Of a stretch of DNA of 64,000 nt, positions 1 through 64,000 are shown piece by piece; the first letter of the stretch is position 1; the number at the start of each line of letters is the position of its first letter. The DNA comes from Flavobacteriales bacterium (GTDB lineage Bacteria > Bacteroidota > Bacteroidia > Flavobacteriales_C > GCA-002722245), in NCBI GenBank assembly GCA_002717515.1, contig PBEC01000018.1, positions 364,563 through 428,562 on the forward strand, given 5' to 3'. A model generated the notes under the pieces. That model was given only the letters and a program-made list of their open reading frames with translations. It did not search any database and had not been told where the DNA came from. Made by a program: the position numbers and the translations under genes.

Positions 1-1359
1 GTTGGTTGTGGTGCCCAGGGTTTAAATCAGGGACTGAACATGAGAGATAGTGGATTGGATATTTCTTATGCATTAAGAGCTTCAGCAATTGAACAAAAAA
101 GACAATCTTATTTAAATGCTTCGGAGAATGGATTTCAAGTGGGTACCTATGAAGAGCTGGTCCCCTCAGCTGATTTAGTAATAAATCTTACTCCTGATAA
201 GCAACATACAAATGTAGTATCTGCCTTGATGCCTTTAATGAAGAAAGGTTCTTCACTGGCTTATTCACACGGATTCAATATTGTTGAAGAGGGAATGCAG
301 GTTCGTGAGGATATAACTGTGATCATGGTAGCTCCAAAATGTCCCGGATCAGAGGTGAGAGAGGAGTACAAAAGAGGTTTTGGTGTTCCGACTCTTTTAG
401 CAGTTCATCCTGAAAATGATCCGGAAGGAAAAGGCTGGGATTATGCTAAGGCTTATGCTGTTGGAACAGGTGGTCATCGAGCGGGATGTTTAAAATCGTC
501 TTTTGTTGCAGAGGTTAAATCCGATTTAATGGGAGAGCAAACGATTTTGTGTGGATTGTTGCAAACCGGATCAATTTTATGTTTTGATAAAATGGTTGAA
601 GGTGGTATTGACGCCGGATATGCTTCAAAATTAATCCAGTATGGATGGGAAGCGATAACAGAAGGATTAAAGCAAGGTGGAATTACCAATATGATGGACA
701 GATTGTCGAATCCTTCTAAAATCAAAGCTTTTGAATTAGCAGAAGAGCTGAAAGAAATTATGAAGCCCTTGTTTGATAAGCATATGGATGACATTTTTAC
801 TGGAGTTTTCTCCAGCACAATGATGGAAGACTGGGCGAATGATGATAAAAACTTATTGGGATGGAGAGCCGCAACAGGAGAAACTAATTTTGAAAAAACT
901 CCAGCGAGTGATGTTGAAATCTCCGAGCAAGAGTTCTATGACAATGGTGTTTTGATGGTTGCAATGGTTAAAGCAGGTGTTGAATTGGCATTTGAAGCTA
1001 TGGTTAATGCGGGAATTATTGATGAGTCTGCATACTATGAGTCGTTACATGAAACACCTTTAATTGCAAATACAATAGCTCGTAAGAAATTGTATGAAAT
1101 GAACTCGGTAATTTCTGATACTGCGGAGTATGGTTGTTACTTGTTTGATCACGCATGTAAGCCATTATTGGAGGACTTTATGGCGAAGATTGATTTAAAT
1201 GTAATTGGTAAAAAATACGATGAGGGATTGTCTAACGCGGTTGATAACAGGACTTTAGTTGCTGTTAATGATGCGATACGAAATCATCCAGTTGAAGAAA
1301 TAGGAATTTATTTAAGAGCGGAAATGGCAGATATGAAAGCCATTGCTGTTGGTGAATAA
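1..1359 (+). CDS. ilvC: Ketol-acid reductoisomerase, class II (5' partial)
   Basis: NADPH-dependent isomeroreductase of branched-chain amino acid synthesis; it converts acetolactate and acetohydroxybutyrate to the dihydroxy acids in the cytoplasm. The reading frame is open from base 1 and begins inside the Rossmann fold (V-G-C-G-A-Q-G), so the true start lies upstream; 452 codons are visible of roughly 490 expected for the long class. The first ATG, at 40, is internal. The [13 protein letters not shown] stretch and the duplicated helical C-terminal half fit the long, E. coli-like class. A strong terminator follows immediately, so this is probably the last gene of its transcript. ilvA also occurs in the window, about 38 kb away. 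Family assignment is secure. Confidence 0.95.
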
Positions 1360-1378
1360 ATCTTAAACTACTTTTTTT

Positions 1379-1416
1379 GAAGCCCAACCATAATAGGTTG
1401 GGCTTCGTCTTTTTTG
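1379..1416 (+). terminator. Rho-independent terminator after ilvC
   Basis: A perfect 11-bp stem (GAAGCCCAACC paired with GGTTGGGCTTC) with a 6-base loop ATAATA, followed by a T-rich run. It lies 20 bases after the ilvC stop. Confidence 0.9.
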
Positions 1417-1444
1417 TTAGTTAATTAATGGTATTTTTATACCT

Positions 1445-1452
1445 TAGTTTTG
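1445..1452 (+). promoter_or_regulatory. Probable -7 promoter box of the T9SS/M16 pair
   Basis: TAGTTTTG matches the Bacteroidota -7 consensus TAnnTTTG. It ends only 4 bases before the ATG at 1457, so transcription would begin at or next to the start codon. The nearest upstream TTG is about 28 bases away, longer than usual, so the -33 element is weak. Confidence 0.5.
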
Positions 1453-1456
1453 TGAT

Positions 1457-2560
1457 ATGAAATTTAAAATTCTTCTTGTACTTACTTTGACTTTCTCTCT
1501 TGGGAAATCTCAATTTGATACCCTTCTTTATAATGGGTTTTCATTTTTGGCAGTTGATTCGAACTCATATTTTCAATTGGGAGAAACCAATAAAGCTAAT
1601 TTGGAATATCAGGGTTGGAAAACCCGTTCAGACCTGAGAGCTTTAGCAAATTCGATAACTGAAGATACAGAGTCTTACATATGGTTTGATGATCAAATCT
1701 GGAGAAGCTGGCATATTATTCCTTATACAGATTCCATAGATACAATAATTACAGATGACGTTATCACTTACGATACTACTGCAAATTTTGGTCTGCGCTC
1801 TTTTTCTTGGTTTGAAAATCCCAACAGAGCAGCTACGGTTTTAATGACGCCTCCTGTTTTTATGAACGACAATACTGGAAAATTGCATTGGAGATCAATG
1901 CCTTTGCAGGGGCCTCGACATCAAGATGGCTATAAAGTTTACATCTTGGATGGTGGTTCAAATACACCCGACAATGTTCCCTTTCAAACCATGGATTACG
2001 ATTTTGCCATGAAAGAGTTGGATGTAACGAATTCGAGTCCATTGCCAACAATTACATCTTTGGTTGAACTTCAAAATGACTTTGGTTTTGTGCCTGAAAA
2101 TGGTACCAACCATTTGAGATATACATTACCCGATTCAAATGAATTAGGACAAATTGATTCAACTCGTCAGCATCCCTTTATGCAGCAGTTTGAATTAAGC
2201 TTGAGTGATTATACTGGATTTATTCAAATTGCTTTTGTTCACGATTCATACGACAATAATGGAATTATTTTAGACGATATACTAATAACCGGAACAGGTA
2301 CTATTGGAACAAATGAAATTTCAGGAGTCCATTTAAATGTTTTCCCAAATCCTGCAGTTAATACACTGTTTATTGAGTTTGAAAAAAATTGGGTGAATCC
2401 ATTGGTTCAAATATTTGATGTAAATGGTCGTTTAATTAAAACAGAGGATTTAAAAGATGGGATTCCAATAAACATAAGTAATTTAGAGTCGGGGCAATAT
2501 ATGGTCAAGATTCAAACAGAAACAGAAGTTTATATCCAAAGCTTCATAAAATCAAAATAA
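1457..2560 (+). CDS. Secreted T9SS type A protein, choice-of-anchor J-like
   Basis: Predicted surface or secreted protein of 367 residues. It has an N-terminal signal peptide (about 1-18, ending G-K-S-Q), a beta-rich central region resembling choice-of-anchor J/cleaved-adhesin domains, including an I-I-L-D-D-I motif near the end of that domain, and a C-terminal T9SS type A sorting domain of about 75 residues (VFPNPAVNTLFIEF, then GQYMVKIQTE). Such C-terminal domains direct export through the type IX system and are usually cleaved at the surface. The gene stops 5 bases before an M16 peptidase lipoprotein, so the two are probably co-transcribed. The ligand is unknown. Confidence 0.75.
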   Translation: MKFKILLVLTLTFSLGKSQFDTLLYNGFSFLAVDSNSYFQLGETNKANLEYQGWKTRSDLRALANSITEDTESYIWFDDQIWRSWHIIPYTDSIDTIITDDVITYDTTANFGLRSFSWFENPNRAATVLMTPPVFMNDNTGKLHWRSMPLQGPRHQDGYKVYILDGGSNTPDNVPFQTMDYDFAMKELDVTNSSPLPTITSLVELQNDFGFVPENGTNHLRYTLPDSNELGQIDSTRQHPFMQQFELSLSDYTGFIQIAFVHDSYDNNGIILDDILITGTGTIGTNEISGVHLNVFPNPAVNTLFIEFEKNWVNPLVQIFDVNGRLIKTEDLKDGIPINISNLESGQYMVKIQTETEVYIQSFIKSK

Positions 2561-2565
2561 TTGAG

Positions 2566-5532
2566 ATGAAATATATTTTTTCTTTTTTAACAGTAGTAGT
2601 ATTATCTGCTTGCATCTCTAAAAGTTATAATGTTCAAAACCCCATTCGAGTTGAGGAAGGCGATAGAGATCCTCTGAAGTATAAGGTTTTTAATCCAAAA
2701 ATTACAGAGGGAGACCCCTTGAACGTAAGAGAATATACTCTCAAAAATGGATTAAAAGTATTTTTAACTGTAAATAAAGAAAATCCAAGAATTCAAACTC
2801 AGGTTTGTGTAAGGGCGGGGGGTAAAAATGACCCGTCTCATGCCACAGGATTGGCTCATTATCTTGAGCACCTTTTGTTTAAAGGAACATCAAAGCTTGG
2901 CACCATTGATTATGAGAAAGAAAAAATAGAACTGGATAAAATAAAAGCTCTTTATGAGGAATATCGAGAGGTAAATGATACTCTAAAAAGAAAAATCATT
3001 TACCATCAAATTGATTCAATATCAACATTAGCATCAAAATATGCTTGTTTAAGTGAATTTGATCAAGCGCATTCCTTAATTGGAGCAACAGGAACAAACG
3101 CATACACCAGTAATGACAATACTGCCTACATAACAAATATTCCCTCGAATCAATTGGAGAATTGGTTGAAACTGGAGTCGGAACGTTACAGAGATCCTGT
3201 GATAAGACTATTTCATACGGAATTGGAGGCCGTATATGAAGAGAAAAATATTTCCCAAGATAATCACTGGCGTCAACAATACTATTTGATGTTGAGTGAA
3301 TTGTTTAAAAAACACAACTACGGATTACAAACAACAATCGGAACAGTTGAGCACTTAAAAAATCCATCGATTGTTGAAATTGAAAAATTCTTCAAAGAGT
3401 ATTATGTACCAAATAATATGGCCATTATTTTGAGTGGAGACTTCGATCCAGATTCAGCAATTCACAAAATTGATAAATATTTTGGTTCATTTGAACCATC
3501 TGAAGTTACTCCATACACATTTGAAAAAGAAAATCCGATAACCAAACCAATCGAACGCACAATTAAGGCACCAGATGCTTCTAGTATTTTAATGGCTTAT
3601 CGATTACCTAAAGCGGGAACAAAAGAAGTTTATCTGGCTTCAATGGTCGATATGATTTTAAATAATTCTAAAGCAGGTTTAATTGATATTAATATTAATC
3701 AAAAACAAAAAGCAGTTGGAGTTTATTCTGGAATAACTGTTAATTCGGATTATTCCTTCCATTTATTAGGAGGTTCACCCACCAAAGGACAATCTCTTCA
3801 AGAGCTCAGGGATTTAATTTTGTCCCAACTTGAAATTGTAAAAAAAGGAGATTTTCCAGATTGGTTGATGCCTGCCATTATTAATGATTTCAAATTGAGA
3901 GAATTAAAAGCCTTAAAAAACAATCGAAATAGAGTTGCAGTTATTAATGAAGCTTTTGTTCATGGATTAGACTGGAAAAAGAAAGTTAATGAAATCCATA
4001 TGTTGTCTTCAATTACCAAAGAGGAGGTTGTTAAGTTTGTTAATGGACCTACTTATCGGAACAATTACATTGCTGTTTATAAAGAAAAAACAGACGATAA
4101 ACTTGATCGTAAAAAAGTGCCTAAACCTGAAATTACTCCTCTCGATATTCCGAAATCAAATCAATCTGAGTTTTTAAAAGATTTTATTGCCAATAATGAT
4201 CCTATGCCTATTGAACCAAGCTTTATTGATTACAAAAAAGAAATCAGTATTGATGAGGTTAAAAAAGGGGTTAAATTGCATTATTGCAAAAATGAAAGCG
4301 ATGAACTTTTTTCATTGACATTCATATACCCAATCGGTTCGTATCATAATTCAAAGTTAAGTTTGGCTGTCCAGCAAGCTAAGTTATTGGGCACATCGAA
4401 GTACTCTTCAGCCGAATTATCGCAAGAAATGTATAAAATTGGAATGTCCTACTCTATATCCGTTGGACAAAAAGAAACTTCAATCAATTTAAGTGGATTA
4501 ACTTCTCAACTGGATACCAGTTTTCGTTTGTTGAATCATATCATCTCCGAGGTTCAAGTCAATCAGGAAGTGGCCGATGGATTAATTCAAAAAACACTTC
4601 AGGTAAGAGAGAATTCTTTAAGTAACCCAAAAAGCTTACTTTGGAATGGATTACAAAACTATGCTGTTTATGGTAAGCAATCACCTTTGAACGATCAATT
4701 GTCTAATCGTCATCTCGAAGCTTTGACTTCAAAGGATTTACTCGATGATTTTAAACATATTTTTATTTACAAACCTCAAATATTGTATTACGGGGAAAGT
4801 AGTGTTGAGCGAGTAACATCCATTGTAAAAAACTCCGGATTTTTAAAAGGTGAAATTTTAGAATCTCCTCAAATGGATTATCAAAGAAAAGCCATGAATC
4901 AAATGGAGATTTATGTTTTAAATTATGACTTGAAAAAAAGTGAAATTTTATTTCTTAGTAAAGGAACTCCATTTAATAAAAAAGAACTTGCCACCAACAG
5001 TGTATTTAATGAGTATTATGGTGGAGGAATGTCGTCTGTTGTTTTTCAAGAAATCAGAGAGAAAAAAGCACTTGCCTATCAGGCGTTTGCTGTTCACACA
5101 ACTGCAAAAGACACTACAAAACCCCAATATACTTATGCTTACTTAGGGTGTCAAACCGATAAAACAATTGAAGCCATTGAATCGATGTTGAATATATTAA
5201 ATAATATGCCAAAAGATACTGTTAAATTTTCACAATCCATACTGGCTTTAAAGCAACAGCTGGCTTCAAGTAGAACAACAAGAGCTTCAAAACTATCCAG
5301 TTTCTGGGCCAATCAGAAATTAGGTTTTGCAGAGAGTAAAAATGAGCAAATTTACAGTAATCTTAATGGTTTAAACTTGGAGGATATCGTTGATTTTCAC
5401 CGAGAAAATGTAGCCAACAATCAGTACTCTATTGTTATTGTAGCCGACTTGAGTCATCCGAAGTTAATATCCGAATTAGGAAGGTTTGGAAATGTGAAAG
5501 TACTTACAGTGGATGACTTATACCCTTATTAA
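2566..5532 (+). CDS. M16 family zinc metallopeptidase, lipoprotein
   Basis: A 988-residue two-half M16 (pitrilysin/insulinase-type) peptidase. The N-terminus has a lipobox (V-L-S-A-C), pointing to an envelope-anchored lipoprotein. The inverted zinc motif H98-Y-L-E101-H102 lies in G-L-A-H-Y-L-E-H-L-L-F-K-G-T, and the E-A-V-Y-E-E segment near residue 221 probably supplies the third ligand. An insertion rich in Lys and Glu separates the motif from that segment. The C-terminal half (about 560-988) has the M16C fold with the R-E-K-K-A-L-A-Y signature but no zinc motif, as is normal for the inactive half. Its substrate is unknown; peptide scavenging or processing at the envelope is plausible. Confidence 0.88.
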   Translation: MKYIFSFLTVVVLSACISKSYNVQNPIRVEEGDRDPLKYKVFNPKITEGDPLNVREYTLKNGLKVFLTVNKENPRIQTQVCVRAGGKNDPSHATGLAHYLEHLLFKGTSKLGTIDYEKEKIELDKIKALYEEYREVNDTLKRKIIYHQIDSISTLASKYACLSEFDQAHSLIGATGTNAYTSNDNTAYITNIPSNQLENWLKLESERYRDPVIRLFHTELEAVYEEKNISQDNHWRQQYYLMLSELFKKHNYGLQTTIGTVEHLKNPSIVEIEKFFKEYYVPNNMAIILSGDFDPDSAIHKIDKYFGSFEPSEVTPYTFEKENPITKPIERTIKAPDASSILMAYRLPKAGTKEVYLASMVDMILNNSKAGLIDININQKQKAVGVYSGITVNSDYSFHLLGGSPTKGQSLQELRDLILSQLEIVKKGDFPDWLMPAIINDFKLRELKALKNNRNRVAVINEAFVHGLDWKKKVNEIHMLSSITKEEVVKFVNGPTYRNNYIAVYKEKTDDKLDRKKVPKPEITPLDIPKSNQSEFLKDFIANNDPMPIEPSFIDYKKEISIDEVKKGVKLHYCKNESDELFSLTFIYPIGSYHNSKLSLAVQQAKLLGTSKYSSAELSQEMYKIGMSYSISVGQKETSINLSGLTSQLDTSFRLLNHIISEVQVNQEVADGLIQKTLQVRENSLSNPKSLLWNGLQNYAVYGKQSPLNDQLSNRHLEALTSKDLLDDFKHIFIYKPQILYYGESSVERVTSIVKNSGFLKGEILESPQMDYQRKAMNQMEIYVLNYDLKKSEILFLSKGTPFNKKELATNSVFNEYYGGGMSSVVFQEIREKKALAYQAFAVHTTAKDTTKPQYTYAYLGCQTDKTIEAIESMLNILNNMPKDTVKFSQSILALKQQLASSRTTRASKLSSFWANQKLGFAESKNEQIYSNLNGLNLEDIVDFHRENVANNQYSIVIVADLSHPKLISELGRFGNVKVLTVDDLYPY

Positions 5533-5562
5533 TAATACTATCCTAGAATTAATGACATTTTG

Positions 5563-6246
5563 TTAATTGGATTTCATTCTTTTTAATAAGAATTCAGCAT
5601 ATTCAAAATCATCAATGGTGTCAATATCTATTGACTTATTCTTATCAAGAATATAGGCAAAGCTGTTCTCGGTATAATATTTATTTTGTTCAATAATGGA
5701 GGATTTAAAAATATAGATGGCGCCATTTGGATAATATGACACTTTATAGTCTTGCCTGTTTTTCAACTCCTCTTGAAAAATATCAACAAATCTATTTTCT
5801 TCATCCAAATGTTTATGCCACGATATTGGGTGACTCTCTGGTGTATAACTTATTACGGAGTCGGCTTGTTTTTCAAAAAACATAGATACCGCATTATCAA
5901 TATCTGTTGAGTTTCTTAGTGGTGAAGTCGGTTGAAGAACAACAAATTCGTCAACCTTTTTTTCACTTTCTGTATTCAGCTTATTAATAACATATTTATA
6001 GGTGTCGATTGATAGTGCAGTGTCGGATGCTAAATGCTCAGGTCTTAAATGCGGACATTCCGCACCATGTTTTATAGCTGTTTCGGCAATTTTTTCGCAA
6101 TCTGTCGAAACAAAAATTTTTGTAATGTATTTTGATTTTTTTGCAGCTTCGATAGTGTATGCAATCAAAGGTTTTCCCAATAGTGGTTTGATGTTTTTTT
6201 CAGGTAATCCTTTTGATCCTCCTCGAGCAGGTATAATTGCAAGCAT
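5563..6246 (-). CDS. Cytidylyltransferase of the CMP-nonulosonate family
   Basis: This 227-residue enzyme would activate a nine-carbon sugar acid (neuraminic, legionaminic or pseudaminic type) with CTP to give the CMP-sugar. The N-terminal nucleotide-binding signature I-P-A-R-G-G-S-K-G-L-P-x-K-N-I is intact, followed by P-L-I-A-Y-T-I and an L-Q-P-T-S-P-L-R motif. Length matches NeuA/PseF relatives. It is convergent with the M16 gene and has no sugar-synthesis partners nearby, so the sugar cannot be told from context. It may serve surface glycan or T9SS-protein glycosylation elsewhere in the genome. Confidence 0.85.
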   Translation of the reverse strand: MLAIIPARGGSKGLPEKNIKPLLGKPLIAYTIEAAKKSKYITKIFVSTDCEKIAETAIKHGAECPHLRPEHLASDTALSIDTYKYVINKLNTESEKKVDEFVVLQPTSPLRNSTDIDNAVSMFFEKQADSVISYTPESHPISWHKHLDEENRFVDIFQEELKNRQDYKVSYYPNGAIYIFKSSIIEQNKYYTENSFAYILDKNKSIDIDTIDDFEYAEFLLKRMKSN

Positions 6247-6410
6247 ACTAAAATTGATTATAAAATTATCAACAAATTTAGGGGTAATTAATTGGTTAAG
6301 TAAATGGAATGCATTTATTTAAAATCTTAATTTCATTAAAAAAGAATTAGAAAATTATTTTTCGATAATTTTCTTTTAAAATCGTCCAAAAAAAAATCTT
6401 AAATCGATTG

Positions 6411-6440
6411 TTGGTTTTCAAAATTTCTTTCATATGTTTG
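6411..6440 (+). promoter_or_regulatory. Consensus Bacteroidota promoter for the outer-membrane barrel gene
   Basis: TTG at 6411-6413, a 19-base spacer, then TATGTTTG at 6433-6440: the ideal TTG-N19-TAnnTTTG arrangement. The leader before the ATG at 6509 would be about 60 bases. Confidence 0.75.
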
Positions 6441-6508
6441 CTCGGATAAAAGGTGCCGTTTTTTGGTATGCTTATTGTTAATAAACCCAAAATAAAAATT
6501 TAAAAATT

Positions 6509-7078
6509 ATGAAAAAATTAGTTTTAACCCTTTTTGTAGGGGCATTGATGTTAGCTCCATCAACTTCTAATGCTCAAGCTTTTGAGCAAGGAAAAAGTCA
6601 AGTTTCAGCCGGTTATGGATTTGGAAATTTTATTCAAGCTTTATTTGAAACGTATGCTGTTTATGATGGTTTTGACAAATCCCTTACGGGACCTTTGTTT
6701 GTTCGATATGAATACGGGGTTTCTGAAAAAATTGGTTTTGGAGTAAATTTCGCATATGCTTCAGTAGCAGCAGATTACAATGATATTTTTGGTGATCCGC
6801 AGTCTATAAATTGGAGTTCATGGAGTGCTCTGGCAAGAGTTAACCGTCATTTTGGAGAAAGTGATAAGTTTGATCCATACATAGGTTTAGGTTTAGGATA
6901 TAGAACAGCCAGTTGGAAATTTACAGAGCTGGGAACAGGAACAACTACAAGTTTATTTCCTCTTGGTATGGAGGCAACAGTAGGAGCTAGATATATGTTT
7001 ACTCCAAATATTGGGTTATATTCTGAAATAGGTATTGCTAAGGCAATAGCTCAATTTGGAATCAACGCAAAATTTTAA
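6509..7078 (+). CDS. Outer-membrane beta-barrel protein
   Basis: A 189-residue protein with a clear signal peptide (MKKLVLTLFVGALMLAP, cleavage after S-N-A-Q-A) and alternating beta strands typical of small 8-stranded OmpA/OprF-like barrels: V-S-A-G-Y-G-F-G-N-F near the N-terminus and a Y-I-G-L-G-L-G-Y-R strand in the centre. It ends with aromatic Phe (I-N-A-K-F), the usual C-terminal signature of barrel proteins recognised by the BAM machinery. It is a single-gene unit with its own consensus promoter and terminator, suggesting abundant expression. Its function is not recognisable. Confidence 0.75.
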   Translation: MKKLVLTLFVGALMLAPSTSNAQAFEQGKSQVSAGYGFGNFIQALFETYAVYDGFDKSLTGPLFVRYEYGVSEKIGFGVNFAYASVAADYNDIFGDPQSINWSSWSALARVNRHFGESDKFDPYIGLGLGYRTASWKFTELGTGTTTSLFPLGMEATVGARYMFTPNIGLYSEIGIAKAIAQFGINAKF

Positions 7079-7093
7079 ATCAAATTACTTAAA

Positions 7094-7369
7094 ATGAAAA
7101 CCGAGGTAGAATTTCTGCCTCGGTTTTTTAGTTATAAAATAAATCTGATTAAAAATAGTTACGTTAACCAATTTGTAGTTGGAGCAGTTAATATTTCCAT
7201 GAAGGATGGGCATTACACTCGTGAGATTATTTTAGAGAAAGATTTAAATTCAAGGCAGTTATGGGGTTTAAATGTTTTTGTTTGGAATAGGGTTTCTGAA
7301 TTTGAGGTAAATACTGTTATACGGTATAAATCAAATCAAGTGATGCCCATTAAATTTTCTTTGGAATAA
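7094..7369 (+). CDS. Doubtful 91-residue open frame
   Basis: The frame starts with ATG at 7094, but its first dozen codons lie inside the terminator hairpin of the previous gene, and there is no signal peptide, recognisable domain or promoter. The part from about residue 27 on reads like ordinary soluble beta-rich protein (V-V-G-A-V-N-I-S, then L-W-G-L-N-V-F-V-W-N). A shorter version could start at ATG 7199. It may be a small unknown protein or chance. I do not recognise it. Confidence 0.25.
   Translation: MKTEVEFLPRFFSYKINLIKNSYVNQFVVGAVNISMKDGHYTREIILEKDLNSRQLWGLNVFVWNRVSEFEVNTVIRYKSNQVMPIKFSLE
7097..7129 (+). terminator. Rho-independent terminator after the barrel gene
   Basis: A 13-bp stem (AAAACCGAGGTAG with CTGCCTCGGTTTT, one G-T pair) and a 5-base loop, ending in a T-run. 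It lies 18 bases after the stop at 7078. Confidence 0.9.
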
Positions 7370-7416
7370 ACTCTATAAATACCCGAAAAACAGTAGTCTA
7401 ATAGTTCAGAAATAGC

Positions 7417-7424
7417 TATATTTG
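7417..7424 (+). promoter_or_regulatory. Probable -7 box for icd
   Basis: TATATTTG matches TAnnTTTG, 30 bases before the icd ATG at 7455. No TTG is present at the expected -33 distance, so the match is partial. Confidence 0.5.
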
Positions 7425-7442
7425 ACGTCCAAAATTTTATAA

Positions 7443-9680
<2,238 letters not shown>

Positions 9681-9700
9681 CTGACAAAAAATAACAACAG

Positions 9701-9733
9701 AAAGCCTCTTCAATTATGAAGGGGCTTTTTTTT
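9701..9733 (+). terminator. Terminator after icd
   Basis: Stem AAAGCCTCTTC with GAAGGGGCTTT (one G-T pair), loop AATTAT, then a T-run. It also lies at the 3' end of the convergent YHYH gene and may serve both. Confidence 0.85.
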
Positions 9734-10661
9734 AGTTAGGTCCTAATTTAAAATCATTTGAAGGAATTCCAACGAAATAGCGTGGAATACCAGGGAATTC
9801 ATCGGTAATAACATAATAATATGTTCCATTTGGAAACTCTGGTGTAACTCCGGTTCTTCCATTCGCTTCATCTAAATCACCTTGTCCTTCTAAATATTCA
9901 TAGTCTTGCACATATTTTCCGTTGTATTCACCACATGGGGCTGAAACACCATCTCCGGGTCTGTTTCCTGATTTTAATCTATAGCTTGATGAAAGTGCTT
10001 TAATTTCGCTTGTATTGTCATTAGCGTTGGAGTAACCGTATGAATAATAAACAGGAAAACCATCGGCTGCCCAACCCATCAAAACCATTGCATTTCCAGA
10101 TGGATTTAACTTTTCAATATATTTAACAGGTGTTCCATGATAGTGATATGACCCGTTTGGTTGAACATGGGCATTGCTGCAATCCAGTCCAAGACTATTT
10201 GCAGTAGCTTCTAAATTCCAATCGTAGTTTTCATTGGATGTCTTTTTACCCCAGGGCTCCGCAGCGACTGGATCCATTTCTACTCCGTTTAGGCAAATCC
10301 CAAATGAATACGCTGGGCCATTTGAAGTTTGTAAAGGAGTTAAAAATCCAACCTTTTGAGGGTTTAAGTCTATTTCTATAGTTTCATCTTGAGCTAATAT
10401 AAAATGAGGGTTTGCATTGTTGGGGAATTCGCCAACTGCGTGTGAAGGGATATTATTTACAGTAAATATTCGTTTTTCATTAGAAACAGCTTCTGAAAAA
10501 ACATTTTCTAACTCTAATTGAACATTACAGTCGAAGGTTTTCGATACATTATTGTTTTCATTTGAGCAGTCAACATTATCATTTTTATTTTCTTCATCTT
10601 TTTTGCAAGAGAAACACAAAAAAATCGAACCTATTAAGCATAATAATACTGCAGATTTCAT
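9732..10661 (-). CDS. YHYH-domain lipoprotein
   Basis: A 309-residue lipoprotein: signal peptide with lipobox (L-C-F-S-C) and then a Lys/Asp/Asn-rich linker. The core carries the family-naming Y-H-Y-H motif in G-S-Y-H-Y-H-G-T-P, preceded by a D-P-V-A-A-E-P-W-G segment and followed by M-G-W-A-A-D-G-F-P-V-Y-Y, all typical of the YHYH family found widely in marine bacteria. The His/Tyr cluster suggests metal binding, but no activity is established. It is a monocistronic gene convergent with icd, with no functional neighbour. Confidence 0.8.
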   Translation of the reverse strand: MKSAVLLCLIGSIFLCFSCKKDEENKNDNVDCSNENNNVSKTFDCNVQLELENVFSEAVSNEKRIFTVNNIPSHAVGEFPNNANPHFILAQDETIEIDLNPQKVGFLTPLQTSNGPAYSFGICLNGVEMDPVAAEPWGKKTSNENYDWNLEATANSLGLDCSNAHVQPNGSYHYHGTPVKYIEKLNPSGNAMVLMGWAADGFPVYYSYGYSNANDNTSEIKALSSSYRLKSGNRPGDGVSAPCGEYNGKYVQDYEYLEGQGDLDEANGRTGVTPEFPNGTYYYVITDEFPGIPRYFVGIPSNDFKLGPN

Positions 10662-10745
10662 TTTTGAAAATTATAAATTGTAAAGGATGTAACGGAATAT
10701 GGATTTTAATGTTACCGGATAATTCTATTCAATTAATAATATCGA

Positions 10746-11456
10746 TTACATTTTTCTGATATCAGCAAAACTGCCGGTTTGGAGTTTATCCAGTTCATTA
10801 ATACCTTTTGCTAAAATTTTACCTGCATTTTCAGCAGTTGGCATATTAGAAGTATATCGCGCATCCTTTAATTTTTGAGCTGAGGGGAATTCCCTAACGT
10901 TTAGTTCATCGCCGCACAAATAATCTTGCATTGGCGTATCAATCAGCCCTGGCGCAAAGGAATAAAAAGTAGTATTTTCATTTTCTGAGGCATACAGTTT
11001 TATAAGCATATTAAGAGCTGCTTTAGAGATAGAATATCCTCCCCAACCTTTGTTACCATTTATTGCTGCCCCGGAGGATATAGCCACTACTTTTTTTGTG
11101 TCCGGTACGGTTTCCAATAGTGCATCAATAATAGGTTTGTTGGCCCATACATTGATATTCATTACTTTTGTTAAATCATTCAGCGATTGGTCTTTCATAT
11201 TTGCAATGGGACCAAGAATTCCAGCATTGAGTATAGCTAAATCAATTTTGGATACGCTTGATAAAAGCGACTTAAGTAATCCGGGAATTGATTCAAAATT
11301 GTTTAAATCACATATGATATGCTTGAAGTTGTTGTTTTGAATTAGATCCTCAGGAACTCTCCTGCTCAAACCATAAACTTCATACCCTTTGGATAAGTAA
11401 TGCTTTGATAACCCCCATCCAATTCCTGAGCTAACACCCGTAATAAAAACTTGCAT
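10746..11456 (-). CDS. Short-chain dehydrogenase/reductase
   Basis: A 236-residue SDR with the N-terminal cofactor motif T-G-V-S-S-G-I-G, the N-A-G motif (L-N-A-G-I-L-G) and the catalytic Y-S-I-S-K pair; S-S-G just before it provides the catalytic Ser. The absence of an acidic residue after the second strand (G-L-S-R-R) suggests NADP preference. It is the last gene of a leftward run, 3 bases after nadD. The substrate cannot be told; small SDRs of this kind include sepiapterin-reductase-like enzymes. Confidence 0.85.
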   Translation of the reverse strand: MQVFITGVSSGIGWGLSKHYLSKGYEVYGLSRRVPEDLIQNNNFKHIICDLNNFESIPGLLKSLLSSVSKIDLAILNAGILGPIANMKDQSLNDLTKVMNINVWANKPIIDALLETVPDTKKVVAISSGAAINGNKGWGGYSISKAALNMLIKLYASENENTTFYSFAPGLIDTPMQDYLCGDELNVREFPSAQKLKDARYTSNMPTAENAGKILAKGINELDKLQTGSFADIRKM

Positions 11457-11459
11457 AGT

Positions 11460-12047
11460 TTATTTTTTATAAAATCCCATTTCATCAATGTATTTCCATC
11501 CATTTGGAGGTAAGAACCAAGAGACATCTTTTTTTTCCTTAATAGCATTTCGAATGAAGCTGGCGCTAATTTCAATTAAAGGTGCATTTAAAATATGAAT
11601 CCGAGGTGCTGTGTGATATTTCCCGGGCTTTGCATTAGGTCTTGGGTAAACATAAACATCATAGTTAGTTACCAAAAAATCTGCATTTTTCCATTTGTGC
11701 AGATTTGTTAGGTTGTCCTCTCCCATAATTAAAGAGAATTTATAATCAGGGTATTTTTCAGTTAAATGCGCCAAGGTGTCCGATGTATACGAAGGTTTTG
11801 GAAGGCTAAATTCAATATTAGACGCTCTAAATCTAAAATCATCCTCGATTGACCGGTTAACCATTGCAAATCTATGGATTTCAGGGAGCAGCGATTGATT
11901 TTTTTTAAAAGGATTTTGAGGAGAAACTATGAACCATAATTCGTTCATTGAAGTATGTTCTATAATATAATTCGCAAGGATTAAGTGTCCAATATGAATT
12001 GGATTAAATGATCCGAAAAACAAACCGATTTCTTTTTTTCTACTCAA
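11460..12047 (-). CDS. nadD: Nicotinate-nucleotide adenylyltransferase
   Basis: This enzyme joins nicotinate mononucleotide and ATP to form deamido-NAD in NAD synthesis. Its 195 residues show the nucleotidyltransferase motif G-S-F-N-P-I-H-I-G-H-L at the N-terminus and the C-terminal I-S-A-S-F-I-R motif, both catalytic in the family. The start codon overlaps the gmk stop by 4 bases (ATGA-type), giving translational coupling. The yicC-gmk-nadD order is common in Bacteroidota. Confidence 0.93.
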   Translation of the reverse strand: MSRKKEIGLFFGSFNPIHIGHLILANYIIEHTSMNELWFIVSPQNPFKKNQSLLPEIHRFAMVNRSIEDDFRFRASNIEFSLPKPSYTSDTLAHLTEKYPDYKFSLIMGEDNLTNLHKWKNADFLVTNYDVYVYPRPNAKPGKYHTAPRIHILNAPLIEISASFIRNAIKEKKDVSWFLPPNGWKYIDEMGFYKK

Positions 12048-12625
12048 TTTTTTTTCGATTTTTCTTTTAAAAATCCTCTTACCATTTTCTCCGCTTTTTT
12101 GAAAGCTTCCGTTAGAGAGTCGTTTAAAATAAGTTTATCAAAATCAACAGATTTTTCAATTTCAGCCGGTGCCTTTTTCATTCTTCTTTCAATTGATTCC
12201 GGCGTTTCGGTTTCTCTTCCCTCCAGCCTTTCTCTTAAATGATTAAGAGAGGGGGGCATTACAAAAATTGCAAGTGCTTTTTCTCCGAAGGCATGTTTTA
12301 AATTTAATCCGCCATCAACATCAACATCAAAAATAACATGATTTCCTTCGCTCCAAATTCTTTCAATTTCACTTTTTAAGGTTCCGTAAAAATTATCGGT
12401 GTATACCTCCTCCCATTCAACAAAAGCCTTTTCGCCAATTTTCTTTTTAAAATCAGAGATGCTTAAATAATAGTAATCTTTTCCATCAATTTCTCCATTT
12501 CTTTTTGAACGAGTTGTAGCTGAGATGGAAAACTGGAGACCAAATTTTTTGCTTAGTAGGTGATGAACTATTGTTGTTTTTCCTGCACCAGAAGGAGCTG
12601 AAAATATGATTAATTTACCCTCCAT
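12044..12625 (-). CDS. gmk: Guanylate kinase
   Basis: Phosphorylates GMP to GDP with ATP, feeding GTP and second-messenger pools. 193 residues with P-loop S-A-P-S-G-A-G-K-T-T near the N-terminus, the GMP-binding T-T-R-S-K-R-N-G-E segment and G-K-D-Y-Y-Y. Length and motifs are standard. It starts 2 bases after yicC and overlaps nadD, so it sits in the middle of a tightly packed leftward operon. Confidence 0.95.
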   Translation of the reverse strand: MEGKLIIFSAPSGAGKTTIVHHLLSKKFGLQFSISATTRSKRNGEIDGKDYYYLSISDFKKKIGEKAFVEWEEVYTDNFYGTLKSEIERIWSEGNHVIFDVDVDGGLNLKHAFGEKALAIFVMPPSLNHLRERLEGRETETPESIERRMKKAPAEIEKSVDFDKLILNDSLTEAFKKAEKMVRGFLKEKSKKN

Positions 12626-12627
12626 TT

Positions 12628-13494
12628 TTATAAAATGTTAAGAATTTGTTCTTTTATTTTTTCTAAACTGTCTTTCATTAAAACAACAGTCTTTTGAATT
12701 TCAGCGTCATTGGCTTTACTTCCAATCGTATTGATTTCTCTTCCCATTTCCTGAGCAATAAATCCAAGTTTTTTACCTTTTTCTCCTGCGTTTGATAAGG
12801 TTTCTCGAAAATATTTACAGTGTTGGGCCAACCTTACTTTTTCCTCATTAATGTCTAATTTTTCCAAATAGTAAATAACTTCTTGCTCAAATCTATTTTT
12901 GTCGATTAAATCTTCTTTTATTTCTGAAATAGCGGAATTTAAACGCTCTTTCATTTTTTCAACACGAACAACATCACATTCTTTTACGGTTTCTAATCCC
13001 TTTTCGATGGACATCATTCTTTTAATTAGGTCATTTTCTAAGCTTTTTCCTTCTGTGTTTCGAAAATCAACTATATTATTTAAAGCTTCTGAAATACCTT
13101 TTTTTAAACTATCCCATTCCTGAGGTTCTACTTCATCTTTATCGGAATTCATTACATCAGGCATTCTCATTATTGTTGAGAGCACCTCAGGTGTCATTTC
13201 TGAGGACGATAATAAAGGTTTCATTTGCTCAAAATAGGATTTGACTAATTCGGTGTTCACTGTATAATTAGAAGATTCTCCTGTTAATTCGACATTTATA
13301 TTGCATTCCACTTTTCCTCGGAATAGTGAAGATTGCAACATTTTACGAATTTCCATTTCTTTGCTCTTAAAATTACCAGGCATTCTTACGGAAAAATCCT
13401 GTTGTTTTGAGTTGAGAGATTTAATTTCTATTGAAATATTTTTACCAGGAATACTCACTCGAGCTTTTCCAAAACCAGTCATTGAATGTACCAT
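12628..13494 (-). CDS. yicC: YicC/YloC family endoribonuclease
   Basis: YicC-like proteins are RNA-cleaving enzymes acting on small RNAs and stalled transcripts in bacteria where they have been studied. I start it at ATG 13494 because the product then begins M-V-H-S-M-T-G-F-G-K-A, the conserved N-terminus of the family; a longer frame from 13530 would add 12 residues not found in relatives. About 288 residues. The C-terminal block G-K-K-L-G-F-I-A-Q-E-M-G-R-E-I-N-T is diagnostic. It is co-transcribed with gmk, the usual partner. Confidence 0.93.
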   Translation of the reverse strand: MVHSMTGFGKARVSIPGKNISIEIKSLNSKQQDFSVRMPGNFKSKEMEIRKMLQSSLFRGKVECNINVELTGESSNYTVNTELVKSYFEQMKPLLSSSEMTPEVLSTIMRMPDVMNSDKDEVEPQEWDSLKKGISEALNNIVDFRNTEGKSLENDLIKRMMSIEKGLETVKECDVVRVEKMKERLNSAISEIKEDLIDKNRFEQEVIYYLEKLDINEEKVRLAQHCKYFRETLSNAGEKGKKLGFIAQEMGREINTIGSKANDAEIQKTVVLMKDSLEKIKEQILNIL

Positions 13495-13530
13495 GGGTGC
13501 TAAAATAAGGCTTTTAAAAGAAAAGCTCAA

Positions 13531-14451
13531 CTAGTCTGTTTTGTCGAGGATATCCTGAGGGGTTTTATTGTCTTTATCTTTTTTGAAACTAACAAAATAC
13601 ACCCCAATGAAAATAAGAGCCGATGCTGTAATGCTCCAGATATCCATTAATGTTCCTTTGATAATAAAGCTAAGTATAGCACTTAAGAAAGGTTGTAGAA
13701 ATATATAGGTAGTTGCAATATTGGGAGAAACTCTCTTAATTGCATACATGTTTAAAAGGAAAGTTAAAAATGTAATTCCTACAATAACATAAATTATTCC
13801 AATCCAAATTTCAGTTGGAAAACTCCATGAAGCCTCTTGAATATCGGTTATTCCGATAGGAAATAAAATTATTGAACCGAAAAGAAATACCCATTTTAGA
13901 ACGGTTAATGGATTGTATTTTTCCATTAATGGTTTACAATAAACAATGTAAAATCCAAAATTAGCAGCATTACTAAAGATTAATAGGTTTCCTAATATTG
14001 GATTGGGAGCATCCTGAGTTATTTTGTTTTGTAAAATTATGGTCACAGCACCCACCCCCCCCAGAAACATTCCAAGAACTTTATTTCTGGTTATTTCTTC
14101 TTTCAGGTAAATAGCGGAAATAATCAATACAATGATGGGTGTTGAGGTCATAATTATGGCCGAATAATTAGGAGAAGTAAAGGGCATCCCATTGAAAAAA
14201 GAAAGTTGGTTAAATACAACTCCAAACAGTGCGGCTATTCCAAATTTTATATAGTCTGATTTATCGATTTTTTCTTTAGGCATAAAAATTCCGAAAAACC
14301 AGAATAAAACCAATGCTCCACTTGCTCTAACTAAAACAAAACCGTTTGCACCCAAAAAATCGGGAGTTACTGATTTGATAACGAAATAACTTATCGCGTA
14401 AAGTAGGTTTAATACAAAAAGGGCAATATGTGCAGGAATGGTTTTCTTCAT
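13531..14451 (-). CDS. EamA/DMT-family transporter
   Basis: A 306-residue inner-membrane protein with about ten hydrophobic helices arranged as two EamA repeats, each with a P-N-Y-S-A- or P-F-L-S-A-like conserved helix. Family members export amino acids or other metabolites; the substrate is not readable. It lies between the ArsC-like gene (30-base gap) and yicC. The coding strand carries a run of eight G (14055-14062) encoding a Gly-Gly in a membrane helix. Confidence 0.85.
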   Translation of the reverse strand: MKKTIPAHIALFVLNLLYAISYFVIKSVTPDFLGANGFVLVRASGALVLFWFFGIFMPKEKIDKSDYIKFGIAALFGVVFNQLSFFNGMPFTSPNYSAIIMTSTPIIVLIISAIYLKEEITRNKVLGMFLGGVGAVTIILQNKITQDAPNPILGNLLIFSNAANFGFYIVYCKPLMEKYNPLTVLKWVFLFGSIILFPIGITDIQEASWSFPTEIWIGIIYVIVGITFLTFLLNMYAIKRVSPNIATTYIFLQPFLSAILSFIIKGTLMDIWSITASALIFIGVYFVSFKKDKDNKTPQDILDKTD

Positions 14452-14481
14452 TTAATTTTTAATCAACATTTTTGTTGCATA

Positions 14482-14841
14482 TTATTCACAAGCATTACTC
14501 AGTTTAGCTTTTAAAGCTTCAACATTTTTTTTGGAATTACCGATAAAAATTTCACCATCAATGATGGCAACAGGACGTTTTAAAAAAGTATATTCTTCAA
14601 TGATGTGTTTTTTGTAATCGGATTCTGATAATTCCAATTCATTTAACCCCATTCCTCGGTACTTCATTGCTTTTCGGGAGAATAAAGCTTCATATGAACC
14701 TGCAAGATTTGCCATTTCCTCAACTTGCTTTTTTGACATAGGTTCTACTTTTATATCTTGTAAATCGACATTCTCTAAGTTTAATTCCTTTAAAATTCTA
14801 ATGTTGGTTGAACATGTTCCTAAATGGTAGATTTTTTTCAT
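14482..14841 (-). CDS. ArsC/Spx-like thioredoxin-fold protein
   Basis: A 119-residue protein of the ArsC family fold. The active-site loop reads H-L-G-T-C10-S-T-N, whereas arsenate reductases and Spx usually have C-x-x-C or C-x-x-S near a second Cys; the second position here is Asn. The C-terminal F-L-K-R-P-V-A-I-I-D-G segment is the conserved family end with its cis-Pro. With only Cys10 near the active site and no arsenic genes nearby, a true arsenate reductase role is doubtful; a glutathione- or thioredoxin-dependent reductase or a regulatory Spx-like role is possible. It opens the leftward gene run. Confidence 0.75.
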   Translation of the reverse strand: MKKIYHLGTCSTNIRILKELNLENVDLQDIKVEPMSKKQVEEMANLAGSYEALFSRKAMKYRGMGLNELELSESDYKKHIIEEYTFLKRPVAIIDGEIFIGNSKKNVEALKAKLSNACE

Positions 14842-14994
14842 TTCTCAATTTCTTTTTTTGATTTACTTAAAATTACGATATGTGTTCCAAAACATTAATT
14901 TTTTTGAAGAGATAACTCTCTCATTTCAATTTATGTAAAATTTCGTTTCTGTTTACTCATAAAGATTGAATTATACGATTAACCAATTAAAAGC

Positions 14995-15002
14995 TATTTT
15001 TG
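14995..15002 (+). promoter_or_regulatory. -7 box that decides the start of the next gene
   Basis: TATTTTTG fits TAnnTTTG. Transcription from here would begin near 15009, downstream of a possible GTG start at 15007, which supports the later GTG at 15043. A TTG at 14966-14968 is 26 bases upstream, slightly too far. Confidence 0.5.
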
Positions 15003-15042
15003 TTTTGTGATACTATTGTATGTTATAAGACGTTTAAAAACA

Positions 15043-16443
15043 GTGCGAATATTAGTACTTTTTTTCATGAGTTTAGTCTTTTCACTTAAAGCCGACCATT
15101 ATTTTGGTGGGTATATTATCTACGAACATCTTTCAGGCTTTACATATAAGGTGACGATGGTGACCTATACCGACAAACATGAGTTCAGCTCTGATAAAGA
15201 TTCTGTTCAGATAATTTGGGGAGATGGCACCAAGGAATTCATACATAGAGTAAATAATGTTGGTAATGGAGAGACGATTAATCCGACAATGAAAAAAAAC
15301 ATTTATGAAGCAATTCATGAATATTCCGATACTGGCAATTATCAATTGGTTTTTGTTGACGACGACAGACAGAAGGGGGTTAAAAATATTGAGCCTGGCA
15401 AATCTGGAGAGACATTACTATATATTGATGCAATTATTCCAATTCAGGATTCGGCGGTTTTTTGTAAAAATAATTCCCCTCTTTTTTTAACGGAGCCTTA
15501 TAGAGACGTTCATCCAGGAGAAGATTTTAATTTGACTTTAACTCATTATGATTTAGATGGAGACAGTTTAGTGTTCAAGTTGATAAAACCTAAAAATATA
15601 AATGCATATCCTGTTCCAGGTTATTTTTTCCCAGATGATGTTTCCATTGATTCCATAACAGGATTATTTTCGTGGGAAAACACGCCATCTATTCAACGAC
15701 AGCAAAGGTATGTTTTTGCGTATGAAATTGAAGAATATAGAGAAGGTCAACTGATCGGACTCTCTGTTTCAGAATTCAGTGTTTTTTTTGATCCAGATAC
15801 TGAAACGAAGGGCGATTTTTCTCAGGTTTTAGGTCCCTTACAGAATAATCACTATCGTTTCAACGGTCCCGAGGTAATTGACTTAACTGTCGAATATGAA
15901 AATCCAGATGCTGATTCTGTGTTTTTGGAGGTTTTTACAGGACTTGATTACAATCCACATTTTCGATTAACAAATTATAGTTCTTCAAATGGAACAAAAG
16001 CATTCGATACTTTAGAGGTGAATTATTTTGGTCAAGACAATTCTGAAGGGAACCATATAATTACCTTTAGAGCGGGAAATGTATTTGGGTCAGATACTTT
16101 ATTCGACTATCATTCTGTTAGTGTCTCAACTGTTTCTGACACATCTTGGCCTTGTAGTATTCCTCAAAACATTAAAGAGGTTATTGAAATAGCTCCAACA
16201 GTAGAGGTATATACAATTATGCCTAATTTGTTCACGGAATCTGTATGGGTAAATTTGGGAAACGATTTCGAAGATGTTATTCTTGAAGTTTTTGATATGC
16301 GGGGAAGAGTTGTTGCAAAAGTTGAAAATTCTGAGGTAAATACGGTTAAGTTAGAATTGGAAAGTTTACGTCCCGGGATGTATTTTTTTCGTTTTATGAG
16401 AAAAGGTAAATTGATAAGCGTTTTAAAATCGGTTAAAAAGTAA
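15043..16443 (+). CDS. T9SS type A sorting-domain surface protein
   Basis: About 466 residues. I choose GTG 15043 (product M-R-I-L-V-L-F-F-M-S-L-V-F-S) over GTG 15007 because it gives a compact signal peptide ending around S-L-K-A and lies downstream of the promoter box. The mature protein starts D-H-Y-F-G-G-Y-I-I-Y-E, resembling the N-terminal domain of gliding-associated surface proteins that begin with A-x-H-x-x-G-G. Beta-sandwich (PKD/cadherin-like) segments follow, and the end is a T9SS type A domain (V-F-D-M-R-G-R-V-V, then L-R-P-G-M-Y-F-F-R-F). The stop shares a base with the next ATG (TAATG). Function unknown; presumably adhesin-like. Confidence 0.7.
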   Translation: MRILVLFFMSLVFSLKADHYFGGYIIYEHLSGFTYKVTMVTYTDKHEFSSDKDSVQIIWGDGTKEFIHRVNNVGNGETINPTMKKNIYEAIHEYSDTGNYQLVFVDDDRQKGVKNIEPGKSGETLLYIDAIIPIQDSAVFCKNNSPLFLTEPYRDVHPGEDFNLTLTHYDLDGDSLVFKLIKPKNINAYPVPGYFFPDDVSIDSITGLFSWENTPSIQRQQRYVFAYEIEEYREGQLIGLSVSEFSVFFDPDTETKGDFSQVLGPLQNNHYRFNGPEVIDLTVEYENPDADSVFLEVFTGLDYNPHFRLTNYSSSNGTKAFDTLEVNYFGQDNSEGNHIITFRAGNVFGSDTLFDYHSVSVSTVSDTSWPCSIPQNIKEVIEIAPTVEVYTIMPNLFTESVWVNLGNDFEDVILEVFDMRGRVVAKVENSEVNTVKLELESLRPGMYFFRFMRKGKLISVLKSVKK

Positions 16444-16955
16444 TGGCATTAATAAAAGAAGTCAGAGGATTTATTCCTATAATAGGGTCAGATTCTTACT
16501 TAGCGGAAAATGCAACAATTGTCGGAGAAGTAATTTGCGGAAAACAATGCAGTTTTTGGTTTAACTCCGTGGTGCGCGGTGATGTGAACTATATTAAAAT
16601 GGGTGATAAGGTTAATGTTCAGGATGGAGCTGTAATACATGGAACCTATGAAAAATCACCCACCAACATCGGAAATAATGTTTCAATAGGCCACCAGGCT
16701 ATGGTACATGGATGTACAATAAAAGATAATGTTTTGGTTGGAATGGGAGCAATCATTATGGACGATTGTGTAATTGGAGAGAATTCTATTATTGCTGCTG
16801 GAGCAGTTCTATCAGCAAGAACAATCGTAGAGCCTGGTTCTGTATATGCAGGTGTTCCTGCTAAGAAAATCAAAGATACAGATCAAAAATTAGTAGAAGG
16901 AGAGATTAATCGGATTGCGAATAATTATGTTAAGTATTCTTCTTGGTATACATGA
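16443..16955 (+). CDS. Gamma-class carbonic anhydrase-like protein
   Basis: A 170-residue left-handed beta-helix protein built of hexapeptide repeats. The three zinc-ligand histidines of gamma-carbonic anhydrases are in place: H66 in V-I-H-G-T, H84 in I-G-H-Q-A and H89 in M-V-H-G-C; R45 and D47 (V-R-G-D-V-N) are the conserved salt-bridge pair. Relatives hydrate CO2 or act as uncharacterised acyltransferase-like proteins, so enzymatic activity is inferred. It overlaps the preceding T9SS gene by one base and the following membrane-protein gene by 4 bases (ATGA), so the three are translationally coupled. Confidence 0.88.
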   Translation: MALIKEVRGFIPIIGSDSYLAENATIVGEVICGKQCSFWFNSVVRGDVNYIKMGDKVNVQDGAVIHGTYEKSPTNIGNNVSIGHQAMVHGCTIKDNVLVGMGAIIMDDCVIGENSIIAAGAVLSARTIVEPGSVYAGVPAKKIKDTDQKLVEGEINRIANNYVKYSSWYT

Positions 16956-17995
16956 TAAGGCCCGTTAGGATATCTCATTTAATAGTTGTCCTTCTTTTAT
17001 TGTTGGTATCAGCAGTGTTGGAAAGGGTTTATGATTTAGGAATAGACTTCTTAATAATATTCGAACTGTTTGTATGGGGTTATGTCGTATATCATTATCC
17101 CGTTAAATATAAAGACAAAGATGTTAATCAATCGCATCCGGAGATTAAATACGTTTTTGCATTTTCAAAAATTGATTATGTGTTATTATTTAAGCTTAGC
17201 TCTTTCTTTAGTGGAATGTTACTAGCATTGGGAATAGGATTTGTTATTTGGAAAATAATAATTGTAGGCATCATATTTTTTCTACCCCTGATTTGGTTAG
17301 GTCCGCATAGAAAAGTAAAACCATTTAAGACATATAGAATTCGAAGTGACTGGAAAGATAGGGAGAACCTGACTCTAGAAGAGAAAACTTACATAATTAG
17401 AAATGCCTGTAAATTAGGATTAAAAGAGTTTTCATTGAATGAGAATCAAATAACTTTCAAAGTTTCCAAAGGGAAAATAGGGGTAGTTCTACTTTTCTTA
17501 CTTGTAATTTCAATTGCAATATTCGGAGGATATATGTTAATAAATGATCTTAGTTGGATTTGGATGTTTGTTTTTGGATTAGGTACCTCAGGAACGTTTT
17601 TTTTGGGACGAGTAATAGTTATAAATGCTAAGGAAAAATCAAATCTGTTTTTATTTGATAGAAAGGCTGCACAAGTTTTTTATCCAATTGATTTAGCTGG
17701 AAACAGTCTTAACACTGATAATACGATTAAAAAAGAGAAAATTAAAAGTATTATTTTCAAATCTGAATTAGAGTATAAAGAGAAATCACCTTTTAGAAAC
17801 AATGTTGTTAATTCTGGGAGATGTTATTCGTATAAAGTTTTGTTGCGAGTAGGATCCAACTATTTAGTCGCATTTGAGAGGATTCATTGGAACAAACCTG
17901 GATTTCAAACTAAAAAGTTTGCCTTTTTGTTTGCTAAAAGTTTAGCGGGCTTTTTAAATGTAAAACTCGATGTGAGTGAAGCAATTGAAACTTAA
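16952..17995 (+). CDS. Membrane protein of unknown function
   Basis: About 347 residues. ATG 16952 overlaps the upstream TGA, which favours it over the TTG at 16943. I see two pairs of hydrophobic helices: one near the N-terminus (L-I-V-V-L-L-L-L-L-V and F-L-I-I-F-E-L-F-V-W), another around residues 75-110, and a third set at about 170-220 (V-V-L-L-F-L-L-V-I-S). The rest is cytoplasmic-looking, with a final domain rich in Lys and aromatic residues that resembles PH-like membrane-protein domains. No family recognised. Confidence 0.65.
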   Translation: MIRPVRISHLIVVLLLLLVSAVLERVYDLGIDFLIIFELFVWGYVVYHYPVKYKDKDVNQSHPEIKYVFAFSKIDYVLLFKLSSFFSGMLLALGIGFVIWKIIIVGIIFFLPLIWLGPHRKVKPFKTYRIRSDWKDRENLTLEEKTYIIRNACKLGLKEFSLNENQITFKVSKGKIGVVLLFLLVISIAIFGGYMLINDLSWIWMFVFGLGTSGTFFLGRVIVINAKEKSNLFLFDRKAAQVFYPIDLAGNSLNTDNTIKKEKIKSIIFKSELEYKEKSPFRNNVVNSGRCYSYKVLLRVGSNYLVAFERIHWNKPGFQTKKFAFLFAKSLAGFLNVKLDVSEAIET

Positions 17996-18092
17996 CAAAC
18001 AGAAACGTCATTTAAATTAAGGTTTTGAGGTAGTTTTAGTAATTATTGAGCTCTATTTGGTGACGAAAACTTCAACCATTTTAATACTATGA

Positions 18093-19313
18093 TTATGGTT
18101 TTAAAGGGTCTAATTCGACCCTCATTCTTTTTTGTGATTTTTGAAAATGTTCTTTCCAAAAAGTATATTTTGGATAGTTTTTCCTAATCAATGCTTGATA
18201 GTTTTTTATTTCTACCCAATATTCGTCAAAAAAAGCTTCCATATAAGAACTTTCTGCCAATCTCTTTGCATCTTTTATAAGCAGTGTCTTAAAATTAGTG
18301 TCAGAAAGCATGTTTTTATAAAAAGTTTCTGGATTATTTAAGAAGTAAACATTTTTTGATTCCAACCATGTTCCATTATCAAAACCAATAGGTTCCATTT
18401 TTTGGCTTTCAGGATTGAAATAAAATCTTAGGTTATGCCATCTTAAATTATGAGGACTACCCATTAGTTCACTTACGGCAATAAATCGTGCCCAAACAGG
18501 TAGGTTGAAAACTTCTTTTGCATCTTTTCTACCATTCAGGTAATCCGTTAAAAGATTAACAGCCTTTGTTGTTATTTCCTGATTTTCTTTTGACCACTTT
18601 TTATTACAAATAAGAATTTTCGAATTTCTTAAAATACTATCCTGATTTTTTAGAGTCTTCTCGTAAGTTTGTTCCCAAAAGCCCGATTCATCAATTTTAA
18701 AAATAGGGCCATTTGGTCTTTTACTTAGTTGCAGCAAGTAGTTATCAAAATGACTTTCAATTGCATACGTTCCACATAAGGTGTCGTTTACACAAAAGTT
18801 TAGAAAGTCATATTGTAAACCAATCACATCTTCCCGTTCCAATAACTTATGGAAGACCCATTCTTTAAGAAAAGCTCTTGTTTCAACTCCTTGAATTGAA
18901 ATTTTATTATGCCCTATTATATATTTTTTCTTTTCATTACACTTAATTCTAAAAGACCAAAAACTACCTTTGAGATGATCAATATTATCTCCTTTCAATC
19001 TTGCTTTAACTTTAATTTCCTTATCGTTGCAATAGAGTTTTCCATCAACATAATCTGATTTGGATTTGAAAAGAATCTCTTTAACAAGAGCTTCATTCCT
19101 TTTTTCCTTTATTCTTTCGAAAGACGAGTCGGGGAGGGATAAATGTAATCCATATTTAACAAGACTATCTAAACTAAAAGATCCATCTCCTCGCGTTAGT
19201 TTAGTATTTTTTTCGGATTTATCCGATTTATTTTGTGCAACCTGAGTGCAGCTAAAACCAGAGATTAAAACTAAAGAGACGAATATTAATATGTTATATT
19301 TATTATAATTCAA
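18093..19313 (-). CDS. CotH kinase family lipoprotein
   Basis: A 406-residue lipoprotein (signal peptide with lipobox S-G-F-S-C) related to CotH, the atypical protein kinase fold first known from spore coats. The glycine-rich K-A-R-L-K-G-D-N block, the W-x-x-H-N-L-R-F-Y segment near residue 295 and the metal-binding-type P-I-G-F-D-N-G motif are all present. Bacterial CotH proteins outside spore formers are often found with surface or cell-wall proteins and may phosphorylate them. It starts 12 bases after the GH16-like lipoprotein gene and shares its promoter. The partner protein is the obvious candidate substrate, an inference. Confidence 0.75.
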   Translation of the reverse strand: MNYNKYNILIFVSLVLISGFSCTQVAQNKSDKSEKNTKLTRGDGSFSLDSLVKYGLHLSLPDSSFERIKEKRNEALVKEILFKSKSDYVDGKLYCNDKEIKVKARLKGDNIDHLKGSFWSFRIKCNEKKKYIIGHNKISIQGVETRAFLKEWVFHKLLEREDVIGLQYDFLNFCVNDTLCGTYAIESHFDNYLLQLSKRPNGPIFKIDESGFWEQTYEKTLKNQDSILRNSKILICNKKWSKENQEITTKAVNLLTDYLNGRKDAKEVFNLPVWARFIAVSELMGSPHNLRWHNLRFYFNPESQKMEPIGFDNGTWLESKNVYFLNNPETFYKNMLSDTNFKTLLIKDAKRLAESSYMEAFFDEYWVEIKNYQALIRKNYPKYTFWKEHFQKSQKRMRVELDPLKP

Positions 19314-19325
19314 TTAATTAAAGTT

Positions 19326-21359
19326 TTATTCTACTTCCATTTCATAGATATAACCAGAAATATCTTTTAAAGGAAAAGGCACTTTGTTTTGGTCAAATGG
19401 GGCAGTTGGCCACCAACTAACGTCGTGGAATTCCTGAGTTACAACCATAACCATTTGGTTGTCTGGTATTTTCGTATTTCTATTATTCATGTAACCAATT
19501 ATTCTCATGTTTTCTTTTGTAGGACCCAATCTCCAAATAATCTCTGTTGGCCTCCACTCAATTTCATAATAAAAAGGCTCTCCAAGTGTTAACTCTTGAG
19601 GGTATTCAAACTTTGATGTTAAAGCTTTGTAATATTGATCCCATCGATGTAAATAGAAAGTGTCTTTTCCATAAATTTTCGGTCGAACTCCTTTATTAAA
19701 GTCCAAGGGGTCGCTGCATGCTAAATCCCAGTTCGAACAAGTAACCATTACGCTATCATTTAAACCATCATCTTTTGGGTAGTTTTTAATTCCACCGTAG
19801 GAACTTTGAGTCCAATACTTAGAGGTTTTGACAATTTCGATATCTATTTCAGAATATTCCAGAGTAGATTTTCTTTCAACTAAATGTTTAGCTTTTGGAA
19901 TATAACCTGATTTACAAATGTCTCGGCTGTTCCATTTACCTTGTTGATAAATCAGCCAAAATGCACACGTTAAACCATTCCAAACATAATCTTCGCTTAT
20001 CATTTTAGGGAACTGAATTTTCGCTCGGAACTTTCCATAAGTTAAACCGTGTCTGCTCTTTATTCCAACGTTTTCCTTTTTTAAAACAGAATCAGTCTCG
20101 AATCCAGGATTCATTATTGAAATTGCATTTTTATCTGAATCATATCCAACGGTTCTTCCAGGAGAATTTGTAACGTCAACATATTGCTTTTTTAATTCAG
20201 ATTCTTTGAATTTTAAACTGTTTTCTTTGTATTGTTTTTGAGTATAATTTTTCCCAACAACGTCGTAAGCCAATGGAACATTATTAAGGGAAAAGTTTTT
20301 GTTGATGTGATGAATAAATTGCTCAACGTGAGCTTCATAAAATAATTTATCACTAAAACCAGTTAGTGAGTTTGTGTCATTGTAGTCTGCTGATTCTTCA
20401 AATTTAGTTGGATTAGCGTAAACACCATTGCTTAAATCTAACTTCATTGTGGCTTTGAGAACCTGATTAGATTTTATAACCTTAAGGTTAGGGAGGTTGT
20501 CCTTTTTTTTCGAATCAAGATAATAGGCATAGGGATTTTTATATGAGTCAGAAACAGAATCTTTTACAGTTATATCCCTGTAATGTACTGGTATGGTATT
20601 TATTTCGTTTTCAAAACCAATTACAAGTAAAAAACTATAATTTCCAACTCTTGGATTTCTTTTCCATCTATTATTTTCATCTCCTTTACTTCTTTCAGAA
20701 GCAATAACCCACTTTGCATCTTTTTTTAGTTGCTCGGAAACTTCAAGGTTGTTTTTCTTTGCCTTTGTCTTGACTTTGACAAACCATTTTGGAGTATTAG
20801 AAATCTTATCGGTCAATATTTTAATTTCTTCATCGGAAATAAAATCATTTTGTGGTTTTCCTCCAAAGTATCTTTGTTCATTTCTGGGATTACCTACGAT
20901 TCTAATAGAGTCTTTTATTTCATAAAAATTTCCATTTGACGGAATAGGTTTAGTAACATGAAAGCCATTGTCGCCATTTAACCAGCTTCCGTAAAAATTG
21001 TTGTCAGCGTTTTTATTATAACTACCGTCAGAATTTAATTCAGAGAATTTGTAAGATTCATTTTGATAGATAATTTTATAAAAAAATGGTTTTGGTTTTT
21101 TACCGTTGTTTTTAATCTTAAAACTTATTTCAAAGAATTCTTTTTCTTGGTTGGGCAATGAAATTCCATTTTTAATGGCATTGTCAAGGTTGAACTCCAT
21201 TTTTAATGTGTCATTTTGTGTTTTAAAGTTGGAAAGCGAGTTGAATTCCTTGACATCGAAAAGTAATTTTGATGTCTGTTTGTTACATGATAAAATGACT
21301 AAAGAAATAATCATTAAAAAGAAAACATATGAATATCTTGATAATGTTTTAATAATCAT
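19326..21359 (-). CDS. Glycoside hydrolase family 16-like lipoprotein
   Basis: A 677-residue lipoprotein (lipobox V-I-L-S-C). The N-terminal 300 residues are beta-rich and unrecognised. The C-terminal half is a GH16-like jelly roll: H-G-L-T-Y-G-K-F-R-A-K-I-Q-F-P, a tryptophan-rich substrate cleft, and the catalytic signature E504-I-D506-I-E508. The Y-E-I-E-W-R-P-T-E-I-I-W-R-L segment is the typical later strand pair. GH16 enzymes cut beta-1,3/1,4-glucans, agars and carrageenans; specificity cannot be read. First gene of a two-gene leftward operon with the CotH-like lipoprotein. Confidence 0.75.
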   Translation of the reverse strand: MIIKTLSRYSYVFFLMIISLVILSCNKQTSKLLFDVKEFNSLSNFKTQNDTLKMEFNLDNAIKNGISLPNQEKEFFEISFKIKNNGKKPKPFFYKIIYQNESYKFSELNSDGSYNKNADNNFYGSWLNGDNGFHVTKPIPSNGNFYEIKDSIRIVGNPRNEQRYFGGKPQNDFISDEEIKILTDKISNTPKWFVKVKTKAKKNNLEVSEQLKKDAKWVIASERSKGDENNRWKRNPRVGNYSFLLVIGFENEINTIPVHYRDITVKDSVSDSYKNPYAYYLDSKKKDNLPNLKVIKSNQVLKATMKLDLSNGVYANPTKFEESADYNDTNSLTGFSDKLFYEAHVEQFIHHINKNFSLNNVPLAYDVVGKNYTQKQYKENSLKFKESELKKQYVDVTNSPGRTVGYDSDKNAISIMNPGFETDSVLKKENVGIKSRHGLTYGKFRAKIQFPKMISEDYVWNGLTCAFWLIYQQGKWNSRDICKSGYIPKAKHLVERKSTLEYSEIDIEIVKTSKYWTQSSYGGIKNYPKDDGLNDSVMVTCSNWDLACSDPLDFNKGVRPKIYGKDTFYLHRWDQYYKALTSKFEYPQELTLGEPFYYEIEWRPTEIIWRLGPTKENMRIIGYMNNRNTKIPDNQMVMVVTQEFHDVSWWPTAPFDQNKVPFPLKDISGYIYEMEVE

Positions 21360-21382
21360 GAATTTCAGTTAAAAGGTTCGTG

Positions 21383-21412
21383 CAAAAATATCTTAATTAA
21401 GGGTTAAAGCAA
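21383..21412 (-). promoter_or_regulatory. Consensus promoter of the GH16/CotH operon
   Basis: On the minus strand: TTG (complement of 21410-21412), 19-base spacer, TATTTTTG (complement of 21383-21390). This is an ideal Bacteroidota promoter 23 bases upstream of the ATG at 21359. Confidence 0.75.
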
Positions 21413-21584
21413 AATTTCAAATATCCTTTTTCCCTATGTGTGAATTACGAATTATAATTTCATAAATAGCGGTGGTAGATCAATAAATTTCTTTAGTGAG
21501 TTTTTTTTAATCTTAAAACCTATGTGTAATATAATTAGACAGAGGTTGTGTTGACATGTCCCATTAGAATACTTGTTCAAAAGG

Positions 21585-23189
21585 TTAGATTTCAGCAAAA
21601 AAATCATTCCCTTTATCATCACAAATTATGAACGCTGGGAAGTTTTCAATTTCAATCTTTCTTACCGCTTCCATTCCTAATTCTGGGAAGTCCACCACTT
21701 CAACTGATTTAATATTTTGCTTAGCCAAGATTGCTGCTGGTCCACCAATTGATCCAAGGTAGAAACCACCATGTTTCTTACAAGCATCAGTAACCTGTTG
21801 CGATCTGTTTCCTTTTGCCAGCATAATCATAGAACCACCATGCGATTGAAACAAATCTACGTAGGGGTCCATTCTTCCTGCAGTCGTAGGTCCAAAAGAT
21901 CCTGATGGGAGTCCTTCTGGTTTTTTAGCCGGTCCGGCGTAATATACAGGGTGGTTTTTGAAGTAGTCAGGCATTGGTTTACCTGCATCTATTAGTTCTT
22001 TAATTTTTGCATGTGCAGCATCTCTTGCAACAATTAAAGTACCTCTTAGATTTAATCTTGTTTTAATTGGAAATTGAGAAAGTACTTTTAAAACCAAATC
22101 CATTGGTTGGTCCAAATCAATTTCAACAGGTTTAGCCAGTTGCGGTGGAGTATCAGGTAATAATCTACCTGGATTTTTTTCCAACTGTTCCAAGAATATA
22201 CCGTTCTTATTGATTTTAGCTTTAATGTTTCTGTCCGCTGAACACGAAACACCAATTCCAACGGGACATGAGGCAGCATGTCTTGGTAATCGAATCACTT
22301 TTACATCGTGTGTAAAGTATTTACCTCCAAACTGTGCACCTATCTCCGAATCCTGACAAATTTTCTGGATTTTATCTTCCCATTCTATATCACGGAAAGC
22401 TTGCCCCCCCATATTACCTTCAGTTGGCAATTCATCGTAATATCCTGCTGAGGCCATTTTTACAGCTTTTAAATTAGCTTCCGCCGATGTTCCACCTACT
22501 ACAAAAGCCAAGTGGTAAGGAGGACATGCCGCAGTTCCTAAATCTTTTATTTTGTTTGTAATGAATTCCGTTAAAGTATCTTCATTCAAAAGAGCCTTTG
22601 TTTGCTGATACAAGTAGGTTTTGTTAGCAGATCCGCCGCCTTTTGCTAAAAACAAGAATTTATATTCATTTCCTTTTTCAGCATATAAATCGATTTGAGC
22701 GGGAAGATTGTTTCCTGTGTTTTTTTCATCAAACATGGTAAGAGGAACAATTTGCGAATATCTAAGATTTCTGTTTTGATAGGTGTTGTATATACCTTTT
22801 GACAACGCTTCAGCATCATCAGTTCCAGTGAAAACATTTTCTCCTTTCTTTCCCATTACAATGGCTGTCCCAGTATCTTGGCAAGAGGGCAGTTCTCCTT
22901 CAGCCGCTGTTTGAGCGTTCTCTAATAGGGTATGAGCTACAAATCTGTCGTTATCGGTTGCCTCTGGATCATCAAGTATTTTTGCTACTTTTTCCAAGTG
23001 AGATTTTCTGAGGTAGAATCCAACATCAGCCATTGCCTCTTCAGCGAGTAGTTCTAGTCCTTTTGGGTCAATCTTTAAAATTTCATGACCGTCAAAATTT
23101 GAAGTTGAAACAAATTCACTTGTAATTTTTCGATATTCTGTTTTATCGCCTTGTAAAGGAAACGCTTTTTGATAGTTAAAATCTGTCAT
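21585..23189 (-). CDS. fumA: Fumarate hydratase class I (iron-sulfur)
   Basis: Oxygen-sensitive [4Fe-4S] fumarase of the TCA cycle, interconverting fumarate and malate. The alpha and beta halves are fused as in E. coli FumA. Cluster cysteines can be seen in [20 protein letters not shown] and the C-P-V-G-I-G-V-S-C segment. The start is ATG 23189 ([10 protein letters not shown]), giving 534 residues; a longer frame from 23243 contains the promoter and can be excluded. A class II fumarase lies 36 kb away in the same window. Single-gene unit. Confidence 0.95.
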
Positions 23190-23209
23190 TGTGGATGTTA
23201 AAATAAATT

Positions 23210-23243
23210 CAAAAATAATGATTCGATTTGGAAGAGTATTCAA
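23210..23243 (-). promoter_or_regulatory. Promoter of the class I fumarase gene
   Basis: Minus strand TTG (complement of 23241-23243), 23-base spacer, TATTTTTG (complement of 23210-23217). It lies 20 bases before the ATG at 23189 and settles that start. Confidence 0.65.
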
Positions 23244-23403
23244 CTTAAAAGCGAAAAGTGAAAAAATGGCTTATATAGAATTGTTTTAAAGAAGTTGTCT
23301 TCGCCCATACTGGGATGGAGACTCCAAACACCTCATTTGCCTCGCTTCGCTCCTATATATTTTTTGTTGGTTAAGCTTTTAAACGAGTTTGAATTTCCTC
23401 CAA

Positions 23404-23432
23404 CAAAAACAGCCACCCTTGAGGGCAGCTGT
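23404..23432 (-). terminator. Terminator after tRNA-Ser
   Basis: Minus-strand stem ACAGCTGCCC with GGGTGGCTGT (two wobble pairs), loop TCAA, then five T. It follows the tRNA-Ser 3' end by about 9 bases. Confidence 0.8.
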
Positions 23433-23440
23433 AGTGTTTG

Positions 23441-23527
23441 TAGTGGAGAAGGGATTCGAACCCCCGTGAGATTTGCACCTCAACACGCTTTCCAAGCGTG
23501 CGCCTTAAGCCGCTCGGCCACTCCACT
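23441..23527 (-). tRNA. tRNA-Ser (GGA)
   Basis: An 87-base cloverleaf with a long variable arm, as in class II tRNAs. The 7-bp acceptor stem is AGTGGAG with CTCCACT; the anticodon loop CTTGGAAAG puts GGA at the complement of 23491-23493; the T-arm contains GGTTCGAATCC. CCA is not encoded. It reads UCC/UCU codons. It follows tRNA-fMet on the same strand, with a hairpin in between. Confidence 0.95.
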
Positions 23528-23543
23528 ATTATTTTTAAAATTG

Positions 23544-23573
23544 AAAATCCCAATCGTGAGACTGGGATTTTTT
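23544..23573 (-). terminator. Hairpin between the two tRNA genes
   Basis: Stem AAAATCCCA with TGGGATTTT and a 10-base loop. On the minus strand only four T follow directly, so termination after tRNA-fMet may be partial, or the hairpin may be a processing signal. The T-run is longer on the plus strand. Confidence 0.5.
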
Positions 23574-23575
23574 AG

Positions 23576-23648
<73 letters not shown>

Positions 23649-23656
23649 ATGTGCGG

Positions 23657-23688
23657 CAAAGATACGCTCTTTTTTATTTAAAATGCAA
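23657..23688 (-). promoter_or_regulatory. Promoter of the tRNA-fMet/tRNA-Ser unit
   Basis: Minus strand TTG (complement of 23686-23688), 21-base spacer, TATCTTTG (complement of 23657-23664). Transcription would start about 2 bases before the mature tRNA-fMet 5' end at 23648, so little or no 5' trimming would be needed. Confidence 0.7.
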
Positions 23689-23762
23689 AAATAAATCCCA
23701 GATTATTATTCGTTTTTTGCCATTTTACGTATTTAAAGCGTTTTAGAATGTTTAATTATCCC

Positions 23763-23793
23763 TTGCACACACACTGTTTTGGCGGTATCTTTG
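23763..23793 (+). promoter_or_regulatory. Promoter of era
   Basis: TTG at 23763-23765, 20-base spacer, TATCTTTG at 23786-23793. The box ends 7 bases before the ATG at 23801, so the mRNA would be leaderless or nearly so. Confidence 0.7.
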
Positions 23794-23800
23794 AGCGATT

Positions 23801-24682
23801 ATGGCACATAAAAGTGGATTTGTAAATATTATTGGTAGTCCAAATGTTGGGAAGAGCACCTTAATGAATGAATTGGTTGGTGAGCGATTATCCATCATTA
23901 CATCCAAAGCACAAACAACTCGACATCGAATTTTAGGCATTGTAAATGAAGACGATTATCAGATTTGTTTTTCGGATACTCCCGGAGTTCTTGTACCCTC
24001 TTATAAATTGCAAGAAGGTATGATGCAATTTGTTGATACAGCGCTTAAGGATGCCGATTTATTCTTATTGGTCACCGATTTCTTTGAAGATGAGTTGAAC
24101 GATCCGGAAATTTTAGGACGACTAAAGAAAACCAATGCTCCGATTTTGGTTTTGATTAATAAACTTGATTTAGTTGATCAAGAAAAAATGGAAGCCAAAA
24201 CTGAAGCTTGGGCTGAAAAGTTACCGGACGCTAATGTGTTGCCAATTTCCGCTTTGCATAAGGCAAATGTTGAATTGGTAATGGATTGGATTTTAGCTCG
24301 ACTTCCTGAAGGTCCTGCTTATTATGATAAGGAAGCTCTAACCGATAAACCAGAGCGTTTTTTTGCCTCTGAAATAATAAGGGAAAAGATTCTTCAGCAG
24401 TTTAAAAAAGAAATTCCCTATTCAGTTGAGGTTGTTGTTGAAGAGTTCAAAGAATCGACAGATATAACAAGAATTCGTGCAATTATTTATGTCGCAAGAG
24501 ATTCTCAAAAGGGAATAATTATCGGACATCAAGGGCAAGCTTTGAAAGGAGTTGGGATTGATGCCAGAATGGATTTAGAAAAGTTTTTTGGAACTCAGAT
24601 TTTCTTAGATTTATACGTTAAAGTTAATAAGGATTGGAAATCGGATGAGCGAAAATTAAAACGTTTCGGATATTTGCATTAA
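23801..24682 (+). CDS. era: GTPase Era
   Basis: Ribosome-assembly GTPase that binds the 3' end of 16S rRNA. 293 residues: N-terminal G domain with G-S-P-N-V-G-K-S-T (G1), D-T-P-G-V (G3) and N-K-L-D (G4), then a C-terminal KH domain around residues 205-285 with the I-I-G-H-Q-G-Q-A-L-K motif. It is followed after 12 bases by der, a second ribosome-assembly GTPase, so the two are probably co-transcribed from a promoter adjoining the start codon. Confidence 0.97.
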   Translation: MAHKSGFVNIIGSPNVGKSTLMNELVGERLSIITSKAQTTRHRILGIVNEDDYQICFSDTPGVLVPSYKLQEGMMQFVDTALKDADLFLLVTDFFEDELNDPEILGRLKKTNAPILVLINKLDLVDQEKMEAKTEAWAEKLPDANVLPISALHKANVELVMDWILARLPEGPAYYDKEALTDKPERFFASEIIREKILQQFKKEIPYSVEVVVEEFKESTDITRIRAIIYVARDSQKGIIIGHQGQALKGVGIDARMDLEKFFGTQIFLDLYVKVNKDWKSDERKLKRFGYLH

Positions 24683-24694
24683 ACACATTTTATC

Positions 24695-25999
24695 ATGGCT
24701 AATATTGTAGCAATTGTTGGAAGACCCAATGTTGGAAAATCGACTTTTTTTAATCGATTAACCGAATCGAGAAAAGCGATTGTTGATGAACAAAGTGGAG
24801 TGACACGAGATCGACATTATGGACGAGTGGATTGGTGCGGAAAGGAATTTACAGTAATTGATACGGGAGGATATGTGAGCGATGATGAAGACGTATTTAA
24901 CGAATCCATTCGTGAGCAAGTCATTTTAGCCTTGGAGGAATGTTCAGTTGTTCTTTTTATGGTCGATGTTCATACTGGAATTACAGATTTGGATGAAGAC
25001 ATGGCAAATGTTCTTAGAAGAACGGACAAACCAATTTTTTTGGTAGCCAATAAAGTAGATAGCTCTTCTCATCAACTGGCCGCTGCTGAATTTTACAATT
25101 TAGGTTTTGGCGAAGTATATCAAATTTCAGCCAACAGCGGAGCTGGGACAGGTGATTTGCTGGATGAAGTTGTAAAAGAGTTTCATGATGACGAAATAGA
25201 AAATACGGAAGGTTTACCTAAAATTTCTGTAGTTGGAAGACCCAACGTAGGAAAGTCTTCAATAATAAATGCATTTTTAAATAAAGACAGGAATATTGTA
25301 ACTGATATTTCAGGAACAACACGAGATACTTTACATACTCGTTATAAAGCGTATGGGCATGATTTCTTTTTAGTTGATACGGCAGGAGTAAGAAAAAAGA
25401 AGAAAGTTCAGGAGGATATAGAGTTTTATTCGGTTTTAAGAACTTTGAGAGCTATTGAAGAGAGTGATGTAGTTGTACTTATGATAGATGCAACTCTGGG
25501 TGTGGAATCACAGGATCTTAATTTATTTAATACTATTCAAAAGGCTAAAAAGGGAGTTGTTATAGTCATCAATAAATGGGATTTGGTTCAAAAGGACACA
25601 AACACCATGAAAAACTACAAAGAAAAAGTATTGGAAAAAATGGCTCCTTTTACGGATGTACCTGTAATATTCACATCTGTCCCTACAAAGCAGCGTATTT
25701 TGAAGGTTTTAGAAACCGCAATAAGTGTTTATGAAAACAGAACACAAAAAATTACTACATCGAAATTGAATGATTTGTTGTTGCCTTTTATTGAAAATTA
25801 TCCACCTCCATCCCACAGAGGTTTATTTATAAAAATTAAATACATCACTCAGCTGCCTACATATACTCCTAGTTTTGCATTTTTCTGTAACCATCCTAAG
25901 CATGTTAAAGATTCTTACAAAAGATTTTTGGAAAATAAGTTAAGAGAGAGTTTTGATTTTTCAGGAGTTCCTTTGAATATTTTTATGAGGCAGAAATAG
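24695..25999 (+). CDS. der: Ribosome-associated GTPase Der (EngA)
   Basis: Tandem GTPase for 50S subunit maturation. 434 residues with two G domains, each carrying its own P-loop: G-R-P-N-V-G-K-S-T-F at about residue 8 and G-R-P-N-V-G-K-S-S-I at about residue 182; both have N-K-x-D motifs. The C-terminal KH-like domain (I-T-T-S-K-L-N-D-L-L, then K-I-K-Y-I-T-Q) closes the protein at the usual length. Second gene after era; convergent with the ThiE-like gene. Confidence 0.97.
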   Translation: MANIVAIVGRPNVGKSTFFNRLTESRKAIVDEQSGVTRDRHYGRVDWCGKEFTVIDTGGYVSDDEDVFNESIREQVILALEECSVVLFMVDVHTGITDLDEDMANVLRRTDKPIFLVANKVDSSSHQLAAAEFYNLGFGEVYQISANSGAGTGDLLDEVVKEFHDDEIENTEGLPKISVVGRPNVGKSSIINAFLNKDRNIVTDISGTTRDTLHTRYKAYGHDFFLVDTAGVRKKKKVQEDIEFYSVLRTLRAIEESDVVVLMIDATLGVESQDLNLFNTIQKAKKGVVIVINKWDLVQKDTNTMKNYKEKVLEKMAPFTDVPVIFTSVPTKQRILKVLETAISVYENRTQKITTSKLNDLLLPFIENYPPPSHRGLFIKIKYITQLPTYTPSFAFFCNHPKHVKDSYKRFLENKLRESFDFSGVPLNIFMRQK

Positions 26000-26019
26000 A
26001 GTTCAAAGAAATTATTGTT

Positions 26020-26655
26020 TCAAAGAATAGGGTTATACTTGAATTCGTTGCATTTTGATTTGAGCTGTTTAAATTTTTCAGATGGATTTTCACTGCTCCA
26101 TATGGTATTTAAAAACGCACAACCCCAAAATCCCATATTGAATGCTTTTTTAATGTTTTCAAAATCTACTCCACCTAGTGCTACAACATTATAGTTTGAT
26201 CGTTGAGTGGCGCTTGTTAAACTATATTCTTTAAATCCACTTTGGTAGTTTTTTTTTGATGTTGAATCAAAAATAGGACTCAGAAATACATAATCATATA
26301 AGTCGTTGTAGGTATTAAGCTCACTAATGGATGTAAAAGAGGTAGAAACTCGTAAAAACGGTTTTTTGCGTTTTAATGATTTAATGTTTAGCCAATTTTT
26401 AAAACTGGATTTTCGATTTTTGGAGCTTAAGTGAATTCCTTTTAAGTTATATTTTTTAGCTAAACGATGATGGGAATGAATTATAATTCTATTGTGATAT
26501 ACAGAAGGTATTTTTTCCAAATAACTTCTCATTTTTTGTTTTGTGTAATGAGGTTTTCTAAGGTGAAAGCTTGTTAAACCTAATTCAAAAAGTCGAACAA
26601 CTATATCCGTTTCATTTTCAATTGATTTTTGCGGGGATAACACAATTGTTTTCAT
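26020..26655 (-). CDS. Thiamine phosphate synthase-like protein
   Basis: A 211-residue TIM-barrel protein of the ThiE/TenI family. Conserved features: R-K-P near residue 33, I-H-S-H-H (about 58-62), G-I-H-L-S-S-K, the F-L-S-P-I-F-D-S-T-S-K strand and the phosphate-binding A-L-G-G-V-D. The catalytic and pyrophosphate-binding residues of true ThiE are only partly matched, so this may be a TenI-like or divergent member. Its start lies 38 bases inside the end of the GGGP-synthase homologue gene. No other thiamine gene is present. Confidence 0.75.
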   Translation of the reverse strand: MKTIVLSPQKSIENETDIVVRLFELGLTSFHLRKPHYTKQKMRSYLEKIPSVYHNRIIIHSHHRLAKKYNLKGIHLSSKNRKSSFKNWLNIKSLKRKKPFLRVSTSFTSISELNTYNDLYDYVFLSPIFDSTSKKNYQSGFKEYSLTSATQRSNYNVVALGGVDFENIKKAFNMGFWGCAFLNTIWSSENPSEKFKQLKSKCNEFKYNPIL

Positions 26656-27394
26656 TCAGTTGTATTTTAATCTTGGAAACCTCTTTGATGATATTAGGAT
26701 CATTTTCAATTGCGTTTCCTATCACTACTACGGTCGCACCGGAACTCCACGCCTCTTTGGCTCCTTCCGAAGTCTTGATTCCCCCCCCAACAATAAGAGG
26801 ATTTGAAGTACCTTGTGCAGTTGCACGAATCATTTCTTGGGATACTTTCTTAACAGCACCACTCCCTGCATCTAAGAAATTCAGACGTAATCCAAGCATT
26901 TCACCTGCTAAAGCAGTTACTCGAGCTATTTTGGGTTTATCGTTTGGAATAGGAAAAGAATTACTTACGTAAGAAGCTGCAGTAGGCTTTCCTCCATCGA
27001 TAAGCATATAACCAGTTGGAATTACTTCAATTCCTGTTTTTTGTATTCTTGGAGCGGAAAGAACGTGATTTCCGATTAATAAATCGGGATTTCTCCCTGA
27101 AATCAGGGATAAAAACAAAATGGCATCAGCTTTATTACTTACCTGATTAACGCTTCCTGGGAAAATTACTGCAGGAATATCACAATTTGATTTGATATAG
27201 TCGATTGTTTCTTCTAAACAATCATCAGTTATCATACTTCCCCCTACAAAGAAAAAGTCTACGGAATTTATCTTTGCAAGTTCAACTTGTTTTACCAAGA
27301 ATTCTCTTGATAGATTATCCGGATCAATCAGTATGGCAATTGCTTTTTGATTATTTTCCTTCAGGCGTAATATGTTTTTTATGACTTTTCCCAT
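26618..27394 (-). CDS. Geranylgeranylglyceryl phosphate synthase homologue
   Basis: A TIM-barrel prenyltransferase that in Archaea makes the first ether bond of membrane lipids, joining a prenyl diphosphate to glycerol-1-phosphate. About 258 residues, from ATG 27394 (a TTG directly before it is unlikely). Motifs: I-L-I-D-P-D-N near residue 20, F-F-V-G-G-S, the I-P-T-G-Y-M-L-I-D-G-G block, L-D-A-G-S-G-A and the phosphate-binding I-V-G-G-G-I. It resembles the group found in Bacteroidota rather than the smaller Bacillus PcrB. The product in this organism is unknown. Overlaps the ThiE-like gene by 38 bases. Confidence 0.88.
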   Translation of the reverse strand: MGKVIKNILRLKENNQKAIAILIDPDNLSREFLVKQVELAKINSVDFFFVGGSMITDDCLEETIDYIKSNCDIPAVIFPGSVNQVSNKADAILFLSLISGRNPDLLIGNHVLSAPRIQKTGIEVIPTGYMLIDGGKPTAASYVSNSFPIPNDKPKIARVTALAGEMLGLRLNFLDAGSGAVKKVSQEMIRATAQGTSNPLIVGGGIKTSEGAKEAWSSGATVVVIGNAIENDPNIIKEVSKIKIQLNENNCVIPAKIN

Positions 27395-27458
27395 CAACGG
27401 CTACTAAAATAGTGCATTCTTTAATCTATACAAATAGACTGGTAATATATATTTTATT

Positions 27459-27488
27459 TTGTTTAAGGCTAAAAACAAACTATTTTTG
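27459..27488 (+). promoter_or_regulatory. Consensus promoter of ahcY
   Basis: TTG at 27459-27461, 19-base spacer, TATTTTTG at 27481-27488. The predicted start near 27495 supports ATG 27509 over the TTG at 27491. Confidence 0.75.
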
Positions 27489-27508
27489 CCTTGGATAAAA
27501 TTAATCAA

Positions 27509-28819
27509 ATGTCGGTAGTTATAGAAAATTATAAAGTAAAAGATATTTCCCTGGCAGAATGGGGAAGAAAAGAAATACATTTAGCAGAGGCTGAAATGCC
27601 TGGTTTAATGTCATTAAGAGAAGAGTATGGTGCATCAAAACCTTTGAGTGGTGCAAGGATTGCAGGTTGTTTGCACATGACCATTCAAACTGCTGTTTTG
27701 ATAGAAACCTTAGTTGAACTGGGAGCCGAGGTTACTTGGTCATCCTGTAATATTTTTTCTACGCAAGATCACGCTGCAGCTGCAATAGCTGCTGAAGGAA
27801 TACCTGTTTTCGCATGGAAAGGTATGAATGACGAAGAGTTTGATTGGTGTATAGAGAAAACATTAACAGCTTTTGAAGGAGGAAAGCCTTTAAATATGAT
27901 TTTAGATGATGGTGGTGACTTAACCAACATGGTGTTTGATAAATTCCCTGAACTTGTAGAAGAAATTAAAGGTCTATCTGAAGAAACCACAACCGGAGTA
28001 CACCGACTTTACGAAAGAGAAAAAAATGGAACTCTTGTGATGCCGGCTATTAATGTAAACGATTCGGTTACAAAGTCGAAATTTGATAATAAATACGGTT
28101 GTAGAGAGTCTCTTGTTGATGGTATTCGTAGAGCAACCGATGTTATGATGGCAGGAAAGGTAGCTGTAGTTGCAGGGTATGGTGATGTTGGTAAAGGTTC
28201 AGCAGAATCACTTAGAGGTGCTGGAGCGAGAGTTATTGTTACTGAAATCGATCCAATTTGTGCATTACAAGCAGCAATGGAGGGATTTGAGGTTAAAAAA
28301 ATGGACAATGCCATACCTGAGGCAGATATTGTAGTGACAACAACGGGTAATTTTAATATAATTGTTGGTCGTCATTTTGAAGCAATGAAGGACAAAGCTA
28401 TTGTATGTAACATTGGACATTTTGATAATGAAATTGATATGGCCTGGCTGAACAAAAATTATGGATCTACTAAAGTGAACATTAAGCCTCAAGTTGATCA
28501 ATATACTGTTTCTTCAGGAAATGAAATTATTATTCTTGCAGAAGGAAGACTTGTCAATTTAGGTTGTGCAACTGGTCACCCCTCTTTTGTCATGAGTAAC
28601 TCATTTACCAACCAAACACTGGCGCAAATTGAATTATGGAACCATTCTGAAAAGTATGAAAATAAAGTATATACTTTACCAAAGCACCTAGATGAAAAGG
28701 TTGCGCAATTGCATTTGTCTAAAATTGGTGTCGAATTAGAAGTTCTTACTCCAGAGCAGGCAAAATATATAGACGTCCCCGTTGAAGGACCTTATAAGCC
28801 AGAAGCTTACAGATATTAA
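27509..28819 (+). CDS. ahcY: Adenosylhomocysteinase
   Basis: Hydrolyses S-adenosylhomocysteine to adenosine and homocysteine, clearing the product of methylation reactions. About 436 residues from ATG 27509; the TTG at 27491 is upstream of, or at, the predicted transcription start. Motifs: [13 protein letters not shown] substrate segment, the NAD-binding G-Y-G-D-V-G-K-G-S near residue 223, and the C-terminal K-P-E-A-Y-R-Y that completes the neighbouring subunit's cofactor site. Single-gene unit with consensus promoter and strong terminator. Confidence 0.97.
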
Positions 28820-28825
28820 AAAAGG

Positions 28826-28849
28826 AAGGCCTCTTAGAGGCCTTTTTTG
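28826..28849 (+). terminator. Terminator after ahcY (bidirectional)
   Basis: Perfect 8-bp stem AAGGCCTC/GAGGCCTT with loop TTA, A-rich before and T-rich after. It probably also ends the convergent lipoprotein gene at 28869. Confidence 0.88.
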
Positions 28850-28868
28850 TTTTCTTACACACGAATCA

Positions 28869-29285
28869 TTAATTCCAAATGTGGATGATGTTTCCATCAA
28901 AACTGGTGTTGTATCTTTTTAGTGGAAGAGAACCAGGACCGTCAATTGCTGAGCCGTCGAGGAGTTGGTATTTCGTAGAACAACAGGTGTCAATTGCGAA
29001 TAGATTAGTTTGGTCTACTGAAATTTTGGAGCATTCATTTTCTGGTGCATAGGGACAGTGTCTTTCGTATGCCATAAAGTTTTCCATATCCGAGTTAAAA
29101 ACAATAATTCCCTTAGATCCACCTTCCACATAGGACCAGGACCCCATTCCCGAAAGGTTTTGATATTGTGGATTTTGAATGTTTATAAAAACATTAACGT
29201 TAACATCGGGAATTCCTTCATACTGATTTTTACAGCCTAAAAACATAATTAGAAATAAGAATAAAATCCCTGAGAATAATTTCAT
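28869..29285 (-). CDS. Rieske-like lipoprotein with degenerate cluster site
   Basis: A 138-residue lipoprotein (lipobox M-F-L-G-C). The C-terminal half resembles a small Rieske ferredoxin: R-H-C-P-Y in place of C-x-H, then D-T-C-C-S-T-K-Y in place of C-x-x-H-G-S-x-Y, followed by the typical G-P-G-S-L-P-L-K-R-Y end. Both ligand histidines are replaced (Tyr and Cys), so an ordinary [2Fe-2S] cluster is unlikely; four cysteines remain in the region. It may be a structural relative, or bind something else. Monocistronic with its own promoter abutting the start codon. Confidence 0.55.
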   Translation of the reverse strand: MKLFSGILFLFLIMFLGCKNQYEGIPDVNVNVFINIQNPQYQNLSGMGSWSYVEGGSKGIIVFNSDMENFMAYERHCPYAPENECSKISVDQTNLFAIDTCCSTKYQLLDGSAIDGPGSLPLKRYNTSFDGNIIHIWN

Positions 29286-29289
29286 AATA

Positions 29290-29321
29290 CAAAACTAAAT
29301 AATTATACATTGGTTAACCAA
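29290..29321 (-). promoter_or_regulatory. Promoter of the Rieske-like lipoprotein gene
   Basis: Minus strand TTG (complement of 29319-29321), 21-base spacer, TAGTTTTG (complement of 29290-29297). It ends 4 bases before the ATG at 29285, predicting a leaderless mRNA. Confidence 0.65.
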
Positions 29322-29363
29322 AGATGAAAATAATTAACTTTAGGCATTCTTGTTTTATTGTGT

Positions 29364-29672
29364 ATGAAAAGACGTTTCTTAATTTTCGGATTGTTTTCTT
29401 TGCTTTTAAGTTTGTCACAAAATTCTTTTTCTCAGGATTCAAAAGAGCGGAAAGCTGTTCAGGAACTCAATAAGAAAAAGGAAAAGAGTCAGGAAGAGGT
29501 CGAAAAAGAATTGATGAAACGACATTTAAAATTACAGGAGAAAGCAACTCGAAAGAGAATTAAAAAATCATTAAGAGAGGCAGAGAGGCGCAAAAAAGGA
29601 AAAGCTCCACAACCATGGTGGGAACGTTGGTTTGGCAGAAAGCAACAAAAAAAGCGAAGAAAACGAATTTAG
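29364..29672 (+). CDS. Small secreted, highly basic coiled-coil protein
   Basis: About 102 residues from ATG 29364 (a TTG two codons upstream is less likely). A signal peptide (M-K-R-R-F-L-I-F-G-L-F-S-L-L, ending S-F-S-Q) precedes a mature chain that is nearly all Lys, Arg, Glu and Gln, with heptad-like coiled-coil character and a W-W-E-R-W-F-G-R motif near the end. Very high positive charge suggests binding to nucleic acid, lipid A or acidic polysaccharide in the periplasm. It precedes the TonB receptor by about 50 bases. No family recognised. Confidence 0.7.
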   Translation: MKRRFLIFGLFSLLLSLSQNSFSQDSKERKAVQELNKKKEKSQEEVEKELMKRHLKLQEKATRKRIKKSLREAERRKKGKAPQPWWERWFGRKQQKKRRKRI

Positions 29673-29723
29673 TTTGCCTTGTGAAACCCTAGGTTTTGTA
29701 TTACTTTTAACGCCGTAACATCA

Positions 29724-32700
29724 ATGAGCCTAAAGCGATTAAAAATAATACCAATTCTTATCTTGTGTGCCTTTAAAATAAAAGCACAAACTGGAGAAAT
29801 TTACGGTAAAATTTTGAGCGTTGATGGAGATTCCATAGGAGCTGCTTTTGTTTCACTCTTCAAAGATGGAAATCAAATCGATGCGGTATACTCTGATTTT
29901 AATGGAGAATATTTCTTTTCTGGAGTTGATCCAGGTAGTTATGACGTTGGTGTTGAGTCTTTAGGTTTTCAGAGTAAAACCATTCAGAGTGTTCTTGTTG
30001 GAACCAACCAAAAAGTAGAGTTGAATTTCACATTGCTTTCAAGTTCTAAAGCAGTTGATGTAGTGGAAATAATACAATACAGAAAACCATTAATTGATAA
30101 GGATAAACAAGCTAAAATATATACTTCCGTTGAAATTGAAAATCTGGCAGTCCGGGATGTGGGAGAAATCATTTCTACATCAGTAGATGCTGTGAGTCAG
30201 GACGATGGAACTGGAGATGTGTATATAAGAGGACAAAGAACAGAGGGAACCCAGTTTATAGTAGATGGAATAAAAATAAAGGGTAAATTGAGCGTGCCTC
30301 AAAATGCTATAGAACAAGTTGAAGTTATTTCTGGCGGTATTCCAGCTATGTATGGAGACAATATAGGAGGTGTGGTTATAGTCACAACCAAAGGAGGTGG
30401 TTCAAAAGGCTTTGGTGCTCTTGAAAGTGTTACTTCTCAAGGTCTGGATGGATATGGCTATAATTTAATTACCGGAAGTTATGCCGGTCCAATATTCCGA
30501 GGAAAAAAAGATTCTAACGGTGTTCTCCTCAAGCCATCACGACTGCGATGTTTGTTAACAGGAGAATACAAAAATCTATTGGATTCAAGACCATCTGCCT
30601 TGGGTGTATGGAAAATAAAGGATGAGGTTTTGAGAGATTTAGAGATGAACCCTCTTCGAGTTGCTTCATCCGGTACAGGAACCTTTAGAAATTCTGAATT
30701 CATAACAAACGATGATTTAGAATGGCAAAAAAACAATCAAAATATAGGCAGTATAAACGCTCGTTTTGCTGGAAAAGTTGATTTTCAATTGAATAAAAGT
30801 ATCGTTCTAACAGCTGGAGGGAATTATAATTATTCTAAAGGAAATACATACATATATGACTATTCTTTATTCAATTCAATCAATAATCCCGAGTACATAA
30901 ATCAACAAACAAATCTCTTTTTGAGGTGGAAACAAAAATTAAATGTAGATTCCATAAAATGGATTTCTAGTTTAAATTATCAAATTCAAATAGACTACAC
31001 GGATATGAGTGAACTAAACTGGGACGATTCTCATAGGGATGATCTTTTTAAATACGGTCACGTAGGACAGTTTAAAACGCATAGAAATTCACTCTATGAA
31101 TACCAGGAGAATGGTGATAATGGAGATGCATATTACTATAAAGGTGAAAAAGATGTTTTGTATGAATTTCTGGGAGGAGGTTCCAATCCTAATGCATCCA
31201 ATTATGCCTCTCAATTTTATAGTTTATACTCCGGATTATCTGAAGGGAACTATGAAAATTATTTACAAGCCAGTAATGGCGGGGCATTATTAAATGGTGA
31301 TCGACCTGAGCACGTATATGGTATATGGTACAACACAGGTCGGCAGTATAATGGATATTTCAAGGGCAGTTCCACTCAAAAAAGGGCAATTGGAAATATA
31401 ACCGCTAAAATATTTAAGAAACATAATATAATAGCTGGATTTGAATACGAGGAAAGACTTTACAGGGGGTATCGAGTATCTCCAATTGGTTTGTGGAATC
31501 GAATGCGACAATTGGCCAATGCAAAAAATACGGAATTGGACCTGGACAATCCATCTTTAACATACAGTAATGGAGTTTTTACAGATACTGTAAATTACAA
31601 TTACCTTTATCAGGAAACGGGTAGTAAAGGTTTTTATGAAAACGTAAGGGATCAGTTTGGATTGGATTATGATGAATATTTTGATACCGACTTTTACGGT
31701 CCTGAAAATTATTCCCTTTCGTTATTTTCTGCGGATGAGTTACTCGCCGAAGGTAATGGCGTTTTAAGTTTTCAGGGGTTTGATTACCTGGGTAACCCAG
31801 TATCGAATGTCAAATTGGATGATTTTTTTCATGCAAAAGATGAAAATGGAGCTTATACTCGTAAGTCAAATCCATATCAACCCATATATGCATCTGGATA
31901 TATTCAGGATAAATTTCAGTTTGATAATATTGTATTTAATATCGGTTTAAGAATAGATCGATTTGATGCGAATCAACCTGTTTTAAAAGATCCTTATGTA
32001 TTGTATGATTCTTATAAAGTTAAAGATTTAGAATCTTCATACACTATTCCAAATACGATCGATGATGAAGCAACGGTATATGTTAACTCATTAGAGCAGG
32101 ATGTTCCAAATATTGTTGGATATCGTTTGGAAAACAAGTGGTTTGACGCTTCAGGTAAAGAAATTACCGATCCATCAATAATAGAGACTGCATCAAATAC
32201 GGGAGAAGTGACTCCTTATGTAAAGGACCCTTCAGTAAAAATAGGAGATTCAAACTATAAGTCTTCCTCTACATTTACTGATTACAAACCTCAATATAGT
32301 TTTATGCCAAGGATCTCATTTACATTTAACCTTTCAGAAAATTCTTCATTTTTTGCGCATTACGATGTTCTGACTCAACGACCGGGATATGACCAAAATA
32401 TATTTACTCCGACTGATTACTTGTTTCTAGAGGGTAATGTTGGTAGCTTCATTACCAATTCAAATTTAAAACCTCAGAAAACCATTGATTATGAGGTGGG
32501 TTATAAGCAGAAACTAACCAATAGAAGTGCCATTACAGTATCGACCTATTATCGAGAAATGAAGGATTTGATTCAAGTGACGGCTGTTAATTATGCTTAT
32601 CCAGTTAATTATTTAACTTTTGGGAATCTTGATAAAGCATTAGTAAAAGGGTTTTCTGTAAAGTATGATTTGCGACCAATTAATTCGAACGTTTCTTTAA

Positions 32701-33368
32701 ATGCAGGGTATACGTTACAATTTGCGGATGGAACAGGTTCATCCCCTGTTTCAAGTGCAAGTTTGATTTCACAGGGAGTTCCTGATTTAAAAATTATGCT
32801 TCCCTTGTCGTTTGATCAACGTCACATTATTAGGGGAGTTTTTAATTATACTTTTAAACCAGGGAAAAAGTATTTTGGTCCCGACTGGAACGGTAAGGGA
32901 AGATCTATTTTAGGAGGACTGTCCACGAATATTGTTACAAAATTAAGTTCGGGAAGACCATATACCGGACAGTCAAATTTTACTCCAGAAGGAAACATAA
33001 TTAATGCAGAGAGAAAAGCTTTGGATGGTTTAATAAATGGAAACAGATTACCTTGGATTTATACAACGGATCTTCGTGTAAGTAAAAAATTCTTGTTCGG
33101 GTTTAGAAAAGAGGCGGGGTTTAAATTCCAAACTGAACTTTATCTGGTGGTTAAGAACCTTTTCGATACAAAAAACATTGTCAAAGTTTACAATGCAACA
33201 GGAAATCCAGACGACGATGGTTACTTAGATGCTGCAACATCTCAGTCTAATATTGAGGCACAAACTAATTATGAGTCTTATTTGGACCTTTACAGTTTAA
33301 AAATAGCAAACCCCAATAACTACGCTTTGCCCAGACAAATAAGGGCTGGATTTGTAATGACTTTTTAA
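29724..33368 (+). CDS. TonB-dependent receptor with N-terminal carboxypeptidase-like domain
   Basis: A 1214-residue outer-membrane receptor: signal peptide (about 1-21), a CarboxypepD_reg-like beta-sandwich at about 22-105 (G-E-I-Y-G-K-I-L, then G-S-Y-D-V-G-V-E-S-L-G-F), a plug at about 125-225 with V-Y-I-R-G-Q-R-T-E-G and V-I-S-G-G-I-P-A-M-Y-G-D, then a long barrel ending in an aromatic F-V-M-T-F. It abuts the giant T9SS gene and a PorV/PorQ-like gene. This is not a classic SusCD pair because no SusD follows. The receptor class and N-terminal domain suggest import of peptides or glycans; the ligand is unknown. Confidence 0.85.
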   Translation: MSLKRLKIIPILILCAFKIKAQTGEIYGKILSVDGDSIGAAFVSLFKDGNQIDAVYSDFNGEYFFSGVDPGSYDVGVESLGFQSKTIQSVLVGTNQKVELNFTLLSSSKAVDVVEIIQYRKPLIDKDKQAKIYTSVEIENLAVRDVGEIISTSVDAVSQDDGTGDVYIRGQRTEGTQFIVDGIKIKGKLSVPQNAIEQVEVISGGIPAMYGDNIGGVVIVTTKGGGSKGFGALESVTSQGLDGYGYNLITGSYAGPIFRGKKDSNGVLLKPSRLRCLLTGEYKNLLDSRPSALGVWKIKDEVLRDLEMNPLRVASSGTGTFRNSEFITNDDLEWQKNNQNIGSINARFAGKVDFQLNKSIVLTAGGNYNYSKGNTYIYDYSLFNSINNPEYINQQTNLFLRWKQKLNVDSIKWISSLNYQIQIDYTDMSELNWDDSHRDDLFKYGHVGQFKTHRNSLYEYQENGDNGDAYYYKGEKDVLYEFLGGGSNPNASNYASQFYSLYSGLSEGNYENYLQASNGGALLNGDRPEHVYGIWYNTGRQYNGYFKGSSTQKRAIGNITAKIFKKHNIIAGFEYEERLYRGYRVSPIGLWNRMRQLANAKNTELDLDNPSLTYSNGVFTDTVNYNYLYQETGSKGFYENVRDQFGLDYDEYFDTDFYGPENYSLSLFSADELLAEGNGVLSFQGFDYLGNPVSNVKLDDFFHAKDENGAYTRKSNPYQPIYASGYIQDKFQFDNIVFNIGLRIDRFDANQPVLKDPYVLYDSYKVKDLESSYTIPNTIDDEATVYVNSLEQDVPNIVGYRLENKWFDASGKEITDPSIIETASNTGEVTPYVKDPSVKIGDSNYKSSSTFTDYKPQYSFMPRISFTFNLSENSSFFAHYDVLTQRPGYDQNIFTPTDYLFLEGNVGSFITNSNLKPQKTIDYEVGYKQKLTNRSAITVSTYYREMKDLIQVTAVNYAYPVNYLTFGNLDKALVKGFSVKYDLRPINSNVSLNAGYTLQFADGTGSSPVSSASLISQGVPDLKIMLPLSFDQRHIIRGVFNYTFKPGKKYFGPDWNGKGRSILGGLSTNIVTKLSSGRPYTGQSNFTPEGNIINAERKALDGLINGNRLPWIYTTDLRVSKKFLFGFRKEAGFKFQTELYLVVKNLFDTKNIVKVYNATGNPDDDGYLDAATSQSNIEAQTNYESYLDLYSLKIANPNNYALPRQIRAGFVMTF

Positions 33369-36300
33369 ATGAAGAAATTAATAACAATAGTGATTGTTTC
33401 AATTGCATTTTTAAATGCAAAAGCCTCTTTTATAAAACGAGAAGCCACATCCAATAACAACAGTCAGCTAAATTTTCGATCGGCAGAGTGTAAAGCTCCT
33501 ACATCAAGAATTGATTTGGATATAAATAATGTTCGAACCACAATATTAAACGGAGGAGACATGTGGTGGGATTTGGATAATGCTAAATATGAGATTCCAA
33601 AAGGCAGTGGTCAGCATTCAATATTTGCAGGCTCAATTATGATTGGAGGAAGAGATGAAACAGGAAATTTAAAAATGGCCGCATTAACTCACAGAAGTTT
33701 AGGGTCCGATTTTTGGGCAGGTCCAATTAATAAAAATAATGTTACTACTACATCAGATGTTTGTGATGAATACGACAAGCATTTTAAAGTCAACAGAAAA
33801 GAGGTAGAGGATTATATTTCAGCTTTTAAAGCAGGAGAAAACCCTTCAGTTCCATTAAGTATGTTAAATTATCCCGCTCATGGTAGTATTGCCGATGGTC
33901 ATGATTACTATTTAGCACCCTTTTTTGATGCAGATTCAAATGGTACATATAATCCCTCAAGTGGGGATTACCCTGCATTTGATTTGGGTGGAGACAATGA
34001 GCGATATGCCAACGGAAAATTAAGAGGAGATCAAAACATTTGGTGGATTTTTAATGATGTTGGCAATGTTCACACCGAGTCTGGAGCAGCAGCTATTGGA
34101 TTGGAAATTCAAGCTCAGGCTTTTGGATTCGCTACCAACGACGAAATTAACGATATGACCTTTTACAATTACAAAATCATTAATCGTTCTACATTCACAA
34201 TTGAGGATTGTTATATGGCGGTATGGGCAGATACTGATTTGGGATATTATTACGATGATTATGTTGGTTGTGATGTAGAGAGAGGTTTGGGATATTGTTA
34301 CAATGGGGATGCTTACGATGAAAATGCAGGAGGCTATGGTGATGATCCACCCGCAATAGGTATAGATTTTTTTGAGGGTCCATTGGCAGATGCAAATGAC
34401 GGAATAGACAACGATCGTGATGGAATAATAGATGAGGAGGGAGAACTGATTGTTATGTCTAAGTTTATGTATTATAACATTGGGTCAGGAGATCAGGGAG
34501 ATCCAAATACTGCAACCGACTACTTTAATTACATAAGAGGTCGATGGAAAAATGGATCTGCAATGGAATACGGAGGCAATGGATTCAACTCTTCAGGGAT
34601 CTCGTGTGATTTTATGTTTCCTGATGATTCTGATCAAGAACAGTTTTGGGGTACAAAAGGAGTTGTTGTTGCGCCGTGGAGTGAAACTTCAGCGGGAAAC
34701 CCTCCGGGAGATCGACGGTTTATTCAATCTGCAGGCCCTTTTACTTTAGAGCCTGGAGCTGTAAATTATATTACGACTGGTGCAGTTTGGGCTCAGGCAA
34801 CACCTGGTGGAGGTCCTTGGTCAGCAGTACAGAATTTGAAAAAAGCAGACGACTTAGCACAGGCTTTGTTTGATAATGATTTCAAAATATTAAATGGTCC
34901 TGATGCACCTGATTTGATCATACAAGAAATGAAAAATGAATTAATTTTTTATTTGGAAAACGGTGAGGCAAGTAACAATTTTAAGGAAAATTATGAGGAA
35001 GTGGATCCCACAATAGTTTCTCCATTTGGTTTGTCCTATGATTCTATTTACAGGTTTCAGGGGTATCAATTTTTTCAATTATCAGGTCCTACTGTTTCAA
35101 GCTCTGAATTGGATGATGTTTCAAAGGCAAGATTAGTTTGGCAAAGTGATGTAAAGGACGGTATTGGTAAATTGGTAAATCAAATTTATGATGAAGAGAT
35201 TGGCTTCAACGTTCCTCAGATTATGGTAGATGGATCTGACCAGGGGATTTCTCACTCCTTCTCTGTTAAAAAAGATTATTTTGCCACTGGAAATGACCGT
35301 TTGATTAACAATAAAGAATACTATTACATGATTATTGCTTATGCTTATAATGATTATTTGACCTATGAACCTGGAAATGAAGGTCAGAAATATCCGTATA
35401 AAGCAGGGAGAAGGAACATCAAGCAATATACAGCGATACCTCATGATGCATCTTTAGAGGGGAATGGAACAGACATCAATTCCTTTTACGGAATGGCTCC
35501 AAAAATAAAGAGGGTTTCAGGGAATGGAAACGGTGGTCAGTTTGTTAATTTGTCAAAAGAATCCATAAACGAAATTCTTTCTTCACCAATTCACTCTGTT
35601 TCTCAACCTGTTTACAGTACTTATGGAGCTCCGGTAGGCATAAAGGTAATTGACCCTCTGAAGGTACCAAAAGGTGATTTCAGGTTAGAGTTTATGGACT
35701 CAATAACTCCGAATGACTTGAAAGATGCTTATTGGAGAATATTATATAAGCCAAATGGTAATGACGAATATTCAGATACCCTTTATTCCGACAAAAACAT
35801 TTCTGGAAGTAATGAGCAAATTATTAAAGAGTGGGGTATTTCAGTAAATATTCAGCAAGTGGATGATGTTGCAACCTCAGGAATTGAAAAATTTGGCGTT
35901 ATTGGCGATTCTCTTCATTTTGAAAATCCAAGCTTACCATGGCTTTCCGGAGTATCAGACGCAGAAGGAGATAATTGGGAAAACTGGATAAGAGCAGGAG
36001 TTAATCAAACTTCCTCTATAACTGAGATTGATTTTAAGGACTATTTTGTAGGTCAGGCTGCAGAGGATACGGACGGAGATTTTGAAAATTTAATCAACGG
36101 TTGGGTTGCCCCATTTAAGTATTGTTCAAGAGAATTATATGGACCTGCCGTTGATCCTATAGGAATTCAAACTTACAACGATGTTTCAGGACTAAATAAT
36201 GTTGATCTTGTGATAACAAGTGACAAAAGTAAATGGTCAATTTGTCCGGTTTTTGAAATGTCCGACGATGAGCCTATTTCTCAATTTGGAGACGAGAAAC

Positions 36301-37139
36301 TTATGCTGAAAAGAGGAACTACAACTGACTGGAACGGCAATAGCCTGGATGAAGGACTGAGTTATTTTCCAGGATATGCAATAGACGTATTAACCGGAGA
36401 GCGCTTGAATCTGGCTTTTGGGGAGTACAGCTTTTTTGCTGGAGACAACGGAAGTGATATGTTATGGAATCCTACAAGCAGCATGTATCGAAATGAGGGT
36501 AAACCTTTGTTTGGAGGGTTTCATACAATATATATATTTAGAAATCATGATTTTATTAGTAAATACGATGAGGGATCATCTATTTTGAATGTGTATAATC
36601 AAGGTTTTTTTGGAGTTCAGCAAAAGGTATTTAAGAGCTGTACCTGGGTTTTCGGGTACCCAATTCAAAATGATGCATTTCCATTTCTTGCAACTGATGT
36701 TACAATAAAATTACGTGTAAATGAGCCTTACAATTCCGTTGGTGGACAGCTGCCTGTTTATGAATTTAATACAGATGATATATACGCTGCTTCTAATCAG
36801 AATACTACTGCAAAAGCAAATTTGGATAAAACGAATATCGTTCCAAATCCATACTACGGATTCAGTGAGTATGAAAAAAGTAAAATAAATAATGAAATAA
36901 AAATTACCAATCTTCCAAAAGAATGCACAATCAAAATTTTCACATTAGATGGCTCATTGGTTAAAACTTTGAAAAAGGATAACGATGAGAAAACATTTGT
37001 ATCATGGAATTTAAATAATGAGCAAGGTATAAGTATTGCATCAGGGATTTATATTTTTCATATAAATGCTCCTGGAATAGGAGAGAAAATTATTAAATGG
37101 TTTGGTGTTCAACGAGAAATAGATTTAGATACTTTTTAA
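33369..37139 (+). CDS. Giant T9SS-exported surface protein
   Basis: A 1256-residue secreted protein whose ATG directly follows the receptor's stop. Signal peptide (about 1-19, ending L-N-A-K-A), a large region without recognised domain, and a calcium-loop-like D-N-D-R-D-G-I-I-D-E-E near residues 348-358. The C-terminal 90 residues are a T9SS type A-like sorting domain (V-P-N-P-Y-Y-G, then T-I-K-I-F-T-L-D-G-S-L-V-K and I-A-S-G-I-Y-I-F-H-I). Several proteins of this kind in Bacteroidota sit beside a TonB receptor and a PorV-like protein. Its stop shares a base with the next ATG. Function unknown. Confidence 0.72.
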   Translation: MKKLITIVIVSIAFLNAKASFIKREATSNNNSQLNFRSAECKAPTSRIDLDINNVRTTILNGGDMWWDLDNAKYEIPKGSGQHSIFAGSIMIGGRDETGNLKMAALTHRSLGSDFWAGPINKNNVTTTSDVCDEYDKHFKVNRKEVEDYISAFKAGENPSVPLSMLNYPAHGSIADGHDYYLAPFFDADSNGTYNPSSGDYPAFDLGGDNERYANGKLRGDQNIWWIFNDVGNVHTESGAAAIGLEIQAQAFGFATNDEINDMTFYNYKIINRSTFTIEDCYMAVWADTDLGYYYDDYVGCDVERGLGYCYNGDAYDENAGGYGDDPPAIGIDFFEGPLADANDGIDNDRDGIIDEEGELIVMSKFMYYNIGSGDQGDPNTATDYFNYIRGRWKNGSAMEYGGNGFNSSGISCDFMFPDDSDQEQFWGTKGVVVAPWSETSAGNPPGDRRFIQSAGPFTLEPGAVNYITTGAVWAQATPGGGPWSAVQNLKKADDLAQALFDNDFKILNGPDAPDLIIQEMKNELIFYLENGEASNNFKENYEEVDPTIVSPFGLSYDSIYRFQGYQFFQLSGPTVSSSELDDVSKARLVWQSDVKDGIGKLVNQIYDEEIGFNVPQIMVDGSDQGISHSFSVKKDYFATGNDRLINNKEYYYMIIAYAYNDYLTYEPGNEGQKYPYKAGRRNIKQYTAIPHDASLEGNGTDINSFYGMAPKIKRVSGNGNGGQFVNLSKESINEILSSPIHSVSQPVYSTYGAPVGIKVIDPLKVPKGDFRLEFMDSITPNDLKDAYWRILYKPNGNDEYSDTLYSDKNISGSNEQIIKEWGISVNIQQVDDVATSGIEKFGVIGDSLHFENPSLPWLSGVSDAEGDNWENWIRAGVNQTSSITEIDFKDYFVGQAAEDTDGDFENLINGWVAPFKYCSRELYGPAVDPIGIQTYNDVSGLNNVDLVITSDKSKWSICPVFEMSDDEPISQFGDEKLMLKRGTTTDWNGNSLDEGLSYFPGYAIDVLTGERLNLAFGEYSFFAGDNGSDMLWNPTSSMYRNEGKPLFGGFHTIYIFRNHDFISKYDEGSSILNVYNQGFFGVQQKVFKSCTWVFGYPIQNDAFPFLATDVTIKLRVNEPYNSVGGQLPVYEFNTDDIYAASNQNTTAKANLDKTNIVPNPYYGFSEYEKSKINNEIKITNLPKECTIKIFTLDGSLVKTLKKDNDEKTFVSWNLNNEQGISIASGIYIFHINAPGIGEKIIKWFGVQREIDLDTF

Positions 37140-38161
37140 TGAAAACATGCCTCAAAATATTGTTGATTACTGTTTGTTTTCAGACTTCAATTGCACAATC
37201 GGGAGGGCAATCGGGAGCCACACAATTGCTCATTAATTCGTGGGGTAAATCTTCTGGTGTTGGAGGATCTGATGCCGCTTTCGGATCCGGTATCGAGATG
37301 GTTTATATGAATCCAGCTGGTGTTTCTGGAACCAATAAAACAGATTTACTTTTTTCAAGATCAAACTGGCTTCAGGGTAGCGAAATATATATCAATGCAT
37401 TCGGAGTAAGTCAACGATTCAATGAAAAAACAGTTTTGGCTTTATCTATTATGTCGTTTAATCTCGGAGATATTGAAATAACTACGGTGAATAATCCAGA
37501 AGGAGGTATAGGAACTTATCGGCCTCAATTTGTAAATGGAGGACTTACCTATTCAAGGGAATTTTCAAACAATATCGATGGAGGTATTACATTAAAATTA
37601 ATCTCTGAAGGTATTCATGACGTTAATGCCTTTGGTCTTGCACTTGATGCCGGAGTAAAATATGTAACGGGAAAAAAAGAGCATATAAGTTTTGGGGTAG
37701 CTTTGAAAAATGCCGGACCGAATATGAAATACGATGGAAATGGTTTAAAAATGGAAATGACCTTTCCCAATGGAAATAATCAAAGTGGGCAGATCTCATC
37801 AGCATCTTATACTCTTCCTCTACTTATGAATTTAGGTTTTGGGTATCGATTTGAATTTAATTCGTCACACTCTGTTCAAACGGGTTTTACCTATTCAGCT
37901 CGAATGTTTTTAAACGACCAAACTCGCATGGGGGTTGAATATCGATTCAAAAAATATTTACAAATAAGAGGAGGTTTTGTATATGAGGAAGGTATTTTTG
38001 AAATATCAACTCGACAAACTGCAATTACGGGTCCTTCAGGAGGGTTTAGCTTTCAATTGCCCTATGGAAAAGATAATCGTTACTTTGGTTTTGATTACAC
38101 ATATCGCGACACCAACCCATTTGAAGGGATACATACTTTCGGGGCAAGAATAATTTTGTAA
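37139..38161 (+). CDS. PorV/PorQ-family outer-membrane protein
   Basis: About 340 residues from ATG 37139 (M-K-T-C-L-K-I-L-L-I-T-V), which overlaps the upstream TAA by one base; a longer frame from 37097 would run inside the previous gene. After the signal peptide (ending S-I-A-Q) comes the family block G-A-T-Q-L-L-I-N, then G-G-S-D-A-A-F-G-S-G-I-E and the M-N-P-A-G-V motif, characteristic of PorV/PorQ/UPF0164 FadL-like barrels. PorV shuttles T9SS cargo to the attachment complex. Coupling to a giant T9SS protein suggests a dedicated partner, an inference. Confidence 0.78.
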   Translation: MKTCLKILLITVCFQTSIAQSGGQSGATQLLINSWGKSSGVGGSDAAFGSGIEMVYMNPAGVSGTNKTDLLFSRSNWLQGSEIYINAFGVSQRFNEKTVLALSIMSFNLGDIEITTVNNPEGGIGTYRPQFVNGGLTYSREFSNNIDGGITLKLISEGIHDVNAFGLALDAGVKYVTGKKEHISFGVALKNAGPNMKYDGNGLKMEMTFPNGNNQSGQISSASYTLPLLMNLGFGYRFEFNSSHSVQTGFTYSARMFLNDQTRMGVEYRFKKYLQIRGGFVYEEGIFEISTRQTAITGPSGGFSFQLPYGKDNRYFGFDYTYRDTNPFEGIHTFGARIIL

Positions 38162-38190
38162 ATTAGCACTAGAATATAAAATGAATTAAA

Positions 38191-38224
38191 AGAATCCTGA
38201 TCATCGAATCAGGATTCTTTTATT
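38191..38224 (+). terminator. Terminator of the receptor/T9SS/PorV-like operon
   Basis: Perfect 11-bp stem AGAATCCTGAT/ATCAGGATTCT with loop CATCGA and a T-run, 30 bases after the stop. Confidence 0.9.
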
Positions 38225-38244
38225 ATTGAGACAAAAGATAAAAT

Positions 38245-38718
38245 ATGGCAGATACCAGTTATTTTACACAAGAGGGACTAGATAAACTAAAAGCTGAATT
38301 AGATCATCTGAAAAAAGTTGAAAGACCAAATGTTTCTCAACAAATTGCCGACGCTCGTGATAAAGGAGATTTGTCGGAAAATGCAGAATATGATGCCGCT
38401 AAAGAAGCGCAGGGTTTATTGGAAATGAAAATTGCTCAAATGGAGGAAATTGTTGCCCATGCAAGAGTTATCGATGAGAGTAAAATTGACAATTCCAAAG
38501 TATTGATTCTTTCAAAAGTTAAGGTCCGAAACCTTGCTAACAAAGTTGAAATGGAGTACACATTAGTTTCCGAGGAAGAAGCTAATTTAAAGGAAAAGAA
38601 AATATCGGTAAGCTCACCTATAGGAAAAGGGTTGTTGGGTAAAGAAATAGGAGATGTTGCTGAAATTAAGGTTCCTGCTGGATTACTTAAACTGGAAGTA
38701 ATTAACATTTCAAGATAA
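38245..38718 (+). CDS. greA: Transcription elongation factor GreA
   Basis: Cleaves backtracked RNA in stalled RNA polymerase. 157 residues: an N-terminal antiparallel coiled coil with the acidic tip D-L-S-E-N-A-E-Y-D-A-A that enters the secondary channel, then the globular C-terminal FKBP-like domain (S-P-I-G-K-G-L-L-G-K). First gene of a rightward run; the HIT gene ATG follows the stop directly, and ilvA follows 11 bases after HIT. Confidence 0.96.
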   Translation: MADTSYFTQEGLDKLKAELDHLKKVERPNVSQQIADARDKGDLSENAEYDAAKEAQGLLEMKIAQMEEIVAHARVIDESKIDNSKVLILSKVKVRNLANKVEMEYTLVSEEEANLKEKKISVSSPIGKGLLGKEIGDVAEIKVPAGLLKLEVINISR

Positions 38719-39111
38719 ATGGCATCCATTTTTACAAAAATTGTTCAAGGAGAAATTCCCTGCTATAAAGTTGCGGAAACAGAGGATTGTATTGCCTTTT
38801 TAGATATTCTTCCACTCGTTAAAGGGCACGTATTGGTCGTTCCTAAAAGAGAGGTAGATTACTATTTTGATTTAGATGATGAATTGTTTGAAAAAGTTAA
38901 TCATTTGGCAAAAAAGGTTGCACGAGCCATCAAAAAAGTTGTTCCTTGTGAGCGAATAGGAGTTTCAGTAATTGGATTGGAAGTGCCTCATGCCCATGTT
39001 CATTTGGTGCCCATTAATTCAATATCAGATTTGGATTTCACAAAACAAAGAGTTCAATTTTCTGAGGAAGAATTTAAAGAATTAGCCGAAAAAATTGCGG
39101 CCAACCTATAA
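38719..39111 (+). CDS. HIT family nucleotide hydrolase/transferase
   Basis: A 130-residue histidine-triad protein of the Hint branch. The triad is H91-A-H93-V-H95 (V-P-H-A-H-V-H-L-V-P). N-terminal I-F-x-K-I-V-x-G-E-I-P is the family start. Members hydrolyse purine nucleoside phosphoramidates and related adducts; the natural substrate is seldom known. Abuts greA, a common Bacteroidota order. Confidence 0.92.
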   Translation: MASIFTKIVQGEIPCYKVAETEDCIAFLDILPLVKGHVLVVPKREVDYYFDLDDELFEKVNHLAKKVARAIKKVVPCERIGVSVIGLEVPHAHVHLVPINSISDLDFTKQRVQFSEEEFKELAEKIAANL

Positions 39112-39122
39112 ATACAAAAGTT

Positions 39123-40367
39123 TTGGGATTAGTCTCCGTAAAAAATATCAAGCAAGCAGCTGAGAATTTAAAAGGTGTTGCAGAGCGAACACCACTTCAG
39201 AAAAATTTAGCTTTAAGTGAAAAATATCATTGCGATATTTACCTAAAAAGAGAGGATTTACAACCTGTTCGATCCTATAAAATTCGAGGAGCTTTCAATA
39301 AGATAAAGTCTTTGAGTAAAGAGGCTTTGTCTAAGGGTGTAATATGTGCGAGTGCAGGAAATCATGCTCAGGGCTTTGCATATGCATGCAACTTATTAGG
39401 AATAAAAGGTACCGTTTATATGCCTTCTACAACTCCTAAACAAAAAGTTGAAAAAGTAAAGTTTTTTGGAAAAAGCAATGTAGATGTTGTTTTAAATGGA
39501 GATACGTTTGATGACAGTTACAAAAGCTCAATGAAGGCTTGTGAAGAAGGAGGAATGACTTTTGTGCATCCGTTCGATGATTACAGAGTAATGGAAGGTC
39601 AAGGTACAGTCGGGTTAGAAATTTTGGAAGACACGAACAATATCGATTATTTATTGGTTCCCGTTGGTGGTGGTGGTATAACCAGTGGGACGGGTTCTTA
39701 TTTCAAACAAGAAAGTCCAAAGACAAAAATCATTGCAATAGAACCTGAAGGGGCTCCATCTTTAAAGGAAGCACTGAAAAAAGGAGCACCAGTAGAATTG
39801 TCGAAGATTGATAAGTTTGTCGACGGGGCAGCCGTTCAGAGAGTTGGAACAAACACATTTGACGTTATGAAAGAAGTTGTGGATGATGTTGTTTTGGTAC
39901 CTGAGGGTAAAGTGTGTTCAACCATTCTTCAATTGTATAATGAAGAAGCTATTGTTGTTGAGCCGGCAGGTTCATTAGCAATCGCCGCACTTGATTTTGT
40001 AAAAGAAGAAATTAAAGGTAAAAAAGTAGTTTGCTTGGTAAGCGGAAGCAACAACGACATCGTTCGAATGCAGGAGATCAAAGAGAGAGCTTTGATTTAT
40101 GAAGGTTTGAAGCATTTTTTTATTGTTAGATTTCCTCAAAGACCGGGAGCTTTGAAGGAATTTGTAAATGAGGTTTTGGGACCAAAAGACGATATTTCAA
40201 GATTTGAATATGTGAAAAAAAATGCTCGAGAAGCAGGGCCCGCTTTAATAGGAGTTGAGTTAACCGATCCAAAAGATTATCAAGGCTTAATAAACCGAAT
40301 GGATAAGTACGGAATTAACTATACTGTGATTAATGAAGATCCCGACTTGTTTCAGTATTTTATTTGA
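39123..40367 (+). CDS. ilvA: Threonine ammonia-lyase (threonine dehydratase)
   Basis: PLP enzyme converting threonine to 2-oxobutyrate for isoleucine synthesis. About 414 residues: the Schiff-base lysine is K53 in R-S-Y-K-I-R-G-A-F-N; phosphate-binding glycines are in P-V-G-G-G-G; the C-terminal 85 residues form a single ACT-like domain for feedback control. The frame begins with TTG at 39123; no ATG is available before the conserved T-P-L-Q-K, and M-G-L-V-S-V-K-N-I resembles the family N-terminus, so the TTG start is probably real. Likely co-transcribed with HIT. Confidence 0.93.
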   Translation: MGLVSVKNIKQAAENLKGVAERTPLQKNLALSEKYHCDIYLKREDLQPVRSYKIRGAFNKIKSLSKEALSKGVICASAGNHAQGFAYACNLLGIKGTVYMPSTTPKQKVEKVKFFGKSNVDVVLNGDTFDDSYKSSMKACEEGGMTFVHPFDDYRVMEGQGTVGLEILEDTNNIDYLLVPVGGGGITSGTGSYFKQESPKTKIIAIEPEGAPSLKEALKKGAPVELSKIDKFVDGAAVQRVGTNTFDVMKEVVDDVVLVPEGKVCSTILQLYNEEAIVVEPAGSLAIAALDFVKEEIKGKKVVCLVSGSNNDIVRMQEIKERALIYEGLKHFFIVRFPQRPGALKEFVNEVLGPKDDISRFEYVKKNAREAGPALIGVELTDPKDYQGLINRMDKYGINYTVINEDPDLFQYFI

Positions 40368-40381
40368 TTTTAAGTTTTACA

Positions 40382-40774
40382 ATGAAACAATCATTAGAAG
40401 ATAAAATAAAAACCACTCGGACTTCTTATTTTAAAGCAGTATTTCCAGAATTGACCAATCATCACGATACTATGTTGGGTGGGAAGGCCATGGAAATAAT
40501 GGATGAAATAGCCTTTATTACAGCAACACGATTTTCCAGGAAACGCTTTGTTGTTGTAGGTTCTGAAGTAAACTATACTAGGTCAATACCCTCCGGTTCA
40601 ATAATAGAGGTAGTAGGAGAAGTGGGTCATGTAGGAAAAACCTCATTAAAAGTTTCTGTGACTATTTTTATTGAGGAAATGTACTCCGATAAGAGAGAGG
40701 TTGCTGTAGAAGGAGAATTCACTTGTGTAGCTATTGATGAAAATAATAATTCAATTCCTGTACTGGACGAATGA
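40382..40774 (+). CDS. Acyl-CoA thioesterase (hotdog fold)
   Basis: A 130-residue YciA/BACH-like thioesterase from ATG 40382; the TTG at 40364 is less likely. Hotdog signature: N-H-H-D-T-M-L-G-G-K-A-M-E-I-M-D-E (Asn and Asp catalytic candidates), then V-G-S-E-V-N-Y-T-R-S-I-P-S-G. Hydrolyses acyl-CoAs; chain-length specificity not readable. The GT39 ATG overlaps its TGA (ATGA), so the two are translationally coupled. Confidence 0.85.
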   Translation: MKQSLEDKIKTTRTSYFKAVFPELTNHHDTMLGGKAMEIMDEIAFITATRFSRKRFVVVGSEVNYTRSIPSGSIIEVVGEVGHVGKTSLKVSVTIFIEEMYSDKREVAVEGEFTCVAIDENNNSIPVLDE

Positions 40775-42618
40775 TTAAACCTAACTCTTTAACCAAAGAA
40801 CAGTGGTTTCTTTTGGGAATAATAGCAGTAGCTTCTCTTCTGCGTTTTTGGCGTTTTTGGGATTTCGATTACGTCCACGACGAACTCAGTGCCCTGACTC
40901 GTATGAATTATGCAAGCTGGTCAGAGTTTTATCACTATGGAATAGAGTTGGATGGTCATCCAGCTGGTGTGCATTTGTTCCTTAAAATTCTTTACTCCAT
41001 TGTCGGGGATAATCCCTTTTTGATTCGATTACCTTTCGTGATTTGTAGTGTTGCTTGTGTATATCAAGTATATAAATTTGGAAAAGAGTGGTTTTCGTCC
41101 TCAACCGGATTGATTAGTGCAGCTTGTTTTTCTGTTGTTCAATATACAATATACCAAGGAGTAATTGCTCGGCCGTATTCTCCAGGTCTTCTTTTTAGTT
41201 TGCTTCTTGTAAGGTGCTGGACTAAGATTTTTATTCAAAAAAGTAAAGATTGGAAATTATTTTTACTCTATGGAGTTCTTTTGTCCTCTCTTGGTTACAT
41301 ACACTATTTTGCTTTGCTGTTTGGTGCAGCGATTTCACTGTTGGGTATGCTGTGGTTGAGAAAAGAAATTCTTTTAAAATTTTTAGCATCGGGTTTTATT
41401 GCTTTTGTTCTTTACATACCGCATTTGAGTACGTTCTTTTTTCAATTAAAGACAGAAGGTTTAGAGTGGTTAAATCCTCCCGATTCAAAGTTTTTAGGAA
41501 ACTACTTGATGTATCTTTTTAATCACTCAAAACTGTTCATAGGGATGGTCTTTTTAGGGACTTTATATTTCTTAATTAAATCGATAAAGGAATTTGTTCC
41601 ATTGCAAATTAAAAAACGTACAACTTTACTTTGCTTGTTTCTAATTCCTTTTATTGTAGGGTATTACTACTCTATTTATATTTCTCCTGTATTACAATTT
41701 TCATTATTAATTTTTGGATTTCCGTGTTTTTTAATATGGCTTTTTTCTTTTTGGAATAAAAGTAAAATCTATGTTTTTTCAGTACCCATAATCCTTTTTA
41801 TTGGAGTTTTATCTCTTGTTGAAGAGCGCAATCATTTCAATTGGTTTTATCAAAATCCAATAGGTTCTTTTTTTAAATTGTGTAATCAGCCTAAGACACT
41901 TAATGTAGGTCGACATGAACCATTGTTTTATGATTTTTACAAAGAAAGATTTGAGGAGCATTTTGAATATTATTCCTTAGATGACGACTGTACAACAATA
42001 AAAGAATTTCAAAAGTTATTACAATCTTCAAAATATGAGAGAGTAGTTATGGGTGATTTATTTCCAAGGGAAATCAGTCTTGTCAATAAGTATTACCCCA
42101 ATGTAGAAATGGAAAATAGAGGAAATGGATATGAAAACCTCATTTTTTCGAAACGAAAAGAGACGCTAAATGATTTGTATTATAAGAAAAGGAATTTGTT
42201 TTCTTTAAGTTCAGTCGACAAGAAAAACTCTTTTAGTAAACCCTTTCAATTGAATATTGAATTGAATTTGGATTCAATTCTTATGAATCCTCATGATATT
42301 ATCGACATATATGTCGAGTTGGAACTTGAATCCTTTGATGATTCCAATATCATTTTGGTAAATGAAATAAAACAGGGAAAAGAAAAGATAAAGTGGTTGG
42401 GTTGCAACACCAAAAATTTAAAACCAGAAGATTCAAATGTGTTTTTTTTAGTAAACAGTTATTCCATACCGTTTGAAAAAGATTCTCTCTCTAATCTTAC
42501 TCTAAACGGCTATGTTTGGAATCCCGATAAAACTGTTTTTAAAGTAAAAAACTATGGATACGGAATTAGAGAAGGAAACAAAAATCGATTTACCGGATTT
42601 AATAAGTTAAGAGATTAG
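40771..42618 (+). CDS. GT39-like membrane glycosyltransferase
   Basis: A 615-residue polytopic protein with about ten helices in the first 350 residues, then a periplasmic/C-terminal domain of about 250. The N-terminal loop motif D37-E38 in Y-V-H-D-E-L-S-A-L is the catalytic acidic pair seen in ArnT/PMT-type GT-C enzymes, followed by H-P-A-G-V-H-L-F. Such enzymes transfer sugars from lipid-phosphate donors. Acceptor unknown. Overlaps the thioesterase gene by 4 bases; its stop overlaps the convergent Lrp stop by 4 bases. Confidence 0.78.
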   Translation: MIKPNSLTKEQWFLLGIIAVASLLRFWRFWDFDYVHDELSALTRMNYASWSEFYHYGIELDGHPAGVHLFLKILYSIVGDNPFLIRLPFVICSVACVYQVYKFGKEWFSSSTGLISAACFSVVQYTIYQGVIARPYSPGLLFSLLLVRCWTKIFIQKSKDWKLFLLYGVLLSSLGYIHYFALLFGAAISLLGMLWLRKEILLKFLASGFIAFVLYIPHLSTFFFQLKTEGLEWLNPPDSKFLGNYLMYLFNHSKLFIGMVFLGTLYFLIKSIKEFVPLQIKKRTTLLCLFLIPFIVGYYYSIYISPVLQFSLLIFGFPCFLIWLFSFWNKSKIYVFSVPIILFIGVLSLVEERNHFNWFYQNPIGSFFKLCNQPKTLNVGRHEPLFYDFYKERFEEHFEYYSLDDDCTTIKEFQKLLQSSKYERVVMGDLFPREISLVNKYYPNVEMENRGNGYENLIFSKRKETLNDLYYKKRNLFSLSSVDKKNSFSKPFQLNIELNLDSILMNPHDIIDIYVELELESFDDSNIILVNEIKQGKEKIKWLGCNTKNLKPEDSNVFFLVNSYSIPFEKDSLSNLTLNGYVWNPDKTVFKVKNYGYGIREGNKNRFTGFNKLRD

Positions 42619-43094
42619 TCAATCTCAAAAGGAATTACTTTTGAATCCTTAACCTTAGAAAGAATCATCATGGTTTGCATTTGTCCAATTTCTTCGATTT
42701 GACTGAGTTTATTAGAAATTAAGCTTTCAAATGAGGGAATATCTTTAACCATTACTTTTAAAAAATAATCAGCATTTCCAGTAATTTGATAACATTCAAG
42801 TATTTCAGGAATGGATTGTATTTTTTCTTTAAAAGTTACAATTGAATCTACTTTTTGTCGTTCCAGAGAAATAGAAATGAACGCTTTTATTCCCATCCCA
42901 AGTAGAGTTTCGTTGACTTGTGCATGATAACCTTCAATTATTCCAGAAGATTCCAATTTTTTAACTCTTTCAAGCGTTGGAGCTGGAGATAGTCCAATTT
43001 CTTGAGACAATTGAAGGTTGGTTATCCTTCCTTTTTCTTGTAAAATTTTTAATATTTTGAGATCGATTATATCCAGCTTAACACCTAACTCCAT
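42615..43094 (-). CDS. Lrp/AsnC-family transcription regulator
   Basis: About 159 residues from ATG 43094 (M-E-L-G-V-K-L-D-I-I-D-L-K-I-L); a longer frame from 43121 contains the promoter. N-terminal winged helix (about 1-60: L-S-Q-E-I-G-L-S-P-A-P-T-L-E-R-V) and C-terminal RAM/ligand domain (about 65-150). Typically senses an amino acid; ilvA is 2 kb away, but a link is speculation. Convergent with the GT39 gene, with overlapping stops. Confidence 0.9.
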   Translation of the reverse strand: MELGVKLDIIDLKILKILQEKGRITNLQLSQEIGLSPAPTLERVKKLESSGIIEGYHAQVNETLLGMGIKAFISISLERQKVDSIVTFKEKIQSIPEILECYQITGNADYFLKVMVKDIPSFESLISNKLSQIEEIGQMQTMMILSKVKDSKVIPFEID

Positions 43095-43108
43095 ACTTTG
43101 ATTTTTGT

Positions 43109-43135
43109 CAAAAATAATCAAATAAAAATGATCAA
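43109..43135 (-). promoter_or_regulatory. Promoter of the Lrp-like gene
   Basis: Minus strand TTG (complement of 43133-43135), 16-base spacer, TATTTTTG (complement of 43109-43116). It lies 14 bases before ATG 43094 and excludes the longer start. Confidence 0.55.
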
Positions 43136-43245
43136 TAAACCTTTGAATTATTCAACTTTTTTGAATCAAAAAATTATGTTAATTTCGTGTTGATAAAATC
43201 CCTTATTATACTAATGTTTTAGGTGATTTTAGCCCGTTCATCAAC

Positions 43246-43253
43246 TATCTTTG
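43246..43253 (+). promoter_or_regulatory. -7 box of gyrB
   Basis: TATCTTTG, 26 bases before the gyrB ATG at 43280. No TTG is at the expected -33 distance. Confidence 0.5.
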
Positions 43254-43273
43254 AGAGACGTGCAATAAAATAG

Positions 43274-45244
<1,971 letters not shown>

Positions 45245-45264
45245 ATCATAAAAGTAAAAAAGTC

Positions 45265-45297
45265 AAAAAAGCCAATTCATTTCGAATTGGCTTTTTT
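45265..45297 (+). terminator. Bidirectional terminator after gyrB
   Basis: AAAAAAGCCAATTC pairs with GAATTGGCTTTTTT around a 5-base loop; A-run before and T-run after make it usable by gyrB and the convergent LytTR gene. Confidence 0.88.
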
Positions 45298-45319
45298 ACT
45301 TCGTTATTTCATTTTACTG

Positions 45320-46012
45320 TTAGCCTATAATTCTAAGTTCATTTTTAATTTCACCGTAATAGCTTCTTGATACTGGTATGGCATGACCTTCAATTTCTAA
45401 AACACGATCATCTAGGGCATCTACTTTCTCTAAATTCACAATGTAAGATCGGTGACATCGAACAAAATTTTGAGGAAGAGAGTTTTGGAGTTTTGTCATA
45501 GTTTGAAGGACAACATACGTTTTTTCCTTGGTAATTATTTTTACATAATCCGACATGGATTCAAAAAATAAAATATTAAAAAGTTTTATTTTTTGAAGTT
45601 TGCCGTTTACTTTGAAAAAAATATTTTCATCTTTCTTATTGTCGTTTATCACTTTTGACAATTTTTCAAGCTTATTTAAAGTTTTTAAAAATCTACCGTA
45701 TTCAATGGGCTTAGGTAAAAAGTCTAAAACTTCAACTTCAAAAGCATCAACGGCATATTTTTTCATATTACTCATTAGAACAATTTGAGGTAAGTTTTCA
45801 AAAGCTTTAATAAAGTCCAGACCCGATAATTCAGGAAGTTCTACATCTAAAAAAACAACATCGAAACTGTCATTTGCCAGAATTTCCTTTAAACTTAAAG
45901 CATTATTTAATAAAACGGGGTCCTCAAAAACACCACTTCTTTGAATGCATTTTGCTATTATTTTTTGCGAGATAGGATCATCGTCAACCACGATGGATTT
46001 GTATTTTTTCAT
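45320..46012 (-). CDS. LytTR-family response regulator
   Basis: About 230 residues from ATG 46012 (an ATG two codons upstream at 46018 is also possible). CheY-like receiver with acidic pair V-V-D-D-D and phosphoacceptor Asp in V-F-L-D-V-E-L-P (Asp58 counted from the upstream Met), L-M-S-N for the Thr/Ser position, and L-P-K-P with the conserved Lys. C-terminal LytTR DNA-binding domain from about 130 (F-F-K-V-N-G-K-L, then F-V-R-C-H-R-S-Y-I-V-N). A functional receiver by sequence; no kinase gene adjoins it. Divergent from yaaA. Confidence 0.88.
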   Translation of the reverse strand: MKKYKSIVVDDDPISQKIIAKCIQRSGVFEDPVLLNNALSLKEILANDSFDVVFLDVELPELSGLDFIKAFENLPQIVLMSNMKKYAVDAFEVEVLDFLPKPIEYGRFLKTLNKLEKLSKVINDNKKDENIFFKVNGKLQKIKLFNILFFESMSDYVKIITKEKTYVVLQTMTKLQNSLPQNFVRCHRSYIVNLEKVDALDDRVLEIEGHAIPVSRSYYGEIKNELRIIG

Positions 46013-46059
46013 TTTCAAAAAAGGTCTCTAACTCTTACGACAATTTTAGATAAATGTTA

Positions 46060-46093
46060 TTGTGCTGAAATGATTCTAAAAATTATATTTTTG
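46060..46093 (+). promoter_or_regulatory. Promoter of yaaA
   Basis: TTG at 46060-46062, 23-base spacer, TATTTTTG at 46086-46093, 10-16 bases before the candidate ATGs. Confidence 0.6.
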
Positions 46094-46109
46094 ATAAAAT
46101 TAAATGAAT

Positions 46110-46856
46110 ATGAAAATTATCCTGTCGCCGGCTAAAAAACTCGACTTTTCAAAATCTGTAACACATGATGAGGGAAGTGAATTGGTATTCCCAAACAAAA
46201 CCAAAACATTGGTTCAAAAAATGAAAACGTTATCAGCAGATGAATTGGGGAAATTAATGAAACTGAGTCCTCAACTGTCTCATTTGAATTATGGAAGATA
46301 CCAGCAAATGGGAACTAAAGAGAATGAAATTTCCAGGGCAGCGGATGCATTCAATGGAGAAGTTTATACAGGGCTTGATTTTCAATCTTTTCAACCCGAA
46401 GAGTTAAAATCAGCTCAGGAAAAATTGTTGATTTTATCAGGGCTATACGGAATTTTAAAGCCGAATACGATTATCGAACCTTATCGATTGGAAATGGGAA
46501 CCAAATTAAGTGTTGATGGGGGTAAAAATTTATATGATTTTTGGGGAGATGATATTGTAAATTTTCTCAACAATCAACAATCCGAAACGATAGTTAACCT
46601 GGCATCAACCGAATATAGTAAAGCAGCAAAATTAAATAAGTTTGAAGGAACTGTCGTAACTCCTCACTTTAAGGAATTTAAAAATGGTGATTTTAAAGTA
46701 ATCATGGTTTATGCAAAAAAAGCACGAGGAACCATGGCAAAATGGATTATTAAAAATAACATAAATCATTCTGAAGGTATTAAGAATTTCACAGGAGACG
46801 GATATGTTTTTAATGAGTCTTTATCCTCTGAGAAAGATTGGGTGTTTACACGATAA
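46110..46856 (+). CDS. yaaA: Peroxide stress protein YaaA (DUF328)
   Basis: In E. coli YaaA lowers free intracellular iron during hydrogen peroxide stress and binds DNA. About 248 residues from ATG 46110, which gives the family N-terminus M-K-I-I-L-S-P-A-K-K-L-D-F; ATG 46104 is two codons earlier and cannot be excluded. Later blocks Y-G-I-L-K-P, I-E-P-Y-R-L-E-M-G-T-K and L-Y-D-F-W-G are diagnostic. It lies a few kilobases before the heme locus, which fits an iron/oxidant theme, though no operon joins them. Confidence 0.92.
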   Translation: MKIILSPAKKLDFSKSVTHDEGSELVFPNKTKTLVQKMKTLSADELGKLMKLSPQLSHLNYGRYQQMGTKENEISRAADAFNGEVYTGLDFQSFQPEELKSAQEKLLILSGLYGILKPNTIIEPYRLEMGTKLSVDGGKNLYDFWGDDIVNFLNNQQSETIVNLASTEYSKAAKLNKFEGTVVTPHFKEFKNGDFKVIMVYAKKARGTMAKWIIKNNINHSEGIKNFTGDGYVFNESLSSEKDWVFTR

Positions 46857-46898
46857 CCTCATAAAAAAAGGTTACTAGGTAGCACGGCAACTTATTTG

Positions 46899-46906
46899 TA
46901 TTTTTG
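46899..46906 (+). promoter_or_regulatory. -7 box of pheT
   Basis: TATTTTTG, ending 15 bases before ATG 46922. It overlaps a spurious earlier start at 46904 and so fixes the true start. No TTG at -33. Confidence 0.5.
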
Positions 46907-46921
46907 CATAAATTTTTTGCT

Positions 46922-49345
46922 ATGAATATTTCTTATAACTGGCTAAAACAATACATTCAAATCGAGGAGTCTCCCGAAGAATTGGCAAGAATCTTAACGG
47001 ATTTAGGGCTGGAAATAGGAGGCGTAGAAAAAGTGGAATCCATTAAAGGAGGATTAGAAGGTTTGGTTGTTGGAGAAATTAAGGATAAGTGGCAACATCC
47101 CAATGCCGATAAGTTAAGCTGTACAAAAGTAGATGTGGGAGGTGAAAACCCCTTAAATATTGTTTGTGGAGCTCCAAATGTAGATAAGGGTCAAAAAGTT
47201 ATAGTTGCGACCGTGGGTACGGTTTTATATAGTGGTGAAGATAACTTTAAAATAAAAAAATCAAAGCTTAGAGGAGAGCTGTCTGAGGGAATGATTTGTG
47301 CTGAAGATGAAATCGGGCTTGGGAAAAGTCACGATGGAATACTTGTTTTACCGAACAATGTTGAAGTTGGAACTTTGGCCAAGGATTATTTTAATTTGGA
47401 AGAGGACTATATTCTTGAGGTTGATATAACACCAAATAGAGCAGACGCTTTATCGCATTATGGCGTAGCCAGAGATTTATCGACCTATTATCAATTTCAC
47501 GGTAAACCATCAAAACTCACTTTCCCAAGTCTTAAAAAAATAAATAAAACAGCAGAATTACCTATAAATATTGATATTAAAGATAAAAAATCATGTCCTC
47601 GATATTCTGGAATTACAATTAAAGGTGTAAATGTTTCGGACTCTCCGGAATGGTTAGTAAAACGGTTGAATTCGATTGGTCTTACTCCTGTAAATAATGT
47701 TGTCGATATCACCAATTTTGTAATGCATGAACTGGGACAACCCTTGCATGCTTTTGACTATTCTATTTGTGGTGAGAATATTATTATAAAAAGTGATTTA
47801 GATGGAGTTAACTTCAAAACTTTAGATGGAGAGAATCGGGTAATCAATAAAAATCAATTGATGATATGTAATGCAACAGAACCAATGTGCATTGCTGGTG
47901 TTTTTGGTGGAGAAGAGTCCGGTGTTTCAAATGAAACCAAGGATATATTTATCGAAAGTGCATACTTCAGTCCTGTTTCAGTGAGAAAAACAAGTAAAAT
48001 TCATGCATTAAAAACTGATGCTTCCTATCGTTTTGAAAGAGGGGTTGATCCAGAATTAACAGTAAAAGCCTTACAAAGAGCTGCAAATTTAATTCAAGAA
48101 GTCGCAGGAGGAGAAATAGCTTCTGAAATTAATGATGTTGTTGTTGATATTATCAAACCCTTCGAAATTGAGTTTAGCTATTCGAGGTGCAATAGTTTGA
48201 TTGGTGACGAACTTCCAAAAAAGAAGATTAAAGACGTCTTACAAAGCTTGGAAATTGAGATTGTGAATGAGACAGAGGATAAGTTGAACTTAAAAGTTCC
48301 AACGTATCGAGTTGATGTTCAAAGAGAGTGTGACGTTATTGAGGATATTTTGAGAATATACGGATATAATTCTGTGCCTATTCCTGTTTCATTAAAATCT
48401 TCAATTATTGTTTCTGACGATAGAGTTTCTCCCGTTAAAATAGTAAAGGAAATATCCAATTTACTGGTTTCTAATGGATTTCATGAAATCATGAATAATT
48501 CACTTACGAAAAAAGAATATTACAATGATTTGGAACAATCGCTGGAAGAAAATCACATCGAACTTTTAAATCCATTGAGTCAGGATTTAAACATATTGAG
48601 AAGAAGCCTTCTTTTTGGAGGGTTAGAGAGTATTGCTCGGAATAACAATATGAAAAATTCGAATTTAAAGTTCTTTGAATTTGGAAAAACATATTCTAAG
48701 AATGCTCAAGGTGATTATAATGAAGCAAAGCATTTATCGCTCTTTGTAACCGGTATGAAATCAGAAAACAGTTGGGTTGAAAATTCAACCAAAGTTTCTT
48801 TTTATACAATAAAAGGATATGTTTCGTCAATTGTGAACCGGTTGGGTATTTCAAAATTGAAAACAAAGGCAGTTCAAAATGAGTTTTTATCAGAAGGGGT
48901 AGGATTATACTTCAAGAAAACGTTAATAATAGAGTTCGGTAAGATTAAAAATAGATTTTTAAAGGCTACAGGTGTCAAACAAGATGTATATTTTGCTGAT
49001 ATTAACTGGGATGAGGTTTTAAAATTATTTCAATACCAAAAAACAAAACTTTCGCCAATCTCAAAATTCCACCCTGTAAAACGTGATTTATCTTTATTGT
49101 TAAATGACAGTATTAATTATTCAGACCTGGAACGGATCGCATTTGAAGTTGAAAGAAAAATTTTGAAAAAAGTAGAGCTTTTTGATATTTATCAAGGACC
49201 AAAGCTTCCAAAGGGAAAAAAATCCTATGCGTTGAGTTTTATTTTGCAATCTGACGAATTCACTTTGAAAGACAAGCAAATTGAAAATACTATGCAAAAG
49301 CTTCAAAACGCATTTCAAGATAAATTAGGAGCAGAATTGAGATAA
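46922..49345 (+). CDS. pheT: Phenylalanine-tRNA ligase beta subunit
   Basis: Pairs with PheS to charge tRNA-Phe. About 807 residues from ATG 46922 (M-N-I-S-Y-N-W-L-K-Q-Y-I). N-terminal EMAP-like tRNA-binding domain (about 40-155: H-P-N-A-D-K-L-S-C-T-K-V), B3/B4 editing domain (about 210-400, with H-E-L-G-Q-P-L-H-A-F-D), B5 domain and C-terminal FDX-ACB domain (about 710-807, F-H-P-V-K-R-D-L-S). pheS is not adjacent. Followed by a modest terminator and the LuxR-type gene. Confidence 0.96.
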   Translation: MNISYNWLKQYIQIEESPEELARILTDLGLEIGGVEKVESIKGGLEGLVVGEIKDKWQHPNADKLSCTKVDVGGENPLNIVCGAPNVDKGQKVIVATVGTVLYSGEDNFKIKKSKLRGELSEGMICAEDEIGLGKSHDGILVLPNNVEVGTLAKDYFNLEEDYILEVDITPNRADALSHYGVARDLSTYYQFHGKPSKLTFPSLKKINKTAELPINIDIKDKKSCPRYSGITIKGVNVSDSPEWLVKRLNSIGLTPVNNVVDITNFVMHELGQPLHAFDYSICGENIIIKSDLDGVNFKTLDGENRVINKNQLMICNATEPMCIAGVFGGEESGVSNETKDIFIESAYFSPVSVRKTSKIHALKTDASYRFERGVDPELTVKALQRAANLIQEVAGGEIASEINDVVVDIIKPFEIEFSYSRCNSLIGDELPKKKIKDVLQSLEIEIVNETEDKLNLKVPTYRVDVQRECDVIEDILRIYGYNSVPIPVSLKSSIIVSDDRVSPVKIVKEISNLLVSNGFHEIMNNSLTKKEYYNDLEQSLEENHIELLNPLSQDLNILRRSLLFGGLESIARNNNMKNSNLKFFEFGKTYSKNAQGDYNEAKHLSLFVTGMKSENSWVENSTKVSFYTIKGYVSSIVNRLGISKLKTKAVQNEFLSEGVGLYFKKTLIIEFGKIKNRFLKATGVKQDVYFADINWDEVLKLFQYQKTKLSPISKFHPVKRDLSLLLNDSINYSDLERIAFEVERKILKKVELFDIYQGPKLPKGKKSYALSFILQSDEFTLKDKQIENTMQKLQNAFQDKLGAELR

Positions 49346-49431
49346 CAATTAATTTAAATTGGTTATTTCATTTTGTAAACAAGTCGTTTGGAATAAATTT
49401 CGAGTATAATTTAAACAATATTACCTTTTAG

Positions 49432-49462
49432 AGGGTACTCTGTAAAAATCTATACCCTTTTT
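49432..49462 (+). terminator. Possible terminator after pheT
   Basis: 6-bp stem AGGGTA/TACCCT with a 15-base loop, then a short T-run. It separates pheT from the LuxR-type regulator gene. Confidence 0.5.
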
Positions 49463-49471
49463 AAGTTATTG

Positions 49472-49487
49472 GTGTTAACACTGTTAA
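49472..49487 (+). promoter_or_regulatory. Overlapping palindromes, possible operator
   Basis: GTGTTAACAC (49472-49481) is a perfect 10-bp palindrome, and TTAACACTGTTAA (49475-49487) is a perfect 6-1-6 inverted repeat sharing its centre bases. They lie 39 bases before the regulator's start codon, where an autoregulatory operator could sit. Confidence 0.4.
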
Positions 49488-49498
49488 GTCTCATTTTT

Positions 49499-49517
49499 AC
49501 CTTCCAATAAAGAAGGT
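49499..49517 (+). promoter_or_regulatory. Hairpin covering the ribosome binding site of the LuxR-type gene
   Basis: ACCTTC (49499-49504) pairs with GAAGGT (49512-49517) around a 7-base loop. The 3' arm is the Shine-Dalgarno-like GAAGGTGG located 9 bases before ATG 49526. Strong SD sequences are uncommon in Bacteroidota, so one locked in a stem is notable. Confidence 0.4.
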
Positions 49518-49525
49518 GGTAAAGA

Positions 49526-50176
49526 ATGTCACAAATAAGCGTATTGCATGCTGAAAACTATTCATTGGCAGCAGAGGGATTAAAAAGAATCTTATCAGAA
49601 CATAATATTTCTGGAAGTTTTTTTTGTGTAAAAAAAAGTGAAGAGTTAGAATCAGGAATACTTGCTTATGAACCTGATTTACTTATCATAAATTATGCTT
49701 CAAAAGGGTACTTTTCAATTGAGGATTTAGAGTTTATTTCAGCCAGCTATCCTAATTTGAATATTCTTGTAATTGCAAATGATTCTTCAACAGTACGAAT
49801 CAGAAAAGTTCTTGAAATCGGCGTAAAAGGTTATTTAACGAATAATAGTGACAAAGATGAAATTGTATTAGCAATTCGTAAAATTCTCTCAGGAGAGAAA
49901 TATTTTTCCTCTGAAATAGTAGATATTATTTTAAATAAAAAAGAACCTTATCCAGTTTTTTCTAAAAAGAATCAGATTCTTACTCATAGAGAGCAGCAAA
50001 TCGTTAAAAACATTGCTCTTGGAAAGTCAAACAAACAAATTGCTGACCTGCTTGGCATAAGTCATCATACAGTGCATACCCATAGGAAAAATGCAATGAA
50101 AAAGCTTTCCATAAAAACATCAACGGAATTGACGCTTTACGCAGTTGATTATGGCTTAATAGAGTTAGCTTATTAA
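49526..50176 (+). CDS. LuxR-type regulator with degenerate receiver domain
   Basis: 216 residues. C-terminal LuxR/FixJ HTH is intact (L-T-H-R-E-Q-Q-I-V-K-N-I-A-L-G-K-S-N-K-Q-I at about 150-170, then H-H-T-V-H-T-H-R-K-N). The N-terminal receiver fold keeps its hydrophobic strands but loses the phosphorylation site: the acidic pair is E10-N11, the phosphoacceptor position is N56 (L-L-I-I-N-Y), the Thr/Ser position is A84 and the conserved Lys is N106 (G-Y-L-T-N). It is therefore probably phosphorylation-independent. It opens the heme locus, 99 bases before the HmuY-like gene, with no kinase nearby; control of that locus is an inference. Confidence 0.8.
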   Translation: MSQISVLHAENYSLAAEGLKRILSEHNISGSFFCVKKSEELESGILAYEPDLLIINYASKGYFSIEDLEFISASYPNLNILVIANDSSTVRIRKVLEIGVKGYLTNNSDKDEIVLAIRKILSGEKYFSSEIVDIILNKKEPYPVFSKKNQILTHREQQIVKNIALGKSNKQIADLLGISHHTVHTHRKNAMKKLSIKTSTELTLYAVDYGLIELAY

Positions 50177-50212
50177 GGGTATTCAAATTAATCATTTGAC
50201 CATTTCTAGTTA

Positions 50213-50243
50213 TTGCATAAGCCTAGTTTGCTTGAGATTTTTG
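50213..50243 (+). promoter_or_regulatory. Promoter of the secreted HmuY-like gene
   Basis: TTG at 50213-50215, 20-base spacer, GATTTTTG at 50236-50243 (one mismatch to TAnnTTTG). The leader would be about 25 bases. Confidence 0.55.
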
Positions 50244-50275
50244 CAAAATAAATTAAAACTAAATTTCTAACGCTT

Positions 50276-51508
50276 ATGAAAAAAATTACTCTAATTTTTG
50301 CTGGAATATTTTCAGTATTAGGTTTAAATGCACAAACAACAGATACAGTATCTACAGGTGCAGGATACGCAAACAGTGTATATTACAATCTTGATAATAA
50401 TGAAGTTCACTCCGCTGAGGCTGGGAATTGGGATATAGCATTTACTGTGAGTGGTATGGGCTCAACAATTCGAACAAATGGAGGCTTTGGAGTTGAACTC
50501 TATAACTACCCCAATGGTGATACCTCACATTGGTCCTCAATAGATACTTCAGGTATTTCAAGTTGGAAAAAGTATTATAATTCAGATTCTTTATGGTCAA
50601 AGGGTGCTTTTAGCCAAACTGCAGATGGAATGGACATGGGATGGGGTAATTACAGTATGATTACTCATTACGTTACAGCAGATTCCTTGTTCGTAATTAA
50701 GTTACCCGATGGAGAATATAAAAAGTTTTGGATTGATCGACTTGCAAGCGGAGTATATTATTTTAAGTACGCTGATTTAGATGGTACAAACGAAGTTTTG
50801 GATACTGTTGCGAAAGCCGATTATGTAAATAAAAGTTTTGGTTATTACTCAATTCAAAATGGTACAGAAGTTGACAGAGAACCGGATAAAGACAGCTGGG
50901 ATATGGTGTTTACAAAATATGGTCAATCGATTACTCCTAGTTATTATATGGGTGTGTCAGGTGTTCTAACAAATGAGGGAGTATCTGTAAATAAAGTTGA
51001 GGGTGTTCATAGTTTGGACGCTGACACGTTGACTACTCCTTTTTCAAGCAGTATGACTTCAATTGGATACGATTGGAAAAAGTTAGACTATTCAACCTAT
51101 CAGTATAGTGCAGTCGATAGTTTGACTTATTTTGTAAAATCAAAAGTTGGAGATCTATGGAAAGTAGTTTTTACCGGATTTGGAGGAAGTTCGAGTGGGA
51201 ATTACATTTTCACTAAAGAAAAAATCTTTAGTGTTGACGTAAATGAAAACAATGAGGATTTAAAAGTTGCTACATATCCTAATCCGACAAGTGACTTTTT
51301 AAATATAGTTCTTCATCAAAACAGCACTGAAAATTTAGAAGTCACGGTCTTAAATTTATCCGGAGCAATCGTTTATTCAAAAAACTTCACTGGTTTTTCA
51401 GGGGTTAATAATATTCAGCTCAATGTAAGTGAATTTTCACAGGGGCTTTATATAATTAATGTTAAAAATCAAGGAGTATCGGTGCAAAGAAAATTTGTAG
51501 TGAAATAA
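50276..51508 (+). CDS. HmuY-like heme-binding protein with T9SS sorting domain
   Basis: HmuY proteins are hemophores that take heme from host or environmental proteins and deliver it to a TonB receptor. This 410-residue protein has a signal peptide (ending L-N-A-Q-T), a HmuY-like beta fold (about 25-320; N-W-D-I-A-F-T, D-S-W-D-M-V-F-T-K-Y, S-I-G-Y-D-W-K-K) and a T9SS type A domain (Y-P-N-P-T-S-D-F-L-N-I-V, then S-Q-G-L-Y-I-I-N-V). It shares the same blocks in the same order with the lipoprotein two genes downstream, so the two are paralogues. Free secretion or surface attachment through T9SS distinguishes it. Followed by a strong hairpin. Confidence 0.8.
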   Translation: MKKITLIFAGIFSVLGLNAQTTDTVSTGAGYANSVYYNLDNNEVHSAEAGNWDIAFTVSGMGSTIRTNGGFGVELYNYPNGDTSHWSSIDTSGISSWKKYYNSDSLWSKGAFSQTADGMDMGWGNYSMITHYVTADSLFVIKLPDGEYKKFWIDRLASGVYYFKYADLDGTNEVLDTVAKADYVNKSFGYYSIQNGTEVDREPDKDSWDMVFTKYGQSITPSYYMGVSGVLTNEGVSVNKVEGVHSLDADTLTTPFSSSMTSIGYDWKKLDYSTYQYSAVDSLTYFVKSKVGDLWKVVFTGFGGSSSGNYIFTKEKIFSVDVNENNEDLKVATYPNPTSDFLNIVLHQNSTENLEVTVLNLSGAIVYSKNFTGFSGVNNIQLNVSEFSQGLYIINVKNQGVSVQRKFVVK

Positions 51509-51534
51509 TTAATAGAATATTAATAAAATTTATT

Positions 51535-51566
51535 CCAGAGGAGAAAATTTTCTCCTCTGGTTTTTT
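51535..51566 (+). terminator. Perfect hairpin between the HmuY-like and receptor genes
   Basis: A 13-bp perfect inverted repeat, CCAGAGGAGAAAA with TTTTCTCCTCTGG, with no spacer, then six T. The receptor start is only 15 bases further on, so readthrough would give lower receptor than hemophore levels, or a separate promoter is needed. Confidence 0.85.
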
Positions 51567-51581
51567 AGCACTAAAATAATC

Positions 51582-53858
51582 GTGAGGTTTAGCCTGTTGA
51601 TATCACTTTTTTTTTGTTTTTTCTCATTGACTTATGCACAGGATACTGTATTTGTCAAGGTTATGGATTCATCCAATAATCCTATATCAGGAGCTCATGT
51701 CCAGTTTAAATGTATAAATTGCGTTACGCTTAAAGTCAAATTATTAATCACAGGGGTAGATGGCAAAGTTAGTAACCCTTTTAACGGAAATACAGAGATT
51801 TATATATCTTGTTTAGGATACAAATCCGTGTTCGACACATTATTTGCCAATCGATCTAAAAACATAGTTTTACAACACGATGCTGTCGATATTAATGAAG
51901 TAGTTGTAACAGCTCAATATGCAGAAAACAGCTCAGAAAAAGCAGTGCATAAAATCAAAGTAATTGATCAAAAAAAAATAGAATCTCTGGGTGCGGTAAA
52001 TCTTAGAGATATTCTCACCAATGAAACTAATGTCAGGATTACACAGGATAATGTTTTAGGAAGTAGTACAAGTGTTCAAGGTTTGAGTGGGCAAAACGTG
52101 AAAATATTAATTGATGGTGTTCCCATAATTGGACGTGTAGGCGGAAATATCGATTTAAGTCAAATTAATTTAAATGATATTGAGCGTATTGAAATTATTG
52201 AAGGACCTTTATCCGTTGAATATGGGACAAATGCCTTAGCAGGTACTATAAACTTAATTACAAAAAAGTCCTCCAGAAAAAAATATAACTTAAATCTCAA
52301 TACTTATTATGAAACGGTTGGTCAATATAACCTTGATGGCAGTTTAAAATTTAATCGAAAAGGATATCAATATTCCATAAATGGAGGAAGGAATTTTTTT
52401 GATGGTTGGAATGTTTCTGACCCCTTTTTTGATATAAATAGGATTAAAATCGCTGACTCTACTCGATTTAATTCATGGAAACCCAAAGAGCAAAATTTTT
52501 TAAAAGTACTTCACTCTGGTAAATTCTTAAAATTAAATTATCGATTTTCTTCCGATTATTTTAAAGAAAAAATCATCAACAAAGGCTATCCAAGAGCCCC
52601 CTATAATGAAACAGCATTTGATGATTTTTATCATACAAATCGATGGAGTAACAATTTAAATATCAGACGAAAGTTTAGCAAAAGAGCACGACTAAACATG
52701 ATTTTCGCCTACAATTATTTTCGAAGACAAAAAAACACATTTTATACTGATTTAACTACTCTACAAAGTAATTTGTCAGAAAATGTCTCAGATCAGGACA
52801 CAACGTTGTTCGACTTATTTATGGCCAGAGGGACTTACTCAACCTTAAATGATTCTGCAAAATTTAATTATGCCTTAGGATATGATTTTAATTTTGAAAC
52901 AGGATACGGAAAGCGAATTAAAGAAAAAACTCAAGCAATAGGAGATTATGCGATTTTTGGGAGTGCAGAATATAAACCTCTAAATAAATTAATCATCCGT
53001 CCCGGATTAAGATACTCCTATAATACATCGTACAAATCTCCATTAATACCCTCTTTAAATTTGAGATATAATATAAGAGATTGGATATTTAGGACTTCAT
53101 ATTCCTCTGGATTTAGGGCGCCATCAATAAAAGACCTGTATTTTAATTTTGTGGACAGTAACCATGATATTCAGGGAAACCCAAATTTGACTGCAGAGAC
53201 TTCACATAATTTTAGTTTTTCAGGAGTAAAAACCATCGTTAAAAAAAATAAAGTATTTAAAATGACAGGTTCAGGTTTTTACAACAACATAAATAATTTA
53301 ATTACACTAGCGATTAGTGAAGGGAACTCATATTCTTATTTTAATCTCGATAAATACAAAACACTTGGTGCATTGGCTCAAATAGAGCTTGTGATTAGTC
53401 ATTTTAAGTGTACATTTTCAGGAACTTATACAGGTAGATACAATTCTCTTTCTGAGGATTTAAGTATAGAACCTTTTAGCTATTCTCCTGAATTAAGAAG
53501 TAATTTTTCATATGATTTACGAAAATATAATTTAAATTTTTCAGGTTTTTATAAGTACTCAGGAGAAATTATTGGATACTACTTTGATGAAGATGATGAA
53601 ATACAACAAAATTTTTTGGGAGATTTTAACACGCTTGATTTAACAGCTACGAAAGGCTTATGGAAAAATAAAATTAAGTGGACCTTGGGTGGTAAGAATT
53701 TATTTAATGTTAAAAATATTGTTTCTAGAGGCGCATCTGGGGTTCATTCTTCCAGTACAGGTTCCGTATCAATGAGTTGGGGGATGTCGGTATTCACTTC
53801 AATTAAAATTGATTTAAACGGAAACCGAATAAAAAAAACTAAAATCAATATAAAGTGA
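51582..53858 (+). CDS. TonB-dependent heme receptor (HmuR-like)
   Basis: A 758-residue outer-membrane receptor starting at GTG 51582 (M-R-F-S-L-L-I-S-L-F-F-C). Signal peptide ending T-Y-A-Q, carboxypeptidase-like domain (about 22-100), plug (about 110-215, V-Q-G-L-S-G-Q-N-V-K-I-L-I-D-G), then barrel. Heme-receptor boxes are present in order: F-R-A-P at 511-514, His528, N-P-N-L at 533-536, as in HemR/HmuR-type receptors where the intervening His is needed for heme use. It lies between two HmuY-like genes; its stop overlaps the next GTG. Confidence 0.85.
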   Translation: MRFSLLISLFFCFFSLTYAQDTVFVKVMDSSNNPISGAHVQFKCINCVTLKVKLLITGVDGKVSNPFNGNTEIYISCLGYKSVFDTLFANRSKNIVLQHDAVDINEVVVTAQYAENSSEKAVHKIKVIDQKKIESLGAVNLRDILTNETNVRITQDNVLGSSTSVQGLSGQNVKILIDGVPIIGRVGGNIDLSQINLNDIERIEIIEGPLSVEYGTNALAGTINLITKKSSRKKYNLNLNTYYETVGQYNLDGSLKFNRKGYQYSINGGRNFFDGWNVSDPFFDINRIKIADSTRFNSWKPKEQNFLKVLHSGKFLKLNYRFSSDYFKEKIINKGYPRAPYNETAFDDFYHTNRWSNNLNIRRKFSKRARLNMIFAYNYFRRQKNTFYTDLTTLQSNLSENVSDQDTTLFDLFMARGTYSTLNDSAKFNYALGYDFNFETGYGKRIKEKTQAIGDYAIFGSAEYKPLNKLIIRPGLRYSYNTSYKSPLIPSLNLRYNIRDWIFRTSYSSGFRAPSIKDLYFNFVDSNHDIQGNPNLTAETSHNFSFSGVKTIVKKNKVFKMTGSGFYNNINNLITLAISEGNSYSYFNLDKYKTLGALAQIELVISHFKCTFSGTYTGRYNSLSEDLSIEPFSYSPELRSNFSYDLRKYNLNFSGFYKYSGEIIGYYFDEDDEIQQNFLGDFNTLDLTATKGLWKNKIKWTLGGKNLFNVKNIVSRGASGVHSSSTGSVSMSWGMSVFTSIKIDLNGNRIKKTKINIK

Positions 53859-54859
53859 AATATATAAAAAGCATTACCTTATTGTTTATTTCTTTTTTCA
53901 TTTTTTCTTGTGAAAAAGAGGAACAGCCCATTGAAAGACAAAAAAAAACAGGAGAACAAATTACAGCATCAGTATTTTTAGATTCGGATTATAAATATCA
54001 AATTTTTTATGATTTGGAGTCCAATAAAGAGGTTGCTAAAAACATAACTACAGAATGGGATATTGGATTTGAATGCGGTGATGAAGGATATCACATTAAA
54101 TTAAATGCAAGTAAAGGAATGCAGGTTTGGTGTTCAGGCGAAACATCATTTTCTGCTGTTGAGTCTTATTCAGGAGCTGAATGGACCTGGGATAACCCAA
54201 ACGGCTCTATTGACTCGACAGCAATTGGTGAATGGGGACAAAAGAATGGAGAAGATATAATTTCAAATAATCAAGTTTTTGTATTGGATATGGGATATAA
54301 TAGTGAAGGATATTCTCAAGGATATAAAAAAATGAAGATATTAGGTTTATCTGATAATCGCTATCAAGTTAAAATTGCTGATTTATCAGGTGAAAATGAA
54401 TTCACAAAATTTATCTCAAAAGATAATGATTACAATTTTGTGTTTTTATCTTTTGAAAATCAGGGTGCTATTGTATCTATAGAACCACCAAAAGATGATT
54501 GGGATTTAGTTTTTACGAAGTATACTCATACTTTTCAGAGTGAAGGAGTTCCTATTCCATATGGAGTAACTGGAATACTGCTTAATCCAAGTAGAATATC
54601 GGTGCATCGAGATACCATCTTTGGTTTTGAAAATATAAACCGTGATGCAGCACAAACTTTAGAATATAGTTTTAATCATAATGTTATTGGATATGATTGG
54701 AAAACCTATGATTACGAATCAGGTTCTTACATCATTCATCCAGAAAAGAATTTTGTCATAAAAGATAAGTCAGGTTTTTATTATAAATTTCATGTAATTG
54801 ATTTTTATAACGATAGTGGTCAAAAAGGGAATATAAAATTTGAATTTATGCTGTTGTAA
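53855..54859 (+). CDS. HmuY-like heme-binding lipoprotein
   Basis: A 334-residue lipoprotein (lipobox F-I-F-S-C) with the HmuY-like fold: E-W-D-I-G-F-E, D-D-W-D-L-V-F-T-K-Y, Y-G-V-T-G-I-L-L-N and V-I-G-Y-D-W-K-T-Y-D-Y. It matches the blocks of the T9SS-exported paralogue upstream but lacks a sorting domain and has a short linker after the lipid anchor. Its GTG start overlaps the receptor's TGA (GTGA), so it is translationally coupled to it. It probably presents heme to the receptor from the outer-membrane surface. It ends 1 base before the convergent hemS stop. Confidence 0.8.
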   Translation: MKYIKSITLLFISFFIFSCEKEEQPIERQKKTGEQITASVFLDSDYKYQIFYDLESNKEVAKNITTEWDIGFECGDEGYHIKLNASKGMQVWCSGETSFSAVESYSGAEWTWDNPNGSIDSTAIGEWGQKNGEDIISNNQVFVLDMGYNSEGYSQGYKKMKILGLSDNRYQVKIADLSGENEFTKFISKDNDYNFVFLSFENQGAIVSIEPPKDDWDLVFTKYTHTFQSEGVPIPYGVTGILLNPSRISVHRDTIFGFENINRDAAQTLEYSFNHNVIGYDWKTYDYESGSYIIHPEKNFVIKDKSGFYYKFHVIDFYNDSGQKGNIKFEFMLL

Positions 54860-54860
54860 T

Positions 54861-55934
54861 TTAGTTTAAATCCATTTCATTAATAATTTCTCTCCAGTTT
54901 GAGTCCTCTGGAATTCCAGGTTTCCTTTTTCCAAAAAAAGTACAAACAAGCTCCTCTTTGAAATTAAATATTTCAATAGAGTTGACATCACCATCAGAGG
55001 TTGGTTTTTTTACCAGCCAACACTCCTTAATACTGTTTGTTTTAATGTGCAAATTAAAATCTGCATCCATTATGTTGTACCATTCTTTCATTTCAAGTAA
55101 TTTTTTTATAGGACCTGTATGAATTTGTAACATCCCCTTGTTTCCAACAAAAACCATGATTGGTGTATTGGTTTCCGCTGCTTTTTTTAAAGATTTTTTA
55201 ATCACATCGTTAGAAACCTTTTTAGCATATTTAATACCGTCTTTATTGGGTGCTAATTCCAGAGATTGTAGGCGAGTAACACCATGTTTTTTCATTAATG
55301 GAAAAAAGGCATGTGTATCTTTTAAATTCAACCAATCTTGCTGAAATTTTTCTTTATTGGGATTTTCATTTCTTTTTACAGGATCAATCTTTTTAGAACT
55401 AATTTCGTTTTCATCAATGCCTTGAATATGATGTTTATAGGATTTTTTAATTTTTAGAAATGCCTCAGCATTACTTTCTTTAATTAAATAAATTTTATGA
55501 ATAGCACTTCCGTCTTTGCTGAAAAATTGAATACTGAAACGTTCACTACCTCTGGCAAATTCAGAAACAGCAAAAGTGAATTCCCAATGGTTCAAGAAAA
55601 CTCTCAAGTCAATATCTTCTCCAACAAATAATCCCACGTGAGCATTTTTACCAAAACTGGGGTTAAGATACTCTCCATTTCTTTCGTGCACTACCTCATC
55701 ATTGCGTGTCAGCGCTTTAACCTTTCCAAGTTTGGGTATTTCATTCGTAAGAAAATCACTGAAGTTGACATCAAGTCTAGTTACAGTATCATTACAACCT
55801 GTAGCTAATAATTCCGCTTCAGAAGTATTTAATATTTCGGCAGCATCTCGTATTCTTACTTTAGGGTTTTCCGCTTTGAATTTAATCCATTGTTTTTTTA
55901 ACGTTGGTTCTTTATTAACTTTTATATCTTTCAT
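54861..55934 (-). CDS. hemS: Hemin-degrading factor, HemS/ChuS family
   Basis: Cytoplasmic heme-handling protein made of two homologous halves; ChuS and HemS bind incoming heme and ChuS can open the porphyrin. 357 residues. N-terminal W-I-K-F-K-A-E-N-P-K-V-R-I-R-D-A-A is the family start; the D-T-H-A-F-F-P-L-M-K-K-H-G-V-T-R-L-Q segment near residue 210 is the matching second-half helix and its His is my candidate axial ligand by analogy to ChuS. Last gene of the leftward hmuTUV operon, 11 bases after hmuV. Whether it degrades or only stores heme is not decided by sequence. Confidence 0.88.
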   Translation of the reverse strand: MKDIKVNKEPTLKKQWIKFKAENPKVRIRDAAEILNTSEAELLATGCNDTVTRLDVNFSDFLTNEIPKLGKVKALTRNDEVVHERNGEYLNPSFGKNAHVGLFVGEDIDLRVFLNHWEFTFAVSEFARGSERFSIQFFSKDGSAIHKIYLIKESNAEAFLKIKKSYKHHIQGIDENEISSKKIDPVKRNENPNKEKFQQDWLNLKDTHAFFPLMKKHGVTRLQSLELAPNKDGIKYAKKVSNDVIKKSLKKAAETNTPIMVFVGNKGMLQIHTGPIKKLLEMKEWYNIMDADFNLHIKTNSIKECWLVKKPTSDGDVNSIEIFNFKEELVCTFFGKRKPGIPEDSNWREIINEMDLN

Positions 55935-55945
55935 TTTAAATAAAT

Positions 55946-56764
55946 TTATCTAATTAATTCATTTTCTAATCGGTTATATTTGACACCAGTTACTATATTG
56001 AAATGGTGGTCGTTTTTTATAATTGATATAGGTACTTTATATACTTCTTCTAATAATTTTTCAGTCAATACTTCTCGAGTTTTTCCTTGAGTAATGACTT
56101 CTCCTTGCCTCATTACTATTGAGTAGTTTGAATACTGAGCTACTAAATTTAAATCATGGAGTACTATAATCACGCATACATTATGATTCTCAGCAAATCT
56201 CTTTGCTAATTCTAATATTGAATGCTGAAATTGAGGGTCTAAATTATTAACGGGCTCATCTAGAATCAATATTTTCCCTTCTTGTTCCTCTTTGGAATTC
56301 GGCCATATTTGGGCCAGAGTCCTGGCAAAGTGAACCCTTTGTAATTCTCCTCCACTAAGGGTATTCGTAATTCTATCTGATAAAGAAGTTATATCGAGTA
56401 ATTTCATTGCTGAGGTAATAATTTCATCATCTATTTTTGATGGATAAACTTTATAATGAGGGAATCTACCCATAGAAACAATTTCCTTAACTGTATATCC
56501 AACAGACAAGTTAAATTGTTGATTCAGATAACTTCTTTTCAGGGCTAAATTTTCTAATCCAATATTTTTAATGTTTTTACCATCTAATTCTATAACTCCC
56601 TTATTTGGCGTTATGGTTCCCGAAATACATTTAACTAATGTTGATTTTCCTGCTCCATTTGGTCCTAAAATTGCAGATACTTTACCATTTTCAAAGGTTG
56701 AATTAACATTTTTCAGGATATTTTTTTTTCCAACAGCAAAAGAAATATTTTTAGTTTTAACCAT
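55946..56764 (-). CDS. hmuV: Heme ABC transporter ATP-binding protein
   Basis: 272-residue ATPase of the heme importer. Walker A G-P-N-G-A-G-K-S-T, signature L-S-G-G-E-L-Q-R-V, Walker B I-L-I-L-D-E-P and the H-D-L-N-L switch His are all present. Its start overlaps the hmuU stop by 8 bases. Motif spacing and length match heme/cobalamin-type FecE ATPases; heme specificity comes from hemS next door and the convergent HmuY/receptor genes. Confidence 0.92.
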   Translation of the reverse strand: MVKTKNISFAVGKKNILKNVNSTFENGKVSAILGPNGAGKSTLVKCISGTITPNKGVIELDGKNIKNIGLENLALKRSYLNQQFNLSVGYTVKEIVSMGRFPHYKVYPSKIDDEIITSAMKLLDITSLSDRITNTLSGGELQRVHFARTLAQIWPNSKEEQEGKILILDEPVNNLDPQFQHSILELAKRFAENHNVCVIIVLHDLNLVAQYSNYSIVMRQGEVITQGKTREVLTEKLLEEVYKVPISIIKNDHHFNIVTGVKYNRLENELIR

Positions 56765-57794
56765 TAATTTTTCTCTTTTGTTGAATTAATAAAGCTAGAA
56801 ATAATGGAGTACCTAAAATTGCAGTTAAAATTCCAATAGGAAGTTCTGCGGGGGCAACAATCAGCCTACATAGTAAATCGGAGATGCTGAGAACCAAAGC
56901 TCCTAAAATTGCAGAAATCCAAATTAAATTTCTGTGTTTTGGCCCAACTAATAATCTTGTAATGTGCGGAATTAGAAGGCCAATGAAGCCGATCATACCA
57001 GCAATAGCAACACAGGCTCCTACGGATATAGTAACCCATACAACCAATCTTCTTTTAAGACTGTTTACATTTACTCCTAAGCATAATGCTTCAGATTCAC
57101 CAAGAGCGTAAACATCAAGTTTTTTCGCCAGTCGGGCAATCATTATAATTGGTAAAATTATAAGTGGGATTAATGCTATAACTTTTTCCCAATCAGCGCC
57201 GCCTAAACTTCCCAAGCTCCAAAACGTAATATCTCTGAGTTGATCATCATCCGATAAATAAATAATAAAACCTGTAACAGCACCTGCCAAAGCATTAATT
57301 GCGATTCCTGCCAATAACATGGTTGCAATGTTGGTTGATTTATTTGACTTTGATAATTTGAATACAATGATTGTTGTTAAAATAGCCCCTAAAAAAGTAG
57401 CGAATGAAATACTGTAATACCCTAAAAATCCACTTGTAAACTGAAGTCCCATTATTATGGCAATGGAGGCTGCGAGCATTGCTCCTGCTGAAATACCAAT
57501 TAGACCAGGATCTGCAAGTGGATTTCTAAACAGTCCCTGTAAACCAGCGCCACTTACTGCCAATGCCGCTCCAATCATCATACTTAAACAAACCCTCGGA
57601 AGCCTTATGTAAAGTAAAACATTATGTTGAGGATTAGTAAAATCGCTGTAATTATCAGCTCCGAATAAATTCAATAAAATATTTGCACATTGTTCAAATT
57701 CAATCTTAAAAGCACCAAATGATGTTCCCGCAATTATACATATTGGTAACAATACGAGAAGAGAAATATAGGTTATTTTTACTCTTTGGGTCAT
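56757..57794 (-). CDS. hmuU: Heme ABC transporter permease (FecCD family)
   Basis: 345-residue inner-membrane permease with about ten helices. Family blocks: R-L-P-R-V, G-A-A-L-A-V-S-G-A-G-L-Q, N-P-L-A-D-P-G-L-I-G-I-S-A-G-A and the C-terminal G-F-I-G-L-L-I-P-H coupling-helix segment. The ATG overlaps the hmuT stop by 4 bases and its end overlaps hmuV, giving a tight hmuT-hmuU-hmuV unit. Confidence 0.93.
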   Translation of the reverse strand: MTQRVKITYISLLVLLPICIIAGTSFGAFKIEFEQCANILLNLFGADNYSDFTNPQHNVLLYIRLPRVCLSMMIGAALAVSGAGLQGLFRNPLADPGLIGISAGAMLAASIAIIMGLQFTSGFLGYYSISFATFLGAILTTIIVFKLSKSNKSTNIATMLLAGIAINALAGAVTGFIIYLSDDDQLRDITFWSLGSLGGADWEKVIALIPLIILPIIMIARLAKKLDVYALGESEALCLGVNVNSLKRRLVVWVTISVGACVAIAGMIGFIGLLIPHITRLLVGPKHRNLIWISAILGALVLSISDLLCRLIVAPAELPIGILTAILGTPLFLALLIQQKRKING

Positions 57795-58657
57795 TTTGTA
57801 AAAATTTCACCCAACTTTTCATTAAGCTCCAATGCTGCTTTACCAACTCGAGGTCCAAATCCTGATAAGTATTGACCGTCCATTGTAATAATTCTTTTGT
57901 TTTTACCGGCATTTGTTTGAAGTATTCCCGGGACATTATCAAATACACCATTTAGACTTTGAGCTCCAGTTGTAAACATTAAAATAACATCAGGGTTAGC
58001 GGTTACAATAGCTTCTGCAGTTAATGGTTTGAATGACTCAAAATTGTCAACTGCGTTTTTTCCCCCGGCAATAGATATCATTTGATCCATTTGAGTGTTT
58101 TTTCCAGCTACTAAAATTGTTCCAGCCCCTCGAGCGTATATAAATAAAACTTTTGGGGACTGCTCAAATGCCTCTAGTTTGTTAATTGATTGATCAATCA
58201 AAATATTTAGTGAATCATTTTCAATATCAAAATTGAGACTGTCTTTAACTCCTTGTATTAATTTTTTAGTTCCTTCAATCGAATGTTCTTGATTGAATAA
58301 AACCACTTTAATTCCACTTGCTTTGATTTGTTTTATGACTTTTGGATTTAATTCTTTTTGAATACCGACTACCACATCCGGATTTTGGGCTAAAATTCCT
58401 TCCGCCTGTATACTTCTGTTATGTCCTACTTTAGGGAGTTTATGAATGCTCTCTGGATAATTACTGGTTACATCTGTTGCTACCAGATTTGATTCATAAC
58501 CAAGTGCGTATATGATTTCACTGAGTGCACCATTTAAGGATACAATTCGTATTGTTTTTTTATTTGAATTTGACTCATTTTTTACTGATTTTTTTTCCTG
58601 GCAACTTACAAAAAGGAGACCGATAAAAACTGATACCGCAAATAGTTTGTATTTCAT
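57791..58657 (-). CDS. hmuT: Heme ABC transporter substrate-binding lipoprotein
   Basis: About 288 residues from ATG 58657 (M-K-Y-K-L-F-A-V-S-V-F), with lipobox F-V-S-C; an earlier start at 58681 is not supported. PF01497-type periplasmic binding fold: R-I-V-S-L-N-G-A-L-S-E-I-I-Y-A-L-G at the N-terminus and V-G-H-N-R-S in the first lobe. First gene of the leftward hmuTUV-hemS operon. It faces fumC across a 246-base region; I see no consensus promoter for it there. Confidence 0.88.
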   Translation of the reverse strand: MKYKLFAVSVFIGLLFVSCQEKKSVKNESNSNKKTIRIVSLNGALSEIIYALGYESNLVATDVTSNYPESIHKLPKVGHNRSIQAEGILAQNPDVVVGIQKELNPKVIKQIKASGIKVVLFNQEHSIEGTKKLIQGVKDSLNFDIENDSLNILIDQSINKLEAFEQSPKVLFIYARGAGTILVAGKNTQMDQMISIAGGKNAVDNFESFKPLTAEAIVTANPDVILMFTTGAQSLNGVFDNVPGILQTNAGKNKRIITMDGQYLSGFGPRVGKAALELNEKLGEIFTK

Positions 58658-58875
58658 TTTTGACGTAATTTTTAAATTCAACGTATATTTCAGATGGGTT
58701 GGTTAAATTAATATCAAATCGTTTAAAAGTTTTAATAATCCATTAATTTACCTTGTTTACGGTATTCTTTGTGATGAGATAAACCAATCGGTCAAGAGCA
58801 GTTTTTGAATAAAATCAAACGTGTTTTATACCCAAAAAAAGGTACTGCATTTGCTGTTAATTTTCTACATCTTTG

Positions 58876-58892
58876 TTTAGAATTATTCTAAA
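58876..58892 (+). promoter_or_regulatory. Fur/PerR-like operator upstream of fumC
   Basis: TTTAGAATTATTCTAAA is a perfect 8-1-8 inverted repeat; its core fits the 7-1-7 PerR/Fur pattern TTAnAATnATTnTAA. It lies 11 bases before the fumC ATG and directly after CATCTTTG (58868-58875), one mismatch from a -7 box, which is where a bound repressor would block transcription start. Confidence 0.6.
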
Positions 58893-58903
58893 TAAGGATA
58901 AAA

Positions 58904-60328
58904 ATGGAAGAATTATTAGAAAGACCAGGTTTATATAGAATCGAAAAAGATACTATGGGTGAAGTGAGTGTTCCAGCAAAAAAGTATTGGGGAGCTCAAA
59001 CTCAGCGATCAATTACAAATTTTCAAATAGGGGAGTCAGGAAGTATGCCTTTAGAGGTTATACATGCCTTTGGGTATTTAAAGAAAGCTGCTGCTATTAC
59101 TAATAATGAGTTGGGTGTATTGGAAGATAAAAAAAGTCAATTGATTCAAGTTGCATGTGAAGATATAGTTAACGGAAGTCTTGATCAACATTTTCCACTG
59201 GTTGTCTGGCAAACCGGATCAGGAACCCAAACAAATATGAATGTTAATGAAGTTATTGCAAACAGATGTCATGAATTGCTCGGAAATGACTTAACTCAGG
59301 AAGATAAATTGGTGCATCCAAATGACGATGTGAACAAATCTCAATCCTCAAACGATACTTTTCCGACAGCAATGCATATAGCTGCGTATTTAAAGCTTGT
59401 TCATAAGGTAATACCAAGTATTAAATTGCTAAAAGAATCCCTGAGTTCAAAAGCAGAACAAATGATGAAAGTTGTTAAAATTGGCAGGACGCATTGGATG
59501 GATGCTACACCTCTTACCTTAGGACAGGAATTTTCGGGGTATGTTGCGCAGTTGGAGTATGGGTTAAACGCTTTAAAATCGACATTAACTCATTTAAGCC
59601 ATTTGGCATTGGGTGGAACAGCAGTTGGAACAGGATTGAACGCTCCAAATGGATATGATAAGAAAGTAGCTGAGCATATAGCTGATTTAACAGGTCAGCC
59701 TTTTCAAACTGCTCCGAATAAATTTGAGTCTTTAGCTGCTCATGACGCAATAGTCGAGTCTCATAATGCATTAAAGCAACTTGCGGTTAGCATTAATAAA
59801 ATTGCTAATGATATTAGATTGTTAGCCTCAGGTCCAAGATCAGGAATAGGTGAGATTATAATACCTTCAAATGAGCCAGGGTCTTCTATTATGCCAGGTA
59901 AAGTGAATCCAACTCAAATTGAAGCTATAACTATGGTTTGTGCCAGAGTTTTAGGTAATGATACAACCATTTCCTTTGCGGGTGCTAATGGACATTTTGA
60001 ATTGAATGTTTATAAACCGGTTATGATTCATGCGTTTTTGGAATCTGCAAATTTGCTGGCCGATGCCGCTCAATCTTTTACAAAAAATTGTATTGTAGGT
60101 ATCGAACCAAATAAAAAGAAGATCGATGCGCATTTAAATAATTCGTTAATGCTCGTTACTGCGCTTAATGTTCATATAGGATACGATAAAGCTGCAAAAA
60201 TTGCTAAGAAAGCATATCAGGAGAACAAGACTTTAAAAGAAGCAGCATTGGAATTGGGGTATTTAACACCCTCACAATTTGATAAATGGGTCATTCCAAT
60301 GAATATGGTAAGTTCAATGAAAAATTAA
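58904..60328 (+). CDS. fumC: Fumarate hydratase class II
   Basis: Iron-independent, oxygen-stable fumarase. 474 residues with the superfamily signature [11 protein letters not shown] near residue 325, the [11 protein letters not shown] segment and [12 protein letters not shown]. It duplicates the reaction of the class I enzyme at 21.6-23.2 kb. In E. coli FumC takes over when iron or superoxide disables FumA; the Fur/PerR-like palindrome just before this gene suggests a similar switch. A small gene follows 3 bases after the stop. Confidence 0.95.
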
Positions 60329-60331
60329 GTT

Positions 60332-60562
60332 ATGGCCTTAGCATTTAAAAGAGTAGATATAAGAGGTTTGTCATCGAAACTTGCAACAGAAAAACTAGTG
60401 AGTTCATTAAATAATCGTAAAAAAGATGAGCCTCTTTGGTTGATAGATGATAAAGAACCACTTGATTGTTATGAATATTTAATTCAAGAAAACTACTTGT
60501 TTGAGACTTTTATAATGTCGTCGAGAGAATACAGAGTTTTTGTGGGTTGGAGCTATAATTAA
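60332..60562 (+). CDS. Small protein, possibly DUF2249/TusA-like
   Basis: 76 residues, 3 bases after fumC and so probably co-transcribed. It starts M-A-L-A-F-K-R-V-D-I-R-G-L-S and has W-L-I-D-D-K-E-P-L-D-C-Y-E-Y-L in the middle; the D-x-R-x-L start and D-x-x-P-L turn recall DUF2249/TusA-fold proteins. The match is weak and the TusA Cys-Pro is absent. No signal peptide or membrane segment. Confidence 0.5.
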   Translation: MALAFKRVDIRGLSSKLATEKLVSSLNNRKKDEPLWLIDDKEPLDCYEYLIQENYLFETFIMSSREYRVFVGWSYN

Positions 60563-60622
60563 AATACCATTTTAATCGGTATGGTATGAGGTGTTTTACG
60601 TCCATATCATTTGTTTGTGATT

Positions 60623-60654
60623 TTCAAGGTGGTGGCAGCCACCTTGAATTTTTT
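60623..60654 (+). terminator. Terminator of the fumC unit
   Basis: Perfect 10-bp stem TTCAAGGTGG/CCACCTTGAA with a 6-base loop TGGCAG, then six T. Confidence 0.88.
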
Positions 60655-60745
60655 AAATTGCCTTCCTGGGGTTCCTTCTGAACTTTGTCGCTAATTTATA
60701 CAGTTCAGGAATTCCCTCTCAATTAGATAAATCGGTAATTTTCCT

Positions 60746-60772
60746 AACCATCCCATCCGGGGTGGTTTTTTT
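60746..60772 (+). terminator. Second terminator-like hairpin
   Basis: AACCATCCC pairs with GGGGTGGTT (one wobble) around ATCC, followed by a T-run. No gene lies between it and the previous terminator. Confidence 0.75.
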
Positions 60773-60833
60773 AATGTTATAAAATCGATACAATGTTTAA
60801 GAAATGACACAATACAATACCTAAAAAAAGCGA

Positions 60834-60864
60834 TTGGTTAAAATGGTTTGAGTTGTTAATTTTG
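60834..60864 (+). promoter_or_regulatory. Consensus promoter of the putative small RNA
   Basis: TTG at 60834-60836, 20-base spacer, TAATTTTG at 60857-60864. Transcription would begin near 60871. Confidence 0.65.
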
Positions 60865-60870
60865 AAGAGT

Positions 60871-60978
60871 ATCAAGCAAAAGTCAAAGTGTTTGTTTTAA
60901 TTGATATTTATTCATTAGAGTACTTGTCAATAATGTAGGTAAATTAAGGGAAGGGGCACGTTAGTGCTCCTTTTTTGT
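60871..60978 (+). ncRNA. Putative small RNA of about 105 bases
   Basis: Bounded by a consensus promoter and a terminator, with no usable open frame inside (the only ATG is followed at once by TAG). The 5' part is A/T-rich and unstructured, the 3' end is the terminator hairpin, as in many base-pairing small RNAs. It does not resemble tmRNA, SRP RNA or RNase P. The ends are estimates. Confidence 0.5.
60953..60978 (+). terminator. Terminator of the putative small RNA
   Basis: GGGGCAC with GTGCTCC (6 of 7 pairs plus a wobble) around GTTA, then six T. It is also 57 bases before the ChaN-like gene. Confidence 0.8.
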
Positions 60979-61034
60979 TTTTTATTTATCATTTCATAAT
61001 TTCTGAGTTAAATTTATTTTAAAAACAGAGGTCG

Positions 61035-61889
61035 ATGCAAAAATTGGTTTTTTTTATTTTCTCTATTGTTCTTGTTTTTTCCTTCAAAAACGATAAACCA
61101 GCCTATATTATTTATAATTCTAAGGGAAAAAAAGTATCGTTTTTCAAGATGAAAAAAGAGCTAAAGAATAAAGAATTAATATTCTTTGGAGAGATTCACA
61201 ATAATCCAATCGCTCATTGGCTTCAGTTGGAATTAACACAGGAGTTAGGAAAATCCAAAGATTTAATTTTGGGAGCAGAAATGTTTGAATCCGATAATCA
61301 AAAGGGTTTAAATTTATACCTCAATGACTCCATAGATTCAAAAGGTCTTGATACAGTTGTTCGTTTATGGAGCAATTACAAAACCGATTACAAGCCTCTT
61401 GTCGATTATGCTAAACGAAACAAATTACCTTTTATAGCGACTAATATTCCAAGAAGGTTTGCGTCAATGGTATACAAAAAGGGTGGATTTGAAGTGCTGG
61501 ATTCGTTATCTGCAGATGAAAAATTATGGGTAGCTCCATTGCCCTTTCCTTTTGATTCAGAAATTCCCGGTTATAAAGCTATGTTAAACATGTTTCCCGG
61601 TCATGGAGGGCCGGAAATTGTAAAGGCTCAAGCTTCGAAAGATGCAACTATGGCTCATTTTATACTTCAAAATATAGAATCTAATCACATTTTTCTTCAT
61701 TACAACGGTTCATACCACAGTAATAATTATGAGGGTATTTTGTGGTATGTAAAACAACAAAATCCGAAAATTAAATGTGGAACAATATCAACAGTTATTC
61801 AGGAAGATGTTGGTAAAATCGATAAAGAGAATATAGGTTTAGCCGATTTTATTATTGTGGTTGATAAGGACATGACAACAACATATTGA
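61035..61889 (+). CDS. ChaN-like heme-binding uptake protein (Tiki superfamily)
   Basis: A 284-residue exported protein with signal peptide (M-Q-K-L-V-F-F-I-F-S-I-V-L-V-F-S) but no lipobox Cys. The ChaN family binds heme at the outer membrane of Campylobacter, and the wider Tiki fold includes metalloproteases. Family blocks: F-F-G-E-I-H-N-N-P near residue 52, G-A-E-M-F-E, N-I-P-R-R-F-A-S and the C-terminal H-Y-N-G-S-Y-H-S. The two G-E-x-H and H-x-x-x-x-x-H segments carry candidate heme or metal ligands. Sits 2.3 kb from hmuT, separated by fumC. Confidence 0.78.
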   Translation: MQKLVFFIFSIVLVFSFKNDKPAYIIYNSKGKKVSFFKMKKELKNKELIFFGEIHNNPIAHWLQLELTQELGKSKDLILGAEMFESDNQKGLNLYLNDSIDSKGLDTVVRLWSNYKTDYKPLVDYAKRNKLPFIATNIPRRFASMVYKKGGFEVLDSLSADEKLWVAPLPFPFDSEIPGYKAMLNMFPGHGGPEIVKAQASKDATMAHFILQNIESNHIFLHYNGSYHSNNYEGILWYVKQQNPKIKCGTISTVIQEDVGKIDKENIGLADFIIVVDKDMTTTY

Positions 61890-61916
61890 ATCGAACAAAA
61901 AACGGTTGCGTGAAAA

Positions 61917-64000
61917 TTACCTTAAAAGGGTAACGGTTCCTGTTCGCTCTTCGTTCTTTCTTCCTCCATATTGAGTTACGTAATTATAGGATATTCTATA
62001 AACATAAACATCGTTTGTTTGCATTTCATTCTCATAGATTCCGTTCCATCCTTCGTTAATATTATTTGTTGTGAAAACTACACGATTCCAGCGATTATAA
62101 ACTGTAAATTGATATTTTTCAATCGTACCGTGATAAACCGGTTTAAAAACATCATTTAATCCATCATTGTTTGGTGTAAATGAGTTAGGTATATAAAGGT
62201 TACCCGGACAATAATCTTCAACTGTAAAAGAATGTCTCGAACTGCAGCTTTCATTCGATACAGTGACAAAATAAGTTCCAGCTTCAGTTATTTCAACCTT
62301 GTTTGTTTCACCAAAATCGTCCCATTTAATCACCTCATTTTCTTCATCGTTCGTTAAAACATTTAAGTGGGTTGTTTGATATTCAAAACAATAAAAACCG
62401 ACTGAATTTACATCTTTTACTCGTGAGTCTGGAGTATCTATTTTGGTAACAAAAATCTGATGAGTGTCCAGGCAATTATTTCCTTCAATAATTCCTGAAT
62501 AAACACCCGATTCAAAAATGGTATGGTTTTCACTGTATTTGTTTTCCAACCAATACACATTATAATCTTCGAATCCAGGGTCAGGAGCAAGGTCAAGTCC
62601 ATTTCCCTCACAGAATGAGCGTGTTTTTTCTGAAAAGGGATCAGGTAATATTTCCTCAGATACATTTATTTCGTCCTTACCTAAGCAGCCTAAATCGTCA
62701 AAAACCTTAATTCTATAAAGGCCGGCTGAATTAATGGTAATATTATTTTCAGTTGAAGTTGTACTCCACACGATATCATATCCTTCTCCATAATTAGAGT
62801 ATAAAGTCAAATTCTCATTCTCGCAAATCAAAGTATCGTTACCCAAATCAACAACGGGCAATTCTCTGACATAAACTTCAATCGTATCATGATCTTTACA
62901 GCCAACTTCATCACTTACTTCAACACTATAAACTCCTGCATCATAAACTTTGATTTTGTGAAAGTTTTCTCCAGAATTCCATGTATAAATGTAGCCGGAA
63001 CTATTTGTGTTGAGAACAAGTTCAGCCCCTCTGCATATTGTCGTGTCGTTTCCTAAATCGATTTGTGGAATTTCATTAACGCTTAAATATAATGAATCAG
63101 AATTTACACAACCCAATCGACTTCGAACCGTAACACTGTAAATACCCTCTTGGGAGGTAACTATATTTTTTGTGCTGTCGCCGGTATTCCAAAAATATTG
63201 CAATGCCGAAGATTCCGCAATTATTGCGATAGTATCACCTTCACATATTGTTGTATCCTTATTGATATCCAAAGTTGGAATTTCATTAATTTTAAGATAT
63301 ACGGAATCACTGTTGCTGCAGCCATTTTCATCGACAACATCAACACTATATAAGTCCTCGTGTGAGACATTAATACTGGAAGCAGTTTCTCCTGTATTCC
63401 AAACAAAATCGTATTCAATATTATCAACCTTTAATACGATTGACTCTCCTTCACAAACAGCTGTATCGTTTCCAATATTTAAAGAAGGCAAATTGTGGAA
63501 AATGACATTTATCGTGTCGTTTTTTGAACAGCCAAAATCATCAGTGACAGAAACACTATAAGTTCCACTCGATGAGATTACCAAAGCATCTGTGGTTTCC
63601 AATGTGTTCCACAAGTGATTAAGTTCAAAATTTCCAGCACTTAAATTCAGGATTTCTCCATTACATAGAGAAGTGTCGTTTCCAAGATTCACGTACGGTA
63701 AGTTAATTAATGTAAGCTCTACCGAATCTGTCGAATAACAACCAAAATCATCAATGACCTTGACGCTGTATATACCGTTATCTGATGTTTTAATTTGACT
63801 TGTGGAGTCTCCGTTGTTCCATTCATGGATAAGTTCACCTAGTTGGGTATCGAATACTACTTCTTCACCGTCGCAAATTGAGGTATCCTCACCCAAATTT
63901 AAGTTGGGAAGTTCCTGTATGGTTAACTCCATGGAATCTCTACCTAAACACCCCTTTGAACTTTCAATTTCCAGGTGATAAATACCAGGATTTTTCACCT
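61917..64000 (-). CDS. T9SS type B (CHU_C) protein with tandem 70-residue repeats (5' partial)
   Basis: Reading frame open to the end of the window; 693 residues are visible and the N-terminus is missing. Six tandem repeats are followed by a degenerate seventh and a gliding-motility-associated C-terminal (CHU_C) domain of about 90 residues (Y-I-P-N-S-F-T-P-N-N-D-G-L-N-D-V-F, then Y-N-R-W-N-R-V-V-F). This domain is the type B T9SS export signal, found on very large adhesins. Each repeat has two Cys (positions 14 and 59), suggesting one disulfide per repeat. Confidence 0.85.
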   Translation of the reverse strand, partial: VKNPGIYHLEIESSKGCLGRDSMELTIQELPNLNLGEDTSICDGEEVVFDTQLGELIHEWNNGDSTSQIKTSDNGIYSVKVIDDFGCYSTDSVELTLINLPYVNLGNDTSLCNGEILNLSAGNFELNHLWNTLETTDALVISSSGTYSVSVTDDFGCSKNDTINVIFHNLPSLNIGNDTAVCEGESIVLKVDNIEYDFVWNTGETASSINVSHEDLYSVDVVDENGCSNSDSVYLKINEIPTLDINKDTTICEGDTIAIIAESSALQYFWNTGDSTKNIVTSQEGIYSVTVRSRLGCVNSDSLYLSVNEIPQIDLGNDTTICRGAELVLNTNSSGYIYTWNSGENFHKIKVYDAGVYSVEVSDEVGCKDHDTIEVYVRELPVVDLGNDTLICENENLTLYSNYGEGYDIVWSTTSTENNITINSAGLYRIKVFDDLGCLGKDEINVSEEILPDPFSEKTRSFCEGNGLDLAPDPGFEDYNVYWLENKYSENHTIFESGVYSGIIEGNNCLDTHQIFVTKIDTPDSRVKDVNSVGFYCFEYQTTHLNVLTNDEENEVIKWDDFGETNKVEITEAGTYFVTVSNESCSSRHSFTVEDYCPGNLYIPNSFTPNNDGLNDVFKPVYHGTIEKYQFTVYNRWNRVVFTTNNINEGWNGIYENEMQTNDVYVYRISYNYVTQYGGRKNEERTGTVTLLR
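62655..63914 (-). repeat. Six tandem 210-bp coding repeats
   Basis: Each repeat encodes exactly 70 residues with the frame x-L-P-x-x-x-L-G-N-D-T-x-x-C, then W-N-T-G-E, then G-x-Y-S-V-x-V-x-D-x-x-G-C. Protein identity between copies is moderate and the DNA has diverged, so they are old duplications rather than recently expanded copies. An incomplete copy lies upstream, at the window edge. Confidence 0.85.

Follow-up and report, generated by a model that had tools for sequence, protein, structure and literature searches.

Two tandem-domain HmuY-family proteins with different export signals share one TonB-dependent receptor locus in many Bacteroidia

Organization of the haem acquisition locus

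The window analysed here is a stretch of 64,000 nucleotides from a Bacteroidia genome of 2.64 Mb (26 contigs) whose nearest named relatives are Flavobacteriales MAGs. At its centre of interest lie a T9SS-tailed HmuY-family protein (Y1), a TonB receptor (R) and an HmuY-family lipoprotein (Y2), together with the following neighbours and features.

49526..50176, plus strand: LuxR/NarL-type response-regulator-like protein upstream of Y1 (GerE, E = 2.5e-17; Response_reg below cut-off)
50276..51508, plus strand: Y1, 410 aa, with signal peptide, two tandem HmuY domains and T9SS type A sorting domain (Pfam, TIGRFAM, AF2)
50336..50809, plus strand: Y1 HmuY domain 1, residues 21-178 (PF14064, 29.8 bits, cut-off 27)
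50810..51250, plus strand: Y1 HmuY domain 2, residues 179-325 (PF14064, 23.4 bits, E = 7.1e-5, below cut-off)
51275..51505, plus strand: Y1 T9SS type A C-terminal sorting domain, residues 334-409 (PF18962; structures 8glj and 8glk matched)
51535..51560, plus strand: terminator-like hairpin of 11 pairs, then TTTTTT, between Y1 and R (z = -3.3)
51582..53858, plus strand: R, TonB-dependent receptor with N-terminal CarboxypepD-like extension and FRAP-His528-NPNL (Pfam and motifs)
53855..54859, plus strand: Y2, lipoprotein (Cys19) with two tandem HmuY domains (PF14064, E = 5.2e-20; AF2 pLDDT 92.2)
53957..54397, plus strand: Y2 HmuY domain 1, residues 35-181 (PF14064, 43.8 bits)
54398..54856, plus strand: Y2 HmuY domain 2, residues 182-334 (PF14064, 40.6 bits)
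54861..55934, minus strand: HemS/ChuX-type cytoplasmic haem protein (PF05171, 7.2e-64)
55946..56764, minus strand: HmuV haem ABC transporter ATPase (NF010068, 268.5 bits, equivalog cut-off 261)
56757..57794, minus strand: HmuU FecCD-type permease (PF01032, 1.2e-91)
57791..58681, minus strand: HmuT substrate-binding lipoprotein (PF01497, 5.1e-29; likely ATG start at 58657)

A preliminary description of this DNA had proposed a haem acquisition locus with two differently exported HmuY-family proteins, and our analysis supports this. The convergent hmuT-U-V-hemS genes (58681-54861, minus strand) that it placed opposite Y1-R-Y2 are borne out by Pfam and, for HmuV, by an NCBIfam score above the cut-off (268.5 against 261). 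The position at which it began the locus, 49526, belongs to the LuxR-type regulator and not to an HmuY-like gene; relatives of this regulator also lie upstream in some other linked loci. Since the host genome encodes ferrochelatase, this organism more likely takes up haem for its iron than as a vitamin.

R and Y2 overlap by 4 bases in the window (53855/53858), and their spacing across loci is mostly -4 bp, so that translational coupling is found nearly everywhere. The distance between Y1 and R instead varies: it can be as short as -8 bases or reach several thousand, and other genes may lie in between. The earlier statement that all three genes share an operon therefore has to be softened: it stands for R and Y2, but Y1 is set apart by the terminator-like hairpin and its T run (51535-51560). 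Hairpin-type patterns are no more numerous in the region than expected by chance, and the one between Y1 and R is the strongest by far; similar Y1-R hairpins are present in two relatives (L036/L057 and L038/L058) and absent in a third (L037/L056). Because of this element, Y1 is probably made in excess of R and Y2 or separately from them. An mRNA secondary structure between hmuY and hmuR has been reported for Porphyromonas gingivalis, according to a citation in PMC12106395.

Y1 and Y2 are tandem-domain members of the HmuY family

The whole host genome contains two matches to PF14064, and these are Y1 and Y2. Y2 is recognized readily in a Pfam scan (72.6 bits, E = 5.2e-20), while Y1 scores 29.6 bits over its frame and is missed in a whole-protein scan at E<=0.1. 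All four halves of the two proteins match the model, three of them above the curated cut-off of 27. In profile comparisons, the halves of Y1 match each other with E = 2.4e-9 and those of Y2 with E = 1.2e-6; between the proteins, the first halves pair with E = 3.7e-23 and the second halves with E = 2.9e-37. Because first halves pair with first and second with second, these profiles place the tandem duplication before the split of Y1 and Y2, and both proteins have retained two HmuY domains in 127 of 127 loci. The two are collinear homologues across 271 columns (hhalign E = 2.9e-52). The blocks that the preliminary description saw in the same order in both proteins are thus real, and they are shared because they are parts of the two tandem domains per protein, which it had overlooked.

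The AF2 models of both proteins have high mean confidence (pLDDT 91.8 for Y1 and 92.2 for Y2), and the order of strands repeats along the Y2 model. At E<=0.001 the Y2 model matches 10 PDB entries, every one of them from the HmuY family (prob 1.00). Their target-normalised TM-scores are just 0.36-0.50 and the rmsd is large, probably since the alignment spreads a single-domain target across two domains; as a model-based comparison, this supports membership of the HmuY family more than an exact fold match. For Y1, the sorting domain and unspecific beta proteins dominate the matches, and the HmuY-family structure 8b6a appears at E = 6.6e-3. Solved HmuY members consist of one domain of about 180-200 residues, whereas Y1 and Y2 have two each; the single-domain state is a trait of the studied members and not part of the Pfam definition.

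The different export routes read earlier from these proteins hold up as predictions. Y1 combines its HmuY match (29.6 bits) with a T9SS tail (PF18962, E = 3.6e-16; TIGR04183, 46.7 bits), and Y2 combines its own (E = 5.2e-20) with a Cys19 conserved in 54 of 54 aligned relatives. A T9SS type A tail is present on Y1 in 126 of 127 loci and on Y2 in 0 of 127. Of 127 Y2 proteins, 100 match a simple lipobox pattern, and the cysteine is invariant in the 54-row alignment. SprA, the T9SS component that was searched, scores above cut-off in the host genome, so a T9SS is likely there. From these signals we infer the surface topology of Y1 and Y2.

R carries plug (6.6e-21) and barrel (1.7e-29) domains and, as described before for an HmuR-like receptor, all expected motifs (FRAP at 511, His528 and NPNL at 533). 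Among its 127 relatives, 116 have a FRAP-like motif and 82 have FRAP...NxxL. The curated haem-receptor model TIGR01785 gives 111 bits on R, below its cut-off of 316.85; B12-receptor and haem-receptor models score R about alike, neither reaching its cut-off.

The trio is widespread among Bacteroidia

We surveyed 395 genomes from 78 families of the class Bacteroidia by profile searches for Y1 and Y2; weakly matching genomes may be missed, so counts are given among the matches listed. At least 143 full-length Y1 genes occur in at least 136 of the 395 genomes, and the same minimum numbers apply to Y2. Among the matches listed, 129 genomes have both, 7 have Y1 alone, 7 have Y2 alone and 252 have neither, a co-occurrence with Fisher p of about 2e-85 when shared descent is ignored. 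Both genes lie within 15 kb of each other in at least 125 genomes, and in 90 of the 128 linked pairs among the matches listed Y1 precedes Y2 on the same strand, leaving room for a receptor gene between them. R is present in all 127 linked loci examined, mostly in the order Y1-R-Y2. Reading family labels by eye, the trio spans about 30 of the 78 sampled families among the matches listed, with Salibacter, Acidiluteibacter, Vicingus and Crocinitomicaceae as named carriers. Lewinella has Y1 with T-U-V-S-R and no recognised Y2, and some genomes have a Y2-type protein and R without Y1.

Phylogenies place Y1 and Y2 in two distinct clades with support of 100, whether or not the tail is included, and by this measure their split is old. 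A recent local duplication is ruled out by these clades, also with the tail removed, and recurrence in at least 125 of 395 genomes rules out a pair peculiar to the window genome. Path distances in the trees of Y1, Y2 and R are correlated (r = 0.74-0.79), a pattern that common ancestry by itself could produce. Recurrence of the pair around the receptor is far beyond chance. In the neighbourhood survey that had been suggested for pairs of T9SS-tailed and lipoprotein HmuYs, the two proteins thus co-occur strongly, are linked and belong to two old clades. Distinct roles at a single receptor would predict such a result, and there is good support for a conserved division of labour between Y1 and Y2.

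Neighbouring genes differ between loci. HemS or TUV genes are near 13 of the 127 linked loci (hemS in 13, T+U+V in 12), and the seven-gene order Y1-T-U-V-S-R-Y2 is found in other genomes, including those of the isolates Salibacter halophilus and Acidiluteibacter ferrifornacis. A CbiX-type chelatase lipoprotein occurs in 13 of 127 loci, in many cases accompanied by a membrane protein of PepSY-like or FMN/ferredoxin type, and no locus of the 127 has both hemS and the CbiX-type chelatase. These alternative neighbour sets hint at alternative routes for freeing iron from imported haem. In 82 of 127 loci, none of the haem genes searched for lies near the trio. DUF6607 is recurrent beside the trio and beside simpler HmuY loci.

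A putative division of labour at the receptor

We propose that two specialised tandem-domain HmuY-family proteins work for a single TonB receptor, with Y1 exported and Y2 at or over R, and consider this about evenly balanced between right and wrong. The proposal builds on the observed sequences, domains, sorting and lipid signals, conserved linkage, R-Y2 coupling and the apparently old Y1/Y2 split. Y1 would be exported by the T9SS, stay free or be displayed on the surface, and capture haem; Y2, lipid-anchored and encoded on the same message as R, would sit at or over the receptor and hand haem on; and R, HmuTUV and HemS would complete haem import and use. This explanation is supported by the HmuY-family membership of both proteins, the adjacent hmuTUV/hemS genes and the presence of R in 127 of 127 loci. 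It is further supported by the T9SS tail on 126 of 127 Y1 but 0 of 127 Y2 proteins, the tight R-Y2 and variable Y1-R spacing, the joint presence of Y1 and Y2 in 129 genomes, compared with 7 for each alone, among the matches listed, the separate clades, SprA, and the correlated trees of Y1, R and Y2 (r = 0.74-0.79).

Haem would presumably be transferred from Y1 to Y2 to R, a far-to-near hemophore relay that is proposed from the predicted locations alone. In its strongest form, the idea is that Y1-R-Y2 relays haem outside the cell in two stages, with four HmuY domains per receptor and Y2 capping R, and would be a main haem-uptake design across about 30 Bacteroidia families; we regard this as possible though on balance doubtful. 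Several observations weigh against a haem relay. Among the axial ligand pairs of HmuY considered (His/His, Met/Met and His/Met), no pair is clearly conserved in Y1 or Y2, as either His or Met, at the positions of His134 and His166 of P. gingivalis HmuY, where the profile alignments of the halves are weak and unreliable (worst for N-terminal halves); the sole near-invariant histidine is His131 of Y1 (70 of 75). Some HmuY paralogues, such as HmuY-Bf-3 of Bacteroides fragilis, bind neither haem nor PPIX (PMC12106395), and an hmuY deletion mutant of Flavobacterium columnare grew normally (PMC9618737). HemS/TUV genes are near only 13 of the 127 linked loci, so the case for haem as cargo is strongest for the window and a minority of its relatives. 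We infer that haem is the ligand of both Y1 and Y2.

A close rival does without a relay: Y1 and Y2 may be hemophores that work in parallel, each passing its cargo straight to R, tuned to different redox states or to different haem sources, free or proteolysed haem on the one hand and haemoproteins on the other. We find this rather unlikely. What chiefly distinguishes known HmuY homologues is how they ligate haem and which redox state they prefer (PMC11208336), and more than one HmuY, two or three, is found in several species (PMC12106395). Genomes with R and a single HmuY occur—Y2-type without Y1, or Y1 with T-U-V-S-R in Lewinella—so either protein may be able to serve the receptor alone. However, among the matches listed 129 genomes combine Y1 with Y2, while 7 have Y1 alone and 7 have Y2 alone; this and the constant separate sorting signals point to complementary jobs. 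It is less probable still that only one of the two binds haem and the other is structural, with Y2 as a BtuG/XusB-like lid on R or Y1 as a haemoprotein dock. TonB receptors with a lipoprotein lid exist in BtuB-BtuG and XusA-XusB (PMC13142918), R and Y2 are coupled in nearly all loci, HmuY-Bf-3 is a precedent for a paralogue that binds neither haem nor PPIX (PMC12106395), and the canonical ligand pair is not seen in the weak alignments of Y1 and Y2; against this stand the tandem HmuY domains of both proteins in 127 of 127 loci.

Finally, the cargo in general might be another tetrapyrrole or a metal complex, with the haem genes of the window incidental. The roughly equal scores of R on B12 and haem receptor models (below both cut-offs), the 82 of 127 loci without the searched haem genes and the CbiX-type chelatase in 13 of 127 would fit this idea, which we nevertheless consider very improbable given FRAP-His528-NPNL in R, the HmuY family membership of Y1 and Y2, and HemS/TUV genes adjacent or in the same gene run at 13 loci spread over the class.

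Comparison with known haem uptake systems

Almost all work on HmuY concerns single-domain proteins from anaerobes of the mouth and gut, while at least about one third of the sampled Bacteroidia carry the double-domain exported and anchored pair, the named ones being largely free-living and environmental. Why there are two hemophores per receptor thus becomes directly testable in cultured non-pathogens. The view that HmuY is usually a single lipoprotein proved too simple, given two or three HmuYs in several species (PMC12106395) and a T9SS-secreted HmuY in F. columnare (PMC9618737). As to whether the pair is a standard arrangement, this is what the genomes indicate, but we found no description of a tandem-domain HmuY or of an exported/anchored pair around one receptor in the openly readable literature; earlier mention is possible in subscription papers, including a 2024 HmuY review. 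The locus is apparently an undescribed, widespread variant of a known haem uptake system. Earlier publications already describe T9SS secretion of an HmuY, the presence of several HmuYs in one genome and a T9SS cargo encoded in an hmu operon; the two tandem HmuY domains per protein, the commonness of the trio and the tight R-Y2 against loose Y1 arrangement are new.

Similar to the window, the HmuY-HmuR-STUV system of P. gingivalis encodes an HmuY lipoprotein beside a TonB haem receptor. It differs in having one single-domain HmuY, no T9SS-tailed HmuY partner, and a CobN-like HmuS and ExbB-like HmuU (PMC13227078) where the window has an FecCD-type ABC importer and HemS. The F. columnare HmuY (C6N29_01035) resembles Y1 in its HmuY domain, Por_Secre_tail and secretion by the T9SS, but is the sole heme-uptake entry in that paper's gene table, with no lipoprotein partner described, and its deletion affected neither growth nor virulence (PMC9618737). 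In F. psychrophilum, the HmuY-like HfpY is co-transcribed with the TonB receptor HfpR, both are induced by low iron, and HfpY binds haemin 1:1 (PMC9331221); unlike in the window, one HmuY-like protein is reported and a DoxX-family gene lies between HfpY and the receptor. The hmu operon of P. endodontalis encodes a T9SS type A protein (POREN0001_0445) with hmuY (PMC11208336), and a T9SS cargo of P. intermedia is co-induced with HmuY by low iron (PMC10434189). Unlike Y1, that cargo is described as an unknown beta-barrel-like protein and not as an HmuY, and gene order and partners differ. BtuB-BtuG and XusA-XusB, in which a surface lipoprotein is paired with a TonB receptor (PMC13142918), offer by analogy a plausible lid model for R-Y2, although they involve other lipoprotein families, other cargo and no second exported paralogue. 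Y1-R-Y2 would offer a T9SS-based counterpart of the hemophore relays known elsewhere.

Near-identical block shared with another species of the genus

Over 6.9 kb, the window is 98.9% identical to locus L056 of G002 (PBLA01000025.1), a different species of the same genus. Identity falls to 66 to 75% outside this block, including at Y1, the T9SS-tailed HmuY-family protein, and both edges are abrupt, one within the TonB receptor gene R directly ahead of the plug and the other upstream of hmuT. The block reflects either a recent interspecies exchange or a chimera from assembly of the metagenome-derived genome. The fumarase-like gene beyond hmuT is followed, 2.4 kb past hmuT, by a ChaN/Tiki-type gene whose product is possibly tied to the same haem function as the hmu locus. 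The last open frame probably runs on beyond the window edge, and its product looks like a surface protein.

Features of the window
51870-58765: block of 98.9% identity (receptor body, double-domain HmuY lipoprotein Y2, hemS-hmuV-hmuU-hmuT)
61035-61889: ChaN/Tiki-type haem-binding uptake protein (PF04187, 1.5e-55)
61917-63998: long repeat-rich open frame (many 'LGNDT.IC.G' repeats; gliding/T9SS-like C-terminus)

Candidate accessory genes at related loci

Of the 127 linked Y1/Y2 loci examined across Bacteroidia, 13 encode a CbiX-type chelatase that is a predicted lipoprotein. Its gene usually lies in the Y1-R interval, and none of the 127 loci carries both it and hemS; possibly, the chelatase takes iron out of haem extracytoplasmically. 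DUF6607 proteins, a candidate new accessory of haem uptake, repeatedly adjoin HmuY-receptor loci of both double-domain and single-domain types.

Candidate accessory genes in other genomes (locus coordinates)
L061 10249-11190: CbiX-type chelatase
L064 1743-2651: CbiX-type chelatase
L065, L079, L080, L081, L099: CbiX-type chelatase
L118 10316-11260: DUF6607
L256, L258, L260, L262, L263: DUF6607

The simple form of HmuY also occurs as several genes around receptors, as seen from locus L251 (5030-8528), a single run of genes in which HmuY-family members with one domain and TonB receptors, two of each, take turns.
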